Shown: one piece after another, positions 1 to 64,000 of the stretch
Layout of the letters: each line of letters starts with the position of its first letter
How positions within the stretch are numbered: the stretch's first letter is position 1
Origin: Prauserella alba
Lineage (GTDB): Bacteria; Actinomycetota; Actinomycetes; Mycobacteriales; Pseudonocardiaceae
Reading direction: 5' to 3'
DNA length: 64,000 nucleotides
Assembly (NCBI RefSeq): GCF_024171735.1
Contig: NZ_JAMTCH010000005.1
Span: 1 to 64,000, forward strand
Made by a program: the position numbers and the translations under genes
The notes under the pieces: model-generated
What the model was told of the DNA's origin: nothing
The model's database searches: none
What the model saw: only the letters and a program-made list of their open reading frames with translations

Positions 1-50
1 GCTGGGCCACCCCAGCCGAGCGCCTGCGTGATCTACTCACAACCACATAG
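1..50 (+). CDS. 3' end of a transposase-like ORF (possibly IS30 family), cut by window edge
   Basis: Reading from base 3, the frame gives WATPAERLRDLLTTT and stops at 48-50. The WxTPAExxxxLL pattern resembles the extreme C-terminus of IS30-family transposases (family knowledge). The bases just after it, around 58-75 (GGCGTTGCAACCACC), could be the terminal inverted repeat of such an element, but the other end lies outside the window. Only 15 residues are visible, so this is a weak call; it could be the tail of an unrelated gene. Confidence 0.3.
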   Translation, partial: WATPAERLRDLLTTT

Positions 51-128
51 GCCAACAGGCGTTGCAACCACCCCAAGAAACCACCCAACACGGCCTCCGG
101 GAGGCGCAACACGGCGCGTTCGCGGGGC

Positions 129-722
129 TCAGTTCAGTTGGAGGTCGCCAGGGTGGGTGGCCAGCAGCGCGGTCGGCAGGCCCTGCCTGCGCAGGACGTG
201 CGCCCACAGGTCGCGATGGGGCGTGGCGAGGACGTCACCCGGTAGCGCAGGCACGATCAGCCAGTCGCCGCGGTTGATCTCCGCGGCGAGTTGGCCCGCG
301 TCCCAGCCCGCGTAGCCCGCGAACACGCGCATGCCGCGAACCTTCGCGACGAGTTCGTCGGGGTCTGCGTCGAGGTCGACGAGCGCAACGGGGCCGCGAA
401 CCGCGATCAGGCCTTCGAACTCGGAGGCGTCCTCGCCGGTGCGCAACGCGGCCAGGCACAGCGCCGTCTTCTTCTCCACCGGGCCGCCGACGAACACCGA
501 TTCCGGTTCGACGACGTGCGAACCCCAGCCCGGCAGAACCTCACCCACCGGCACTTCACTGGGCCGGTTGAGCACCACCCCGAGCGTGCCCTCGTCACGA
601 TGATCGATGACGAACACGACCGTCCGCCGGAAGTTCTCGTCGAACATCGTGGGGGCGGCGACCAGCAGTGTTCCCGGTTCCACCTCGGAGTCCGCTTGCA
701 CGCCCACCATGATCCCACCCAT
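129..722 (-). CDS. YqgE/AlgH family protein (DUF179)
   Basis: This 197-aa protein belongs to the YqgE/AlgH family, a small cytosolic fold of uncertain biochemical role, conserved in many bacteria. Visible family features are GTLLVAAPTMFDENFRRTVV near the N-terminus, EGTLGVVLNRP at about residue 45, VFVGGPV at about residue 76, and RVFAGYAGWDAGQL followed by GDWLIVPA in the C-terminal half. The length matches the usual 180-200 aa. Two in-frame ATGs occur (722 and 710) and neither has a good Shine-Dalgarno; the family core begins just after, so either start is possible. It is a single leftward gene next to a rightward TNT-like gene. The family assignment is firm. Confidence 0.85.
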   Translation of the reverse strand: MGGIMVGVQADSEVEPGTLLVAAPTMFDENFRRTVVFVIDHRDEGTLGVVLNRPSEVPVGEVLPGWGSHVVEPESVFVGGPVEKKTALCLAALRTGEDASEFEGLIAVRGPVALVDLDADPDELVAKVRGMRVFAGYAGWDAGQLAAEINRGDWLIVPALPGDVLATPHRDLWAHVLRRQGLPTALLATHPGDLQLN

Positions 723-1046
723 GTGGGTGGGCGAAGGGAACGGAGGGGTCGTTTGCGGTATCGCCAACGTCCCTCTGGACCTCGCGTGGAACTTGCTGTA
801 AGTGAGCGAATCCCACCTCGCCGTCACCGGTAACCCGTTAAGGTGAGGCGGGCCGGACACCGGCTGTCCGGGACCACGCTGGGGGCGAGTCCCGGGCCGG
901 ACACGACCGCCGGAACGCGGCCGGGCATTCGGCGATCCCGCGCCCGCGGCCGGGCGGGCGAGCTCGGCCAGGGTGGTTACAGTAAGGCCCGCGTGAGCCG
1001 CGGGTGGGGATCCGCGCGACAACCGAAGCGAGGGGGAGAGGAACGC

Positions 1047-2957
1047 GTGCGACACCGAGTCGAAGTGGCCGAGCGGCCGGACGCGTTGTACGCGCTGTGG
1101 AACGGGCAGATGTTCCGCGCACAGCGTTCGACGACCGATTCCAGCGTGCTGTTGACGCCGTTGCCCGGCGAGGACGCACCCGAGGAGTTCGACACCGAGG
1201 CCCACGGCACCCGCGGCAAGGTCGTCGCCGCGGAGGAGGCGCCCGCGACGTTCGCCCTCCACACCTACTGCATCCACGACGACGAGCCCTACCTCGTCGA
1301 ACCGGCGTCCGACGACGGCGAGCTGATCCTCCGCTGGACCGGCACCGACGAACAGCGAGCCCGCGACCTCGGGCTCACCGACCTCACCACCAGGGTGAAC
1401 GACCCCGACACGATCACCGCACTCTGGCAGGAGCGGCACGACTTCGCCGCGGCCCACACGCCGCGGAGTGAACCGGGCACCGGTGACGTGCAGGCGCTGC
1501 TCAAGTCCATCGGACGGACCCTGCTGGGTTTCCTGCCGTCGGGGTGGGAGCGCGTGGCGGCCCAGTTCCGTCAGGTGGGCGACTACTCCGAGCTGGAGGT
1601 GAAGGCGGACGCGGGCGAGAACACCGCGGTCTCGTTGTCCGCTCCGCCGCAGCTCGGCCAGCTGCTGTCGCAACTGCGGTCGGCGATGTACACGCCCTCC
1701 GACGGCACCTGGTTCCAGGGCACCTACGCACTCGATCCGCAGCGCAACTTCGATTTCGACTTCGACACTGCGAACGAACCGCAGTGGCAGCTGCCGCCCG
1801 CGGGCAGGCGCACCGCCCGCACCTACGACGCCGAACTGGAGTACTTCCCGCGCAAGGAACCGCCGCCGTGGCTCGCTGGCAAGGCGGGCAAGCCGCTCGA
1901 CGTCGAGTTCCGGCACGTGCGCGTGCTCGACAGCGGTGGCGGCGAGGGCGAGCAGCCGGTCGTCAACCGGCCACCGCTGCCGCAGGAGGAGATCCCGCGC
2001 GTGCTCGGGTACCTGTTCCGCGCGCCGGTGGTGCTGGCCAGGCAGGGCGGGCTGCGGGACGTGTTCGCGCCGCAGGGTTCGGCGCACGACGTGCCGGACG
2101 CGTTCCACACCGACGGCACGTGGATCTGGCCTGCCGCCGTGCCGCACTACCTGCGCAAATACGGGGTGCCGCCGGAGTCCGACCTGCTCGACGCCATCAG
2201 GGCGAAGCAGTACAACGTGCCCTACGCGAGCCGATCGGTTCGCGGGGCGGCCGAGGCCGACCTGCTGGGAAGGCCTCGGCCACCACGCGCACCCGAGGAC
2301 GTCGCCGAGCCGAGCATCCTCACGAAGCTCCAGCGCGGCGAGGAGCCGCGGCGGTTGCGCGCGTCGGAGGTGCTGTCGGCGCTACGGATGCGGCTCGCCG
2401 AGTACGGCATCGGTGAGTCGGCGTACCGCATCGGGGAGACCGCCGACGACGTGTGGTGCCTGCACCGCGCGGCCGACGGCTGGGAGGTCGCGCGCTACGC
2501 CGAAGGGGCGCCGATCGAACCGCGGTACTTCCCGCGGGTGCACGACGCCGCGGAGGCGCTGCTCGGATCGTTGCTGCTGCTGCCAGGGCGGATGGGCGGC
2601 GGAACCTCGGCCGAGCAGGAGCATCCGACGGACTGGCCGATCCAGCCGCTGCGCGGCGAACCGCCGTTGCCGTTCTTCCGCAACAAGCGCATGGTCACGT
2701 TGCCGGTGGGGATGCGACTGCGGCGGTTCGGGGGCGAGCAGGGCAACCTGCTGCACCCGGACCGGACGCCGTTCCCCGAGACGTCGCTGCCCGTGGACCG
2801 CGAAAGCGAGGTGCGGGCGTTCGTCGTCAAGCGCCCGGTGCACGTGCTCACGGGCGTGACCGCACCGTGGGGGCCGCTGCCGGGCGGAGCGGTCGGCTAC
2901 CTCCTGCCGCACCCGATCGGCTCCCACGTCGAGTCCGGCGCGTTGGAGCGCGCATAG
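1047..2957 (+). CDS. TNT-domain (NAD-glycohydrolase-toxin-like) protein with YezG-like middle domain
   Basis: This 636-aa cytosolic-looking protein has no signal peptide or TM segment. The GTG start at 1047 follows GGGGGAGAGG. About residues 163-280 (PSGWERVAAQF ... GTWFQGTYAL ... FDFDFDTANEPQW) resemble the YezG/DUF600 immunity-like family. About 350-392 carry FHTDGTWIWP ... HYLRKYGVPP, a block I associate with actinobacterial TNT-type proteins. The last 90 residues (RRFGGEQGNLLHPDRTPFPE, TSLP, then VLTGVTAPWGPLPGGAVGYL) match the TNT fold of the M. tuberculosis NAD+ glycohydrolase toxin. The position before the final YLLP, where I recall a catalytic Gln in TNT, reads Gly here, so activity is uncertain. 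No adjacent secretion gene or ESX partner is visible. The function is inferred from the fold only. Confidence 0.72.
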   Translation: MRHRVEVAERPDALYALWNGQMFRAQRSTTDSSVLLTPLPGEDAPEEFDTEAHGTRGKVVAAEEAPATFALHTYCIHDDEPYLVEPASDDGELILRWTGTDEQRARDLGLTDLTTRVNDPDTITALWQERHDFAAAHTPRSEPGTGDVQALLKSIGRTLLGFLPSGWERVAAQFRQVGDYSELEVKADAGENTAVSLSAPPQLGQLLSQLRSAMYTPSDGTWFQGTYALDPQRNFDFDFDTANEPQWQLPPAGRRTARTYDAELEYFPRKEPPPWLAGKAGKPLDVEFRHVRVLDSGGGEGEQPVVNRPPLPQEEIPRVLGYLFRAPVVLARQGGLRDVFAPQGSAHDVPDAFHTDGTWIWPAAVPHYLRKYGVPPESDLLDAIRAKQYNVPYASRSVRGAAEADLLGRPRPPRAPEDVAEPSILTKLQRGEEPRRLRASEVLSALRMRLAEYGIGESAYRIGETADDVWCLHRAADGWEVARYAEGAPIEPRYFPRVHDAAEALLGSLLLLPGRMGGGTSAEQEHPTDWPIQPLRGEPPLPFFRNKRMVTLPVGMRLRRFGGEQGNLLHPDRTPFPETSLPVDRESEVRAFVVKRPVHVLTGVTAPWGPLPGGAVGYLLPHPIGSHVESGALERA

Positions 2958-3004
2958 CCGTCGCGAACGGCCCGTTCGCAGCACCCCGTCCAGGTGATCT
3001 TCGT

Positions 3005-3057
3005 GCCCCCAAGGGCACTTTGGTGGCGTTGAGTGCCACCAAGGTGCCCTTGGGGGC
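3005..3057. repeat. 53-bp hairpin repeat, copy 1 (also at 50084-50136)
   Basis: The 23-bp arms (left arm begins GCCCCCAAGGGCACTTTGG) pair around a 7-base loop (GTTGAGT), with one G.U wobble. The second copy at 50084-50136 has the same outer arms but a compensatory change in the inner stem (GGTGGC/GCCACC here, GGTCGC/GCGACC there). The element sits 48 bp after the TNT-like gene and 59 bp before the convergent pcnA stop, so it may act as a bidirectional terminator. It lacks a clear T-run. Confidence 0.8.
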
Positions 3058-3115
3058 GCTTCACGTCATGGGCCGGACGGGTGAGGGGGTTGACGACCCG
3101 GGAGGGGGCATCCCG

Positions 3116-4600
3116 CTAGTCCGCGGGGTCGATGCCCTGTTCGGCGGCCCAGCGGCGGAGTTCGGCGACGGCCTCGTCGTGGTCCAGCGGGCCGCGGTCG
3201 AGGCGCAGTTCCTTGAGGTGTTTCCACGCCTTGCCGACGACGGGACCGGGTTCCACGCCGAGGATGCGGATGATCTCGTTGCCGTCGAGATCAGGGCGCA
3301 CCTGTTTGAGGTCCTCCTCCTCGGCGATCCGCGCGATCCGCGCCTCCAGGTCGTCGTAGGTGCGCTGCAGCTGGGTCGCCTTCCGTCGGTTGCGGGTCGT
3401 GCAGTCGGCGCGCACGAGCTTGTGGAGGCGCGTCAGCAGGTGGTCGGCGTCGGTGACGTAGCGCCGGACCGCCGAGTCGGTCCACTCGCCCTTGCCGTAA
3501 CCGTGGAACCGCAGGTGCAGGTACACGAGCTGCGAGACGTCCTGCACGATCTCCTTCGAGTACCGCAACGCGCGCAAACGTTTGCGCGCCATCTTGGCAC
3601 CGACGACCTCGTGGTGGTGGAAGCTGACCCCGCCACCGGATTCGAACCTGCGTGTGTCCGGTTTGCCGATGTCGTGCAGCAGCGCGGCCAGCCGCAGCAC
3701 CAGATCCGGCTCCGACGTCGGCTCGTGCGAGGTCTCCAGGTCGATCGCCTGCTCGAGCACCGTCAACGAGTGCTGGTAGACGTCCTTGTGCTGGTGGTGC
3801 TCGTCCATCGCCAGGCGCATGCCGGGCACCTCCGGCAGCACGACGTCGGCCAGCCCGGTGTCGACCATCAGCTCCAGGCCGCGCCGCGGCGCCTTCCCGA
3901 TCAGCAACTTCGACAGCTCGGCCTGCACCCGCTCGGCCGTGATGCGTTCCAGCTCGCCTGCCATGTCCCGCATGGCCGCGACCACCCGGTCGGCGGGCGT
4001 GAAGTCCAGCTGCGCCACGAACCGTGCCGCGCGCAGCATCCGCAACGGGTCGTCGGCGAACGACTCCTCGGGCGTCGCGGGCGTGTCGAGCAGGCCGGAG
4101 GCCAGCGCCGCCATACCGCCGTGCGGGTCGACGAACGTCTTCGTGGACAGCTCGATGGCCATCGCGTTCGCCGTGAAATCGCGGCGCACCAGGTCGCCCT
4201 CGATCGTGTCGCCGAACGACACCTCGGGGTTGCGGCTCACGCGGTCGTAGACGTCGGCGCGGAACGTGGTGATCTCCAACTGCACGCCGCCCCTGGCCGC
4301 GCCGACGGTGCCGAACTCGATGCCCGTGTCCCACACGGCGTCGGCCCAGCCGGTCACGAGGCGCTGGATCGCCTCCGGCCGCGCGTCGGTGGTGAAATCG
4401 AGATCCGACGAGAGCCGGCCCAGCAACGCGTCCCGGACGCTCCCCCCGACCAGGTAGAGCCGGTGGCCCGCATCGGCGAACCGTGCAGCCAGCTCGTCGG
4501 CGACGGGGGACACGCGCAGCAACTCCGCAACGGCGTTGCGCTGGGCTTCCTTCATCGCTCGCAGCTGGGAATCGGTGGTGTTCACGGCGGCCTGGTTCAC
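3116..4600 (-). CDS. pcnA: CCA tRNA nucleotidyltransferase
   Basis: This enzyme adds or repairs the 3'-CCA of tRNAs using CTP and ATP. The 494-aa sequence has the class II nucleotidyltransferase head (GGSVRDALLGRLSSDLDFTT, with the DxD metal ligands), RRDFTANAMAIEL, the DPLRMLRAARF helix, and a C-terminal HD domain (LLHDIGKPDTRRF, HHHEVVGAKM). The length agrees with the roughly 480 aa of mycobacterial PcnA. The GTG at 4600 is chosen because GGAGG lies about 10 nt upstream; the ATG at 4555 is an alternative with no clear ribosome site. It is divergent from the NUDIX gene, the same arrangement as in the mycobacterial origin region. Confidence 0.95.
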   Translation of the reverse strand: MNQAAVNTTDSQLRAMKEAQRNAVAELLRVSPVADELAARFADAGHRLYLVGGSVRDALLGRLSSDLDFTTDARPEAIQRLVTGWADAVWDTGIEFGTVGAARGGVQLEITTFRADVYDRVSRNPEVSFGDTIEGDLVRRDFTANAMAIELSTKTFVDPHGGMAALASGLLDTPATPEESFADDPLRMLRAARFVAQLDFTPADRVVAAMRDMAGELERITAERVQAELSKLLIGKAPRRGLELMVDTGLADVVLPEVPGMRLAMDEHHQHKDVYQHSLTVLEQAIDLETSHEPTSEPDLVLRLAALLHDIGKPDTRRFESGGGVSFHHHEVVGAKMARKRLRALRYSKEIVQDVSQLVYLHLRFHGYGKGEWTDSAVRRYVTDADHLLTRLHKLVRADCTTRNRRKATQLQRTYDDLEARIARIAEEEDLKQVRPDLDGNEIIRILGVEPGPVVGKAWKHLKELRLDRGPLDHDEAVAELRRWAAEQGIDPAD

Positions 4601-4713
4601 GCCTTCGCGACCTCCGCGACATCTGCGCCGCCCGCGGTCCGGCGGGCGCTTCGGTTCAACACGGACACAGCAAGCCAGCCTACCGCCGGCGGGATGTGAT
4701 CTAGCATCGCAGC

Positions 4714-5205
4714 ATGCCTGGATCGGCCGGTCGCTCCGGTGATGCCACACCACGGCGCCGGCCGCGGCGCCGTCGCGGGCGGCGCATGACGACTGTCGAC
4801 GAGACCTCCGCCGGTGGTCTCGTGGTCGATCGCGGGCGGACGCACGCCGCGCTCATCGGAAGGCTGAACCGGCACGGGCGCCTGCTGTGGTCCCTGCCGA
4901 AGGGCCACATCGAGGATGGTGAGACCGTCGAGGACACGGCCGTACGCGAGGTTCGGGAAGAGACCGGCATCGTCGCACGGGTGATCCGCCCGCTGGGTTC
5001 GATCGACTACTGGTTCGTGGCCGAGCGCAGGCGGATTCACAAGACGGTGCATCATTTCCTCCTCGAGGCACACGGCGGCGAGCTGTCCGACGACGACGTG
5101 GAGGTCACCGAAGTGGCCTGGGTCCCGCTCGACGAACTGGATTCACGGCTCGCCTACACCGATGAGCGCAAGCTCGTGCGCAAGGCACGGGAGTTGTTCG
5201 AGTAG
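4714..5205 (+). CDS. NUDIX hydrolase
   Basis: This 163-aa protein hydrolyses nucleoside-diphosphate-linked substrates; the exact substrate is not readable from sequence. The Nudix box GX5EX7REUXEEXGU is complete (GHIEDGE, then REVREETGI) at about residues 68-90, preceded by [10 protein letters not shown]. The first 24 residues are very basic ([11 protein letters not shown]) and precede the core start [15 protein letters not shown]. Either the ATG at 4714 or the ATG at 4786 could be used; 4714 is preferred because the basic leader is typical of the origin-linked actinobacterial family. It corresponds in position to the MutT4-type gene beside mycobacterial pcnA. Confidence 0.92.
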
Positions 5206-5262
5206 CGGACACGCACGCGGGCACCCGCGGGCAGGCACGAACAGGCACGGAGGCGGCGAGCA

Positions 5263-7461
5263 GTGAAGAGGTTCAGCGCATTCGCGCTGGCGTTGGCCTT
5301 CCTCCTCACGCAGGGGCTGTGCGCTCCGGCCGCGACCGCAGCGGCCACGGCGGGCGTCGACGCCGCGGGCCGGGCCGCCCACGTGCAGCAGGGCAGGGCA
5401 CAGCCGAGTCCGCAGCAGCGCCTCAGCGGCCCCGACCTGCTCGAACTCGACATCAACACGTTCTCCCCGCGCATCCTCACCGCGGGTGCAGCCGACCGGA
5501 CGCGCGTGCAGGTCACGGGCACGGTCACCAACACCGGCGACCGTGACATCTCCGACGTCGTGGCGCGCCTGCAGGTCGGCCAGGCGGTGCCGACGGCATC
5601 GGCGTTCCAGCGGGCCGTCACCGAACCCCCGCCGGCCGACGCGGGCGCGACGGAGTGGGTGACGCTGTCCGACACGCTCGCGCCGGGGGAGTCGGCGCCC
5701 GTGCGGTTCGACGTCCCCGCCGCCGACCTTCCGCTGACGACTCCCGGTATCTACCCGCTGCTGGTCAACGTCAACGGCACACCCGAGTACGGCGGGCCCG
5801 CGCGGCTGGCTTCGATGAACCTGCTGCTGCCTGTGATCGACCCCCCGAGCGAGGCGGCCCCCGCGCGAACCACACTGATGTGGCCGATCACGGCGACCCA
5901 TCCGCGGGTGGTCTCCCAGCCGCACGACGACACGATCATGCTCGCCGACGACGGCCTCGCCACCGCGCTCGCTCCGGGTGGCCGGCTCGACGCGCTGGTC
6001 GAATCGGCGCTGGCCAAGCAGGAGAACGCGGCGCTGTTCGGTTCGATGTGCTTCGCGATCGACCCGGAACTGCTCGACACGGTCGAGGCGATGACCGGCG
6101 GCTACCGCGTGCGCACCACCGACGGCCACGTCGAGGGCCAGGGCGCGCAGGACGCGCGCAACTGGCTGGAGAAGCTGCGCTCCCTCGTGGCGTCACACTG
6201 CGTCATCCAGCTGCCGTACGCCGACGCGGATCTGGGCACTCTCGCCGAGGTCGACTCCGAGGCCGATCTGACGCGCATGGCGGTCGGCGGCGGGCCGTCG
6301 ATCCTGCGGCGCACGGGCGTGCAGCCGAGGCCAGGGGTGGTGTGGCCCGCGCGCGCTCCCGACAAGGACGCGATGTCGGCGGCGACCGCGGCCGGCGCGC
6401 GGACGTTCCTCGTTCCACCGACGGCCTCGACCGGTGCCGACGGCATCGGCCGCGTCTCGACGGCGGGCCAGGCGCGGACGCTGACGTACGACCCGCTCGT
6501 GTCGGCGGCACTCACCGGCCGCAAGGCGCGCGGCAACCGGCTGACCGCGGTGAACGACACCGAGGTCGCCACTCAGAACGGCATCGCGGCGCTGGCACTG
6601 CGCGGTGGGCTCGGCGAGCAGACCGGCGGACCGGTGGTGGTCGCACCGCCGCGGCGGATCAACGCGACGACCGGCGAGCTGACCGCCTTCCTCGACGCCT
6701 ACGCGCAGCTGCAGCACGCGAACATGCTGGCCCCGACGGCACTCGACGAGGTGCTCTCCGCTCCGCCGCAGGACGCGGCACCGGCGAGGGAACCGGGCGA
6801 CGGCTCTGCCGCCGCCGCGCTCGACGCGGACCTGCTCGACTCGCTGTCCGGCACCGAGGCCACCACCGCCGACCTGAGCCGCGCGATGCGGGTCGACCCG
6901 ACGCGGCAGGTTCCGCCCGCCCAACTGCTGCGGCCCCTGCACAACGCCGTCATCCGCGCGACCTCGTCGGCGTGGACCGCCCGGCCCGCCGCGGCGATGG
7001 CGGCGGCCCGCAACGCCGAGGCCCAGCTCGACGACCTGACCGGGCAGGTCACCGTCGCGACGTTGGCCCAGCCGGTGCTGCGCGGATCCGAGTCCGCTCC
7101 GCTGCCCGTGAGTGTGAGTAACGAACTGCCCGTGCAGATCCGCGTGCAACTGCAGCTGGAGAACATCGCCGGGCTGCGCCCGGCTCACATCCCGGTGCAG
7201 ACGCTCTCGGCCAACAGCACCTTCAGCCCGCAGGTGCCTGCCGAGACGCTCCGGTCGGGGCGATTCAAGATCACCGTGTCGCTCACCACTCCCGGCGGCA
7301 CGGCCCTCGGCGAGCCGGCCGAACTCGAACTCAGCTCCACGGAACTCTCCACCGTGACCCTCGTCATCACGATCGTGGCCGGCGTCGCGCTCGTGCTGCT
7401 GTCGGGCAGGCGCATCATCCGCAGGATCCGGCACACGGGCGAGGACGAGTCCGGCTCGTAG
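5263..7461 (+). CDS. Secreted/membrane-anchored DUF6049-like protein
   Basis: This 732-aa envelope protein sits between the NUDIX and murJ genes, where mycobacteria have Rv3909. The GTG start at 5263 has GGAGG 9 nt upstream. An N-terminal signal peptide (KRFSAFALALAFLLTQG ... APAATAAATA) is followed by an extracellular beta-rich region (LLELDINTFSPRILTAGAAD, then TVTNTGDRDISDVVARLQVG, a CARDB/Ig-like style segment). A single C-terminal TM helix (STVTLVITIVAGVALVLLSG) ends in a short basic cytoplasmic tail. I recognise no catalytic motif. Position next to the MurJ flippase suggests an envelope-related role, which is inference. Confidence 0.82.
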   Translation: MKRFSAFALALAFLLTQGLCAPAATAAATAGVDAAGRAAHVQQGRAQPSPQQRLSGPDLLELDINTFSPRILTAGAADRTRVQVTGTVTNTGDRDISDVVARLQVGQAVPTASAFQRAVTEPPPADAGATEWVTLSDTLAPGESAPVRFDVPAADLPLTTPGIYPLLVNVNGTPEYGGPARLASMNLLLPVIDPPSEAAPARTTLMWPITATHPRVVSQPHDDTIMLADDGLATALAPGGRLDALVESALAKQENAALFGSMCFAIDPELLDTVEAMTGGYRVRTTDGHVEGQGAQDARNWLEKLRSLVASHCVIQLPYADADLGTLAEVDSEADLTRMAVGGGPSILRRTGVQPRPGVVWPARAPDKDAMSAATAAGARTFLVPPTASTGADGIGRVSTAGQARTLTYDPLVSAALTGRKARGNRLTAVNDTEVATQNGIAALALRGGLGEQTGGPVVVAPPRRINATTGELTAFLDAYAQLQHANMLAPTALDEVLSAPPQDAAPAREPGDGSAAAALDADLLDSLSGTEATTADLSRAMRVDPTRQVPPAQLLRPLHNAVIRATSSAWTARPAAAMAAARNAEAQLDDLTGQVTVATLAQPVLRGSESAPLPVSVSNELPVQIRVQLQLENIAGLRPAHIPVQTLSANSTFSPQVPAETLRSGRFKITVSLTTPGGTALGEPAELELSSTELSTVTLVITIVAGVALVLLSGRRIIRRIRHTGEDESGS

Positions 7462-7711
7462 CGCGGCCGGCGGTGCCCGGCGTCACGTTCGCCGGCGGCG
7501 ATCGGCCCAGGGCCGCGACACACGGCGCACCGAAACGGGTCCCCGTGCGACCTGAGTTTTACAGCCGTGCGCATTACCCTGAACCGAGCTTGACACCGAG
7601 TTGATGGGGCACGCGTTGGACAGACAGCCGGGCCGGCCACCCGAACCCGGGGGCAGGCCGGGAGGACCGGCGAGGCCAGGGGGGCCAGCAGCATCCGAGG
7701 GGGATGACGCC

Positions 7712-10474
7712 ATGCAGTGGCCGGGTGACTCTGCGGAGCCGCCGCCTGCGCAGGACCCGCGCGCCGTCGACCCCGACGACCCCGACGCGCGCCGCCGCGG
7801 CCCTCGCCGCCCCGACCCCCGTGGTTCCGAACCTCCCGAACCCCACAACCGCCACCGCCGGGAAGCCGGGGAACGCCACCCGGGACAACGCGGCGACGGC
7901 GATCCACGCGAACCCCGTCCTCCGCGCGCGGCTCCGGGTTCGCGCGGCCCCGCACCGCAGCCGCCGCCCGCAGGGCCGCACGAGCCACAACGGAACGGTC
8001 GCCGCGCCCCAGAGGCCGGCGACCGGCGTGTGCCGCCACCTCCGGATGCCGAACGGCGTCCCCGTCGCGGCGCACCGCCGCCTCCCGGCGCGCAACCGCC
8101 GCAGGGTCCGCCACCCGGCAGGCCGCCCGTCGATCCGCGGACGGGCCAGGAGCCGCCGCGGCGCGGACACCCCGGCGGCCCACCCGGGCACGGCCCCGGC
8201 ACTCCGCCTCCCGGGCAGCCAGGGCAGGCAGGGCCACCGCACGCCAAGGGCAGGCAGGCACCGCCGCCGGACGCCACCCGTCGCGACCGCGCGGTGCCGC
8301 CTCCGGCCGACCAGCGCTCACCGGAACAGCGCTCACCGCAGGACCGGCCGCCCGCACCACCCCAGGGCGGGCCGCGGCGTGCGTCGCCGCCGCCTGCTCC
8401 GGACCGGTGGCAGCCGCCGGACGAACAGCCCCCACCCGACCCGCGCCGCGAACCGCCACGCCGTGGCAGGCCGCCCGAGGCCGCGCAGCGCGGTCCGGTG
8501 CGCCCGTGGCAGGGCGGCCCGCCCGCGGACCGGCCCGACGGTGCAGCCGGCCCCGTCGAACCCGCCCACCCGGCACCGGAAGGCCGTTCGCAGGAGCGCA
8601 CCCGGGACATGGCCGCACCGGAGCGGCAGGCACCGCCAGGACCGCAGGGCCGGCCGACTCCGCCACCGCCGCCGCGTGAACCGGACGCGACGGTCTACAT
8701 CCCGCCGCGCTCGGCGCGCTGGCCGGGGATAGACCCGGACGTGCAGGGCCCGTACGACGAGCTCGCGACACAGATGATGCCGCGGATCCTCGACGGTCCC
8801 CGGCACACGGAGATCGGCGAACGGATCCCCGCGGTCGGGGTCGACGAGCGCGCCGAACCCGAGGCCGAGCCTCAGCCCGCGGCGAAGAAGCAGTCACTGG
8901 CCAAGGCCACCGGGCGGATGGCCATCGCGACCATGACCAGCCGCATCACGGGTTTCCTGTGGAAGGTGCTGCTGGCGTGGGTGGCCACGCTGGGCGTGTT
9001 GTACGACTCGTTCACGGTCGCCAACACGATGCCGCTGATCATCAACGAGCTGCTGCTCGGTGGCGTGCTGACCAGCGTCGTGGTTCCGCTGCTCGTGCGG
9101 TCGCAGGACGATCCGGACGGCGGCGAGTCGTACACGCAGCGCCTGATCACGATGGCGATCACGATCCTCGGCATCGGCACGATCGTCTCGACCGCGGCCG
9201 CGCCGTGGCTGACATCGCTGTTGATGGACGACTCGGGCGCTGCGAATCCGCAGCTGGCGACGTGGTTCGCCTACCTGCTGCTGCCAGGCCTGCTGTTCTA
9301 CGGCCTGTTCGCGGTGCTGTCGGCGGTGCTCAACGCCAAGCAGATCTTCGGGCCTGCCCAGTGGGCTCCGGTGATCAACAACATGGTCATCATCGTCACG
9401 ATCATCGCGTTCGCGCTGGTCCCCGGCGATCCGACGATCGTGCCGACGAGCATGACCGACCCGCAGGTGCTCGTACTCGGCCTCGGCGTGCTGACGGCCA
9501 TGACCGCGCAGGCACTGTTCCTCGTGCCGGCGCTGCGCAGGTCGGGGTTCCGGTTCAAGTGGAACTTCGGCCTCGACGAGCGGTTGAAGGAGTTCGGCGG
9601 GCTCGCGGCCTGGATCCTCGGTTACGTCGTCGTCAGCCAGATCGGCATGGTCATCAACACCCGGGTGCTCACCGCGGGCGCGGCCGGTGGCGCCTCGATC
9701 TACTCGAACGCGTGGCTGCTGTTCCAGCTGCCGTACGGCGTCATCGGCGTGTCGCTGCTGACCGCGCTGATGCCGAAGATGAGCAGGGCCGCGGCCGACG
9801 GGGACCACCGCAGGCTCGTCGGCGACCTGTCCTACGGTTCACGGCTGACGACGTTGATGCTGCTGCCAGTCTCGGCGGTCATGGCCGTGGCGGGCACATC
9901 GATCGGTGTCGCCCTGTTCGCGCTGGGCAAGGGCTCGGTCGAGGACGCCGAACGGCTGGGGCAAGCGCTTGCGGTCTCGGCTTTCGGCCTGTTGCCCTAC
10001 GCGCTGGTGATGCTGCAGATGCGCGTGTTCTACGCCATGAAGGACTCGCGCACCCCCACGCTGATCATGGTCGTGATGACGGCGGTGAAGATCCCGCTGC
10101 TGTACCTCGCTCAGGCGCTGCTGTCGCCGACGCACGTCGTGCTGGGCGTGATGATGGTCAACTCGCTCGTGTTCGTCGTCGGCGCGGTCCTGGGACAGGT
10201 CTGGCTGTGGGTGAAGCTGGGCAACCTGCGCAGCAAGCGGGTGGTCGGCGTCATCCTGTTCACGGTCGTCGCCAGCGTGCTCGGCGCGGCGGCCGCGGCG
10301 GCCGCCGGCATGCTCGTGCCGGACTTCCTCGGGGCCATCGGAGGTGCGTGGGTGACGCTGATCCTGCAGGGCATCGTCGGAATGGGTGTCTCGTTCGGGG
10401 TACTCATGGCACTCAAGGTGGATGAGCTCGCGCCGGTGACCAGGAGAGTCACCCGGTTGCTGGGCCGTGGCTAG
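7712..10474 (+). CDS. murJ: Lipid II flippase MurJ/MviN with long proline-rich cytoplasmic N-terminus
   Basis: MurJ flips the peptidoglycan precursor lipid II across the membrane. From the ATG at 7712 (GAGGGGGA 7 nt upstream) the protein is about 920 aa. In-frame TTG/ATG starts at 7601/7604/7616 would lengthen it by up to 37 residues. Residues 1-395 are Pro/Arg/Gly-rich and disordered. The MVF-family membrane core runs from about 395 (MAIATMTSRITGFLWKVLLA, then FTVANTMPLIINELLLGGVL) to the end, with about 14 hydrophobic segments. The mycobacterial homologue carries a C-terminal pseudokinase on the same polypeptide; here that domain is the next gene. Co-directional with the flanking genes. Confidence 0.93.
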   Translation: MQWPGDSAEPPPAQDPRAVDPDDPDARRRGPRRPDPRGSEPPEPHNRHRREAGERHPGQRGDGDPREPRPPRAAPGSRGPAPQPPPAGPHEPQRNGRRAPEAGDRRVPPPPDAERRPRRGAPPPPGAQPPQGPPPGRPPVDPRTGQEPPRRGHPGGPPGHGPGTPPPGQPGQAGPPHAKGRQAPPPDATRRDRAVPPPADQRSPEQRSPQDRPPAPPQGGPRRASPPPAPDRWQPPDEQPPPDPRREPPRRGRPPEAAQRGPVRPWQGGPPADRPDGAAGPVEPAHPAPEGRSQERTRDMAAPERQAPPGPQGRPTPPPPPREPDATVYIPPRSARWPGIDPDVQGPYDELATQMMPRILDGPRHTEIGERIPAVGVDERAEPEAEPQPAAKKQSLAKATGRMAIATMTSRITGFLWKVLLAWVATLGVLYDSFTVANTMPLIINELLLGGVLTSVVVPLLVRSQDDPDGGESYTQRLITMAITILGIGTIVSTAAAPWLTSLLMDDSGAANPQLATWFAYLLLPGLLFYGLFAVLSAVLNAKQIFGPAQWAPVINNMVIIVTIIAFALVPGDPTIVPTSMTDPQVLVLGLGVLTAMTAQALFLVPALRRSGFRFKWNFGLDERLKEFGGLAAWILGYVVVSQIGMVINTRVLTAGAAGGASIYSNAWLLFQLPYGVIGVSLLTALMPKMSRAAADGDHRRLVGDLSYGSRLTTLMLLPVSAVMAVAGTSIGVALFALGKGSVEDAERLGQALAVSAFGLLPYALVMLQMRVFYAMKDSRTPTLIMVVMTAVKIPLLYLAQALLSPTHVVLGVMMVNSLVFVVGAVLGQVWLWVKLGNLRSKRVVGVILFTVVASVLGAAAAAAAGMLVPDFLGAIGGAWVTLILQGIVGMGVSFGVLMALKVDELAPVTRRVTRLLGRG

Positions 10475-10565
10475 AGGCGGAAGACACCGCCCTTGCACTG
10501 CGTGTTCACGTACCCTCTTCTAGAGACAGCAGCGAGCGAGAGCCGAACCTAGGGGGTCAGGCCGG

Positions 10566-12116
10566 ATGGGCACGAGAGCGCAGCGTGGTGCGCTGGCGCC
10601 CGGCGGAGTCGTCGGTGACGGCCGGTACCGCCTGCTCGCGCAGTTCGGCATCGACGAACGCGCGGGCGCCCACCTGTGGCGTGCGCGCGACGGGCAGCTG
10701 CGTCGCGACGTCGCACTGACCATGCTGGTCGGCGACCCCGCCGACCCGGAAGCCGCCCTGCTCGGCAGGCGCACGCTGGAACGCGCAGCGCACGCCGCGA
10801 CGTTCGAGCACCCCGGGGTCGCCCGCGTGCTCGACGTGCTGTCCCTCGGCAGCGGCATCTCCTCGTCGGAGGGGCTGCTGGGGATCATCGTGGCCGAGTG
10901 GACCAAGGGCACCGACCTGATCGACCTCGTCGCCGAGCGCCCTGTCGAACCCGGCGCGGCCGTGCGCATGGTGCGCGCCCTTGCCGAATCGGTCGACCAG
11001 GCGCACCAGTCCGGCCTCGTGCTCGGGATCGACCACCCGCAACGACTCCGGCTCACCCCGGACGGCAGGCTGCGGCTGGCGTTCCCCGGCCCATTGCCCG
11101 ACGCCACGTTGCGCGACGACGTCAAGGCCCTCGGCTCGGTGCTGTACCTGCTGCTCACCGGCCGCTGGGCACTGCCGGGCGGTCCGCCCGCGCTGCCGCC
11201 CGCACCGAAGTCGCCGACCGGCAGGATCGTGCCCGCCAAATCGCTGCAGCCGCGCGTGCCCCCCGAGCTGTCGGCGCTGTCGGTGCGCACCATCGAGGAC
11301 GGCGATCACGGAGGCATCCGCACCAGCGCGGCCATTCTGCGCGCGCTGGACCACGCCGCCGAGGCCGCAGAACGCGCCAAGCAGGCGCAGGCCGAACCGG
11401 CCGAACCCGACGGCAGCGTGTGGACCACGAAGAAGCCGTCCAAGGACAAGGCGCGCCGCCGCAAGCTCGCGCTCGGCGTCACCGCCCTGGTGTGCGCGGC
11501 CGTCGCCGTGCTCGCGTGGCTCGGCATGATGGCCATCAACTTCTTCCAGGACGACGGCGACACGTCGGGCCCGCCCGTCAACCTCGCCGACCCGCCCGCA
11601 CAGCAGCAGGGCGGCGGACAGGACGGCGACAACGGCGGCCAGAACGGCGGGAACGGCAACCAGCAGACGCAGACCGGTAAGCCGGTGCAGCCGTCGGAGA
11701 TCACCGTCTACAACCCCGAGGGTGAAGGCGACAGTCCCGCCGACGCTCCGAAGGCAACCGACGGCGATCCCGCCACGGTGTGGCGCACCGACCTGTACAA
11801 GCAGCAGCTGCCCGCGTTGAAGCGCGGCGTCGGCCTGCTGGCGACCTTCGACCAGCCGATCGACCTGTCGAAGGTGCGGGTCGTGGCCGACAGTCCCGGC
11901 ACCGAGGTGGAGATCCGCACCGCCGACTCCCCGGACGCGCCGCTCGACGCGACCCAGGTCGTCGGTCAGGGCAAGCTCGACGACGTCAACACCACGATCT
12001 CGCTCGACCAGCCCGTCGACAGCACGCACGTGATCGTCTGGGTGAAGACGTTGTCCGGCCAGGAACCCGATTTCAACTCGGAGTTCGGCGAGGTCAAGTT
12101 CCTGCCCTCGGCGTGA
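10566..12116 (+). CDS. Membrane pseudokinase, separated equivalent of the MviN C-terminal module
   Basis: This is a 516-aa protein with four parts: kinase-like domain (about 15-265), basic linker, one TM helix (LALGVTALVCAAVAVLAWLG, about 300-325), then a Gly/Gln/Asn-rich stalk and an extracellular discoidin-like beta domain (ATDGDPATVWRTD, about 385-516). The kinase motifs are degenerate: the VAxK lysine position reads VALTML, there is no HRD (GLVLGIDHPQR) and no DFG (LRLAFPGPL), so it should be catalytically inactive. In M. tuberculosis the equivalent domain is fused to MviN, is phosphorylated by PknB and recruits FhaA. The ATG at 10566 follows TAGGGGG. Directly downstream of murJ. Confidence 0.88.
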   Translation: MGTRAQRGALAPGGVVGDGRYRLLAQFGIDERAGAHLWRARDGQLRRDVALTMLVGDPADPEAALLGRRTLERAAHAATFEHPGVARVLDVLSLGSGISSSEGLLGIIVAEWTKGTDLIDLVAERPVEPGAAVRMVRALAESVDQAHQSGLVLGIDHPQRLRLTPDGRLRLAFPGPLPDATLRDDVKALGSVLYLLLTGRWALPGGPPALPPAPKSPTGRIVPAKSLQPRVPPELSALSVRTIEDGDHGGIRTSAAILRALDHAAEAAERAKQAQAEPAEPDGSVWTTKKPSKDKARRRKLALGVTALVCAAVAVLAWLGMMAINFFQDDGDTSGPPVNLADPPAQQQGGGQDGDNGGQNGGNGNQQTQTGKPVQPSEITVYNPEGEGDSPADAPKATDGDPATVWRTDLYKQQLPALKRGVGLLATFDQPIDLSKVRVVADSPGTEVEIRTADSPDAPLDATQVVGQGKLDDVNTTISLDQPVDSTHVIVWVKTLSGQEPDFNSEFGEVKFLPSA

Positions 12117-12243
12117 CCACCTCGCGAGGCGGGCGCCGCCGATCCGGCCCGACCGGTGTCGACATTCCCGGCAACGCGATCTCACCCGGACGATCCGCAC
12201 AGGGCGTGCTCACGCCCGAGTGCTCCTTAGTAATCTCTTCCGG

Positions 12244-12855
12244 GTGACAGCGCCCACCGCCGAGCCCACGGATGCGGATCTGATCAAGGCGCACGCCGCC
12301 GGCGATCCGCACGCGTTCAACGAGCTCGTACGCAGACACCGAGACCGCATGTGGGCCGTCGCCTTGCGGACGGTCCGCGACCCGGAGGAGGCCGCCGACG
12401 CGCTGCAGGACGCATTCATCTCGGCCTTCCGCGCGGCGTCGAACTTCCGCGCCGAGTCACAGGTCACAACGTGGCTGCACCGGATCGTCGTGAATGCGTG
12501 CCTCGACCGCATCCGAAGGCGTCAGGCCAAACCGACCGTGCCGTTGCCCGAGGAGGGCCACCAGGAACCGGCCGTGCCGCGCGATTCGATGGCCGAACGC
12601 GAGACGTCCCTGGTCATCAAAGAGGCACTCGAGCAGCTGCCGGAGGATCAGCGCGCCCCGATCGTGCTCGTCGACGTCGAGGGGTACTCGGTGTCGGAGA
12701 CGGCCGAGATGCTGGGCATCGCTGACGGCACGGTTAAGAGCAGGTGTGCGCGAGGTCGCTCCAAACTGGCGAAACTTCTCGGACATCTACGGAACCCGAC
12801 CGAGGAAGGCGGCGTCCCAACTTACGAAAGCAAACACGGGGAGGGACGACGATGA
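12244..12855 (+). CDS. sigM: ECF RNA polymerase sigma factor SigM
   Basis: This is an ECF sigma factor of 203 aa. Sigma region 2 is seen as ADLIKAHAAGDPHAFNELV, then DPEEAADALQDAFISAFR and TWLHRIVVNACLDRIRRR. Region 4 is seen as ALEQLPEDQRAPIVLVDVEG and YSVSETAEMLGIADGTVKSR. The GTG at 12244 has no Shine-Dalgarno but lies about 10 nt after a TAGTAAT element (12228-12234), so a leaderless transcript is plausible (inference). The stop overlaps the anti-sigma start in an ATGA junction, which couples their translation. Position upstream of trxB-trxA matches the mycobacterial sigM locus, where SigM controls envelope and ESX-related genes. Confidence 0.92.
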   Translation: MTAPTAEPTDADLIKAHAAGDPHAFNELVRRHRDRMWAVALRTVRDPEEAADALQDAFISAFRAASNFRAESQVTTWLHRIVVNACLDRIRRRQAKPTVPLPEEGHQEPAVPRDSMAERETSLVIKEALEQLPEDQRAPIVLVDVEGYSVSETAEMLGIADGTVKSRCARGRSKLAKLLGHLRNPTEEGGVPTYESKHGEGRR

Positions 12856-13652
12856 CGGACGAGTTCAGGGGGAATGGCGGGGCCGCCGACGGTTCCGCGT
12901 TGTCTGTCGACGTGCTCGCCGACCTGCACGCCGGTGCGCTGAGCGACAGCGAGGCGGCCGAGCTGTGGCCCCGCGTCAACGCCGACCCGGAGGCACGAGC
13001 CGTCATCGAGGCGCTGGAAGCCGCCAGGTCGGATCTGGGTTCCCTCCACAACGAGCCGGTGGAGCCGATGCCCGCCCACGTGGCTTCGCGGATCGACGCG
13101 GCCCTGGCCGACGAACAGCGAACCCGTGAGCAGCAGGCGGCGGGTACCAATGTCGTCAGCCTCGACCGTGCTCGCGGCAGGCGGAAGAAGCAGGGCATTG
13201 CTGCGGGTTTCGTCGCAGTGGCCGCCGCGGTGGTGGCCGCCGTCGCGATCGCCGTGCCGAATCTCGGTGGAGGCGGCGAGACGTCCGGGGTGGCGCAGCC
13301 GGCGCCGTCGGAGCAGTCCGGTGACAGCGATGCCGGCGCTCCGTCGGACGGTTCCGGGCCGCTGGCGCTGACCAAGGACGACGGTGACCTCGCTTCGGCG
13401 ATCGGCAGCATCTCGGCGGTGCGCGACTACGGGCCGCTCGAGAGTAAGAGCCGCTTCGACGCCTGCGTCCAGGCGGCGGGCGCCGACCCGAACAAGCAGC
13501 TGGCCGGGGTACGACCGGTCACGATCGACGGCGAGGAAGCCGTCCTCGCGCTCTACACGACAGGCCAGTCGGCCCAGTTCCGCGCGGTCGCGGTGAGCCC
13601 GGACTGCAACTCGGCACCGGTGCTGGACCGCGTCATCGGCGCAGGCGGCTGA
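12852..13652 (+). CDS. rsmA: Anti-sigma-M factor, single-pass membrane protein
   Basis: This 266-aa protein starts at the ATG inside the sigM stop (ATGA), the usual layout of an ECF sigma/anti-sigma pair. The N-terminal cytoplasmic part (SVDVLADLHAGALSDSEAAELW) would bind SigM. It is followed by a basic stop-transfer segment (RARGRRKKQG) and one TM helix (IAAGFVAVAAAVVAAVAIAV, about 116-135). An acidic Ser/Gly-rich extracellular stretch leads into a small globular C-terminal domain with two cysteines (FDACVQAAG ... SPDCNSAP) that could form a disulfide. It corresponds by position to the mycobacterial Rv3912-type SigM regulator. The symbol follows the mycobacterial name and is not the rRNA methylase. 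Confidence 0.85.
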   Translation: MTDEFRGNGGAADGSALSVDVLADLHAGALSDSEAAELWPRVNADPEARAVIEALEAARSDLGSLHNEPVEPMPAHVASRIDAALADEQRTREQQAAGTNVVSLDRARGRRKKQGIAAGFVAVAAAVVAAVAIAVPNLGGGGETSGVAQPAPSEQSGDSDAGAPSDGSGPLALTKDDGDLASAIGSISAVRDYGPLESKSRFDACVQAAGADPNKQLAGVRPVTIDGEEAVLALYTTGQSAQFRAVAVSPDCNSAPVLDRVIGAGG

Positions 13653-13682
13653 GCAGCGAGCGGCCGAGCAGCAGCATCGGAG

Positions 13683-13722
13683 AAGGCCGGCGGGGTCCGA
13701 CGGGGACGCCGCCGGCCTTTTC
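13683..13722 (+). terminator. Rho-independent terminator after the sigM operon
   Basis: An 11-bp stem (AAGGCCGGCGG at 13683-13693, CCGCCGGCCTT at 13709-13719) is followed by a short T-run. It lies 30 bp after the anti-sigma stop. Confidence 0.85.
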
Positions 13723-13783
13723 GCTGTCCTGCCACGACCGGTGTCGGTGGGTCGTGGTGCAGGCCATACCCGATAATTTTGGA

Positions 13784-13841
13784 TTGATCGATACATAATT
13801 GCTAGCCTCGGCACTTGTCTACCGATCGATACAAAAAGGAG
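13784..13841. promoter_or_regulatory. Repeated GATCGATAC sites and ribosome site upstream of the broken MFS gene
   Basis: The nonamer GATCGATAC occurs at 13786-13794 and 13824-13832 (38 bp apart), each containing the ATCGAT palindrome, in a locally AT-rich stretch with CATAAT at 13794-13799. The layout suggests a TetR-like operator pair around a promoter (inference). No regulator gene is adjacent. AAAAAGGAG at 13833-13841 is the likely ribosome site. Confidence 0.5.
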
Positions 13842-13846
13842 TGGGT

Positions 13847-15069
13847 GTGGCCGAGGAACACAGCGGGATGCCGCTCGCGATCTGGGGAATCGGGTTCGGG
13901 ATCTTCGCGCAGGGCACCAGCGAACTCATGCTCGCCGGTCTGCTCCCGGACATGGCGGCCGACCTGGCGGTGACGATCCCCGCGGCGGGCTGGCTCATCA
14001 GCGCATTCGCACTCGGCATGCTCGTCGGCGCGCCGGTTCTGGCGGTACTGACCCTGCGCTGGCCGCGGCGCTCGGCACTGCTCGCGTTCCTGGCCGTGTT
14101 CGCAGCCAGCCACGTGGTCAGCGCCCTGACCGACAGCTACGGGCTGCTGCTGGCGATGCGGTTCATCGGCGCGTTCGCCTACGCGGGCTTCTGGGCCGTC
14201 GGTGGCAGCACCGCGATGGCGCTCGTCGGGCCCGGCCGCCGGGCAAGGGCGATGAGCATCGTCGCGGGCGGGCTCACGGTCGCGACCGTGATCGGCCTGC
14301 CCGCGGGCACCTGGGTCGGACAGCACCTGGGCTGGCGCGGGGCCTTCTGGGCGATCGCGGCTCTCTCGGCCGTCGCCGCCGTCGCCGTCATCGCCGCGGT
14401 GCCCCCACTCCGGCAGGGAAGCCCTCCGAGTGTGCGCAAGGAACTGCGCGGCCTGAGGCCGCCCCGGCTGTGGCTGTCCTACGCGATGACGGCGGTCGCC
14501 ACCACCGCGCTGCTCGGCACCTTCTCCTACCTCGCGGCGATGCTGATCGAGACCACCGGTCTCGACTCCGCGTGGGTGCCGGCGGTGCTGTTCGGCTACG
14601 GGCTCGGTGCCCTCCTCGGCATCGCCCTCGGGGGCCCGACCGCCGTCCCAGGGCCGTCCTCGGTATCGGCTTCGCCGGCCTGCTGGTGGCTTCGCTGCTG
14701 CTCGCACTCGCAGCGCACCACATGACCCCGACCGTGGTGCTCGTGATCGTGCTCGGCATGCTCGGGTTCGGCACCAACCCGGCACTGAACTCCCGCTTCA
14801 TGGCCATCGCGCCCGACGCACCCACCCTCGCCGTGTCGGGAAACGTCTCCGCGTTCAACGTCGGCATCACCCTCGGCCCCTGGATCGGCGGCGTCGTCCT
14901 CGCGGCAGGGCACGCCTATCCGGCCGTCCCGGCCGTCGGCGCCGCGATCGCGGGGCTCGCACTCCTGCTGTGGGCGTGGGACCTCGCGCTCCAGCCCCGC
15001 ACCGGCAGGGGAACGCGGACCGCCCGGACCGAGCCGATGGTGACGTGCGGCCACGGGCACACCCGGTGA
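13847..15069 (+). pseudogene. Frameshifted MFS exporter, Cmx/CmrA chloramphenicol-efflux type
   Basis: From the GTG at 13847 (AAGGAG 5 nt upstream) the frame encodes a typical MFS N-half (PLAIWGIGFGIFAQGTSELM, FWAVGGSTAMALVGPGRRAR, TVIGLPAGTWVGQHLGWRGA). It runs to about 14635 ([16 protein letters not shown]) and then becomes nonsense until a stop at 14723-14725. The missing continuation ([18 protein letters not shown] ... [12 protein letters not shown] ... [12 protein letters not shown]) is in another frame from about 14638 to the stop at 15069. The break is at the conserved GGRxADRxP loop, and both a frame change and several residues are missing, which suggests a small deletion. The gene is broken, or the assembly has an error. 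It interrupts the usual sigM-trxB neighbourhood and is likely acquired. Confidence 0.8.
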
Positions 15070-15197
15070 CCCGTCCACATCCCGGGAGCGCACCCGGCGA
15101 AAGACCCGTCACACACGGGCGTGGGCCACCGCGGGAACAGACGCACCTACGATGCTGTTGGACCCGGTGTCAGGCGTTATCGAAGCGGAGGAAACCA

Positions 15198-16199
15198 GTG
15201 GCTGCAGAGGACGTTCGGAACCTGATCATCGTCGGGTCGGGTCCCGCGGGGTACACCGCGGCCGTGTACGCGGCACGCGCACAGCTCGAGCCGCTGGTGT
15301 TCGAGGGTTCCCAGTTCGGCGGTGCCCTCATGACGACGACCGAGGTCGAGAACTACCCCGGCTTCCGGTCCGGCATCCAGGGCCCGGACCTGATGGAGGA
15401 GATGCGCGAGCAGGCCAAGACCTTCGGTGCGGACCTGCGCGCCGAGGACGTCGAGCAGCTCGAACTCACCGGTGACATCAAGTACGTCACCGCGAACGGC
15501 AAGCGCTACGCCGCCCGCGCCGTCGTCCTCGCGACCGGCGCGGCACCGCGTTACCTCGGCGTGCCGGGTGAGCAGGAACTGCTCGGCCGTGGCGTGTCGT
15601 CGTGCGCGACCTGCGACGGATTCTTCTTCCGCGAGCACGACATCGCCGTGGTGGGCGGCGGCGACTCGGCGATGGAGGAGGCGACGTTCCTGACGAAGTT
15701 CGCCAAGACCGTCACGATCGTCCACCGGCGCGAGGAGTTTCGAGCCTCGAAGATCATGCTCGAGCGTGCACAGCAGAACGACAAGATCCGCTGGCAGCTG
15801 AACTCGCAGGTCACCGAGGTGCTCGGCGACGGCACCGTGGCCGGCCTGAAGGTCGAGGACACGGTGACGGGCGAGGAGTCCACGCTGGACGTGACGGGCT
15901 TCTTCGTCGCGATCGGCCACGACCCGCGCAACGAGCTGTTCCGCGACCAGATCGAGGTCGACGAGTCCGGCTACGTGCTCACCAAGGGCCGCAGCTCGTA
16001 CACCAACGTCGACGGCGTGTTCGCCGCAGGCGACCTGGTGGACCAGACGTACCAGCAGGCCGTCACGGCGGCGGGCAGCGGCTGCACCGCGGCCATCGAC
16101 GCCGAGCGCTGGCTCGCCGAGCACGCCCACGTGGCGGAGGCCGCCGAGTCCTCCGAGATGGTCGGCGGCGGCTACGCGACCGCCGGCGCCGCCCACTGA
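15198..16199 (+). CDS. trxB: Thioredoxin-disulfide reductase
   Basis: This flavoenzyme transfers electrons from NADPH to thioredoxin. The 333-aa sequence shows the FAD-binding [19 protein letters not shown], the redox centre SCATCDG (CATC, about residue 140), the NADPH-binding [16 protein letters not shown], and the C-terminal FAD contact [10 protein letters not shown]. The GTG start at 15198 has GCGGAGGA upstream. Followed by trxA after 51 bp, giving a trxB-trxA operon in the same place as in mycobacteria. Confidence 0.97.
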
Positions 16200-16250
16200 C
16201 CGCTTGAGATTTCACCAGGTACCAGGCCCAACGACACAGAAAGAGGCACC

Positions 16251-16574
16251 ATGACCGACACCGTCAAGGTCACCGACTCCAGCTTCTCCGACGACGTGCT
16301 CACCAACGACAAGCCGGTGCTCGTCGACTTCTGGGCCACCTGGTGCGGCCCGTGCAAGATGATCGCCCCGGTGCTCGAGGAGATCGCCTCCGAGCACAAG
16401 GACAAGATCCAGATCGCCAAGCTGGACATCGACGAGAACCCGAACACCGCTCGCGACTACCAGGTCATGTCGATCCCGACGCTGATCCTGTTCCAGGGCG
16501 GCAAGCCGGTGAAGCAGATCACGGGCGCCAAGCCGAAGGCGGCGCTGCTCGACGACCTGTCGGAAGTGCTCTGA
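16251..16574 (+). CDS. trxA: Thioredoxin
   Basis: This 107-aa cytosolic disulfide reductant has the active site FWATWCGPCKM (WCGPC), the cis-proline loop MSIPTLILFQGG, and the usual length. GAAAGAGG precedes the ATG. It is reduced by the trxB product immediately upstream. A strong terminator follows 12 bp after the stop. Confidence 0.97.
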   Translation: MTDTVKVTDSSFSDDVLTNDKPVLVDFWATWCGPCKMIAPVLEEIASEHKDKIQIAKLDIDENPNTARDYQVMSIPTLILFQGGKPVKQITGAKPKAALLDDLSEVL

Positions 16575-16586
16575 CGAAGATCGACA

Positions 16587-16634
16587 CGCGAAAGCCCGGG
16601 ACGCGGTCCGCCCCGTCCCGGGCTTTCGCGTTTT
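16587..16634 (+). terminator. Terminator after trxA
   Basis: A 16-bp perfect stem (16587-16602 with 16615-16630, containing AAAGCCCGGGAC) is followed by TTTT. Confidence 0.92.
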
Positions 16635-16845
16635 CGTTCCCGCGGTGCGCGTCACGCGGCCCCGGTTGCGCCGTCACACCAGTGCGGCAGCCCGCGAGAC
16701 GGGCCTGGCGCGCTCGTCAAGGAAGCACAAGGCACAATAGTCAGGCGCAGGACCCCGCGTCCTGCATTGGTTTGCACAGCATCAAGCACCGGATCGGGTG
16801 GCCATCCACCCGCTGGTCCGATGCCCAAGGTAGAGCGAGGAGTGC

Positions 16846-18030
16846 ATGCGGGTACTCCGCCGCGGCGACAGCGGACCGGACGTCGCCGACATCAGGTCCC
16901 TGCTGGTCAGCCTGGACCTGCTCCCAGGTGCGGGCACCAACGGCGCCCACGGCGCGGACGGGGCCGATGGCGCGCCCAGCGGCGCCGACGCCGTGTTCGA
17001 CGATCGGACGGAACACGCTGTCCGTGCGTTCCAACAGCGCCGTGGTCTGATCACCGACGGCGTGGTGGGCCCCGCGACGTATCGCGCGCTGCGCGGATCC
17101 TGCTACCACCTGGGCAGCCGCCCGCTGGCCTATCTCATCTCGTCCCCCGTGCACGGCGACGACGTCTTCTCGCTGCAGGAACGCCTGACCGAGCTGGGCT
17201 ACAACGCCGGTCGGCCGGACGGGCATTTCGGACCGCAGACCGAGCGCGGTCTGAAGAACTTCCAGCGCGACTACGGACTCACCGTCGACGGTATCTGCGG
17301 TCCGTCCACGGTCAGGGCGCTGCGGCAGCTGTCGCCGCGCGCCCGCGGTGGCCGCCCCGTGTTTCTGCGTGAGCAGGAGCAGGTGCGGCAGGCCGGGCCG
17401 CGGCTCCGTGGCAAGCGCATCGTCATCGACCCCGGTCACGGTGGTGACGACCCGGGCGTCGACGTCGGCGGCGTGGCCGAACGGGACATCGCGTGGGACC
17501 TGGCGCGCCGTCTCGAAGGGCGGATGAAGGCCACCGGCATGGAGGCGCTGATCTCCCGCGGTCCCACCCGCAGCCCTTCGGAGATCGAGCGGGCGCAGTT
17601 CGCCAACGACGCGGGCGCCGACCTGTTCCTGTCGCTGCACAGCGACGGCAACTCCTCGCCGCACGCCCAGGGTGTCGCGAGTTTCCACTTCGGCACCGGC
17701 AACGGCACCACCTCCACGGTCGGCGAGCTACTCGCCGGCTACATCCAGCGTGAACTGGCCGCCCGCACCGGCTTGCTCGACTGCCGCACGCACCCCAAGA
17801 CGTGGGACATCTTCACGCGCACCCGTTGCCCTGCGGTGCGCGTCGAGATCGGCTACCTCACCAACGGCCAGGACCGGCTCAGGCTGTCCGACCCGGCGTT
17901 CCGCGACGTGGTCGCCGAGGGGCTGCTCATCTCCGTGAAGCGGCTGTACCTGCTCGGGGAGGGCGACCAGCCCACGGGCACGTTCACCTTCGCCGACGTC
18001 CTCGCTCACGAGCTCGCGAAGGCGGAATAG
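16846..18030 (+). CDS. cwlM: N-acetylmuramoyl-L-alanine amidase-fold protein CwlM
   Basis: This 394-aa protein has two N-terminal peptidoglycan-binding repeats (LRRGDSGPDVADIRSLL about 3-75; FSLQERLTELGYNAGRPDG about 105-160) and a C-terminal Amidase_3 domain (about 185-375). The zinc-ligand pattern is intact: IDPGHGG, GVAERD, LSLHSDG, VEIGYLTN. There is no signal peptide, as in mycobacterial CwlM, which acts in the cytoplasm. There it is phosphorylated by PknB, activates MurA, and interacts with MurJ/FhaA. GCGAGGAG lies just before the ATG. With murJ and the pseudokinase a few kb upstream, this completes the envelope-regulation set of the origin region. Confidence 0.93.
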   Translation: MRVLRRGDSGPDVADIRSLLVSLDLLPGAGTNGAHGADGADGAPSGADAVFDDRTEHAVRAFQQRRGLITDGVVGPATYRALRGSCYHLGSRPLAYLISSPVHGDDVFSLQERLTELGYNAGRPDGHFGPQTERGLKNFQRDYGLTVDGICGPSTVRALRQLSPRARGGRPVFLREQEQVRQAGPRLRGKRIVIDPGHGGDDPGVDVGGVAERDIAWDLARRLEGRMKATGMEALISRGPTRSPSEIERAQFANDAGADLFLSLHSDGNSSPHAQGVASFHFGTGNGTTSTVGELLAGYIQRELAARTGLLDCRTHPKTWDIFTRTRCPAVRVEIGYLTNGQDRLRLSDPAFRDVVAEGLLISVKRLYLLGEGDQPTGTFTFADVLAHELAKAE

Positions 18031-18081
18031 CCGCGCCCGGCGCCGCTCTCGGGGCTCGTTCCCGGGCTCCGTGTCGCGAAC

Positions 18082-18843
18082 TCAGCGCTTCGGACGGGGC
18101 ATGTGCACCGCCACCCGGGTGGCGGCTTCCATGGTTTCGAGCTCCTCGTCGTCCGGCGTGCCGCCGAGCATCGCCGCCTCGGAGATGACCAGGCGCCGAC
18201 CTTTCGGCCTGGACGTGTAGGCCTCGCCGGTGAACTCGCCACTGCCGATCCGCGGCCCGACGGCTCCGAGTGCCGTGACGCTTCCCGTGCCTGGTGTGTC
18301 GACGAGCTGCCGCAGATCCGTCACTCCGGCGGTTCGCGGCATCCGAACCCACACGACGGATACGGCGATGCGGTTGCCGTGCTCGTCGGTGACCGGGATC
18401 AGCCGCCGTGTCAGTTCCCGGCACGGCCTGGTCGAGAAGAACTGCTGCACCTCGCCGTAGGACCACACCGCACACTCGGCTGCGTGTTCGGCCCGATCAC
18501 GCAGCTCGTTGCGAAGCCTGCGGCCTGGTTTGCCGCGGCCGGGCTTGCGTGACTTCGCGGGCCGCAGTTTCAGCGAACGCAGCGCCTTCGCCGTGCGGCC
18601 CTTCGCGGCGTGTTTCACACCTTGGGTGACGGCCGTTCGCATGGCCTGTGACAACGCCCCCTCCGCCGCCGTCCCCAGGCCGCCCGCACCGAACCCTCCG
18701 GTGGCGCCCGTGCCGGCAGCCATCAGGGCGCCTCCCGCCACGACACCGGCCACGGCCGTGCGGCCCTTCTTGCGCTTACCCCTGATCGGATAGACCTTTC
18801 CGGTTTTCGGATCGGTCTTGAAATCCGGTTCGTCGTCAGCCAA
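18082..18843 (-). CDS. Conserved hypothetical protein with a glycine/alanine-rich hydrophobic segment
   Basis: I do not recognise this 253-aa protein. From the TTG at 18843 (GGGGGAGGG just upstream) it has an acidic start (DDEPDFKTDPKTGKVYPIRG). A basic patch precedes a Gly/Ala-rich hydrophobic stretch (TAVAGVVAGGALMAAGTGAT, about 28-50), then a very basic region (LRPAKSRKPGRGKPGRRLRN) and a globular C-terminal half (SYGEVQQFFSTRPCRELTRR; SVVWVRMP). It is convergent with cwlM. Its upstream region carries a cluster of DnaA-box-like sequences. Earlier in-frame starts (up to 18927) would translate that DnaA-box DNA and are disfavoured. Confidence 0.7.
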   Translation of the reverse strand: MADDEPDFKTDPKTGKVYPIRGKRKKGRTAVAGVVAGGALMAAGTGATGGFGAGGLGTAAEGALSQAMRTAVTQGVKHAAKGRTAKALRSLKLRPAKSRKPGRGKPGRRLRNELRDRAEHAAECAVWSYGEVQQFFSTRPCRELTRRLIPVTDEHGNRIAVSVVWVRMPRTAGVTDLRQLVDTPGTGSVTALGAVGPRIGSGEFTGEAYTSRPKGRRLVISEAAMLGGTPDDEELETMEAATRVAVHMPRPKR

Positions 18844-18918
18844 CGCACCCTCCCCCCAGGTTCGAAGTGACCCAGGGTGGTGAACCGATGGACCCAGCGC
18901 GACCACCGAACGAGTGAC

Positions 18919-18979
18919 TGTGCACAAGCCACCGCAACCTGTGGATAACCGTGCGAGTTGTGCACAGAACTGTGGATAA
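18919..18979. promoter_or_regulatory. Cluster of DnaA-box-like sequences outside oriC
   Basis: Within 61 bp lie TGTGCACAA (18919-18927), TGTGGATAA (18940-18948), TTGTGCACA (18958-18966) and TGTGGATAA (18971-18979). TGTGGATAA is the exact complement of the classical DnaA box TTATCCACA. The cluster sits upstream of the leftward unknown gene and 11 kb from dnaA. Binding is not shown; the density makes it notable. Confidence 0.6.
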
Positions 18980-19051
18980 CTCGGAGGTGGTCCTGACCGC
19001 GTGGCGGCGGTGACGGTGTAGGCCGGCCGGCCTGACGGCGGGGCGGTCGGC

Positions 19052-19786
19052 TCAGGCGCGTGAGCTGGACGACGTCGCCGTCGTCATCGTGACCTCGCCG
19101 AGCAGCTTCTCCAGCGCCGCCTCGACGTCTTCCTTCCACGAGATCGACGACCGGAGCTCCAGCCGCAACCGGGGCCACCGGGGATGCGGCCGCACGGTCT
19201 TGAACCCGACGCTCTGCAGGAACGCGGCCGGAACCACACACGAATGCCCGTCGGGCTCCCCAGTCCCGGAATCTCCAGTCCCGGAATCCCCGGCAGCAGG
19301 CTTCCCGGTGCCGGGATGGCGAGTGTCGACCGCGGCGCCGTCGTCGGCGTCCGGGTCCTCCGGACCGGCGTCGCCGAAGGCCTCGATGGCCTTCACCCCG
19401 CGTCGCGTGAGGTCCTTCGCCACGGCCTGCACCAGCATCCGGCCCAGGTCTCCGCCACGGAACTCCGGCAGGATGTGGAACGCCGTCAGCAGCACCGCGT
19501 CGGGGCTCGGCGGCGACGTCGGGAAGGCGTCCGACCGCGGGACTGCGCTCGGCGGCGCGTACAGCACGAACCCGACGGGCAGGCTCCCGCTGTAGACGAT
19601 CCGCCCACACGAGCCCCATTCGAGCAGCACACCGGAGACCCAGGCCTCCTTCTCGACCTCGGTCTCGCCGAACTCCTCGGCCTGCTGTTTCACATGTGGA
19701 GCGAGTTCCCAGTAGACGCAGCGCCGGCAGTGCGGGGGCAGCTGCTCGAGGTTGTCCAGCGTGACGCCCACGACGCGACGTGACAC
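19052..19786 (-). CDS. GNAT-family N-acetyltransferase-like protein
   Basis: This 244-aa protein begins VSRRVVGVTLDNLEQLPPHC from the GTG at 19786, with GGGAGG close upstream. The GNAT fold is suggested by VGFVLYAPPSAVPRS and the acetyl-CoA-binding strand-loop LTAFHILPEFRGGDLGRMLV. The N-terminus has a CRRCVYWEL cysteine pair. An acidic, internally repeated insertion (GTGKPAAGDSGTGDSGTGEP) interrupts the C-terminal half. Placed between cwlM and parB, like Rv3916c in mycobacteria. The acetyl acceptor is unknown. Confidence 0.75.
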   Translation of the reverse strand: MSRRVVGVTLDNLEQLPPHCRRCVYWELAPHVKQQAEEFGETEVEKEAWVSGVLLEWGSCGRIVYSGSLPVGFVLYAPPSAVPRSDAFPTSPPSPDAVLLTAFHILPEFRGGDLGRMLVQAVAKDLTRRGVKAIEAFGDAGPEDPDADDGAAVDTRHPGTGKPAAGDSGTGDSGTGEPDGHSCVVPAAFLQSVGFKTVRPHPRWPRLRLELRSSISWKEDVEAALEKLLGEVTMTTATSSSSRA

Positions 19787-20051
19787 CAGACCTCCCGAAT
19801 CGCAGGGCCGCGCGGCCGTGTGAGACCGCATCGACCGGCGCTGACCGACACCGCGCACACGGAACGCACGCGGCGCGAGTAACACCGGCAAGCATATGCC
19901 GATGTGACGAGCGCGCCAACGGCGGGAGGCGCCCTACCACCTGTGGTTACACTCGAACAACTACCCGTAGGTGACACCGCGGGCAGCGCAGTACACAGGT
20001 AGAGCCCAGCCGCCGAACGCTTTCCCCACGAAAAGCAGACGGAAGTATGCC

Positions 20052-21416
20052 ATGAGCGAACCCCAGGTCCCGGATTCGCAGAGCGCGGAGCCGACTCTCC
20101 CCGAGGCCAAGTCCGGCGTGGAGCCGGGCAGCCGCACCAACCTCGACCCGCACGTCGAGCGCTACGCCGCCCGCACGGCGGGCATGACGGCGTCCGAGAT
20201 CCGCGCGTTGTTCGCCGTGGCGAGCCGCCCCGAGGTCGTGTCGCTCGCCGGTGGCATGCCGAACCTCGCAGCGCTGCCGCTCGAATCGCTGTCGCAGCAG
20301 ATGAGCGAACTCATCGCCGAGGACGGGCTGACCGCCCTCCAGTACGGCTCCGCGCACGGTGTTCCCGCGTTGCGCGAGCAGATCTGCGAAGTGATGGCCA
20401 TGGAGGGCATCACCGGCCACCCGGACGACGTCGTCGTCACCGTCGGTTCGCAGATGGCGCTGGACATGGTCACGCGGCTGTTCTGCGACCCAGGCGACGT
20501 CGTGATCGCCGAGGGACCGTCGTACGTCGGCGCGCTCGGCTCGTTCGCGGCCTACCAGGCCGAGGTCGTGCACGTCGCGATGGACGACGACGGCCTCGTG
20601 CCCGAGAATCTCCGCAGTGCGCTCGCCGAATGCGAGAAGGCGGGCAAACGGGTCAAGTTCCTCTACACGATCCCCAACTTCCACAATCCCGCAGGTGTGA
20701 CGCTCGCGGTTGAGCGCAGGGCGGAGATCCTCGAGATCTGCCGCCAATACGACGTGCTCGTCATCGAGGACAACCCGTACGGCCTGCTGGCCTTCGACGG
20801 GCAGACCTACCCGGCGCTGCGGTCGATGGACCCCGACAACGTCGTGTACCTCGGCTCGTTCTCGAAGACGTTCGCCTCGGGCCTGCGGGTCGGCTGGGTG
20901 CTCGCGCCGCACGCCGTGCGCGAGAAGCTCGTGCTCGCCTCGGAGTCGGCGACACTGTGCCCGCCGACGCTCAACCAGCTCGTCGTGTCGAAGTACCTCG
21001 CGACCCACGACTGGAAGGGTCAGATCAAGACGTTCCGCGAGAACTACCGCGAACGCCGCGACGCGATGATCGGCGCCCTGGAGCAGTACATGCCCGAGGG
21101 CTGCAGCTGGACCCACCCCGACGGCGGGTTCTACGTGTGGCTGACCGTTCCCGAAGGTGTCGACGCGAAGGCGATGCTGGCGCGCGCCGTCACCGCACGG
21201 GTCGCCTACGCCTCGGGGACCGGCTTCTACTCGGACGGGCTCGGCAGCAGGCAGATGCGACTGTCCTATTGCTACCCGACGCCCGAACGGATCCGCGAGG
21301 GTGTGCGCCGGCTCGCCGGCGTACTCGAGTCCGAAATGGACCTGATGCGGACGTTCGGTAGCGTCACCACCCGTGCCGTCTCCGGGCCGCAGACGCCTGG
21401 ACCGGACACGGCCTGA
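20052..21416 (+). CDS. PLP-dependent aminotransferase, fold type I
   Basis: This 454-aa class I/II aminotransferase is of the MocR-like/2-aminoadipate type without a DNA-binding head. Seen are ASRPEVVSLAGGMPNLAALP, LQYGSAHGVPALREQI, TVGSQMALDMVTRLFCDPGD (cofactor pocket), the aspartate motif VIEDNPYGLLAF, and the Schiff-base lysine in GSFSKTFASGLRVGW. A 45-residue polar leader precedes the core. The ATG at 20052 has GGAAG upstream. The next gene, ddl, starts 36 bp downstream, so they are probably co-transcribed. The amino-acid substrate cannot be read from sequence. Confidence 0.9.
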   Translation: MSEPQVPDSQSAEPTLPEAKSGVEPGSRTNLDPHVERYAARTAGMTASEIRALFAVASRPEVVSLAGGMPNLAALPLESLSQQMSELIAEDGLTALQYGSAHGVPALREQICEVMAMEGITGHPDDVVVTVGSQMALDMVTRLFCDPGDVVIAEGPSYVGALGSFAAYQAEVVHVAMDDDGLVPENLRSALAECEKAGKRVKFLYTIPNFHNPAGVTLAVERRAEILEICRQYDVLVIEDNPYGLLAFDGQTYPALRSMDPDNVVYLGSFSKTFASGLRVGWVLAPHAVREKLVLASESATLCPPTLNQLVVSKYLATHDWKGQIKTFRENYRERRDAMIGALEQYMPEGCSWTHPDGGFYVWLTVPEGVDAKAMLARAVTARVAYASGTGFYSDGLGSRQMRLSYCYPTPERIREGVRRLAGVLESEMDLMRTFGSVTTRAVSGPQTPGPDTA

Positions 21417-21452
21417 TCGACGTTTTCCCTTCAGCCCCAAGGAGTTTCACGG

Positions 21453-22403
21453 GTGGCCGAACGTACTGTCGCCGTCCTCGCAGGCGGCCTCTCCCACGAA
21501 CGGGACGTCTCGCTGCGGTCCGGCCGGAGATTGTCGGTCGCACTGCGCGATGCCGGACTGACGGTCCAGGAATGGGACACCGACTCCAGTCTGATCGGCA
21601 GACTGCGGGAGCAGCGGCCCGACGCGGCCGTCGTCGCACTGCACGGCGGTGAAGGCGAGAACGGTTCCGTGCAGACCGTGCTGGAGATGTTCGGCGTCCC
21701 GTTCGTCGGCACCCACTCGCAGGGCTGCCGGCGTGCGTGGGACAAGCCGATCGCGAAGGCGCTCGTGTCCGGTGCCGGCTTCACCACGCCGGATTGGTTC
21801 GTCCTGCCGCACAGCACGTTCCGCGAACTCGGCGCGCAGTCGGTACTCGACGCCATGGTCGAGCGGCTCGGCCTGCCGCTGATCCTCAAGCCCGACCAGG
21901 GCGGCTCCGCGCTCGGCGCACAGGTCGTGCGCGACGCCGCCGAACTGCCCGCCGCGATGGTCGGCTGCTTCGCCTACGGCGACACCGTCCTCGCCGAGCA
22001 GTACATCGACGGCACCGAGATCGCCGTCACGGTCGTCGAGGGGTCGGACGGACCGCAGCCACTGCCCGCGGTCGAGATCGTGCCGGAGAACGGTGTCTAC
22101 GACTACACCGCGCGCTACACGGCCGGGTTGACCGATTTCTTCACGCCCGCACGGCTCGGCGCCGGCGTCGAGAAGTCCGTGGGGGAGCTGGCCGTCGGCG
22201 CACACCGAACCCTCGGGCTACGCGACATCTCCCGCACCGACGCGATCGTCGCCGCCGACGGAACGGTCCACTTTCTCGAAGTGAACTCCTCACCAGGCCT
22301 CACCGAAACCTCCACGGTGCCGATGGCGTTCGAGGCGGCCGGCACCTCGCTGGGGAAGGTGTTCGACGAACTGATCGGACGGGCCGCCGGCCGCGGCAAC
22401 TGA
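21453..22403 (+). CDS. ddl: D-alanine--D-alanine ligase family ATP-grasp protein
   Basis: This protein makes D-Ala-D-Ala or a related dipeptide from ATP. It is 316 aa with the GTG start at 21453 and AAGGAG 8 nt upstream. N-terminal domain: VAVLAGGLSHERDVSLRSG and ALHGGEGENGSVQ. ATP-grasp core: LILKPDQGGSALGAQVV, TVLAEQYIDGTEIAV, and the metal-binding end VHFLEVNSSPGLTETSTVP. Origin-linked copies like this often coexist with another ddl elsewhere in the genome, so its cell-wall role could be secondary (inference). It is followed by a strong bidirectional terminator and convergent with parB. Confidence 0.88.
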   Translation: MAERTVAVLAGGLSHERDVSLRSGRRLSVALRDAGLTVQEWDTDSSLIGRLREQRPDAAVVALHGGEGENGSVQTVLEMFGVPFVGTHSQGCRRAWDKPIAKALVSGAGFTTPDWFVLPHSTFRELGAQSVLDAMVERLGLPLILKPDQGGSALGAQVVRDAAELPAAMVGCFAYGDTVLAEQYIDGTEIAVTVVEGSDGPQPLPAVEIVPENGVYDYTARYTAGLTDFFTPARLGAGVEKSVGELAVGAHRTLGLRDISRTDAIVAADGTVHFLEVNSSPGLTETSTVPMAFEAAGTSLGKVFDELIGRAAGRGN

Positions 22404-22429
22404 GTCACGGCCTCGACTCGTCACACGAC

Positions 22430-22462
22430 ACGGCGCCCGGAGCGACTCGCTCCGGGCGCCGT
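22430..22462. terminator. Bidirectional terminator between ddl and parB
   Basis: A perfect 14-bp stem (22430-22443, 22449-22462; arm ACGGCGCCCGGAGC) with a 5-nt loop lies between convergent genes. Confidence 0.8.
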
Positions 22463-22546
22463 TCTCATGGCACACGATCGGTGTTTTAGCACCACCACCA
22501 GTAATCGTCACCGTGACGTATTGACCCGGGGTGATGGGACGTCGGA

Positions 22547-23560
22547 TTATGTGTCCGATTTGCCGTTATTCGGGTCCATCAGGCGAACGATGCGTTCGAG
22601 ATCGTCCTTCGAACCGAACTCGACCACGATGCGCCCTTTTCGGCGGCCGAGGTCGACCTTCACCTTCGTGTCGAAGCTGTCGGACAGCCGCGTAGCGAGC
22701 TCCTGGAGTCCGGGCGCCTCCATCTGCTTGCGCGGCTGCTTCTTCTCCTTCTTCTGCGGACCGTTCTTGTAGAGGGTGACTGCCTCCTCGGTCGCGCGGA
22801 CCGAAAGCCCCTCCGACACGATGCGCCCCGCCAGTTCCTCCTGCGCGTCCGGATCCTCGAGGGAGAGCAACGCGCGCGCGTGCCCCGCCGACAGGACGCC
22901 CGCCGCCACCCGGCGCTGCACGGGGAGGGGGAGTCGGAGCAGGCGGATCGTGTTGGTGATGACCGGCCTGCTGCGCCCGATCCGCGACGCGAGCTCGTCG
23001 TGCGTCACATCGAACTCGTCGAGCAGCTGCTGATATGCCGCCGCCTCTTCGAGCGGGTTTAGCTGCACCCGGTGAATGTTCTCGAGCAGCGCGTCCCGCA
23101 GCATCGCGTCGTCGGTCGTCTGCCGCACGATCGCGGGGATGCGCTCCAGACCGGCCCGCTGCGAGGCGCGCAGCCGGCGCTCGCCCATGACGAGCTCGAA
23201 CTTGTCGCCCTCGAGGGTGCGAACCACGATCGGCTGCATGAGGCCGAACTCGCGGATCGAATGTTCCAGCTCGGCGAGCGCCTCCTCGTCGAAGACCTGC
23301 CGCGGCTGCTTCGGGTTCCGCTCGATGGCTTCGAGCGGAACCTCGCGATAGACCGCGCCGGCGACCTCGCCTCCCACCGCGGGTGCGTCGTCGATGGCGC
23401 CGTTGGCGGCGAACCATCCGCTGTCGTCACCCGCAGGCGGTTTGACGTCGGCCATCTCGGGGACCGGCACGTGGGATTCGGCCTCGGGATCGTCCTCGAC
23501 CGGTCCCGTCGGGATCAGTGCTGCCAGTCCGCGGCCGAGGCCGCCTTTGCGTTCGGTCAT
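22547..23560 (-). CDS. parB: Chromosome-partitioning protein ParB
   Basis: ParB is the CTP-dependent DNA clamp that loads at parS and spreads to form the partition complex. The 337-aa sequence has the ParA-interacting N-terminus ([13 protein letters not shown]), the CTP-binding region ([20 protein letters not shown] and [20 protein letters not shown]), the helix-turn-helix ([20 protein letters not shown]), and a C-terminal dimerisation segment. Its ATG overlaps the parA stop (ATGA), so the pair is co-translated. Five parS sites lie just upstream at 24.5-26.9 kb. Confidence 0.97.
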
Positions 23561-24462
23561 TCCTGCTTCCCCTCCACACCGCGTTCGGCGACTTCGCGTG
23601 CGGCGTCCAGATAGCTCATGGCGCCACGTGAACCGGGATCGAAGGCCAGCACCGTCTGGCCGTACCCGGGAGCCTCCGAGACCTTCACACTGCGCGGGAT
23701 GATCGTCTTGAGCACGACCTCACCGAAGTGGTTCTTGACCTCCTGCGTCACCTGGTCGGCCAGCTTCGTACGGCCGTCGTACATGGTGAGCAGGATCGTC
23801 GAGACCGTCAGTGTGCGGTTCAGGTGCTTCTGCACCAGTTCGATGTTGCTCAGCAGCTGTCCCAGTCCCTCGAGTGCGTAGTACTCGCACTGGATCGGGA
23901 TCAGCACCTCGTGCGCGGCGGAGAGCGCGTTCACCGTGAGCAGGCCGAGCGAGGGCGGGCAGTCGATGAAGACGTAGTCGACGTCGAGCTGGGCGAGTGC
24001 CTCGTCCGTCAACGCCTCCTTCAGTCGTGACTCGCGGGACTGCATCGAGACCAGTTCGATCTCCGCGCCCGCCAGGTCGATCGTCGCCGGTACGCACAGC
24101 AGGTTGTCGCTCTGCGAGCTCGCCTGCGCCGCCTCGACGAGGGTCACCTCGCCGATGAGGAGTTCGTACACCGAAGGGGTCCCGGAACGGTGATCCACGT
24201 CGACCGCGGTGCTCGCGTTCCCCTGAGGGTCGAGGTCGATGACGAGCGTCTTGACGCCGTGCAGCGCCAGCGCCGCCGCGAGGTTCACCGTGCTGGTCGT
24301 CTTGCCGACGCCGCCCTTCTGATTCGCCACCGTGATGACGCGGCGCTTGGACGGACGTGGCATGAAGCCTTCATCGGGGTGGAGGACCTTCGCCGCTCGG
24401 AGCGCCTCCTCGGCGATGGGCATCGATCCGCCGGTCTTCGACTGTCCAGCTGGCGTGGTCAC
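23557..24462 (-). CDS. parA: Chromosome-partitioning ATPase ParA
   Basis: ParA is the Walker-type ATPase that moves ParB-parS complexes. It is 301 aa with the GTG start at 24462 and GGGAGA upstream. The deviant Walker A motif [20 protein letters not shown] is at about residue 45, followed by [13 protein letters not shown] and [16 protein letters not shown]. An N-terminal extension of about 38 residues precedes the motif, as in other actinobacterial ParA/Soj. A parS site lies 40 bp upstream of its start. Confidence 0.97.
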
Positions 24463-24501
24463 CGAGTCTCTCCCTTCGTCGGCGCGTACCCAACGCCGCC
24501 G

Positions 24502-24517
24502 TGTTTCACGTGGAACA
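24502..24517. promoter_or_regulatory. parS site 1
   Basis: TGTTTCACGTGGAACA matches the parS consensus TGTTTCACGTGAAACA with one mismatch. It lies in the parA-rsmG spacer. Confidence 0.92.
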
Positions 24518-24538
24518 TGCCTTGCTCGGAACTACTCG

Positions 24539-25246
24539 TCATGGGCTCCGCTGACCCTTCTTCTTCGGCCGTTTCCGCTGCGATCCCGGGCGCTGACCCT
24601 TCACCCGCTCGATCACCACGACCGTTGTCGGCGTATCGAGGATGTCACCGCCGCACTCGACGACGTGCGGTTCGCCGCCACCGGCCTTGGCGACGTCAGC
24701 CCGATCCCGTTCGATCTCCTCGGTCGCACTGGCACCTTTGAGCGCCACCAGCGTGCCGGACTCACGCACCAACGGGAGACACCAGCCCGCAAGGCGGCCG
24801 AGGGGAGCGACGGCGCGAGCGGTCACGACGTCGGCGAGCTCCAGCTGCGCACGCACCGTCTTCTCCTCCGCGCGGCCGCGAACCACAGTGACGCCATCGA
24901 GGTCGAGCTCGTCCACGACCTCTTCGAGCCATTCGACACGACGGGCCATCGGTTCGAGTAGAACGATATCGAGATCGGGGCGACTGATCGCCAACGGTAC
25001 TCCGGGGAGGCCGGCTCCGGACCCCACATCGACGACGTTCGTTTCACGTGGAACCTCGTCACCCAACACCGCAGAGTTGAGCACGTGCCGATCCCAGAGA
25101 CGGTCGAGCTCTCGCGGCCCGATGAGTCCCCGCCTGACTCCGTCTTCGCGCAACATCGCCACGAACCGCTCCGCTCGATCAACGTGTTCGCCGAACACGG
25201 CGATCGCCGCCGTCGGGGTGGTGGACTCCAGTCCGTCCCGGCCCAC
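24539..25246 (-). CDS. rsmG: 16S rRNA (guanine527-N7)-methyltransferase RsmG
   Basis: RsmG methylates G527 of 16S rRNA using SAM. It is 235 aa with the GTG start at 25246 and AGGAG upstream. The SAM-binding loop VVDVGSGAGLPGVPLAI, the LLEPMARRVEWLEEVV helix, VTARAVAPLGRLAGW and SGTLVALKGASA are all present. The C-terminus ends in a basic tail (QRKRPKKKGQRSP). A parS site is embedded in its coding sequence at 25040-25055. Confidence 0.96.
   Translation of the reverse strand: MGRDGLESTTPTAAIAVFGEHVDRAERFVAMLREDGVRRGLIGPRELDRLWDRHVLNSAVLGDEVPRETNVVDVGSGAGLPGVPLAISRPDLDIVLLEPMARRVEWLEEVVDELDLDGVTVVRGRAEEKTVRAQLELADVVTARAVAPLGRLAGWCLPLVRESGTLVALKGASATEEIERDRADVAKAGGGEPHVVECGGDILDTPTTVVVIERVKGQRPGSQRKRPKKKGQRSP
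25040..25055. promoter_or_regulatory. parS site 2, inside rsmG
   Basis: CGTTTCACGTGGAACC carries the same GTTTCACGTGGAAC core as site 1, lying within the coding sequence of rsmG. Confidence 0.88.
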
Positions 25247-25278
25247 TACTCAACTCCTCACTGGATTCGCGGGCGCCG

Positions 25279-25294
25279 CGTTTCACGTGAAACG
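25279..25294. promoter_or_regulatory. parS site 3 (perfect palindrome)
   Basis: CGTTTCACGTGAAACG is a perfect 16-bp palindrome with the full GTTTCACGTGAAAC core, just upstream of rsmG. Confidence 0.93.
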
Positions 25295-25368
25295 GCCCGC
25301 GTTCGATTGTCCATGAACTCGCACGCGATCAGAGTCGACAGTCCGAAGATGTGGAGAACTCCATGCGT

Positions 25369-25384
25369 GGTTTCACGTGGAACG
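25369..25384. promoter_or_regulatory. parS site 4
   Basis: GGTTTCACGTGGAACG carries one mismatch to the core palindrome and lies 75 bp from site 3. Confidence 0.88.
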
Positions 25385-25791
25385 TCGACGGTCGGGTGGT
25401 CCCGACATCGCCGCAACCCTCGTCACGTGATTCGTGATCGACGACGGCGTAATCGCGACGGCCTTCGTCGATCATAGAAGCGCCCGATCGCCAACGGCTC
25501 GCCGCTCGCGCAGACGCGCCGCCGCCTCACCACCGATGGACCCACTCGGGTCGCGTCGGCCGATACCGTCCGCGGGGTCACGCGTGCCGACGCCGTCCGC
25601 ACGGTCACGCCGAGGTCGGCACAACGCCTCCGGACGCACGCTCGGTCCGGACCGCGCCCACCCGGAGACTACTTTCCTTTCGACCCGACACGCGCACCCC
25701 GTCATCACACCTCGCTGCGACAGAGCCCCGGCACAGCGCGGCTCGGAATGGGCCCCGCGGGATCATTCCGGTGCGGCTCCACCGCTGGGTC

Positions 25792-25827
25792 CGAACCCTC
25801 GTGCGCGGCCGAACCCTCGTGCGCGGC
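25792..25827. repeat. Exact 18-bp tandem duplication
   Basis: CGAACCCTCGTGCGCGGC is present twice head to tail (25792-25809, 25810-25827). Confidence 0.9.
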
Positions 25828-26575
25828 CGTGCCAACGCAAGCGACCGCAACACCACGCCGGCCGACGCACGCGTCGGCCGAGTCGGGACACCGCATGTTC
25901 TGTCGCGACGAGGCCGCGTCCCTCGCGGGCTCCCGTCACAGCGAACGTGCCGAGCGTCGACGGGCGTCCGGTTGACCGCCGTGAGCTCGCCGCGCCGCCA
26001 CTCGGAGATCTCCGCCTGCCCGCTGTCCGATCGGCATCCGTGCACCTGGGGAATCGGCCAGCAATGGGGGAGGTGATCCGAGACCGTCCCCACCCTCGAA
26101 GCCACTCCCACGAAGCTGTCGCCACACGGCCGGCTGTCACGAAAGCTGCCATCACGAAGGCCCTGTGACGAAGCGACGCCCTGTGACGAGGCCGCGGTGA
26201 TGCGGCCGCTGTCACGGTAGCGGGTGCCCCGAGCGCCGGCTCCGGTTCACGTGTTCGGCGAACGCGGGCCCGACCATGGTTGCCGGGTCAGCGACCTCCC
26301 GGCTGCGCCACCTCCGAGGCCTGCGCGCCCATGGCGCCCAGCCGGAACGCGATTCCCGGCGTGCCGACACCCGCCGTCGTTGCCCTACGGAGACCGGCTC
26401 CGGCTTCCGGCACGGGAATGAGGAGGGCCGCATCGGCGGACACCGATAACGGCCAGTTTCGGAGGGACGCGCCATCGAGCCACGGTCGACAGCGAAAGAG
26501 GTATCTCGAGCCCACTGAGCGTCGAGCCCTGTCGTCGACTGGCTTACCGACCGGCGTCGCCGGCTTCACCAAGGC

Positions 26576-26751
26576 CGCGCTCCACCACGACCGTGCTCCG
26601 CTAAAGCCGTGCTCCACCAACGCCACGATTCGCCACTACCGTGACTCGCCATCGCTGCGACCCACCGATGCCGCACTCCGCTATGGCCCGACTCCGCCAT
26701 CGCCGTGATCGACGATTGCCGTGCTTGACGATTGCCGTGCTTGACCACTTC
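26576..26751. repeat. 16-bp tandem array, eleven units
   Basis: Eleven consecutive 16-bp units with no length drift. Examples are CGTGCTCCGCTAAAGC, CGTGCTCCACCAACGC, CGTGACTCGCCATCGC, CGTGATCGACGATTGC and CGTGCTTGACGATTGC. The loose consensus is CGTGCTCCGCCATCGC. It lies 120 bp from parS site 5. Units diverge from one another, so the array is old or conserved only in its period. Confidence 0.88.
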
Positions 26752-26870
26752 CGCACCGGCGGTCTGCCGCTCCAGCACGCTCGCCGCCGCAACCTGCGCG
26801 GCGCTCGCCGACCGTTCCGCTCCAGCCGCCCGCCGTGTGCGCCGTATCAAGCCCCCGGCGTGCCGATTCC

Positions 26871-26886
26871 GGTTTCACGTGAAACC
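26871..26886. promoter_or_regulatory. parS site 5 (perfect palindrome)
   Basis: GGTTTCACGTGAAACC is a perfect palindrome containing the full parS core, near the end of the gene-free interval. Confidence 0.93.
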
Positions 26887-27007
26887 CGAGCCCTCCCGGC
26901 CGCCGCAGCCGAGCACAGGGGAGTGGTCGACCTCGAAACGGTCCGCCCGTACACGAACAGCGGCCCGCCGAGATCCGGCGGGCCGCTGTTCGTTGTGGAT
27001 GCAGCTA

Positions 27008-27616
27008 CTACTCGGGCACGACCACCACGCGCCGCTTGGGCTCTTCGCCCTCGCTCTCGCTCGTGACACCGTCCACCTCGGCGACGGCGTCGTGGACGAC
27101 CTTGCGTTCGAACGGGCTCATCGGCTGGAGCTTCTCCTTCTCACCGGTTTTCGCCACGTTCTCGGCGGCGGTCCGGCCGATCCGGCGAAGCTCCTCACGA
27201 CGGCCGGCACGCCAACCCGCCACGTCCAGCATGAGCCGACTGCGCGATCCGGTCTCCTGCTGAACGGCGAGCCGGGTCAACTCCTGCAACGCTTCGAGGA
27301 CGTTGCCGCGCGGCCCGACGAGCTTCTCCAAGTCGTCGCCGCCGTCGATGCTCACGATCGCACGGCCGGCTTCGACGTCCAGGTCGATGTCGCCGTCGTA
27401 GTCGAGCAGGTCCAGCAGCCGCTCCAGATAGTCACCCGCGATGTCTCCTTCGCGGACGAGCACGTCCTCTCCGGACGACTCGTTCTCAGCGGATTCCTCG
27501 CTGCCGGACGAATCGGCGCCATCCGTTTCGGCCGCTGTCGTGTCCTCCTCGGCCCCGGCCGCTGCGGCCGTGGCCTTCTCTTCTTCCGTGCCGATCACCT
27601 CTGCGGTCTCGGACAT
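27008..27616 (-). CDS. khpB: KH-R3H RNA-binding protein KhpB (Jag/SpoIIIJ-associated)
   Basis: This is a 202-aa RNA-binding protein. An acidic low-complexity N-terminus (about 1-55) is followed by a KH domain (DIDLDVEAGRAIVSIDGGDD and KLVGPRGNVLEALQELTR, with the GxxG loop GPRG) and an R3H domain (MSPFERKVVHDAVAEVDGV, RxxxH present). AGGAGAAG precedes the ATG at 27616. The stop is 62 bp from the yidC side. In the conserved order khpB follows yidC on the same strand. It is thought to regulate translation and envelope growth with KhpA. Confidence 0.94.
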   Translation of the reverse strand: MSETAEVIGTEEEKATAAAAGAEEDTTAAETDGADSSGSEESAENESSGEDVLVREGDIAGDYLERLLDLLDYDGDIDLDVEAGRAIVSIDGGDDLEKLVGPRGNVLEALQELTRLAVQQETGSRSRLMLDVAGWRAGRREELRRIGRTAAENVAKTGEKEKLQPMSPFERKVVHDAVAEVDGVTSESEGEEPKRRVVVVPE

Positions 27617-27678
27617 GTCGCTTCTCCTCTCGAGCCCCTCAGGCGAGGTCTGATTGCGGAAGGCGGGCGCCGCGCGCG

Positions 27679-28821
27679 TCAGCGGCGCTTGCCGCCCTTG
27701 GACTTCTTGCCCTGACCGGCAGGCCGCTGCTTGTTGCCACCGTTCTTGGCCCAGGCACCGCCCTTGGCGCTGTTGCCGCCCTTGTTGCTGCCGCTCTTGG
27801 CGCTGTTACCGCTCTTCTGGGCGGCGCCGCTGCCGTTCGCGTTGCTCGTGGACGACTTCGCCGAGACCTTGCCGGACTCGGCACCGGAATCGGTTTCGCC
27901 GGACGAGTCGGCGGAGGTCTCCGCCTTGCCTTCGCCCGACGTCTGCTTCTTCTGCGGGTCCGGCTTCTGCCCCGGCTGCGGCTTCTTCGGCTTCTGTCCC
28001 GGCTTCGGCGCGAGGTTGTCGCGCTTCTCCTTCTCCTCGAGCTTCTTCTGCTCTTCCTCACGGTCGATCCGGCCGTACACGAAGTGCTGCTGTCCGAGGG
28101 TCCAGCCGTTGTTCGCGAGCCAGTAGATGAGCAGGCCGATCGGGAAGAAGGCACCGAAGACGAGGACACCGAACGGGAAGATGTACAGCGTCAGCTTGTT
28201 CATCATGGCCGTCTGCTGCGAGGCCGACGCCGGGTTCTGGCGGGCCACCGAGTGACGGGCCGTCAGGTGCGTCGCGATCGCGGCGATGATCATCAGCGGG
28301 ATGGCCAGCGGCGCGACTTCCCAGTGCCACTCACTCGACTGTCCCGCGAAGCCGAAGTGGTTGATGGCGTCGCCGATGTTGATGCCGAAGAGCTTCGCGT
28401 TGACGTACGAGTCGACTTCCGCGGCGTCGAAGAAGTAGTTGCTCTGCCTTCCCTCCTGGAAGTTGCGGAGCACCCAGTTCAGACCGATGAACACGGGAAT
28501 CTGCAGCAACATCGGCAGGCAGCTGCCGAGCGGGTTGACCCCGTGCTCCTGCTGCAGCTTGCGCATCTCCGTCGCTTGCTTCTGCCGGTCGTTGGCGTAC
28601 TTCTTCTGCAGCTTCTTCACCTCGGGGGCGAAGTCCTGCATCTTCTTCATCGACCGGACCTGCTTGACGAACGGCTTGAAGAGGATGCCGCGCACGGTGA
28701 AGGTCAGGAAGACAATGCCGAGAATCCAGGAGATGGCGTTGTCCGGCCCGAAGACGAAGCCGAACACCTTGTGCCAGCACCACAAGATGAACGACACAGG
28801 GTAGTAGATAAAGTCGAGCAC
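27679..28821 (-). CDS. yidC: Membrane protein insertase YidC
   Basis: YidC inserts membrane proteins alone or with SecYEG. It is 380 aa with the GTG start at 28821 and GAGGAG upstream. The 60KD_IMP core starts with MLDFIYYPVSFILWCWHKVF. Insertase landmarks include FVKQVRSMKKMQDFAPEVKK, the helical hairpin QQEHGVNPLGSCLPMLLQIP, and later TM helices (APLAIPLMIIAAIATHLTAR; YIFPFGVLVFGAFFPIGLLI). The last 130 residues are a Lys/Gly/Ser-rich cytoplasmic tail, longer than usual and probably ribosome- or RNA-binding (inference). Confidence 0.96.
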   Translation of the reverse strand: MLDFIYYPVSFILWCWHKVFGFVFGPDNAISWILGIVFLTFTVRGILFKPFVKQVRSMKKMQDFAPEVKKLQKKYANDRQKQATEMRKLQQEHGVNPLGSCLPMLLQIPVFIGLNWVLRNFQEGRQSNYFFDAAEVDSYVNAKLFGINIGDAINHFGFAGQSSEWHWEVAPLAIPLMIIAAIATHLTARHSVARQNPASASQQTAMMNKLTLYIFPFGVLVFGAFFPIGLLIYWLANNGWTLGQQHFVYGRIDREEEQKKLEEKEKRDNLAPKPGQKPKKPQPGQKPDPQKKQTSGEGKAETSADSSGETDSGAESGKVSAKSSTSNANGSGAAQKSGNSAKSGSNKGGNSAKGGAWAKNGGNKQRPAGQGKKSKGGKRR

Positions 28822-28825
28822 TGAG

Positions 28826-29167
28826 CTACTCCTCGGTAGATATACCAGGGGTTTGACGCCGGAGGCTGAACGTCTCGGGAACGGGGTCCCGTCCCGGTTC
28901 GGTCCACGGACCGCACCGCAGTAGCCTGCGAACGGCGAGATAGCTGCCCCGCGCCGCGCCGTGCTTCGTCAGCGATTCGGCCGCGTATGCGCTACAGCTC
29001 GGATAGAACCGGCACATCGGGGGCAGGAAGGGTGAGATCGCCTTGCGATAGAACCGGATCGGGAGCAGCAGAATCCACGCAACCGGAGTCGGCCGCGGAG
29101 CCGCATGTGTCGTCTCGTGATCGCCTGCACGTTCCGGGTGCTCGGCGACCGGCTGCTGCTCACTCAC
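28826..29167 (-). CDS. yidD: Membrane protein insertion efficiency factor YidD
   Basis: This 113-aa protein has the DUF37/YidD hallmark [20 protein letters not shown], then [13 protein letters not shown] and RRLLRCGPW. An N-terminal polar extension of about 28 residues precedes the core. Its GTG start overlaps the rnpA stop (GTGA), and its own stop is 4 bp from the yidC start, so rnpA-yidD-yidC are tightly coupled. Confidence 0.95.
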
Positions 29168-29553
29168 ACCGTTCGTCCATTGCTGTCGCGGGAGGCCTCC
29201 GGTGCGGCGCTCGTCGCACCGGCAAGCTTCAACCGCCGCATGGCCGCGTCGAGGTCCGAGCCCAACTCCGCACTGCTCGCCTTCGCGGCGGGAGGAAGCG
29301 CTCGTACGACCAACGCATAACCGTCCGGCAGGGTTCCGAGCCGGTCCGCGACGAGGTGGCGCAGGCGCCGGATGACCCGGTGCCGCACCACGGAATTGCC
29401 CACGGCCTTGCTCACGACGAACCCTGCCTTCTTCCGCTCGCCGGACTCGGCGAGCGCGTGCAGCACAAGGCGGCGGCGCCCGGCTCGGACGCCGCCGCGC
29501 ATGACGGCACGGAATTCCTCACTGCGCCGCAGGCGAGCGTCGGCGGGAAGCAC
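29164..29553 (-). CDS. rnpA: Ribonuclease P protein component
   Basis: This is the protein subunit of RNase P, which matures tRNA 5' ends. It is a 129-aa basic protein with [34 protein letters not shown] and VIRRLRHL (the RNR-type signature), and [10 protein letters not shown]. The GTG at 29553 has no clear Shine-Dalgarno and lies 28 bp after rpmH, so translation is probably coupled. Confidence 0.95.
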
Positions 29554-29581
29554 GCGCGCTCGGACCCGGCCGCAGGCGAGG

Positions 29582-29719
29582 TCAGGCGGACAGCTTCTGA
29601 CGGCCCTTGCGACGACGGGCGGCCACGATCGCGCGGCCCGCCCGCGTACGCATCCGCAGCCGGAATCCGTGGGTCCGCGCGCGTCGACGGTTGTTCGGCT
29701 GGAAGGTGCGCTTGCTCAC
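29582..29719 (-). CDS. rpmH: 50S ribosomal protein L34
   Basis: This 45-aa protein begins [20 protein letters not shown] and ends [12 protein letters not shown], the complete L34 signature. The GTG start at 29719 has AGGAGA upstream. It is the first gene of the rpmH-rnpA-yidD-yidC-khpB operon diverging from dnaA. Confidence 0.97.
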
Positions 29720-30308
29720 GGCGTCATTCTCCTGGTCTGGCGACGTACAGGTCTGTGGTCGCCACCGGACCTCGTGCTCGCCACGGGCGCCGGCGCGATA
29801 GTCTCCGAGTGAAAGACCTCGTCGGCCGGCTGACCGTGGCGCCGCGGTGTCGGCGGCAGACCTTTCAAGGGTACGCACCCGGCCACCCACCCCTGACACC
29901 GCCCCCTGCGGCAGCCCTGCTGCTCACGGATCCGGCTCGAATGGCGACACGCCGTCGACCATGGAATCCTTGCTCGAATGAACTGCTTGTGGCACGGACC
30001 AGCGCTTGTTAGCGTGCCTCTTCTCGACCCACGAAGATGAGGGGCAGGCGCCGCGCCGCCGGTAAGTGGGAGACTGGGCGAGCGACACACGGACCCGCGG
30101 GTAGGAGGGCCCGTGGGGTAGCCGTACATTGATGCACAACCTGTGGACAACTTGTGGATGCTTCCTGCGCTCATAACGCCGGAAGCCCCGCTCGACCTGC
30201 ACCGCTGCCGTCTCGGACCGGCGATCGGCGAGCACGTGCTCACGAACGTCGACAGGATGAAATGCGCAGGCCACGTGGACGAGGTCGAGGGGAGGGGAGC
30301 AGAGCAGG
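29720..30308. promoter_or_regulatory. rpmH-dnaA divergent regulatory region with DnaA boxes
   Basis: This is a 589-bp gene-free spacer. TGTGGACAA (30142-30150, the exact complement of the actinobacterial DnaA box TTGTCCACA) is followed by TTGTGGATG (30152-30160). These are placed for DnaA autoregulation of dnaA. GAGGGGAGGGGAG (30289-30301) lies ahead of the dnaA GTG. I see no other gene or RNA. Confidence 0.7.
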
Positions 30309-32606
30309 GTGTCTGAGCCACAGCTGAACCTGGGTTCCGTGTGGGAACAGGTCGTCAAAGAGCTGTCCGACGGCACGCTCTCGCCCCAGCAGCGCGCTTG
30401 GATGCGGGTGACCCGCCCCATCGGCCTGCTCGACGGCACCGCCCTGCTCGCCGCGCCGAGCGACTTCGCCAAGGAAGCGATCGAGCGCGCCCTCCGGGAG
30501 CCCATCACCGCGGCCCTGTCGCGCAGGCTCGGCCGCGACGTCTCACTCGCCGTCAAGGTCGACTCCGCCGAGAGCGCACCCGCGCCGAACGGGCCGACGT
30601 CCCCGCCCCAGTACTCCTCACCAGGTCAGCACTCCCCGACGACGCCGAGCTCGCCGTCCGGCCGGATGGAGGGCACGCTCACCCCGGCGAGTGGCGACAC
30701 CGGCGGTCCTGGCCCACACGCACATGGTTTGGAGGCGGCGGCTTCCGCCACGTCGCCCGGTTCACCACACGGTTCCGGCCCCAACGGCCAGTCCGGCGCG
30801 CCCCGCGTCCCGCCGACGTCGCCTGCCGAAGAGACGATGGTCCTGCCGACCATTCCGCCGATCCGCGACGACACCCCACCGCCTCCCGGTGTCCCGTCGA
30901 GCGGTTCGCCCTCCGCCACGAACTCCGCCGACTCGGGTTCGGGGACAACCAGTGCGAGCGCGACCGGATCGGGTTCGACCGAGCAGTCGCCGCAGCACCG
31001 GCCACAACCGTCACACGCACCGCAGGCACCGCAATCGGGTCAGTCGGCTCCGTCACAGGGCAGGCGGCCGACTCCGTACCCGCAGCAGTCACCCGGTTCA
31101 CCGCGGCATTCCGCACCCCAGCAGCAGCCGGGCCCGCACTCCGGACCGTCCGGCGGGCAGAACGGTGGCCAGCCGCACGCCGGGCAGCAGCACGCGTCCG
31201 GACGGCGTTCCCAGGACAGCAACGATCCCGCGGCACACGCCCCGGCGCGAGGTGCCGCAGAGGCCGGCCGATCGACGGGCGAGCCGCCGGCCGCTCCGGG
31301 GTCGCAGGCGGCCGGCGGCTCCGGCGAGAGCTCGCAGCACGCGGGGAGGCGTTCGCCGTCCGGCGGAGCGCAGCACGCAGGAAGCGGGTCCACGTCGGCA
31401 CAGTCGACGCAGTCGGCGGGTCAGTCCCGGCTCGAGGCGTTGGCCGATTCGGACGAAGAGGTCGACGAAGAGGGCGAGGCGCTGGCCGCCGCCAACGAGA
31501 TCTGGCCGTCGTTCACCGGGCAGCCGACGGCGGGCCAGCCGTACACCGCGCCCGCCCAGCCGCAGACGTCGAAGACGAAGCTCAACGAGAAGTACACGTT
31601 CGACACGTTCGTCATCGGTGCGTCCAACCGGTTCGCGCACGCGGCGGCCGTCGCCGTCGCCGAAGCGCCCTCCCGCGCCTACAACCCACTGTTCATCTGG
31701 GGTGAGTCCGGGCTCGGCAAGACGCACCTGTTGCACGCCGTCGGGCACTACGCCCAGCGGCTGTTCCCCGGCATGCGCGTGCGGTACGTGTCCACCGAGG
31801 AGTTCACGAACGACTTCATCAACTCGCTGCGTGACGACCGCAAGGTCGCGTTCCAACGGCGCTACCGCGACATCGACATCCTGCTCGTCGACGACATCCA
31901 GTTCCTCGAAGGCAAGGAAGGTACTCAGGAGGAGTTCTTCCACACCTTCAACACGCTCCACAACGCGAACAAGCAGATCGTCGTCTCGTCCGACCGGCCG
32001 CCCAAGCGCCTCGAAACGCTGGAGGACCGGCTGCGAACCCGGTTCGAGTGGGGCCTGATCACCGACATCCAGCCGCCCGAGCTGGAGACCCGGATCGCGA
32101 TCCTCCGCAAGAAGGCGGCCCAGGACCGGCTCGACGTCCCCGGCGACGTGCTCGAGTTCATCGCCGCGCGCATCGAGGCGAACATCCGCGAGCTCGAAGG
32201 CGCGCTCATCCGGGTCACGGCGTTCGCCTCGCTGAACCAGCAGCCGGTGGATGTCGGGCTCGCCGAGATCGTGCTCCGCGACCTCATCCCGGATTCCCAG
32301 GCACCGGAGATCAGCGCCTCGACCATCATGGGCGTCACCGCCGAGTTCTTCGACGTGACGGTCGACGACCTGTGCGGTCCCGGCAAGACGAAGGCACTCG
32401 CGACGGCGCGGCAAATCGCCATGTACCTGTGCCGCGAGCTGACGGACATGTCACTGCCGCGCATCGGGCAGACCTTCGGCGGCCGAGACCACACGACGGT
32501 CATGCACGCGGACAAGAAGATCCGCAAGGAGATGGCCGAACGGCGCCGTATCTACGACCAGGTGCAGGAACTCACCTCCCGCATCAAGCAGCGCGCCCGC
32601 CAGTAG
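30309..32606 (+). CDS. dnaA: Chromosomal replication initiator DnaA, with very long linker
   Basis: DnaA binds DnaA boxes and melts oriC. Domain I spans about 1-85 ([20 protein letters not shown]). A Pro/Gly/Ser/Gln-rich domain II linker runs about 86-420. Domain III (AAA+) has [20 protein letters not shown], Walker [10 protein letters not shown] (about 465), and Walker [13 protein letters not shown]. Domain IV carries the DNA-binding signature [20 protein letters not shown]. At 765 aa it is far longer than mycobacterial DnaA (about 507 aa) because of the linker. The GTG at 30309 is the start that precedes domain I. Confidence 0.98.
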
Positions 32607-32635
32607 CCACCGCCGGCCCACCCGCCCCTGCCGCC

Positions 32636-32719
32636 GTGTTGCGGTTCCCGGGGCGCGTGTTGCGGTTCCCGGGAACCGTGTTGTCCCTTCCGGGGACCGT
32701 GTTGCGGATTCGGGGTGGC
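32636..32719. repeat. 21-bp tandem repeat, four units, after dnaA
   Basis: Four exact-length units start at 32636, 32657, 32678 and 32699, each beginning GTGTTG and following GTGTTGCGGTTCCCGGG. They start 29 bp after the dnaA stop. Confidence 0.88.
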
Positions 32720-32761
32720 CGACCGCCACCTTCATCGACGCGCTCGGATTGTGCCGTCACA

Positions 32762-32803
32762 GCGTGTCCTGCATTCAGCACCGCGTGTCCTGCATCCAGC
32801 GTC
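32762..32803. repeat. 21-bp tandem repeat, GCGTGTCCTGCA type
   Basis: Two 21-bp units (32762, 32783) begin GCGTGTCCTGCAT, followed by a partial unit. Nearly the same unit recurs at 44412-44432 after tRNA-Ile. Confidence 0.82.
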
Positions 32804-33419
32804 CTGCATCGACGACCACAGGTGCTGCATCCGGCGGCGGCCTGCCGACTTCCGGCCGACCGTCACTCTGCCGCGCTGAGGCGCGCCTGCCGCGCGCATG
32901 CGCCGCGTTCGGCAGTCCTGGCGGCAACCCACGCGGCCGTCGAGTACGCCATCGGAGCAGAGCGGTTCCGAACTCCGGCCACTCCCGCACGTTGCGCCCC
33001 TGTCGCGCCGCTGTCTTGCACCACTGTCTGGCGCTCGGGAGCCGGCACCGGGACGCCGGTCGGGACCGGATCAGACCACCGGCCCCGCCGCGGGCACGCA
33101 CCGGAACGACCCCGTGAACCGCGCCGGATCCCCATCCGGCGCGCCGGACGAACACCGCGCCGGACGAACGCCGCGCACAGCCGATCGGACGGCGATCGAC
33201 CGCCTCGACCCGCCTCCCGAGCGCCGCCTCGGCCGACGGAAACGGCGGGCGACAGACCTCGACGACCACTGAACCGGCCCCGAACCAACCCCAAACCGAC
33301 CGCCGAACCGCCCCCGAACGCCGTCACGGCGCCCGCTCGGCGACTCCGTCCACTGTGAACAGGCGACCTTCGTCGGATTCCGCGTGAGAACGCGAAAACC
33401 GCTCACTCCCGACCTCGCG

Positions 33420-33900
33420 GGAGGTTGTCCACCGGACGTCCACAGCATCCACAGGGTTGTCCGCACTCTGTCCGCAGGATGTCCACCGGCGCGCTGACCG
33501 CAACGCTGCACTACAACCGGCTCCGCCCAGCGGCACCTGTGCACGAACGACCAGGGGAAACATCCCCACTGTGTGGAAATCCTTGTGTGCCAAGAAATCT
33601 GTCACCCCAGCGGGCGATCTGTCTCACGACGGGCGCGCACAGGTCTTGGGCACAACCGTCCCCACAGTTGGGGACAACCATGGGGACAACTGTGGGCCGC
33701 CTGAGGACGGTTCAAACCACCCACATCGACCCCTGATCGGTCCACCGAACACCACACCCTGTCCTCCACACGCCGCCACGCCTGCCGACCAGGGAGAACG
33801 AGCCGCATCCACACAACTCACAACGCTTACTACTGCGGCTGGACAAAAGATCTCTCTTAGAAGAACAAAAGAAAAAGAGAAGGACGTTGAAGATGGGGAC
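33420..33900. other. oriC: Replication origin oriC
   Basis: This lies between dnaA and dnaN, as in other actinobacteria. DnaA-box-like nonamers (consensus TTGTCCACA) include TTGTCCACC (33425), ACGTCCACA (33436), TTGTCCGCA (33457), CTGTCCGCA (33468), ATGTCCACC (33479), TGTGGAAAT (33572), TGGGGACAA (33669 and 33681) and GCATCCACA (33805). An inverted repeat CCCACAGTT/AACTGTGGG (33661-33669, 33688-33696) encloses two boxes. The AT-rich, purine-rich stretch at about 33815-33895 (around AGAACAAAAGAAAAAGAG) is the best candidate for the unwinding element. Exact boundaries are inferred. Confidence 0.85.
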
Positions 33901-34181
33901 GAACCCGCTCGGAAGGCCGCGGCCCGATATGACCCACGGCGGTCGCAGGCTCTACCGTGGAGACCCACACATCCGGTCCGCTCGAGCAGCGGTTGTCTCC
34001 ATGTCGGTCGGGTCCGTATCCGGGCCGATGGCGCAGATGCGTCGACATGTCGACACGCTGTAGGTTGGCGGGCCGCTACAGCCACGGTCCGGGCTCGTCT
34101 CGAACCACGAGGGGAACCGGCAGGTGGTCGTTTGTCGTCTTTCGAGCTACGGCGGCTCGGGCCGTCGAAAGGATGGGCGCC

Positions 34182-35315
34182 ATGAAGATCCGCGTCGAGC
34201 GTGATGGCCTCGCTGACGCCGTTGCCTGGGTGGCACGCAGCCTCCCGTCCCGGCCACCGGTTCCGGTGCTGGGCGGGGTGCTGCTGGACGCCGGTGGCGA
34301 CGGCGGTTCCGATGCGCTGACGGTGTCCGGTTTCGACTACGAGGTGTCGGCCACGGTCGGGGTTCCCGCGACGATCGCCGACGGTGGACGCACGCTGGTG
34401 TCCGGCAGGTTGCTCGCCGATATCACCAAGGCGCTGCCCGCCCAGCCGGTCGAGATCGCCGTCGACGGGGCGCGTGCGTCCATCACCTGCGGCAGCGCAC
34501 GGTTCTCCCTGCCGACGATGCCGGTCGAGGACTATCCCCAGCTGCCTGCCCAGCCAGACCTGGCAGGCGAGGTCGCGGGTGAGGCATTCGCGCAGGCCGT
34601 GGCCCAGGTCGCCGTCGCCGCCGGGAAGGACGACACGCTGCCGATGCTCACGGGCATGCGCGTGGAGATCTCCGGCGAGAACCTCACGCTCGTCGCCACC
34701 GACCGGTTCCGGCTGGCGATGAAGGAGTTCAGCTGGTCGCCCGCCCAGGAACTGGGTGACGCCTCGGTGCTGGTGCCGGCACGCACGCTCGCCGACGCGG
34801 CGAAGTCGCTGGGCACGAGCGGGTCGACGGTTCAGGTCGGGCTCGCCAGCGGGGACGGCCTGCTCGGGCTGACCGGCTCGGGCAAGTACACGACGACCCG
34901 GCTGCTCGACGCCGAGTTCCCGCCGTACCGCCAGCTACTGCCGAGCGAGCACAGCTGCCGCGCCGTCATCGACGTGTCGACCCTGACCGAGGCGATCAAG
35001 CGCGTGTCGCTGGTCGCCGAACGGGGTACGCAGGTACGGCTGGAGTTCGGTGACGGCTCGCTGCGCCTGTCCGCGGGTGGCGACGACGAGGGAAGCGCCG
35101 AGGAGGAGCTGCCCGTCGACTTCGAGGGTGAGCCGGTCGCCATCGCGTTCAACCCGGGTTACCTCGTCGACGGTCTCGCCGCGCTGCACGCGGACCGCGC
35201 CGAACTGACGTTCACCACCCCGAACCGGCCCGCGCTGATCAAGCCGGCCGACGAGAACGGCGACGTGGTGCCCGGCTACCTGTACCTGCTCATGCCGGTG
35301 CGGCTGCCCGGCTGA
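34182..35315 (+). CDS. dnaN: DNA polymerase III subunit beta (sliding clamp)
   Basis: This 377-aa clamp has three repeated domains. Seen are [66 protein letters not shown], and the C-terminal hydrophobic-pocket end [19 protein letters not shown]. The ATG at 34182 (GAAAGG upstream) is chosen over the in-frame ATG nine bases earlier. A 14-bp palindrome GTCGACATGTCGAC (34041-34054) sits upstream, of unknown meaning. Confidence 0.97.
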
Positions 35316-35371
35316 GTTCACGCGGGCGGACGCGCGCAAGCACACGCAACTACCAAGGGAAAGTCATTTCG

Positions 35372-36262
35372 ATGGTGCAGCTCGGACTGGTCGGCCTCGG
35401 CAAGATGGGTTTCAACATGCGCGAGCGGCTGCGGGCCGCCGGGCACGACGTGGTCGGATTCGACCAGAACCCGGACGTCAGCGACGTCTCGTCGCTCGCG
35501 GACCTGGCCAAGGCGCTCGACGCGCCGCGCATCGTGTGGGTGATGGTGCCCGCGGGTGAGGCGACCCGGGCAACGGTCGCGGAACTCGGCGGCCTGCTGT
35601 CGAGCGGTGACCTCGTCATCGACGGCGGCAACTCCCGGTTCACCGACGACAGTGACAACGCCGCGGTGCTGGCCGAGCACGGCGTGAAGTACGTCGACGT
35701 GGGCGTGTCCGGCGGAGTGTGGGGCAAGGACAACGGCTACGGCCTCATGGCGGGCGGCGACGAGTCGGACATCGAGCGCGCGATGCCGATCTTCGACGCG
35801 TTGCGCCCCGAGGGGCCGCGGGACGAGGGCTTCGCCCACGCGGGCGGGGTCGGTGCCGGTCACTACGCGAAGATGGTGCACAACGGCATCGAGTACGGGC
35901 TGATGCAGGCCTACGCCGAGGGTTTCGAACTACTGGAGGCCTCGGACGTCGTCGACAACGTCCCCGGTGTGATCAAGGCGTGGCAGCGCGGCACGGTCGT
36001 CCGGTCCTGGCTGCTGGACCTGCTGATCCGCGCCGTCGAGGAGGATCCGGAGCTGGCCGAGCTCGAAGGCTACGTCGAGGACTCGGGTGAGGGCCGGTGG
36101 ACGCTCGAAGAGGCGATCAACAACTCGGTGCCTGCTCCGGTCATCTCCGCGGCGCTGTTCGCGCGGTTCGCCTCGCGCCAGGAGGACTCGTCGGCGATGC
36201 GTGCCGTGGCCGCGCTGCGCAACCAGTTCGGCGGGCACAGCGTCAAGAAGGCCGGCGAATGA
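35372..36262 (+). CDS. gnd: 6-phosphogluconate dehydrogenase, short decarboxylating type
   Basis: This enzyme oxidatively decarboxylates 6-phosphogluconate to ribulose-5-phosphate in the pentose phosphate pathway. It is 296 aa, the short GndA/YqeC-like form. Seen are LGLVGLGKMGFNMRERL (NAD(P)-binding), DLVIDGGNSRFTDDSD, the catalytic KMVHNGIEYGLMQAYAEG (KxxHN), and DVGVSGGVWGKDNGYGLMAG. It lies between dnaN and recF, an arrangement common in several actinobacteria. AAGGGAAAG precedes the ATG. Confidence 0.95.
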   Translation: MVQLGLVGLGKMGFNMRERLRAAGHDVVGFDQNPDVSDVSSLADLAKALDAPRIVWVMVPAGEATRATVAELGGLLSSGDLVIDGGNSRFTDDSDNAAVLAEHGVKYVDVGVSGGVWGKDNGYGLMAGGDESDIERAMPIFDALRPEGPRDEGFAHAGGVGAGHYAKMVHNGIEYGLMQAYAEGFELLEASDVVDNVPGVIKAWQRGTVVRSWLLDLLIRAVEEDPELAELEGYVEDSGEGRWTLEEAINNSVPAPVISAALFARFASRQEDSSAMRAVAALRNQFGGHSVKKAGE

Positions 36263-36283
36263 CGAAGGCAGTCGGATAACGAC

Positions 36284-37435
36284 GTGTACATCCGTCACCT
36301 GCAGGTGACCGATTTCCGCTCGTGGGACCACGTCGATGTGCCGCTCGATCCGGGCCCGTCCGTGCTGGTCGGGCAGAACGGACGAGGGAAGACGAATCTC
36401 CTCGAGGCGATCGGTTACGTCGCCACACTCTCCTCGCACCGGGTTGCGACCGACGCACCCCTGGTGCGGCAGGGGTGCGAACGCGCGCTGGTGCGGACCG
36501 CGGTGGTCAACGAGGACCGGGAACTGACGGTCGAGCTGGAGATCGCCGCGGGACGTGCCAACCGGGCGCGTGTGAACCGCGGCGCGGTCGGCAGGCCGCG
36601 GGACGTGCTCGGGATCCTGCGCACGGTGCTGTTCTCACCCGAGGACCTGGCGCTGGTGCGAGGTGACCCTGGTGAGCGGCGCAAGTTCCTCGACGAGCTG
36701 TTGGTGCAGCGCGCGCCGCGGTACGCGGGGGTGCGATCCGACTACGAGAAGGTGCTCAAGCAGCGCAACGCCCTGTTGAAGTCGGCGGGGAAGAAGCGTG
36801 GTGACGATCCGTACGCGGCGTCCACGCTGGACGTGTGGGACGACCATCTGTCCAAGGCGGGGGCGCACCTGTTGGCGGCGAGGTTGAACCTCGTGGCGGA
36901 TCTGGCGCCGCACACCGCGGAGGCGTACGCGGGGGTGGCGCCGGATTCGCGGCCTGCGCACATCACGTACCGCTCCAGCCTGGGTGAGGCGCTGCCGGAG
37001 GGCTACGGCGAGCCCAGCGGGGAGCGGGCCGATCCGGAGCGGCTGGCGGAGGTGCTGCGCGTGGCGCTCGGCGAGTCGCGCGCGGCGGAGCTGGAACGTG
37101 GGGTAAGCCTGGTCGGACCGCACCGCGACGAGCTGGACCTGGTGCTCGGGGACACCCCGGCGAAGGGGTACGCGAGCCACGGCGAGTCGTGGTCGTTCGC
37201 GCTCGCGTTGCGGCTCGGCTCGTACGAGCTGTTGCGCGGTGAGGCAGGGGGTGAGCCGGTGCTGATGCTCGACGACGTGTTCGCCGAGCTGGACAAGCGG
37301 CGGCGGGCGCGGCTGGCGGAGGTCGCGCTGGGTGCCGAGCAGGTGCTCGTGACGGCCGCTGTGGACGAGGACGTGCCGACAGAGCTGACCGGCGTCCGGT
37401 TCGCGGTCGCGGAGGGTGAGGTAACACGTGGCTGA
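36284..37435 (+). CDS. recF: DNA replication/repair protein RecF
   Basis: RecF is an SMC-like ATPase that loads RecA at gaps. The 383-aa sequence has [16 protein letters not shown], Walker [40 protein letters not shown], the signature [16 protein letters not shown], and Walker [18 protein letters not shown]. The GTG start is at 36284. Its stop overlaps the dciA start by 8 bp. Confidence 0.97.
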
Positions 37436-38345
37436 CAACACCCGCAATACGGGAAATCGGCGACGCGGGGTGACCGGCAGCACAGCTAAACGTCGCCGAA
37501 CTGGGGATAAGTCTGTGGACAGTGTGGATAACACCCTGGATTTGTTATCGCACTGGGTGACTGAAGACCGTGATCAGCGGGTCAATACTCCCCACGAGGG
37601 GGGATGCGGGGCCGAAAAGCCCGATCGAGCGACGGAGCGTGACCGTACCGCACCGACCGGAGCAGTCCCCGACACGGGGTCGCCTACCGCACCTGGGGAC
37701 AACGCGCACGTCGACGGCCGCGGTGGTGCTCTGTCCACAGGGGGCGGGTCCACGGGCGGTGCACACTCCGCAGCCGTCGACGCGGACCGGAGCCGCCCTC
37801 CGGAGCCGTCGGAGGCGGCGGACAGTGGCCGCGACCTGGCACACGCCGCGCTGAAGGCCGCGCAGGACCGTGCCAAGACCCGGGGGCACGAGCCCGGCAG
37901 GCGCCAGTCCGGGAACCGGCCACCCGGCAAGCAGGGGCAGACCTCGCAGAACCCGCGCAGGCGCCGTTGGTCGGGGGCGGGAGCCGACGAGCGCGACCCG
38001 CAGAGCTTCGGCCGGATCGCCGCGCGCATGGCGACGCAGTTCGGCTGGAGTGACCGCCTGGCCGGGGGACATGTCTTCGGCCGGTGGGCCACCCTCGTGG
38101 GTGAAGACGTGGCGGAACACGCCCAGCCGGTGAGCCTGACCGACGGAGAACTGGTGGTCAGGGCGTCGTCGACGGCGTGGGCCACACAGCTGCGGTTGCT
38201 GCAGCGGCAACTGCTCGCGAAGATCGCCTCCGGCGTGGGACACGGCGTCGTCAAGCGGATGAAGATCCAGGGGCCCGCCGCTCCGAGCTGGCGGAAGGGG
38301 CCACGTCATGTGTCCGGCAGAGGACCGCGTGACACGTACGGCTGA
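37428..38345 (+). CDS. dciA: DciA-family (DUF721) helicase-loading protein with long N-terminal extension
   Basis: This corresponds to mycobacterial Rv0004, which helps DnaB helicase at the origin. The DUF721 domain is the C-terminal third ([60 protein letters not shown]; about 195-285). The first 190 residues are low-complexity and polar, longer than usual. Their DNA contains TGTGGATAA (37523-37531) and CTGTCCACA (37731-37739), DnaA-box-like words inside the coding region. It starts with a GTG overlapping the recF end. Confidence 0.9.
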
Positions 38346-38613
38346 CCCCCGCCGGAGAGTGGGCGCCCGATTTCTCCGAGACGTGGCGGCACTGATCGGG
38401 TCAGCCCCCGGACCCGATCAGGGTCGAGATCGTCGCTCTCTGACGAAATCAGACGTGTCCTTGATGCATGTGAGCGAGACTGGCCAAGTAAACTAGGACC
38501 GGTGGGCCGGATCGGCGCGCGGGAAACCCCGTGTGAGCGCGTGCGAGACGGTGAGCCGAGAAGGTGCCCGCGCCCCAGAGTTCCCCGCGCGCGTGCGCGT
38601 GTGGCGATGGTGA

Positions 38614-40593
<1,980 letters not shown>

Positions 40594-40658
40594 TCCGGGC
40601 GGGACCGCAGCATCCACTCGCGAGCCACCCGGATCAGGCGTGAAAGGAACAACCAGCC

Positions 40659-43301
<2,643 letters not shown>

Positions 43302-43338
43302 GCACGAGACGCAAGCGCGGACGAGGGACTGACCGGTA

Positions 43339-44166
43339 GTGACACCACCCGACAACACCGAACAGCGCGGCGCCGACGCGGGTACCGACGACGAGGTCGC
43401 ACCGCCGTGGCAGCGGGTCGCGAAGGATGTCGACACCGTGTCGGACGCCGACGGTGACGGCTTCGGCCAGCGCTGGTCGTCTGGCGAGCTGCCCGCCGAC
43501 GAGGCGTCGTACCAGTCGGCCGGGTACCAGTCGGCGTCGTATCGGTCGGCGGGGTACCAGTCGGCCGAGCAGCCGACGGAGCAGTACGCCGCGGCCGGCT
43601 CGGCCGGCGACTACGCGGGCAGCAACGCCGACACGCAGGTGGTGAGCGGCACGGCCGCAGGCAGGTTGTTCGGCGGCGGTTCCGAGGCCGGTGAGGACCA
43701 GCTCGCCCCTCCCGAGGGGGTCGGCACCGCGGCGGGCGGGTCCTCCGGCGGGGCGAAGCGGTCGACGCCGGTCAGTGCGCTGCGCAGGCCGGGCCGCGGG
43801 CCGCGGCGCGCGAGCCTGCAGGTCAAGCGCTTCGACCCGTGGTCGGTGCTCAAGCTGTCGCTCGTGCTGGGCGTGGCGCTGTTCTTCATCTGGCTGGTCG
43901 CGGTCGGTGTGCTGTACACCGTGCTCGAAGGCATGGGCGTGTGGGATCAGATCAACGGCACGTACACCTCGCTCGTGCAGGGAGAGGCGACCGAGGGTGC
44001 CGGGGATCCGTTCATCACGGCGCCCCGCGTGTTCGGTATCGCCGCCATCGTCGGCGCCATCAACATCGTGCTGATCTCGGCGTTGACCACGGTCAGCGCG
44101 TTCATCTACAACGTGTCCGCCGACCTGGCCGGTGGCCTGGAGGTGACGCTCTCCGAGCGGGAGTGA
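43339..44166 (+). CDS. DUF3566 transmembrane protein (Rv0007-like)
   Basis: This 275-aa protein follows gyrA, as Rv0007 does in mycobacteria. The N-terminal 165 residues are polar and contain a tyrosine repeat (YQSAGYQSASYRSAGYQSAE, about 55-75). The DUF3566 domain follows: RRASLQVKRFDPWSVLKLSL, a TM helix (VLGVALFFIWLVAVGVLYTV), MGVWDQINGTYTSLV, and a second TM (FGIAAIVGAINIVLISALTT) with the GGLEVTLSE end. Its role is unknown; cell-division association has been suggested for the family. GTG start at 43339. Confidence 0.9.
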   Translation: MTPPDNTEQRGADAGTDDEVAPPWQRVAKDVDTVSDADGDGFGQRWSSGELPADEASYQSAGYQSASYRSAGYQSAEQPTEQYAAAGSAGDYAGSNADTQVVSGTAAGRLFGGGSEAGEDQLAPPEGVGTAAGGSSGGAKRSTPVSALRRPGRGPRRASLQVKRFDPWSVLKLSLVLGVALFFIWLVAVGVLYTVLEGMGVWDQINGTYTSLVQGEATEGAGDPFITAPRVFGIAAIVGAINIVLISALTTVSAFIYNVSADLAGGLEVTLSERE

Positions 44167-44282
44167 CGAGCCGGTGCGCCCGCCACGACGGCCACGATGG
44201 GCGGCGTGACGAGCGGACCGAGGACGGAGTGACCCCGTGTCAACCGTGCCGCGGCGGTGAGGTAGAGTTTTCACCGCTGCAC

Positions 44283-44359
44283 GGGCCCATAGCTCAGACG
44301 GTTAGAGCGCATCGCTGATAACGATGAGGTCGGAGGTTCAAGTCCTCCTGGGCCCACCA
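44283..44359 (+). tRNA. tRNA-Ile (GAT anticodon)
   Basis: This is a complete 77-nt cloverleaf. The acceptor stem is GGGCCCA/TGGGCCC with encoded CCA. The D-arm begins TAGCTCAGACGGTTAGAGC, the anticodon loop CTGATAA reads GAT, and the T-loop is GGTTCAAGTCC. It lies just after the gyrA/DUF3566 block, as in other actinobacteria. Confidence 0.97.
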
Positions 44360-44363
44360 CGAG

Positions 44364-44400
44364 AAGGCGCCTCCTGCTACACGCGGGAGGCGCCTTTTCT
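44364..44400 (+). terminator. Terminator after tRNA-Ile
   Basis: An 11-bp stem AAGGCGCCTCC/GGAGGCGCCTT (44364-44374, 44386-44396) is followed by TTCT. Confidence 0.9.
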
Positions 44401-44411
44401 ATTTCCTTTGC

Positions 44412-44473
44412 GCGTGTTCTGCACTCAGCACCGCGTGTCCTGCGTGCGTGCACGCGTGTTCTGCGCTCGGGAC
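44412..44473. repeat. 21-bp-period repeat, same family as at 32762
   Basis: Units at 44412, 44433 and 44454 begin GCGTGTTCTGC or GCGTGTCCTGC. The first differs from the 32762 unit at only two positions. The block decays downstream into GTGTTGCCGTTTG, similar to the 32636 type. The 165-bp tRNA-to-gene spacer holds nothing else. Confidence 0.8.
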
Positions 44474-44566
44474 GCGGTGCTTCGGGGGCGCGGGACCGTG
44501 TTGCCGTTTGTCGGCGCTCGTCTTTGCAGTTTCCGGGGAAAAGATCGGCGGACGAGCGGCCTGAGG

Positions 44567-45028
44567 TCAGCGGATGACCTGTTCGATGTCGGTGGGCGGT
44601 TCGCCCGTCGTCCAGCTCGGCCGCAACACCACACGTTCGAAGCGCCAGCCGTCGGCAGTGCGCACCGTCGTCGCCTGGAGTTTCTGTGCGGCGATGAGCG
44701 GCGCCCTCGGTTCGGCATTCGCGTGCACGTGCAGGGCCACCAGCCTTCCCCACACCTCCGCCCGGTCGCCGTCCAGTTCGACGACATGGTCGGAGCTGAA
44801 GTGCAGCGTCCGGTCCCAGGACGACATGACCGCACGGTGCTGTTCCACGACGCGTTCGACACCGTCCACCGGACCCAGCGGAAACTCGATGTGGACATCG
44901 TCGGTGAACAGCGAACGGCCCCATTCCATGTCGAACTCGCCGTTGTCGAGCGTTGTCACGTACCGGGCGATGAGCGTCGTGATGTGGTCACGGTCGAGCA
45001 GATCCCGGAACTCGCGTGGAAGGTCCAT
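44567..45028 (-). CDS. SnoaL-like/NTF2-fold protein
   Basis: This 153-aa protein has the SnoaL_4 layout: FRDLLDRDHITTLIARYVTT, WGRSLFTDDVHIEFPLGP, then SSDHVVELDGDRAEVWGRLV and WRFERVVLRPSWTTGEPP. Members bind or transform small hydrophobic molecules, or are orphan; no substrate can be inferred. The ATG at 45028 has only a weak GGGAG upstream. It begins the accessory block after tRNA-Ile. Confidence 0.8.
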   Translation of the reverse strand: MDLPREFRDLLDRDHITTLIARYVTTLDNGEFDMEWGRSLFTDDVHIEFPLGPVDGVERVVEQHRAVMSSWDRTLHFSSDHVVELDGDRAEVWGRLVALHVHANAEPRAPLIAAQKLQATTVRTADGWRFERVVLRPSWTTGEPPTDIEQVIR

Positions 45029-45114
45029 GAGCGGATGCTCCCACCGCCGGGCGCGGAATGCCCGAGGATTCGGACATTCGTGCGGGTGCCGTAAGACAAC
45101 GGCGGGTAGCGCCG

Positions 45115-45816
45115 TCACGTGCCGGTGCCGCCGCTTCGCGGACGCGCGCCGTCGTCGTCGACGCCGCGGCAGCTCGTGTCGCGTAACACGGCGTCGAGTG
45201 TGCGGATCAGCTCACCGGGACGGGCGCCACCTGTTGGGGCGGTGGGATAGCGGCGAAGCACGTCGATCACGGCCGGTGTCGCCAGTCGTTGCGCCCGCCG
45301 GAGTTGCTCGGCGGCGACGTCCGCGTTGTCACCTGCGTCGAGTTCGCATGCCTGCGCCGTGTGAGCAGCTGCCCCGAGAATGTGTCTGACCTGGGTCGCT
45401 TTCGACAGCGGGTGCAGGTACGCCGAGCTCGCCGCCGTGTGCGCCGACCGGGCGGCCTCACTCGCGGCGGCCAGACCGGCATCACGGGTCTCCTGATACG
45501 CCCGCCACGCCGCCCACGCTGCATCGCGGATCGCCTTCGACCGCCGCGCTCCCTCGGCGAACGCGCGGGTGACATCGAGGGCGTCCCGTGCGCGCGAATC
45601 CCGCGGACACGCCTGTTCGAAGATCGAGGCCGCCGGCTCGGCGCATTCCACGGCGAACGCGGCGACGGCCCGGATCTCGTCGAGGCTTAGCTCGATCGTC
45701 GCCCCACTGCCCTCCCGGTCGCCGGCCGGATCACTTGCAGCACTGTCACTTGCGGCACGTCGTGTGCCATGGCGTCCCTGCTCCCGGCGTTCCCGTCCCG
45801 TGTCGTCGCTTGTCAC
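45115..45816 (-). CDS. Putative immunity protein, Imm5-like
   Basis: This 233-aa protein is helical and Ala-rich. Residues about 45-150 (LDEIRAVAAFAVECAEPAAS, FEQACPRDSRARDALDVTRA, AIRDAAWAAWRAYQE) match the pattern I associate with the Imm-5-like family (CAE ... FE ... PxDxRxRxAL ... RxAAxAA). Such proteins neutralise polymorphic toxins. The GTG at 45816 follows a charged N-terminal tail and has no ribosome site. No partner toxin is adjacent. The assignment rests on pattern recall only. Confidence 0.6.
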   Translation of the reverse strand: MTSDDTGRERREQGRHGTRRAASDSAASDPAGDREGSGATIELSLDEIRAVAAFAVECAEPAASIFEQACPRDSRARDALDVTRAFAEGARRSKAIRDAAWAAWRAYQETRDAGLAAASEAARSAHTAASSAYLHPLSKATQVRHILGAAAHTAQACELDAGDNADVAAEQLRRAQRLATPAVIDVLRRYPTAPTGGARPGELIRTLDAVLRDTSCRGVDDDGARPRSGGTGT

Positions 45817-45910
45817 ACCGATGATTGTGCCCGCGTCCGGTGCGGGTCGGGTCGTGGGCGTTCGGTCACCCTGACCATCCACAGCAGACTCCACATGGGG
45901 ACGCGGACTA

Positions 45911-45964
45911 CAGGGACACGGAAACCGGAACACGGCAACGTCGGAACACGCACGGAGGAACACC
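45911..45964. repeat. GGAACACG-type short repeat, minus-strand relative of the GTGTT repeats
   Basis: GGAACACGG, GGAACACGC and GGAACACC recur at 14-16 bp spacing. Read on the minus strand they give GTGTTCCGACG and GTGTTCCGGTTTCC, close to the 32636 unit (GTGTTGCGGTTCCC). Confidence 0.5.
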
Positions 45965-45968
45965 GCGC

Positions 45969-46487
45969 TCAACCGCCCGCGAGGAACACCCTGTCGTCGG
46001 TGGTCGGCGCACCGTGGTGCGAACCGACCCGTACGGAGGCGCCGTTGCCGGGCGTCCGGCCGTTCGATCGCCAGCCCGGTGTTTCGCCGTACGAAGCCAG
46101 TTCGGTGTAGAGCTCCGCCACGCGTGGATCGGCGCTGGCCGTTGGCCGCAACGACGTTCCAGCAGTCGTCCACGGCCAGAGCGGGGTGTGGTTCGTGTGC
46201 GGTCAGGACGGTGTCGCTGGCCCGCCGCACGGGTTCCATCGCCCCGTCGTCGAGCCGGTGCTCGCCGAACGCGGGGTGCGTATCCGGCGGCCAGCAACGG
46301 TTCGTTGCGGGCGCAGCGGCACGTCGAGGTGTTCGGCGAGTTGCGGCAGCCACGCGCGGCTTGCGCCGGAGCGGCCGGTTTCCACGAAGCTGACGTGCCG
46401 CGCGGACACCCTGAGTTGTGCCGACAGCCCTAGTTGGCTGAGCCTTCTGCGGGTGCGCCATGCGCGGAGCAGCGGGCCGACCGTCAT
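45969..46487 (-). pseudogene. Decayed XRE regulator with MmyB-type ligand domain
   Basis: From the ATG at 46487 the frame reads an XRE helix-turn-helix (LLRAWRTRRRLSQLGLSAQL, RVSARHVSFVETGRS, LPQLAEHLDVPLR). It then shifts frame to NRCWPPDTHPAFGEHRLDDG and TAHEPHPALAVDDCWNVVAA, the start of the MmyB domain. A third frame then gives only its end (DPRVAELYTELASYGETPG). About 100 residues between those blocks are missing. At least two frame changes plus an internal deletion make it non-functional. Confidence 0.75.
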
Positions 46488-46664
46488 ACGCCGACGGTAG
46501 ACTGAGCCGGTGCGCGGAGTGATTGCCGAGGAGGTAATCGACGTGCCCCTGTCCTGGTGCCACTGTCGGTCGGCATGACGGCATCGCCACACACCGCATC
46601 AGCTCGCGCCACGCCGGTTCGCGTCGTACCGCGCCGCATGGCTCGATACGGAGTTCCGGTGCGT

Positions 46665-47519
46665 CTACGGGGATTCCGGTTTCACTTCGAGTAGTGGCCT
46701 TCCCAGCGCCGTGACACCGAGTTCGAGGCGGCCTTCTCGATGAGGACGGTTTTCGGCCCTGTCGCCTGATTCGGCGTGACGCTGGTTGAAGTGCACGGCG
46801 CGGGCGTCTACTCCGACAATCCGCGCTACATCCAGTTTCCCTTGGAAGTTTCCTGCCACGTTCCTGGAAGCGGTTCGGTGCGGAGTGGAGTCGTCCGGGT
46901 TCTGGGGCCCGTCGTGAGGCGAACCCCCATGCATCGCCCGTGTCGATGTCGCTCGCGCGGTGCTGAGTCGTCCGTCGACCGGACCGAGCTGCGCGGCATG
47001 CGACGTCGCTCTGTTGGCGGTGCGTTGTCGGTTGGTGTGCACGGCTCGCGAACCGCCACGATCGTCGGAGCTCTCACCGGTCGCCGTGTGGCGTCGTTGT
47101 GACCGGTAGTCCGCGGAGTTCGACGTCACGCGGCCGACCGGGCCGAGGCTGATGCGTCCTGCCGACGCTCCGGCGGTGCGGCTTCGCTCCTGGGTGGTGA
47201 CTGTCGCCGACCCGTCGGGGTGAGTCATCCGTTCGCCGCTGACCGTGTGCTCGTGGTGGTGAGTGGAGGCTCTCGTGACACCGAGATCATCACCGATCGA
47301 GAACACCCGTTCGTGTCCGGAAGTGTGCTTGCTGTGCACCGCCTCGGACCGTTCATCGGTCGCAGAGCCGTTTGTTGACAGCTGTTCCTGCGCGGGATCA
47401 CCGCCCGTCGGACGAGGGTCGGCGTGCGCGCTGCCGGGGCTCGCGAGTAGGAGCGCGACGGGGACCAGCCCGGCGGCGACTGCCGATCGGCCGAGTGCTG
47501 CACGCGACGGTCTGCCCAT
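46665..47519 (-). CDS. Secreted hypothetical protein, Ser/Thr/His/Arg-rich
   Basis: I do not recognise this 284-aa protein. It has a clear Sec signal peptide (RAALGRSAVAAGLVPVALLL, ASPGSAHA cleavage) and a mature part rich in Ser, Thr, His, Arg and Gly, with recurring P(D/V)G blocks (MTHPDGSATVTTQERS, SLGPVGRVTSNS, QLGPVDGRLSTARATS). These recall the repeats of the neighbouring secreted protein at 47625-48014. AAAGGA lies 8 nt before the ATG. Codon third positions are GC-rich, supporting coding. The C-terminal third is less convincing. Confidence 0.55.
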   Translation of the reverse strand: MGRPSRAALGRSAVAAGLVPVALLLASPGSAHADPRPTGGDPAQEQLSTNGSATDERSEAVHSKHTSGHERVFSIGDDLGVTRASTHHHEHTVSGERMTHPDGSATVTTQERSRTAGASAGRISLGPVGRVTSNSADYRSQRRHTATGESSDDRGGSRAVHTNRQRTANRATSHAAQLGPVDGRLSTARATSTRAMHGGSPHDGPQNPDDSTPHRTASRNVAGNFQGKLDVARIVGVDARAVHFNQRHAESGDRAENRPHREGRLELGVTALGRPLLEVKPESP

Positions 47520-47542
47520 TCGGAGGCATCCTTTCGACGTGG

Positions 47543-47577
47543 ATGTCTGGCCGGGGCCCAGGGCCCCGGCCAGACAT
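47543..47577. terminator. Near-perfect 35-bp palindrome between the two secreted-protein genes
   Basis: There are 17-bp perfect arms (ATGTCTGGCCGGGGCCC and its complement) around a single base. It lies downstream of the 47625-48014 gene and 24 bp ahead of the next start. It probably terminates or stabilises the upstream mRNA; no T-run follows. Confidence 0.65.
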
Positions 47578-47624
47578 CTGGCGTCCGCCGGGATAAGCGG
47601 AGCGTTCCGTTGTCTAGCGAGGAA

Positions 47625-48014
47625 TCAGAGGCCGAGGCCACCCAGCAGGCCGCTCAGCGACCCCTCGTCGGACGAGCCGGCACCACCGGTGCTGGCGCTC
47701 GTGTTGCTCGAGCTCACGCCGTCAGGACCGGCGCTGTTCTCGAAGCTCTCGAAGCTGGCCGAGCCGTCGGCGCCCGCGTTCGAGCTGGTGCCCGAGCTGC
47801 TGGAGCCGTCAGGGCCCGCCCAGGTCATCGACTCGTCGTAGGAGCTGCCGCCGTCTGCTCCGGTGCCGGACTGCACGCTGTGCGACATGGAGCCGTTCGG
47901 CCCGGCGTGCGAGTGCTCCTGCGAGAAGCTGTCCGCCGACGCGACACCCGCCGCTCCGAGTGTGAGCGGAAGTGCGAGGGCACTGGCCACCATGGCGCGC
48001 TTGATAGTACGCAT
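47625..48014 (-). CDS. Small secreted repeat protein
   Basis: This 129-aa protein has a Sec signal peptide (RTIKRAMVASALALPLTLGA, AGVASA cleavage). The mature part has about five degenerate repeats of roughly 14 residues with the core (A/T)G(P/A)(D/N)G followed by Ser-rich sequence: AGPNGSMSHS, TGADGGSSYD, AGPDGSSSSG, AGADGSASFE, AGPDGVSSSN. It ends SGLLGGLGL. There are no cysteines. AAGGGA is 7-8 nt before the ATG at 48014. The function is unknown; the architecture suggests an extracellular or wall-associated structural peptide (inference). Confidence 0.78.
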   Translation of the reverse strand: MRTIKRAMVASALALPLTLGAAGVASADSFSQEHSHAGPNGSMSHSVQSGTGADGGSSYDESMTWAGPDGSSSSGTSSNAGADGSASFESFENSAGPDGVSSSNTSASTGGAGSSDEGSLSGLLGGLGL

Positions 48015-48572
48015 GCGATAATCCCTTTCTCTGTCTGCTGACAGGGAAGGTCCCGTCCTTTCGATGCACTGCAATGTCCGGAAGGGCGGGACCGCTTATT
48101 GGGGTAAGCCCGTCATCGGGCTCACAAATCAGCCTTCCACAGTTGCTCGACGCACACACCCTGCAACGGTGGTGTCACATCCCATAACGAATTGGCCAAT
48201 CCGTCGGGACGTCGGCTCCGAATAATGAGGAATTCTTCTGTGTCGCGGCCGAACTCGGTTCTATTCGTACCCGGATATAATCTCGCCGCAGGGTTTATAC
48301 CTCAATACGTGCGCTACCGTGCACCCGCAGATTGTTGGTTCACCCACTGGAGTCTTGTCTGTTTTGTCGTTTTCAGTGATCGATCACGAGTAGTTCGACC
48401 CTTCCGTTTCGAACGTTCCCGTCGTGCGGGCACCGCCCGAGGTCGGTGTCCGCACGACGGAACTCGCAGATTCAAGTCCCGGACCGTGGTCCGAAAGCGT
48501 TGGTTGGCAGCCTTGCGTACCGCTACGCTGCTTCCGGCGTTGTCGAGCGTGGTGTGAACCGTGGAGGCGGCA
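48015..48572. other. Divergent 558-bp spacer, relatively AT-rich
   Basis: No gene is seen. GC content drops over about 48180-48420. A perfect TATAAT lies at 48276-48281 without an obvious -35, and a small AGCCCG/CGGGCT hairpin sits near 48105. The region would hold promoters for both flanking genes. Confidence 0.5.
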
Positions 48573-49616
48573 GTGGCGGTCGAGTCGGGTGGCAGAACCG
48601 GTCCGGTCGACGGGATCCCCGCGGCCGGTTCGCCCGCCGAGGTCGCCGGTTGGTGGCGGGGCTTGCCGGCCGAGGAGCGCGACGCGGCGATCTCCGCCGA
48701 CCCGGCCGGGATCGGTGCGCTCGACGGCGTTCCGACCGTGGACCGTGACCGCGCCAACCGGCTGGTGTTCGACGCCGAGTACGCCGACGTCACGGCACAG
48801 CAGCGGAACGAACCCGATGACGACCGAGCGGCCGTCATCAGGGCCATGGACGCGATCAAGCGGTACATCGACAGTGAGGCCACGCGCGCGCGGCCTCGGG
48901 CGTTCCTCGTCGGGTTGTCCCGCGAGGGGAGGGGCCGCGCGATCATCGCCACGGGTGATCCGGACACGGCGGACAACGTCGTCACGAACGTGCAGGGCAC
49001 CGGTACGAACCTGAAGACCGTCCGCTCCGAGATCGACAAGTCGGACGCGATCGTCGACCGGGTGGGCCAGTTGTCGCGCCGCACCAACACATCCACGATC
49101 ACCTGGCTCGGCTACGACGCGCCGCAGGATTTGCTCGAGTCGGCGAGCGACGACCGTGCCGTGGTCGGCGGCGAGGTGTTGCGGTCCTTTCAGGACGGTC
49201 TACGTGCCACCCGCGACGGTGAGCGCTCGTACAACACGATCATCGGCTACAGCTACGGCTCGACGGTGGTCGGGCACGCCGCGTCCCAAGCTCCCCTGGA
49301 CGTCGACGCGGTGGTGTGCGTCGGCAGTCCGGGCGTCGGTGTGGACCACGTGTCGGAGCTGCAACTCCCGGAGAGCGGCCGTGTTTTCGCCACGACGGCG
49401 GAGAACGACGTCATCCGCCTGACGCCCGACTTCGTCCACGGGCCGCAGCCGATCGACGACGATTTCGGCGCGACCGTGTTCGAGTCCGATCCCGGGGCCG
49501 ACGGTGAGTGGTTCACCGCAGGCCTGTCCACCGAGGCGCATTCGCAGTACTGGAACACCGATTCGGATTCGCTGCGTAACTTCGCCGCGATCATCCTGGG
49601 CAGAGGGCCGTTGTGA
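48573..49616 (+). CDS. Alpha/beta hydrolase (DUF1023-like), truncated paralogue of the 54024 gene
   Basis: This 347-aa protein has GTG start 48573 with GGAGG just upstream. It contains the DUF1023 alpha/beta-hydrolase domain: TSTITWLGYDAPQDLLE, the nucleophile elbow GYSYGSTVVGHAA (GxSxG), VGSPGVGVDHVSELQLPE, and the late histidine STEAHSQYW. It aligns along its length with residues about 190-531 of the 54024 gene (shared ATGxPDTADNVVT, SFQDGLRAT, AENDVIR). It lacks that protein's WXG-like N-terminal domain and the upstream EspC-like partner. The reaction is unknown; esterase or lipase activity is family inference. Confidence 0.82.
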   Translation: MAVESGGRTGPVDGIPAAGSPAEVAGWWRGLPAEERDAAISADPAGIGALDGVPTVDRDRANRLVFDAEYADVTAQQRNEPDDDRAAVIRAMDAIKRYIDSEATRARPRAFLVGLSREGRGRAIIATGDPDTADNVVTNVQGTGTNLKTVRSEIDKSDAIVDRVGQLSRRTNTSTITWLGYDAPQDLLESASDDRAVVGGEVLRSFQDGLRATRDGERSYNTIIGYSYGSTVVGHAASQAPLDVDAVVCVGSPGVGVDHVSELQLPESGRVFATTAENDVIRLTPDFVHGPQPIDDDFGATVFESDPGADGEWFTAGLSTEAHSQYWNTDSDSLRNFAAIILGRGPL

Positions 49617-49656
49617 CGCTGGCCGGCACTGCGCGCCAGGGGAAGGGGCACAGGTC

Positions 49657-50067
49657 ATGCGGACGTTGACCCACGACGAGGCGCGTGCGCGAGCGCAGGA
49701 ACACATCGAACGCGCCGTCGCCGCGCTGCCCGTGCAGCCCACGCTGACGGTGCAGCGCGACGACGCGCTCGAATGCGACGACCCGAAGGATCGCGGTCCG
49801 CGCGGACGTTACGAGGTCGGCAAGACGTACTGGCTCGACGACCTTCCCGGTGGCCGCAACGCCGAGCTGGTCGATGTGCTCCTCGAGCACTGGACGTCGC
49901 ACGATTTCCGCGTGCTCGCCGACCATCGCGACGCCGCCGACCGTTTCGTGTCGGTGCAGCACAACGGCGACGCGTTCCGCATGTCCGTCACCCAGAGCAT
50001 CGAAGGTGACCTCTCGCTCGGTGCGTCGTCGCCCTGCATCTGGCTCGACGGCGGAACCGACGACTGA
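49657..50067 (+). CDS. Signal-less paralogue of the 55627 lipoprotein
   Basis: This 136-aa protein begins RTLTHDEARARAQEHIERAV and is collinear with the mature part of the 55627 lipoprotein (shared HIxRAVAALPVxPxLT, RYxVGxTYWLD, HWTSxxFRVLAD, DRFVSVxHxxDAFRMSV, LSLGASSPC). It starts exactly where that protein's linker ends, so the signal peptide and lipobox are missing. AGGGGAAGGGG is upstream of the ATG. Unlike the original it should be cytosolic, unless the true start is misread. 40 bp after the hydrolase, as in the other cassette. Confidence 0.75.
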   Translation: MRTLTHDEARARAQEHIERAVAALPVQPTLTVQRDDALECDDPKDRGPRGRYEVGKTYWLDDLPGGRNAELVDVLLEHWTSHDFRVLADHRDAADRFVSVQHNGDAFRMSVTQSIEGDLSLGASSPCIWLDGGTDD

Positions 50068-50083
50068 CCGTCACCACCGGAAA

Positions 50084-50136
50084 GCCCCCAAGGGCACTTT
50101 GGTCGCATTGAATGCGACCAAAGTGCCCTTGGGGGC
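50084..50136. repeat. 53-bp hairpin repeat, copy 2
   Basis: Perfect 23-bp arms pair around ATTGAAT. The inner stem GGTCGC/GCGACC replaces GGTGGC/GCCACC of copy 1 (3005-3057). It is placed between convergent genes, as is copy 1. Confidence 0.88.
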
Positions 50137-50151
50137 GGAACAACACTCGGC

Positions 50152-50610
50152 CTAGCGGGTGAAGGTTCCCGCCTCGGTCCGGTTGGTGACGTTGATGCGG
50201 TTCCACGCGTTGATCGCGGCGATCGCCATGATCAGCGTGCCGAGCTGGGTGTCGTCGTAGTGCTTGCGGGCGGCCTGCCACACGTCGTCGGGAACGCCGT
50301 GCGGGTTGTCGGCGATCCGGGTCGCGGCTTCGGCCAGTTCGAGCGCCGCACGTTCGGCTTCGGTGAAGTACGGCATCTCGCGGAACGCGGCGACCCCGTT
50401 GACGCGTTCGGTGCTCTCGCCGTCAGCGGCCGCGTCCCGGGCGTGCATGTCGACGCAGAACCCGCAGCCGTTGATCTGGCTGACACGCAGTTTCAGCAGG
50501 TGCAGCAATCCATGGGGAACGTCGCTGCTGGCGAGGAAAGACTCCATCGCGTACATGGCTTGGAAACCGCCTGCGGCAGCGGACTGCAGTCCTTCGAGTC
50601 GTCCCTGCAT
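50152..50610 (-). CDS. Carboxymuconolactone decarboxylase-family (AhpD-like) protein
   Basis: This 152-aa protein has the CMD/AhpD fold. The catalytic segment is HLLKLRVSQINGCGFCVDMH with the CxxC pair, followed by RDAAADGES and TEAERAALELAEAATRIAD, and the C-terminal helix TLIMAIAAINAWNRINV. Such proteins are usually peroxidases or alkylhydroperoxidases. AGGAG precedes the ATG at 50610. It follows an Rrf2-type regulator on the same strand and shares a sequence motif with it, suggesting redox control. Confidence 0.9.
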   Translation of the reverse strand: MQGRLEGLQSAAAGGFQAMYAMESFLASSDVPHGLLHLLKLRVSQINGCGFCVDMHARDAAADGESTERVNGVAAFREMPYFTEAERAALELAEAATRIADNPHGVPDDVWQAARKHYDDTQLGTLIMAIAAINAWNRINVTNRTEAGTFTR

Positions 50611-50624
50611 CGGCCTCTCCTTTT

Positions 50625-50652
50625 CTGGATGTTCAATATCCGGAATATCTGG
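50625..50652. promoter_or_regulatory. Candidate Rrf2 operator ahead of the CMD gene
   Basis: An AT-rich site contains AATATCCGGAATAT (near-palindromic around TCCGGA). Its complement carries GGATATT followed by AT(C)CCAG, the same word order as GGATATT...ATGTCC at 51174-51188 ahead of the Rrf2 gene. Confidence 0.5.
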
Positions 50653-50685
50653 ACGGCTGAGCGCGCGCCCATGCTGTGGCGGTTG

Positions 50686-51162
50686 TCAGCGGGTGTCGTC
50701 GAACCAGCGGCGCACCTTGTCGGGCACGCCGGGGTTCGCTTGTTCGACGGTCGTCATGACGTCGGCGACCGTCTGCCCGGCGAGTTCGCGCCGCCAGGCG
50801 AGTTCGGCCTTGCGCATCGCGGCATCGATCGCGCAGGGCTTGCGGTAGGCGTCGGCATCGCCGCCGCCCGAGCCGCCGCGCTGGCGGATCTCGGTACACC
50901 GGAACGCCGGTTCGTCACCGTCGACGGCGGCGACGACGTCCATCAGCGTGACCTTCTCGGGTGGCCTCGCGAGCCGGAAACCCCCACGTGGACCCGATAC
51001 GGACGTGAGGATGTCCGCGCGGGCCAGGGCCTGCAACTGCTTGTTGAGGTACGCCGCGGGCAGCTCGTAGAACGCCGCGAGTCGGGCCGCGGGCACGGCT
51101 CGTTCACCCAGCCACGCCAGGTTCAGGCAGCTGTGGACCGCCCACTCGACTCCCTCGCTCAT
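50686..51162 (-). CDS. Rrf2-family transcriptional regulator
   Basis: This 158-aa protein begins with the Rrf2 winged helix: EGVEWAVHSCLNLAWLGERA, AFYELPAAYLNKQLQALARA, SVSGPRGGFRLARPPEKVTL. It ends with a dimerisation helix. Cysteines in the sensor loop are reduced compared with Fe-S members (FRCTEI and KPCAID only), so a full NsrR/IscR cluster is uncertain. It is directly upstream of and co-directional with the CMD gene. The ATG is at 51162. Confidence 0.88.
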   Translation of the reverse strand: MSEGVEWAVHSCLNLAWLGERAVPAARLAAFYELPAAYLNKQLQALARADILTSVSGPRGGFRLARPPEKVTLMDVVAAVDGDEPAFRCTEIRQRGGSGGGDADAYRKPCAIDAAMRKAELAWRRELAGQTVADVMTTVEQANPGVPDKVRRWFDDTR

Positions 51163-51170
51163 CCGCACAA

Positions 51171-51195
51171 CCTGGATATTAGATGTCCTGAATTC
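51171..51195. promoter_or_regulatory. Candidate autoregulatory site ahead of the Rrf2 gene
   Basis: CCTGGATATTAGATGTCCTG contains GGATATT and a split CCTGGA...TCCTG pattern shared with the site at 50625-50652. It lies 9 bp upstream of the start. Confidence 0.45.
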
Positions 51196-51331
51196 GGTCC
51201 GCAACGCGAGCGCGGTGCAACACGAGTGACGCAACAGAAGTGAGACAGGCGCGCCGCAGCGGTGGGCGCGGGTTGTCCATCGGGCGTCCTGCCGTCGTCG
51301 ACGGAGTCCTGACCTGGTGTTCTACAGCCGA

Positions 51332-51367
51332 GATCGCGGGTGGTTCCACGTGGAACCACCCGCGATC
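51332..51367. terminator. 36-bp perfect palindrome centred on CACGTG, downstream of the CsbD gene
   Basis: Every base pairs (GATCGCGGGTGGTTCCAC and its complement), with no unpaired centre. It starts 9 bp after the csbD stop, so a terminator or mRNA stabiliser is likely. The central 16 bp GGTTCCACGTGGAACC differ from parS at two symmetric positions. Confidence 0.7.
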
Positions 51368-51375
51368 ATGAGTTC

Positions 51376-51612
51376 TCACTCCTGCTGAGAGCGCTCGCGC
51401 GCCTGGGACTCGGTGGCCTTGCGCTCGGCCTCCTTGGCCTGCGCCTCCTTCTCGGCGACCTCGCGCTGGGCCTCGGCCTTGTCCTGTTGCGCACTGCCTT
51501 CTTGTTGCATCGAGTCGTGCCCGAGCAGGGAGCCGGCGGCCTGCTTCACGCGGCCCTTGATGTCCTCGACGGCACCCTTGAGGCCTTCCTGCTGTTCGTC
51601 CCTGCGGTTCAT
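51376..51612 (-). CDS. CsbD-family stress protein
   Basis: This 78-aa hydrophilic protein contains the CsbD signature (EGLKGAVEDIKGRVKQAAGS), followed by a Gln/Glu/Ala-rich coiled-coil tail (AEAQREVAEKEAQAKEAERK). A perfect AGGAGG precedes the ATG at 51612. Family members are stress-induced and of unknown mechanism. Confidence 0.88.
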   Translation of the reverse strand: MNRRDEQQEGLKGAVEDIKGRVKQAAGSLLGHDSMQQEGSAQQDKAEAQREVAEKEAQAKEAERKATESQARERSQQE

Positions 51613-51775
51613 GTGAACCTCCTGTGCCTCTCGTGCCCGTACCTGCGGCCGGGTCACTGCCCATGGCCGCGTATCCGTCGGCTGCCCGCGTGACCGGACC
51701 GCGTAAACCGGCTGCGACGGCGTGCAGTAGCATCGAGGCGGCAGGGTCAGTTCGTGCCAGAGGGAGGCTTCGGCC

Positions 51776-51958
51776 GTGAAGAAGCTGTTGGCGTTCGCCG
51801 TGGTCGCGGGTGGCGTGTTCTTCGTCATCAAGCGCAACAAGGATGCGAAGGCCGAGGCGGACCTGTGGCGCGAGGCCACGGCACCGGTCGACACCCACGT
51901 CAACGGTGCGTCCCTCAACGGCAGCACTCCGGCCAACACCGGAGCGGGCCAGAACTGA
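51776..51958 (+). CDS. DLW-39 family protein
   Basis: This 60-aa protein has an N-terminal TM helix (KKLLAFAVVAGGVFFVIKRN) and the family hallmark KAEADLWREAT. It is typical of actinobacteria immediately upstream of the origin-linked tRNA-Ala, which is the case here (tRNA starts 36 bp later). GAGGGAGG precedes the GTG. The function is unknown. Confidence 0.9.
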   Translation: MKKLLAFAVVAGGVFFVIKRNKDAKAEADLWREATAPVDTHVNGASLNGSTPANTGAGQN

Positions 51959-51994
51959 CACCGGCGCCTGCGATCGCCACCGTTCGCAGGCCCA

Positions 51995-52067
51995 GGGGCT
52001 GTAGCTCAATTGGTAGAGCGCTGCTTTTGCAAGGCAGAGGTCAGGGGTTCGATTCCCCTCAGCTCCA
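51995..52067 (+). tRNA. tRNA-Ala (TGC anticodon)
   Basis: This is a 73-nt cloverleaf with acceptor GGGGCTG/CAGCTCC, D-arm TAGCTCAATTGGTAGAGC, anticodon loop TTTGCAA (TGC) and T-arm AGGGGTTCGATTCCCCT. CCA is not encoded. Confidence 0.97.
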
Positions 52068-52078
52068 CACAGTGTGAC

Positions 52079-52110
52079 GACCCGCGCTCACTCACGAGCG
52101 CGGGTCTTTT
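52079..52110 (+). terminator. Terminator after tRNA-Ala
   Basis: An 11-bp stem GACCCGCGCTC/GAGCGCGGGTC (52079-52089, 52096-52106) is followed by TTTT. Confidence 0.93.
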
Positions 52111-52236
52111 CGTTTCACCGATGACTTCGGCTCCTCCGGTCGCAGGTGCTCGGCCGCCTGCCGATCATCCGGAACATTCTGCGGCGAGCCCGTATCGTGC
52201 GAAGTGGACCGGACGATGCGAGACCGAAGGGAAGCC

Positions 52237-52575
52237 ATGTCCGACGATGCCGCAGCGGCGGAAGTCGCCAAGGCCGCAGACCGCAACCGCTACGAGATCA
52301 GCGTCGGCGAGCAGCCCGCGGGTTTCACCGAGTACGTCGACCGCGGCGGGCAGCGGATCTTCTACCACACCGAGATCGGCGACAACTTCGGCGGAATGGG
52401 GCTGGGCAGCACGTTGATCGGTCACGCGCTGGCCGACACGCGTGCCGCTGGCCTGCGGATCGTGCCGGTGTGCCCGTTCGTGAAGAAGTATCTCGAACGC
52501 CACCACGACGTCGACGACATCGTCGACAAGGTGACCACGGACGCACTGGCCGCGGTGCGCGAGCGGACGGGGTGA
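52237..52575 (+). CDS. Small GNAT-family N-acetyltransferase (YjdJ-type)
   Basis: This 112-aa protein is a minimal GNAT domain: YEISVGEQPAGFTEYVDRGG, IFYHTEIGDNFGGMGLGSTL (acetyl-CoA loop GxGxGS-like), then LRIVPVCPFVKKYLERHHDV, the signature of the YjdJ/YidJ group. AAGGGAAG precedes the ATG at 52237. The acceptor is unknown. It is 3 bp upstream of a CMD-family gene and probably in one operon with it. Confidence 0.9.
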   Translation: MSDDAAAAEVAKAADRNRYEISVGEQPAGFTEYVDRGGQRIFYHTEIGDNFGGMGLGSTLIGHALADTRAAGLRIVPVCPFVKKYLERHHDVDDIVDKVTTDALAAVRERTG

Positions 52576-52578
52576 ACG

Positions 52579-53061
52579 ATGTCCGATCGGGTTTTCATCG
52601 ACAAGCAGACGCCATCCGTGTTCAAGGCGCTCACGGCGACGGCGACCGAGATTCGCAGCCGGGCACGTGAGATCGGCCTGGACACGGTCCTGCTGGAACT
52701 GGTCAACGTCCGGGCTTCCCAGCTCAACGCGTGCACTTTCTGCCTCGACCGGCACACCCACCTCGCGATCGAAGCGGGTGAGACCGTTCAGCGGCTGGCG
52801 GTGCTGCCGGGCTGGCGTGACACCGACCTGTTCACCTCACGTGAGCAGGCCGCGCTGGAACTGACCGAAGCGGTGACCCTGGTCGCCCAGCAGCACCCCG
52901 ACGACGAGGCCTACGCACGGGCGCGCGCCAACCTCACCGACGACGAGGTCTCGTTGATCACGTGGGCGGCCATCACCATCAACGCCTTCAACCGTGTGTC
53001 CCTCATGTCGAAGCATCCCGTACGCCGCCGTTCCGGCACGGCGGGCCGGCAGGAAGCCTGA
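52579..53061 (+). CDS. Carboxymuconolactone decarboxylase-family protein
   Basis: This 160-aa AhpD-fold protein has the redox pair in VNVRASQLNACTFCLDRHTH, LAIEAGETVQRLAVLPGWRD, FTSREQAALELTEAVTLVAQ, and the terminal helix ITWAAITINAFNRVSLMSKH. It is a second, distinct CMD protein in the window (compare 50152-50610). It starts 3 bp after the GNAT gene. Confidence 0.92.
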   Translation: MSDRVFIDKQTPSVFKALTATATEIRSRAREIGLDTVLLELVNVRASQLNACTFCLDRHTHLAIEAGETVQRLAVLPGWRDTDLFTSREQAALELTEAVTLVAQQHPDDEAYARARANLTDDEVSLITWAAITINAFNRVSLMSKHPVRRRSGTAGRQEA

Positions 53062-53070
53062 ACGAACGCG

Positions 53071-53532
53071 TCACCCGCGGTCGCCGGACTGCCGGTCGTA
53101 GAGATCGGCGTACCGCCGCCAGCCGAGCATGGTCACGGTCATGGACCACGCGAGACCGAGGACCGTCGGCACCGGCCGTTTCGTCCACGCACCCAGCGCC
53201 GCAGCCGCGAGACCGGCCGAGCCGACCGCGTTGAGACCGGCCGAGCCCGGGTCCTGCTTCGGGTCCGCGATCCACTGTTCCTCACCGAGGATGGCGCGTG
53301 TTGCGAAGTTCTTGTCGCTGCGCACCGGCGGGGTCACGACCGGATTGATCGCCATCCACACCGCGATCGGAACCGCGTGCCGCCAGTCGCGGGTCCACAG
53401 TGGCACCACCAGCAGCGGCGTGGTGGCCCAGCGGGACCACGCGCTCACCGGATGCGCGTGACGGGCGAACATCCACCGGCGGAACCGGTCACCCGCCGAC
53501 CCGCCGGAACTCGCAGTTGCTGCGTTCGGCAT
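53071..53532 (-). CDS. DUF6653-like membrane protein
   Basis: This 153-aa protein has FRRWMFARHAHPVSAWSRWA, two to three hydrophobic segments (TTPLLVVPLWTRDWRHAVPI; GLNAVGSAGLAAAALGAW; VLGLAWSMTVTMLGW), and a loop with PPVRSDKNFATRAILGEEQW. It matches a conserved actinobacterial family of unknown role. GGAGG precedes the ATG at 53532. Convergent with the CMD gene. Confidence 0.82.
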   Translation of the reverse strand: MPNAATASSGGSAGDRFRRWMFARHAHPVSAWSRWATTPLLVVPLWTRDWRHAVPIAVWMAINPVVTPPVRSDKNFATRAILGEEQWIADPKQDPGSAGLNAVGSAGLAAAALGAWTKRPVPTVLGLAWSMTVTMLGWRRYADLYDRQSGDRG

Positions 53533-53713
53533 CGGTCCTCCAGTTGCCCCTGACGGCTGTCGCGGGCATGCGACGGAGTATGCCGCATCCGCCGACGTGC
53601 CGAGAGGTTGCCGCTCATGTCATCGTGGGCAGCTGTTCACCGAAAGTGGTCACACGGCGATGTCCGGTTCGATACTTTCTGTTCCTCACCTGCCCACCGG
53701 AGAAAGGCCCGAC

Positions 53714-54022
53714 GTGAGCGGTTACGACGTCGATCCCGAGACACTCGTCAGCACCGGCGACAAGCTCGTTTCGCTGGCAGACGGTGCCGGCGAAGCGGTC
53801 GCCGAGTTCAGCGGCGCTGCCGCGGTGCACGCCGACGACAACGACGGATTCAGCGCCGCGGGCAAGGTGAGGGGGCTCGCCGAGCTGTGGGAGTACCACG
53901 TCGACGATCTCAACAAGCGAACCGCGGTGGCAGGGGAACTGCTGCGCGACGGCGCGAGCGATTACGAGCAGATGGAGGACACCGTTCTCGACACCCTGCC
54001 CGACCTGCACTCGGAGGCATGA
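53714..54022 (+). CDS. EspC/WXG100-like small protein, partner of the following gene
   Basis: This 102-aa helical protein (VSGYDVDPETLVSTGDKLVS ... VRGLAELWEYHVDDLNKRTA) has the size and heptad pattern of ESX-type (type VII) secretion partners such as the EspC family. No exact WXG is present; LWEYHVDD occupies the turn-like position. It ends 1 bp before the start of the WXG-domain hydrolase, so the pair is co-translated. GTG start 53714 with AAAGG upstream. The secretion role is inferred from context. Confidence 0.72.
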   Translation: MSGYDVDPETLVSTGDKLVSLADGAGEAVAEFSGAAAVHADDNDGFSAAGKVRGLAELWEYHVDDLNKRTAVAGELLRDGASDYEQMEDTVLDTLPDLHSEA

Positions 54023-54023
54023 C

Positions 54024-55619
54024 GTGGTTTCGTTCGAACAGCTGCGGTCTGCCGACCCGGGATCCTTCGACAACCTCGCGAACAAGTGGTCGCGCCTGGC
54101 CGGTGAACTCTCCTCCACCGACTCCGACCTCGCGGCCGCGGCACGGCCACTGGAGGGCTGGAGCGGGGACGCCGGTGACACCGCCCGGTCCCACATCGGC
54201 GACGTGCGCGACGGTTACTCCACGGCCGCCGAGTACATCGAGAGGATCCCGCCCGCCCTGCGCACGTTGTCCGACGCCGTGTCCGAGGCGCAGAAGACCG
54301 TCAGCAGCGTCGCCGAGACCGTCGATTCCAACGGGCATCTGCGGCTGCAGCAGGACGGCACCGTCCGGGCGATTCCCGGCGGCCCGGGCGACATGCGCAG
54401 TGACGACGAGAAGCAGGCGGCTTCGGATCTCGCGGACGAACTGACCGGAAAGCTCTCCCGGGCTCTCAAGGCCGCCAGGGAGGCCGACCGCACCGCGGTG
54501 TCTGCTTTGGACAAAGCAACGCCGGAGTCGGCGGGCCTCGAACTCGAAGCCACCGGCGAGGGCAACATCGTGACCCCGGCCGACATTCCCCGCGACGCCT
54601 CGGCCGCGGAGGTCAAGCAGTGGTGGGACGAGCTGAGCCCCACCGAGCAGGAATCGGCCATCTACACCCACGGCGACGTCATCGGCGGCCTGGACGGGAT
54701 TCCCGCTGAGGATCGCGACCGTGCCAACCGGATCCGGTTCACCGAGGAATACACCCAACTGAACGAACGCCGTGACGAACTCGAGAACCTCGGACCGTCC
54801 GAATACTCCGCGGAGGCGAGTGAGCTCGAGGAGATCGACCGGACACTGCGTGGCCTCGACGCGATTCACGAACGCCTCGAACGGGAGCCGACCGAAACCA
54901 GGCCGGAGGCGTACCTGCTCGACTTCTCCACCGAGGGCAACGGCCGCGGCATCGTCGCGACCGGAAATCCCGACACGGCCGACAACGTCGTCACATCCGT
55001 CCCGGGGACCGGGTCGAACCTGTCGAAGATCGGCGGCGAACTCGACAAGGCCGACGCGCTGCTCGACCAGGCCGCGCAGACCGACCGCGGGAGCAGCAAC
55101 GCCGCCATCACCTGGGTCGGCTACGACGCGCCGCAGGACCTCGGCGCGGCGACGAAAGCCGAATACGCCGAGGACGCCGCGGGCGACCTACAGTCCTTTC
55201 AGGACGGTTTGCGGGCCACGCACGAGGGGCAGCCGTCCAACAACACGCTCATCGGCCACAGCTACGGGTCGACCGTCGTCGGGTATTCGGCACAGGGCGA
55301 CAAGGAACTCGACGTCGACAACGCCGTGTTCATCGGCAGTCCCGGCGTCGGCGCCGACCACGTGTCCGAACTCAACCTGGCCGACGACGCCAACGTCTAC
55401 GCCGGCACCGCGGAGAACGACGTCATCCGCAACACCCCGCCGGTCATCCACGACAATCAGCCGATCAGCGAGGACTTCGGCGCCGAGGTGTTCGACGCGG
55501 GCGAGGGCACCGACTCGTGGTACGGCACGTCGACGGAGGCGCATTCGGAGTACTGGGACGAGAACTCCACACCGTTGCGCAACCTCGGCCGCATCGTGGT
55601 TGGCGAGTCGCCGTCATGA
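54024..55619 (+). CDS. Two-domain protein: WXG100-like N-terminus + DUF1023 alpha/beta hydrolase
   Basis: This is a 531-aa protein. About residues 1-100 are a helical hairpin with WSGDAGDTARSHIGD at the turn (WXG-type). About 100-190 form a charged linker. About 190-531 are the DUF1023 hydrolase domain with AAITWVGYDAPQDL, nucleophile IGHSYGSTVVGYSA, FIGSPGVGADHVSELNLADD, and AHSEYW as likely histidine. There is no signal peptide, so export would depend on a type VII system (inference). It sits between the EspC-like gene and a lipoprotein gene. Confidence 0.88.
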   Translation: MVSFEQLRSADPGSFDNLANKWSRLAGELSSTDSDLAAAARPLEGWSGDAGDTARSHIGDVRDGYSTAAEYIERIPPALRTLSDAVSEAQKTVSSVAETVDSNGHLRLQQDGTVRAIPGGPGDMRSDDEKQAASDLADELTGKLSRALKAAREADRTAVSALDKATPESAGLELEATGEGNIVTPADIPRDASAAEVKQWWDELSPTEQESAIYTHGDVIGGLDGIPAEDRDRANRIRFTEEYTQLNERRDELENLGPSEYSAEASELEEIDRTLRGLDAIHERLEREPTETRPEAYLLDFSTEGNGRGIVATGNPDTADNVVTSVPGTGSNLSKIGGELDKADALLDQAAQTDRGSSNAAITWVGYDAPQDLGAATKAEYAEDAAGDLQSFQDGLRATHEGQPSNNTLIGHSYGSTVVGYSAQGDKELDVDNAVFIGSPGVGADHVSELNLADDANVYAGTAENDVIRNTPPVIHDNQPISEDFGAEVFDAGEGTDSWYGTSTEAHSEYWDENSTPLRNLGRIVVGESPS

Positions 55620-55626
55620 TGGGGCC

Positions 55627-56226
55627 ATGAGGGAACCGAATCCGCGGTCGGCGCGGTGCAGGCGGACGCGGTGGGTGCTGCCCACCCTGGTCGTGGGCGT
55701 GCTGCTGGCGGAAGGGTGCGGTGGTGATGCGGCAAGCGGCTCGGGCGAGGGCACGGACAGTGGCGGCACGGAAGGCGGGCGGCAGTTGAGGACGCTGACG
55801 ATCGAACAGGCGCGGGACAGGGCGCAGCAGCACATCGACCGTGCCGTCGCGGCACTGCCCGTGACGCCGGAGCTGACACTGCACCGGGACGACGAGCTCG
55901 AATGCACCGACCCCGACGACAACGGCCCGGCCGGGCGCTACCAGGTCGGCAGGACGTACTGGCTCGACAGGATCCCGACCGAACGCAGCGCGGAGATCGT
56001 CGACACGCTCCACGGCCACTGGACGTCCGGTGGTTTCCGGGTGCTGGCCGATGAACGTGCCTCCGACGACCGCTTCGTGTCCGTCGAACACGGCGAGGAC
56101 GCGTTCCGCATGTCCGTGCAGCAGAGCAAGGACGGCAGCCTGTCGCTCGGTGCGTCGTCGCCGTGCGTGTGGCCCGACGGTGAACCGCCCGGTGACGCGG
56201 AGGCACCCGCAGGGTCCGGCCACTGA
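55627..56226 (+). CDS. Lipoprotein, third gene of the EspC-hydrolase cassette
   Basis: This 199-aa protein has a basic start and a lipoprotein signal (WVLPTLVVGVLLAEGCGG, cysteine at about 29). A Gly/Ser/Glu linker leads to a globular domain (TIEQARDRAQQHIDRAVAAL, RYQVGRTYWLDRIP, DRFVSVEHGEDAFRMSVQQS, SLGASSPCVW). It is 7 bp after the hydrolase. The domain has no function known to me and recurs without the lipobox at 49657-50067. Confidence 0.85.
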   Translation: MREPNPRSARCRRTRWVLPTLVVGVLLAEGCGGDAASGSGEGTDSGGTEGGRQLRTLTIEQARDRAQQHIDRAVAALPVTPELTLHRDDELECTDPDDNGPAGRYQVGRTYWLDRIPTERSAEIVDTLHGHWTSGGFRVLADERASDDRFVSVEHGEDAFRMSVQQSKDGSLSLGASSPCVWPDGEPPGDAEAPAGSGH

Positions 56227-56250
56227 CGAGACGTTCCGCGGCGAGTCGGT

Positions 56251-57543
56251 TCAGTGGTCGGCGGCGCGCACCGCGGCGTCGAGCCTGCGATCGTCGACCC
56301 CGAGCAACGCCGTCAGCATCGCCAGCGCCACGACGGTCATCACCGCGAATACGATGCGAACGCCGAGCAGTTCACCGATGATTCCGCCGAGTGCGGCTCC
56401 CAACGGTTTGGTTCCCCAGGCCACGAGGCGGTGCGCGCTGATCACGCGGCCGAGCAACCGGTCGGGGGTGATGCGCTGGCGCAGCGACACCGTCACGACG
56501 TTGGACACCAGGATTCCGGCACCGCCGACGAAGAACGCGGCGCCGATCACGTATGCGTTCGTGGTGAGCGCGGGCACGGCGACGGTCGGCACGGCCGCCG
56601 CGTACGAAGTCCAGAGTGTGCGGGTTCGGCCGAGGGTTCGTTCCACGCGCTCGGCGAGGCCCGAGCCGACGAGACTGCCCGCGGCGATGACGGACAGCAG
56701 CACCCCGTAAGCGGCTTCGGACAGCCCCATCGGGCCGAGCGCCTGCAGCACGAATACGGCGAACACGGCGCTCGTGGCCAGGTTGAACAGCCCGTTCATC
56801 GCCGTGAACCGCAGCAGCAACGGCTGCCGCCACAGGAAGCGCACCCCTTCCGCGATGTCCCGTCGCAGGCCGGCCGGTCGGCGCCCCATGCGCACCATTC
56901 GCCCCGTCGCCGGTTGCCGTGCCGTTCCCTGTGGCGCCGCAGGGGAGTCGACCCGGAATCGGCCGCGGACCAGCAGTAGCACCGCCACGCCGAGTGCCCA
57001 CAGCGCGCCGGGAGCCGCGACCGCCGCCATTGCTCCCGTAGCGACGAGGAGTCCGGCGAGCGGCGGCCCGATGAACTCGTCCGCGGTGAGCTGCACTCCG
57101 AACAGCCTGCCGTTCGCGCGTGCCAGGACGTCGTGGTGCACCAGCCGGGGGACGATCGATTGGGCGGCGATCTCGTAGTAGACCTCGGCCGCGCCCACGC
57201 CGAACGCGATCGCGTACAGCACCCAGATCGCGGACACGTCCGACGAGAGCAGTCCGATGAGCGCAACGGCGAGGGCGGCGCGGACGAGGTTGGCGCCGAG
57301 CATGACGTGGCGCCGGTCGAGCCGGTCCACGAGCGCACCCACCGGCAGCGCCAACAGCAGCCACGGCAGGGTCACGGCGAGAGTGATGCCGGCGATCAGC
57401 GTCGGCGACCGGGTCATGGTCACGGCCACGAGTGGCAGCCCGACCCGGAACAGCCCGTCGGCGAGGCTGGAGAAGGCAGTCGACGTCCACAACCGGCGGT
57501 AGGGAGCGCCCAGTCGTGGCGGGTCGCTCCTGGTCACACCCAT
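56251..57543 (-). CDS. MFS transporter, EntS-like (MFS_3)
   Basis: This 430-aa protein has about 12 TM helices. RRLWTSTAFSSLADGLFRVG, VTLPWLLLALPVGALVDRLD (motif A region with DRLDRR), VYYEIAAQSIVPRLVHHDVL, and RQRITPDRLLGRVISAHRLV are typical of drug or siderophore exporters. The ATG at 57543 is used because upstream in-frame codons overlap the operator palindrome. It is divergent from an ArsR-type regulator, which likely controls it. Confidence 0.9.
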   Translation of the reverse strand: MGVTRSDPPRLGAPYRRLWTSTAFSSLADGLFRVGLPLVAVTMTRSPTLIAGITLAVTLPWLLLALPVGALVDRLDRRHVMLGANLVRAALAVALIGLLSSDVSAIWVLYAIAFGVGAAEVYYEIAAQSIVPRLVHHDVLARANGRLFGVQLTADEFIGPPLAGLLVATGAMAAVAAPGALWALGVAVLLLVRGRFRVDSPAAPQGTARQPATGRMVRMGRRPAGLRRDIAEGVRFLWRQPLLLRFTAMNGLFNLATSAVFAVFVLQALGPMGLSEAAYGVLLSVIAAGSLVGSGLAERVERTLGRTRTLWTSYAAAVPTVAVPALTTNAYVIGAAFFVGGAGILVSNVVTVSLRQRITPDRLLGRVISAHRLVAWGTKPLGAALGGIIGELLGVRIVFAVMTVVALAMLTALLGVDDRRLDAAVRAADH

Positions 57544-57545
57544 GC

Positions 57546-57600
57546 GATGGAGAATCACACATCGATGGGGAAAAATCCATCGATAAGAGAAAACTCCATC
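57546..57600. promoter_or_regulatory. Nested palindromic operator between the MFS and ArsR-type genes
   Basis: Inner arms ATCGATGG (57561-57568) and CCATCGAT (57577-57584) and outer arms GATGGAG (57546-57552) and CTCCATC (57594-57600) share one centre near 57572.5. The stretch is AT-rich within GC-rich surroundings. It fits a dimeric repressor site overlapping both promoters. Confidence 0.75.
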
Positions 57601-57619
57601 CATGGACTAGGGTCCGGGC

Positions 57620-58159
57620 ATGACCGATCCGGCCCGCGTTCCGTCCCGGCTGTCCAGCAGGGACACCACCGCTGCGGAGGCGAAGGCGCTCGGGCATCCG
57701 CTGCGACTGCGCATCCTGCGGCTCTGCTGGCAACAGGAATTGACCAACAAACAACTCGCCGCGCGTCTCGAACGTGACCCGGGCACGGTGCTCCACCACG
57801 TCCGGCACCTGGTGCAGGCCGGTCTGTTGGAACAGGTCGCCGTGCGCACCGGTGAGAAGGGCGCGCTGGAGAAGCCGTACCGGGCCGTGCCGAGGGACGT
57901 CTGGCTCGATGATCCGGCGCGCACGGACCCGGCGGGCGCCGACGCCCCGCTGGCGGCGTTGCAGGACGAACTCCGCGCGGCGGGCCCCGGCTCGGTCAGT
58001 ACGTTCTTCCGCTTCGCGCTGCACCTGTCGGACGCCGACGCCGCCGAGTTGCAGAACCGGATCCAGGCGGTCATCGACGAGTACACCGCCACCGATGATC
58101 AGCGCCTCGACCTGCCGGCGTACGGCGGTGCGGTCGTGGTCCACCGGCTCGCCGAGTGA
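57620..58159 (+). CDS. ArsR-like winged-helix transcriptional regulator
   Basis: This 179-aa protein has an N-terminal winged helix: AKALGHPLRLRILRLCWQQE, LTNKQLAARLERDPGTVLHH, VRHLVQAGLLEQVAVRTGEK. A C-terminal helical domain (HLSDADAAELQNRIQAVIDE) and YRAVPRDVWLDD follow. There are no obvious metal-binding cysteines, so it senses something other than thiophilic metals. The ATG at 57620 lacks a ribosome site. Confidence 0.88.
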   Translation: MTDPARVPSRLSSRDTTAAEAKALGHPLRLRILRLCWQQELTNKQLAARLERDPGTVLHHVRHLVQAGLLEQVAVRTGEKGALEKPYRAVPRDVWLDDPARTDPAGADAPLAALQDELRAAGPGSVSTFFRFALHLSDADAAELQNRIQAVIDEYTATDDQRLDLPAYGGAVVVHRLAE

Positions 58160-58292
58160 CGCCCACCGGATGTCCCCTGTCGTGTGATCCTCTCTACACC
58201 GGTCCGATATGTGCTGGTCGTGCTGGCTATGCTGATCGGTCGTTCTCGGCCGTCTCACCCGGAGCTGGCCCGGATAGCGCCTGTGAGGGCTT

Positions 58293-61200
58293 GTGACGAT
58301 CGCGATCGACAGATCCGCCGGACCGACGCCCGCCCCCGACCCCGCCGCCCGCGCTGTGTTCCGGACCGGGCCCGCGCCGACCGTCCGGACGCTGCTCGAC
58401 GTCCTCGACGACACCATCTCGCGGCACAAGGACGCGCCTGCGATCGACGACGGGTCGACCGTGCTCACCTACCGCGCCCTCGCCGCCGAGATCGACACCG
58501 TGCGGGCGAAACTGGCGGCCGAGGGTGTCGGGGTCGGCGACCGCGTGGGCATCCGCATCTCGTCGGGCACCACCGAGCTGTACGTGGCGATCCTCGGCGC
58601 GCTCGCCGCGGGCGCCGCCTACGTCCCGGTCGACATCGACGATCCGGAGGAGCGCGCCGCGCTCGTGTTCGACGAGGCGGACGTCGGCGTCGTCCTGCGT
58701 GACGGCGGCGCGATCGAGCGGGTCGGCGAGCCACGCGGCATGCCCGGCACGCCGACGCCCGGCGACGACGCGTGGATCATCTTCACGTCCGGCTCGACCG
58801 GTAAGCCCAAGGGCGTCGCGGTCAGTCACGGCAGCGCGGCCGCGTTCGTCGACGCCGAGGCGCAGTTGTTCCTCACCGACGAACCCCTCGGGCCGGGCGA
58901 CCGCGTGCTCGCCGGGCTTTCGGTGGCGTTCGACGCGTCGTGCGAGGAGATGTGGCTGGCGTGGCGCAACGGCGCCTGCCTCGTTCCCGCCCCGCGCGCG
59001 CTCGTGCGCACCGGCGTCGACCTCGGGCCGTGGCTGCTCGAACGCCGCATCACCGCCGTGTCCACCGTGCCGACCCTCGCCGCGCTGTGGCCCGCCGAGG
59101 CGCTCGAGGACATCCGGCTGCTCATCTTCGGTGGCGAAGCGTGCCCGCCGGAGCTGGCCGCGCGCGTCGCCGTCGAGGGACGCGAGGCGTGGAACACCTA
59201 CGGGCCGACCGAGGCCACCGTCGTCGCCTGCGGGGAGCAGCTGTCCGGCGAGGGCCAGGTGCGGATCGGGCTGCCGCTGCACGGCTGGCAGCTCGCCGTG
59301 GTCGACGACGGCGAGCCCGTGCCGATGGGTGCGACGGGCGAACTCGTGATCGGCGGCGTCGGCCTCGCCCGGTACCTCGACGACGAGAAGGACGCCGAGA
59401 AGTTCGCACCGCTGCCGTCCCTCGGCTGGGAGCGCGCGTACCGCAGCGGTGACCTCGTGCGCGCCGACCCCGAGGGGCTCGTGTTCCTCGGCCGGGCCGA
59501 CGAGCAGGTCAAACTCGGCGGCCGGCGCATCGAACTCGGCGAGGTCGACGGCGCGCTGCAGTCGCTGCCCGGCGTCGCGGGCGCCGCGGCCGCCGTACGC
59601 AAGACCGACGCGGGAAACCAGGTGCTCGTCGGCTACGTGCTGCCAGGGGACGGCGGCGGGTTCGACATCGACTCCGCCACCGCACGGCTGCGGGAGCAGC
59701 TGCCCGCCGCGCTGGTGCCGCTCCTCGCCGTGGTCGCCGACCTGCCGGTGCGCACCTCCGGCAAGGTCGACCGTGCCGCGCTGCCGTGGCCGCTGCCCGC
59801 CGAATCGGTGACCGGCGCCGACGACGGGCTGTCCGGGACCGAGCAGTGGCTGGCCGAGGGGTGGGCCGCGATCCTCGGCGTGACCACCGGCGATCCGAAG
59901 GCCGACTTCTTCACCTGCGGTGGCGGCAGCCTCACAGCCGCACAGCTCGTCGCGCACATCCGCACCCGGTATCCGGACGTGTCGGTCACCGACGTGTACA
60001 CGCATCCGCGGCTCGGCGACCTGGCGGGGAAGCTCGACGGGCTCGAGGGCAGGACCGCACGCCGCCGCCGCGTCTCGCCGGTGCCCGCGTCGACCGGGCT
60101 GGTGCAGAGCCTGCTGCTGATTCCGCTGCTGACGGTCGTCGGGCTGAGATGGACGACGATCGCGGCCGTGCTGTCGACCGCACTCGGCGGGTTCGTCGGT
60201 GTCACCTGGGTGCCGACGGTGCCCTGGTGGGGGATCGCCGCGGCGTGGCTCGTGCTGTTCAGCCCGGCGGGCCGCATCGCGCTCTCCGCGGCGGGGGCCC
60301 GCATGTTGTTGCGCGGCCTGCGACCCGGCCGGTACCCGCGCGGCGGCCGGGTGCATCTGCGGCTGTGGGCGGCGGAACGGCTCGCCGACGTCACCGGAGC
60401 CACCGACGTTGCGGGTGCCTCCTGGATGACCCACTACGCCCGGTTGCTCGGCGCGAAGGTCGGCGAGGACGTCGACCTGCACGCCCCTCCGCCCGTCACC
60501 GGCATGCTCAAGCTCGGCCGCGGCGCCGCCGTCGAACCGGAGACCGACCTGTCCGGCCACTGGGTCGACGGCGACATCGTCCACATCGGCAAGATCCGCA
60601 TCGGCGCGGGCGCGCGAGTGGCCGCGCGGAGCACACTGCTGCCCGGCGCGCGCATCGGAAAGGGAGCCGAGGTTGCCGCCGGTGCGACCGTCCGAGGCGC
60701 CGTTCCCGCAGGCAGGCGCTGGGCCGGATCGCCCGCGGCCGCCGAGTCGAAGGGCGCGCTGCGCTGGCCGTCGAAGACGCCGGCCAGGAAGCGTCGCTGG
60801 GCGTTGGCCTACGGCGTCGCGTCGTTCGTGCTCGGTGTGCTGCCCGCCGCCGCGGCGCTGCCCGCGGTGGCGATCCTCGGCGCCGTGGCCGTTTCCGCGT
60901 CCGGACCCGCCGCGGCGCTCGGCCCGATGCTCGCGCTCGCGCCCGTCGCGGCGCTCGCGTACCTGGGCACGTACGCAGCGCTCGTGCTGGTGGGCGTGCG
61001 CGCGCTCGGGATCGGACTGCGCGAGGGCTTCCACCCCGTGCACAGCAGACTCGCCTGGCAGGTGTGGGCCACCGAACGGCTCATGGACGCCGCCCGCTCG
61101 GCGCTGTTCCCGCTCTACGCCAGCCTGCTGACGCCGGCGTGGCTGCGGCTGCTCGGTGCCAAGGTCGGCAGCGGTGTCGAGGCGTCGACCGTGCTGGCCG

Positions 61201-62216
61201 TGCCCAAGATGACCAAGATCGCCAGCGGAGCGTTCCTCGCCGACGACACGATGGTCGCCGCGTACGAACTCGGCAACGGATGGCTGCACGTCGCGCCCGC
61301 GCGGATCGGCAAGCAGGCGTTCCTCGGCAACTCCGGAATCACGGCGCCCGGCCGGTCGGTGCCCAAGCGCGGGCTGGTCGGCGTGCTCTCGTCGACACCG
61401 AAGAAGGCAAAGAAGGGCTCGTCCTGGCTCGGGATGCCGCCGATGCCGCTGCGACGCGCTGTCGAGAACGGCGCCCGCGACCGCACCTTCGACCCGCCGC
61501 GCAGACTGCAGATCGCGCGCGGCGCCGTGGAACTGTGCCGGGTCGTGCCGGTGATGTGCTCGGTGGCGCTGTCGGTACTGGTCGTCGCGGCGCTGCTCGC
61601 CGTGTGGTCGGCGTACGGACTGTGGGTCGCGGCGCTGTCGTCGGGCGCCGTGCTGCTGGCCGCGGGTGTCGCTGCGGCGGCCGTCGCGACCGTGGCGAAA
61701 TGGTCGCTGGTGGGCCGCTTCCGCGCGAAGGAGTGTCCACTGTGGAGTTCGTTCGTGTGGAGGGCGGAGCTGGCGGACTCGTTCGTCGAAACGCTCGCCG
61801 TGCCGTGGTTCGTCGGCGGGGTCGGCGGGACCCCGCTGCTGCCCGCGTGGCTGCGCACGATGGGCGCGCGGATCGGCAGGGGAACCTGGGTGGAGACGTA
61901 CTGGCTGCCGGAGTCGGACCTCATCCGCATCGGCGACGGCGCCACGGTGAACCGCGGGTGCGTCATCCAGACGCATCTGTTCCATGATCGGATCATGAGC
62001 ATGGACACCGTCGAGTTCGGTGAGGGAGCGACGCTCGGCCCGCACGGCATCGTGCTGCCGGGCGGAGGCGTCGGCGACCGCACCACGGTCGGTCCCGGAT
62101 CACTCGTGACGCGCGGAGACGCCGTGCCCGCCGACTCCCGTTGGCAGGGCAACCCGATCGCCGCGTGGGGTGAGGAGCGCGGGCCGGGGAACGAGTGCGG
62201 GTGGGGTCGCGAATGA
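58293..62216 (+). CDS. Pls/PosA-type single-module NRPS, putative homopoly-amino-acid synthetase
   Basis: This is a 1307-aa membrane NRPS. The adenylation domain (about 20-510) has IIFTSGSTGKPKGVAVSH (A3), NTYGPTEATVVACG (A5), GRADEQVKLGGRRIELGEVD (A8) and RTSGKVDRAALP (A10). The carrier domain (about 525-590) has the phosphopantetheine serine in FFTCGGGSLTAAQL. No condensation or thioesterase domain follows. Instead there are about six TM segments in pairs (near 605-670, 830-905, 1085-1150) separating three beta-helix-like domains with hexapeptide repeats. This layout and size match epsilon-poly-L-lysine synthetase Pls (about 1320 aa). Specificity positions DA..E in SVAFDASCEEMW hint at a cationic amino acid. 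The GTG is at 58293. Confidence 0.87.
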   Translation: MTIAIDRSAGPTPAPDPAARAVFRTGPAPTVRTLLDVLDDTISRHKDAPAIDDGSTVLTYRALAAEIDTVRAKLAAEGVGVGDRVGIRISSGTTELYVAILGALAAGAAYVPVDIDDPEERAALVFDEADVGVVLRDGGAIERVGEPRGMPGTPTPGDDAWIIFTSGSTGKPKGVAVSHGSAAAFVDAEAQLFLTDEPLGPGDRVLAGLSVAFDASCEEMWLAWRNGACLVPAPRALVRTGVDLGPWLLERRITAVSTVPTLAALWPAEALEDIRLLIFGGEACPPELAARVAVEGREAWNTYGPTEATVVACGEQLSGEGQVRIGLPLHGWQLAVVDDGEPVPMGATGELVIGGVGLARYLDDEKDAEKFAPLPSLGWERAYRSGDLVRADPEGLVFLGRADEQVKLGGRRIELGEVDGALQSLPGVAGAAAAVRKTDAGNQVLVGYVLPGDGGGFDIDSATARLREQLPAALVPLLAVVADLPVRTSGKVDRAALPWPLPAESVTGADDGLSGTEQWLAEGWAAILGVTTGDPKADFFTCGGGSLTAAQLVAHIRTRYPDVSVTDVYTHPRLGDLAGKLDGLEGRTARRRRVSPVPASTGLVQSLLLIPLLTVVGLRWTTIAAVLSTALGGFVGVTWVPTVPWWGIAAAWLVLFSPAGRIALSAAGARMLLRGLRPGRYPRGGRVHLRLWAAERLADVTGATDVAGASWMTHYARLLGAKVGEDVDLHAPPPVTGMLKLGRGAAVEPETDLSGHWVDGDIVHIGKIRIGAGARVAARSTLLPGARIGKGAEVAAGATVRGAVPAGRRWAGSPAAAESKGALRWPSKTPARKRRWALAYGVASFVLGVLPAAAALPAVAILGAVAVSASGPAAALGPMLALAPVAALAYLGTYAALVLVGVRALGIGLREGFHPVHSRLAWQVWATERLMDAARSALFPLYASLLTPAWLRLLGAKVGSGVEASTVLAVPKMTKIASGAFLADDTMVAAYELGNGWLHVAPARIGKQAFLGNSGITAPGRSVPKRGLVGVLSSTPKKAKKGSSWLGMPPMPLRRAVENGARDRTFDPPRRLQIARGAVELCRVVPVMCSVALSVLVVAALLAVWSAYGLWVAALSSGAVLLAAGVAAAAVATVAKWSLVGRFRAKECPLWSSFVWRAELADSFVETLAVPWFVGGVGGTPLLPAWLRTMGARIGRGTWVETYWLPESDLIRIGDGATVNRGCVIQTHLFHDRIMSMDTVEFGEGATLGPHGIVLPGGGVGDRTTVGPGSLVTRGDAVPADSRWQGNPIAAWGEERGPGNECGWGRE

Positions 62217-63517
62217 CGGCGCAGCCCGAACCCGGCGCCGACCGCTCCGGCGACTCGTACCTGCCCGCGCACGGCAACGGCGGTTACCGGGTGCGCCGCT
62301 ACGACCTCGACCTCGAGTACCGCCCGGTGGCCAACCGGCTCTCCGGCAGCGCCCGCATCACCGCCGTCGCCACGCAGCCGCTGTCGGCGTTCACGCTCGA
62401 CCTCGCCGAGTTCAAGATCGGCCGCGTGCAGGTGTCGGGCACGAACGCCCGCTACACCCACCGTGGGCACAAACTGCGCGTCAAGCCGGCACGGTCCATC
62501 GCCGAGGGCGGCGAGTTCACCGTCGAGATCCGCTACGCGGGGAACCCGGCACCGATCTCGTCACCGGACTGGGGCGACGTCGGCTGGGACGAGCTCACCG
62601 AGGGCGCGCTCGTGGCGAGCCAGCCGATCGGCGCGCCGACGTGGTTCCCGTGCAACGACCACCCCGCCGACAAGGCCACCTACCGCCTCGCGCTGAAGGT
62701 TCCCGCGCCGTACACGGTCGTCGCGACCGGAAGCCTCGTCGACAAGAGCAGGTCGGCGAGCACGGTGCGCTGGGTGTTCGAACGCGCCGAACCGACGGCG
62801 CCGTACCTGGTGAGTGTCCAAATCGGATACTACGACGACGTCGACCTCGGCGGTGCCCGACTGTACGTGCCCACGCGGCTGCGGGAGAACGCGCTCGTCG
62901 ACTTCGGGCGGCAACCGGACATGCGCACCGCCCTCGAAGGGTGGTTCGGCCCGTACCCGTTCGACGAGTACGCGATCGTGGTCACCGACGACGAGCTCGA
63001 CGACCCCATCGAGGCGCAGGGTATGGCCGTGTTCGGCGCGGGCCACGTCGACGGGCGGCGCACCCACGAACGACTCGTCGTGCACGAGTTCGCGCACCAG
63101 TGGTTCGGCAACAGCCTCACGGTCGCCGACTGGCGGAACATCTGGCTCAACGAGGGCTTCGCGACGTACACCGAATGGTTGTGGTCCGAGGCTTCCGGCG
63201 GTGAATCCGCCGACGCGTTGGCCCACCGTTGGCGCGACGCCCCCGCGCAACAGGGGAGCGGGCCACGCCTCGCCGACCCCGGCGTGACCGGCATGTTCTC
63301 CGAACGCGTCTACAAAGGCGGCGCGCTCACCCTGCACGCCCTGCGCCGCGAACTCGGCGACGACCCGTTCTTCGCACTGCTGCGCGAATGGACGAGCACG
63401 CACCGGCACTCGACCGTGACGACCGCCGACTTCACCGCCCTCGCCGCCCGGTACGCGGGCCGTTCACTGGACCGGTTCTTCACCTCCTGGCTCGACACCG
63501 CCGTGCTGCCCCGGTAG
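62213..63517 (+). CDS. M1-family zinc metallopeptidase, coupled to the Pls-type synthetase
   Basis: This 434-aa protein starts at the ATG overlapping the synthetase stop (ATGA). The N-terminal M1 beta domain (YRVRRYDLDLEYRPVANRLS, TWFPCNDHPADKATYRLALK) leads to the thermolysin-like domain with VVHEFAHQWFGNSLTVADW (HExxH, about 291) and the third ligand in IWLNEGFATYTEW. The usual GxMEN substrate motif is replaced by EAQGMAVFGAGH. Lacking a signal peptide, it would be cytosolic. Zinc aminopeptidases that degrade poly-lysine are known in Pls producers, so a protective or trimming role is plausible (inference). Confidence 0.9.
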   Translation: MTAQPEPGADRSGDSYLPAHGNGGYRVRRYDLDLEYRPVANRLSGSARITAVATQPLSAFTLDLAEFKIGRVQVSGTNARYTHRGHKLRVKPARSIAEGGEFTVEIRYAGNPAPISSPDWGDVGWDELTEGALVASQPIGAPTWFPCNDHPADKATYRLALKVPAPYTVVATGSLVDKSRSASTVRWVFERAEPTAPYLVSVQIGYYDDVDLGGARLYVPTRLRENALVDFGRQPDMRTALEGWFGPYPFDEYAIVVTDDELDDPIEAQGMAVFGAGHVDGRRTHERLVVHEFAHQWFGNSLTVADWRNIWLNEGFATYTEWLWSEASGGESADALAHRWRDAPAQQGSGPRLADPGVTGMFSERVYKGGALTLHALRRELGDDPFFALLREWTSTHRHSTVTTADFTALAARYAGRSLDRFFTSWLDTAVLPR

Positions 63518-63544
63518 CCCGGCGGTGTCGAGGCCCGTGCCGGA

Positions 63545-64000
<456 letters not shown>

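Follow-up and report, generated by a model that had tools for sequence, protein, structure and literature searches.

We report a pair of overlapping genes in Prauserella alba (genome size, 5.6 Mb) that we are confident represents a pls-pldII-type operon, encoding a membrane-bound epsilon-poly-L-lysine synthetase and a PldII-type hydrolase, with the activity steps of both enzymes inferred. The pair lies in a 64,000-nucleotide stretch of DNA that was analyzed as a whole (here, the window), and its role is very probably to synthesize epsilon-poly-lysine (epsilon-PL), a known antimicrobial polymer, and subsequently to shorten or degrade it. Both genes are present with their domain layout, the synthetase has a substrate pocket identical to that of a lysine enzyme, the two reading frames overlap, and the pair is conserved in relatives (Table 1).

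Judging from characterized relatives, the substrate would be lysine, the product would be an exported polymer, and the M1 peptidase would hydrolyze it. The adenylation (A) domain would activate L-lysine with ATP, and the lysine would be loaded on the thiolation (T) domain; the C-terminal membrane-bound domain would then join lysines through isopeptide bonds from alpha-carboxyl to epsilon-amino groups and export the resulting epsilon-poly-L-lysine. Cleavage of epsilon-PL by the zinc peptidase may serve self-protection, turnover, or length control.

Table 1. Features of the pls-M1 gene pair (window positions; residue numbers refer to the synthetase)
Feature	Positions	Strand	Description and basis
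pls	58293..62216	+	GTG start, TGA stop; 1307 aa; Pls/PosA-family NRPS-like synthetase, most likely epsilon-poly-L-lysine synthetase
Adenylation domain	58407..59783	+	approx. residues 39-497; Pfam AMP-binding, 7.2e-57
A-domain pocket			D214 A215 E218 S257 I278 G280 T302 V310 V311 K491; DAESIGTVVK; pocket mapping
Thiolation (carrier) domain	59844..60029	+	Pfam PP-binding 518-579, 4.3e-10; phosphopantetheine Ser546
Membrane-bound polymerization domain (NRPS_term_dom)	60102..62159	+	TIGR02353 604-1289; six membrane segments, three beta-helix segments
Beta-helix segment 1	60450..60743	+	approx. residues 720-817; DSSP of AlphaFold2 model
Beta-helix segment 2	61152..61454	+	approx. residues 954-1054; DSSP of AlphaFold2 model
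Beta-helix segment 3	61857..62165	+	approx. residues 1189-1291; DSSP of AlphaFold2 model
ATGA	62213..62216	+	peptidase start codon overlapping pls stop codon; read from sequence
M1 peptidase gene	62213..63517	+	ATG start; 434 aa; PldII-type two-domain M1 zinc metallopeptidase

Gene layout and synthetase architecture

Both reading frames are open, and the extents assigned to the two genes in the preliminary description proved correct against the listing of open reading frames and the sequence itself. Its proposal of an ATGA-coupled peptidase likewise holds, as the ATG at 62213 falls inside the pls stop; the listing also offers a 440-aa alternative for the M1 protein from an upstream GTG at 62195. 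The synthetase shares 93% identity with the Prauserella salsuginis protein and 91% with the proteins from P. aidingensis and P. isguenensis. Among the adjoining window genes, profile scans recognized MFS, ArsR, and a PEP-utiliser fragment. We considered the upstream MFS and ArsR genes as members of the locus and rejected them: within flanks of up to 6 kb, just 2 of the 80 named loci have homologues, and both (L006 and L007) are contigs from a single P. aidingensis genome. On the minus strand, and thus convergent with M1, 63545-64000 encodes the C-terminal end of an 880-aa protein, continuing to L086:10187, that resembles a rifamycin-inactivating phosphotransferase or phosphoenolpyruvate synthase.

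Membership of the synthetase in the Pls/PosA family follows from its terminal domain, which scores 725.6 bits against a curated cut-off of 423.1 for TIGR02353 ("Pls/PosA family non-ribosomal peptide synthetase," NCBIfam) and 728.1 bits in a genome-wide profile search. The only Pfam domains found at an E value of 0.001 were AMP-binding, PP-binding, and Hexapep (1.1e-8), with no condensation or thioesterase domain. Hydropathy places the membrane segments in three pairs, within residues 597-641, 836-903, and 1077-1140, and adds one weak hydrophobic stretch within the A domain, at residues 95-115. Residues 590-1296 were modeled with AlphaFold2 from a 61-sequence alignment (mean pLDDT, 92.7; pTM, 0.92); the model contains three beta-helix runs, each following a set of long helices, with the membrane helices separating the runs. 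Foldseek pairs individual runs with hexapeptide acyltransferases of the PDB, and the 50 matches listed for the terminal domain are beta-helix proteins that fit single runs or parts of the model, with a query TM of at most 0.15. The model agrees with the published one for PosA, in which three left-handed beta-helices lie over six membrane helices (excerpt of PMC10522769); a literature search for a cryo-EM structure of the synthetase since 2023 found no paper. Profile matches, hydropathy, and the structure model thus bear out a Pls-type synthetase with the A-T-membrane layout and three interleaved beta-helix domains, the architecture of the Pls/PosA family, as first described from the sequence.

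Monomer pocket and conservation of the pair

The closest PDB match to the synthetase is 7wew (1.2e-198), an epsilon-poly-L-lysine synthase A domain that we take to be from Streptomyces albulus Pls, with 66.8% A-domain identity (326 identities over 488 aligned residues). When pocket positions were located by Stachelhaus core motifs and read off the alignment, all 10 residues were the same in the two proteins. The preliminary description had read D, A, and E in the pocket as pointing to a basic monomer, and the mapping to D214, A215, and E218 supports this. In PosA, both amino groups are reported to be held by the Asp of position 1 and the Glu of position 3, and position 2 is the proposed chain-length setter, with Ala in lysine enzymes, Met in the ornithine enzyme, and Phe in diaminopropionate (Dap) or diaminobutyrate (Dab) enzymes (excerpt of PMC10522769). 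The window enzyme has Asp, Ala, and Glu at these three positions and thereby Ala at the proposed chain-length position, a lysine-type pocket. No paper turned up when the pocket string itself was searched as text.

We compared this pocket across two sets of relatives. The same string occurs in all 80 named loci (L005-L084), the top-ranking 80 among 248 confirmed relatives and hence close kin, and in 69 of 90 enzymes from a class-wide sample of 296 genomes, 79 of which had a TIGR02353 match over the cut-off. That sample gave 94 matches, from which two in the window's own genome and two partial ones in G008 were left out; the other 21 analyzed enzymes comprise 5 with a DFE pocket and 16 without a usable one (9 with gaps or unaligned letters, 7 from a frame reading DIWQSTADDK). 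Some class-sample genomes may share species with the named loci, and a single genome supplied both L006 and L007; these counts are of sequences and not of independent events. A phylum-wide sample of 149 genomes had 8 genomes over the TIGR02353 cut-off, with loci analyzed only where they recurred in the class sample. We built a tree from 157 A domains and rooted it on six DFE-pocket enzymes; all 151 DAESIGTVVK enzymes, including 7wew and the window enzyme, were split from the six with support of 0.98; the window enzyme accordingly groups with the characterized Pls, 7wew being the only characterized sequence in the tree. In twelve class-sample loci (L155, L157, L158, L159, L160, L162, L163, L165, L174, L198, L219, and L221), the open frames of the TIGR02353 proteins span just 816-946 aa and leave no room for a fused A domain; several of these loci also hold a distinct NRPS-like frame nearby within the stretch analyzed.

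An M1 gene follows pls in 79 of the 80 named loci; beside the Gordonia otitidis pls (L083), tblastn gave no significant match to the peptidase (best E value, 0.12). In 41 of those 79, the peptidase has a start codon (ATG, GTG, or TTG) in a four-base overlap with the pls stop. In the class sample, an initial adjacency filter paired 61 of the 69 DAESIGTVVK enzymes with M1, and homology-based starts raised this to 64 with an M1 start within 300 nt of pls; two more have M1 at 335 nt and 2137 nt, and none was found in the retrieved stretch beside L175, L200, and L222. As L200 is a divergent enzyme with the same pocket, 25% terminal-domain identity, and no M1 neighbor, sharing the pocket is not enough to define the operon. 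Conversely, M1 lies about 0.9 kb downstream, beyond another gene, for 4 of the 5 sampled DFE-pocket enzymes; the neighbor alone is hence no proof of lysine, and it is the pocket that carries the monomer assignment.

The P. alba genome also encodes a second Pls/PosA synthetase (L085:6407-10516, contig C3 near 871,000; 1369 aa, TIGR02353 551 bits) whose pocket, DFEYLGTVTK, resembles that of Dap/Dab enzymes in having Phe at position 2; the strain may therefore make a second cationic polymer. Directly after this gene lies that of a BPL_N-family protein (L085:10516-11229), homologues of which (59 to 61% identity) occupy the same place beside all four sampled DFEY-pocket enzymes (L228, L229, L230, and L231); a literature search on the role of the BPL_N protein in this position found nothing. 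In those four loci an M1 peptidase with an N-terminus that looks signal-like by eye comes next, at the place where P. alba has a dimethylargininase/arginine-dihydrolase-like gene (L085:11121-12014; below NCBIfam cut-offs). In L226, a synthetase with the pocket DFECLSAVTK overlaps the start of a downstream gene whose N-terminus looks aminotransferase-like, as in published poly-diaminobutyrate clusters, both likenesses being judged by eye.

The partner peptidase

The second gene of the pair matches Pfam Peptidase_M1 (5.9e-25) and M1_N (2e-13), and because its M1 score of 88.6 bits is far over the 27.7-bit cut-off, we file it as a variant M1 peptidase. The family alignment assigns zinc ligands His291, His295, and Glu314, with Glu292 and the catalytic Tyr367; the protein carries HEFAH and the Glu of NEGFATY, giving an HExxH-(18)-E zinc site. 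GxMEN is the exopeptidase motif of M1 enzymes, and the corresponding region here reads DPIEA, in which Gly, Met, and Asn are missing and Glu267 is kept. The absence of a normal GxMEN motif, remarked on in the preliminary description, is thus real except for the Glu. Since every one of the 80 aligned M1 partners (the window and 79 loci) has P[IVLF]EA[QH], the departure marks the group and not the window gene, and we rejected the idea of an unusual peptidase.

A structure model of the protein (pLDDT, 88.2) has the two-domain M1 fold and matches the Deinococcus M1 enzyme 6koz with a TM score of 0.85. Hydropathy revealed no signal or membrane segment (highest 19-residue mean, 1.0), and the window peptidase looks cytosolic. 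From its family and its position in the operon, it is most likely PldII-type, and the earlier suggestion that it could hydrolyze the product finds support, as a possibility, in the degradation of epsilon-PL by S. albulus PldII (excerpt of PMC9223678). A further M1 peptidase of this type (L233, G000:C2:1212312-1213592; 37% identity) is encoded on another contig than pls; its N-terminus looks lipoprotein-like by eye, making it a candidate exported poly-lysine-degrading enzyme.

Published systems and alternative readings

In S. albulus, pldII is translationally coupled to pls, and its product is an epsilon-PL-degrading peptidase said to sit outside the membrane (excerpt of PMC9223678). The window pair shares with that system the domain layout, the ten pocket residues, the A-domain identity given above, and a peptidase coupled to pls (known in S. 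albulus from the literature); it differs in host lineage and in a peptidase without membrane or signal segment, and PldII is likened here by description and not by sequence. The pls of Corynebacterium variabile is also in an operon with a peptidase and yields epsilon-PL when expressed in Streptomyces coelicolor; that genus is another one, and the likeness is again by description and not by sequence (PMC8117764). The same study presents the pls-peptidase operon as the gene context of epsilon-PL synthetases, unlike that of three other isopeptide synthetases, and reports it in Streptomyces and widely in coryneform bacteria. PosA, the delta-poly-L-ornithine synthetase of Acinetobacter baumannii, belongs to the same family and has a modeled C-terminal domain with three beta-helices, but its pocket is DMEHNGTVSK and its operon has a single gene (excerpt of PMC10522769). 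The two-domain M1 enzyme of Deinococcus radiodurans (6a8z, 6koz) shares the fold of the window peptidase at 30 to 31% identity. Among the papers listed by searches pairing poly-lysine with Pseudonocardiaceae, Prauserella, Amycolatopsis, or Pseudonocardia, none was, by its title or abstract opening, on a pls locus in Prauserella.

The Pls/PosA family makes several polymers, and further substrates are expected from members with other pockets (excerpt of PMC10522769), so the window enzyme might use another cationic monomer (ornithine, diaminobutyrate, diaminopropionate, or beta-lysine) and make another homopolymer. We consider this quite improbable: its pocket equals that of the lysine enzyme at every position, where ornithine enzymes would have Met and Dap/Dab enzymes Phe at position 2 (excerpt of PMC10522769), the DFEYLGTVTK pocket sits in the own-genome paralog instead, and the three scanned neighbors include no aminomutase or diaminobutyrate gene. 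An undescribed monomer was rejected on the same identity to the lysine enzyme. The proposal that the product in this lineage may be undescribed is consequently not supported, as the operon context is published (PMC8117764; excerpt of PMC9223678) and an epsilon-poly-L-lysine (NAPAA) cluster with 100% similarity has already been predicted in Amycolatopsis strain MEP2-6 (excerpt of PMC11004387).

The peptidase might be a general aminopeptidase, co-translated by chance and without action on the polymer. Its fold and residues, which match an ordinary two-domain M1 aminopeptidase like the Deinococcus one, would fit this, as would its lack of an export signal by hydropathy; but the pair persists in 79 of the 80 named loci and 64 of the 69 sampled ones, and S. 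albulus PldII hydrolyzes epsilon-PL (excerpt of PMC9223678), which makes this reading unlikely. Against a pls-pldII-type operon count the cytosolic look of the peptidase, set beside a PldII outside the membrane in S. albulus (excerpt of PMC9223678), and the DAESIGTVVK enzymes that have no M1 gene beside them, 3 of the 69 sampled and 1 of the 80 named ones. The function of PldII is itself disputed: a review reports production and polymerization degree unchanged on inactivation of Pld and PldII (excerpt of PMC8506220), whereas its repression gave longer chains in the other account (excerpt of PMC9223678). We give little credence to a variant in which a cytosolic-looking M1 trims chains before export, and not the exported polymer, to yield a poly-lysine unlike S. 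albulus epsilon-PL in length or end structure. It also counts against the operon reading that pls genes can be silent, as in C. variabile, in which no epsilon-PL was detected in culture though its pls works in another host (PMC8117764). A degenerate or silent relic making nothing is nevertheless extremely unlikely here, given two open frames, the kept M1 catalytic residues and A-domain pocket, and a Pls 91 to 93% identical in three other Prauserella species.

A pls-pldII-type operon for epsilon-PL is the reading that we retain, and the window pair gives no pointer to a new polymer. Because its M1 peptidase has no export signal evident by hydropathy, where the peptidase works is the point that the window touches. 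The lysine-type pocket and an M1 partner within 300 nt go closely together in the class sample. Pairs of this kind are widespread in related bacteria and have already been described, and the window adds a Prauserella genome to the many actinobacteria that carry them.
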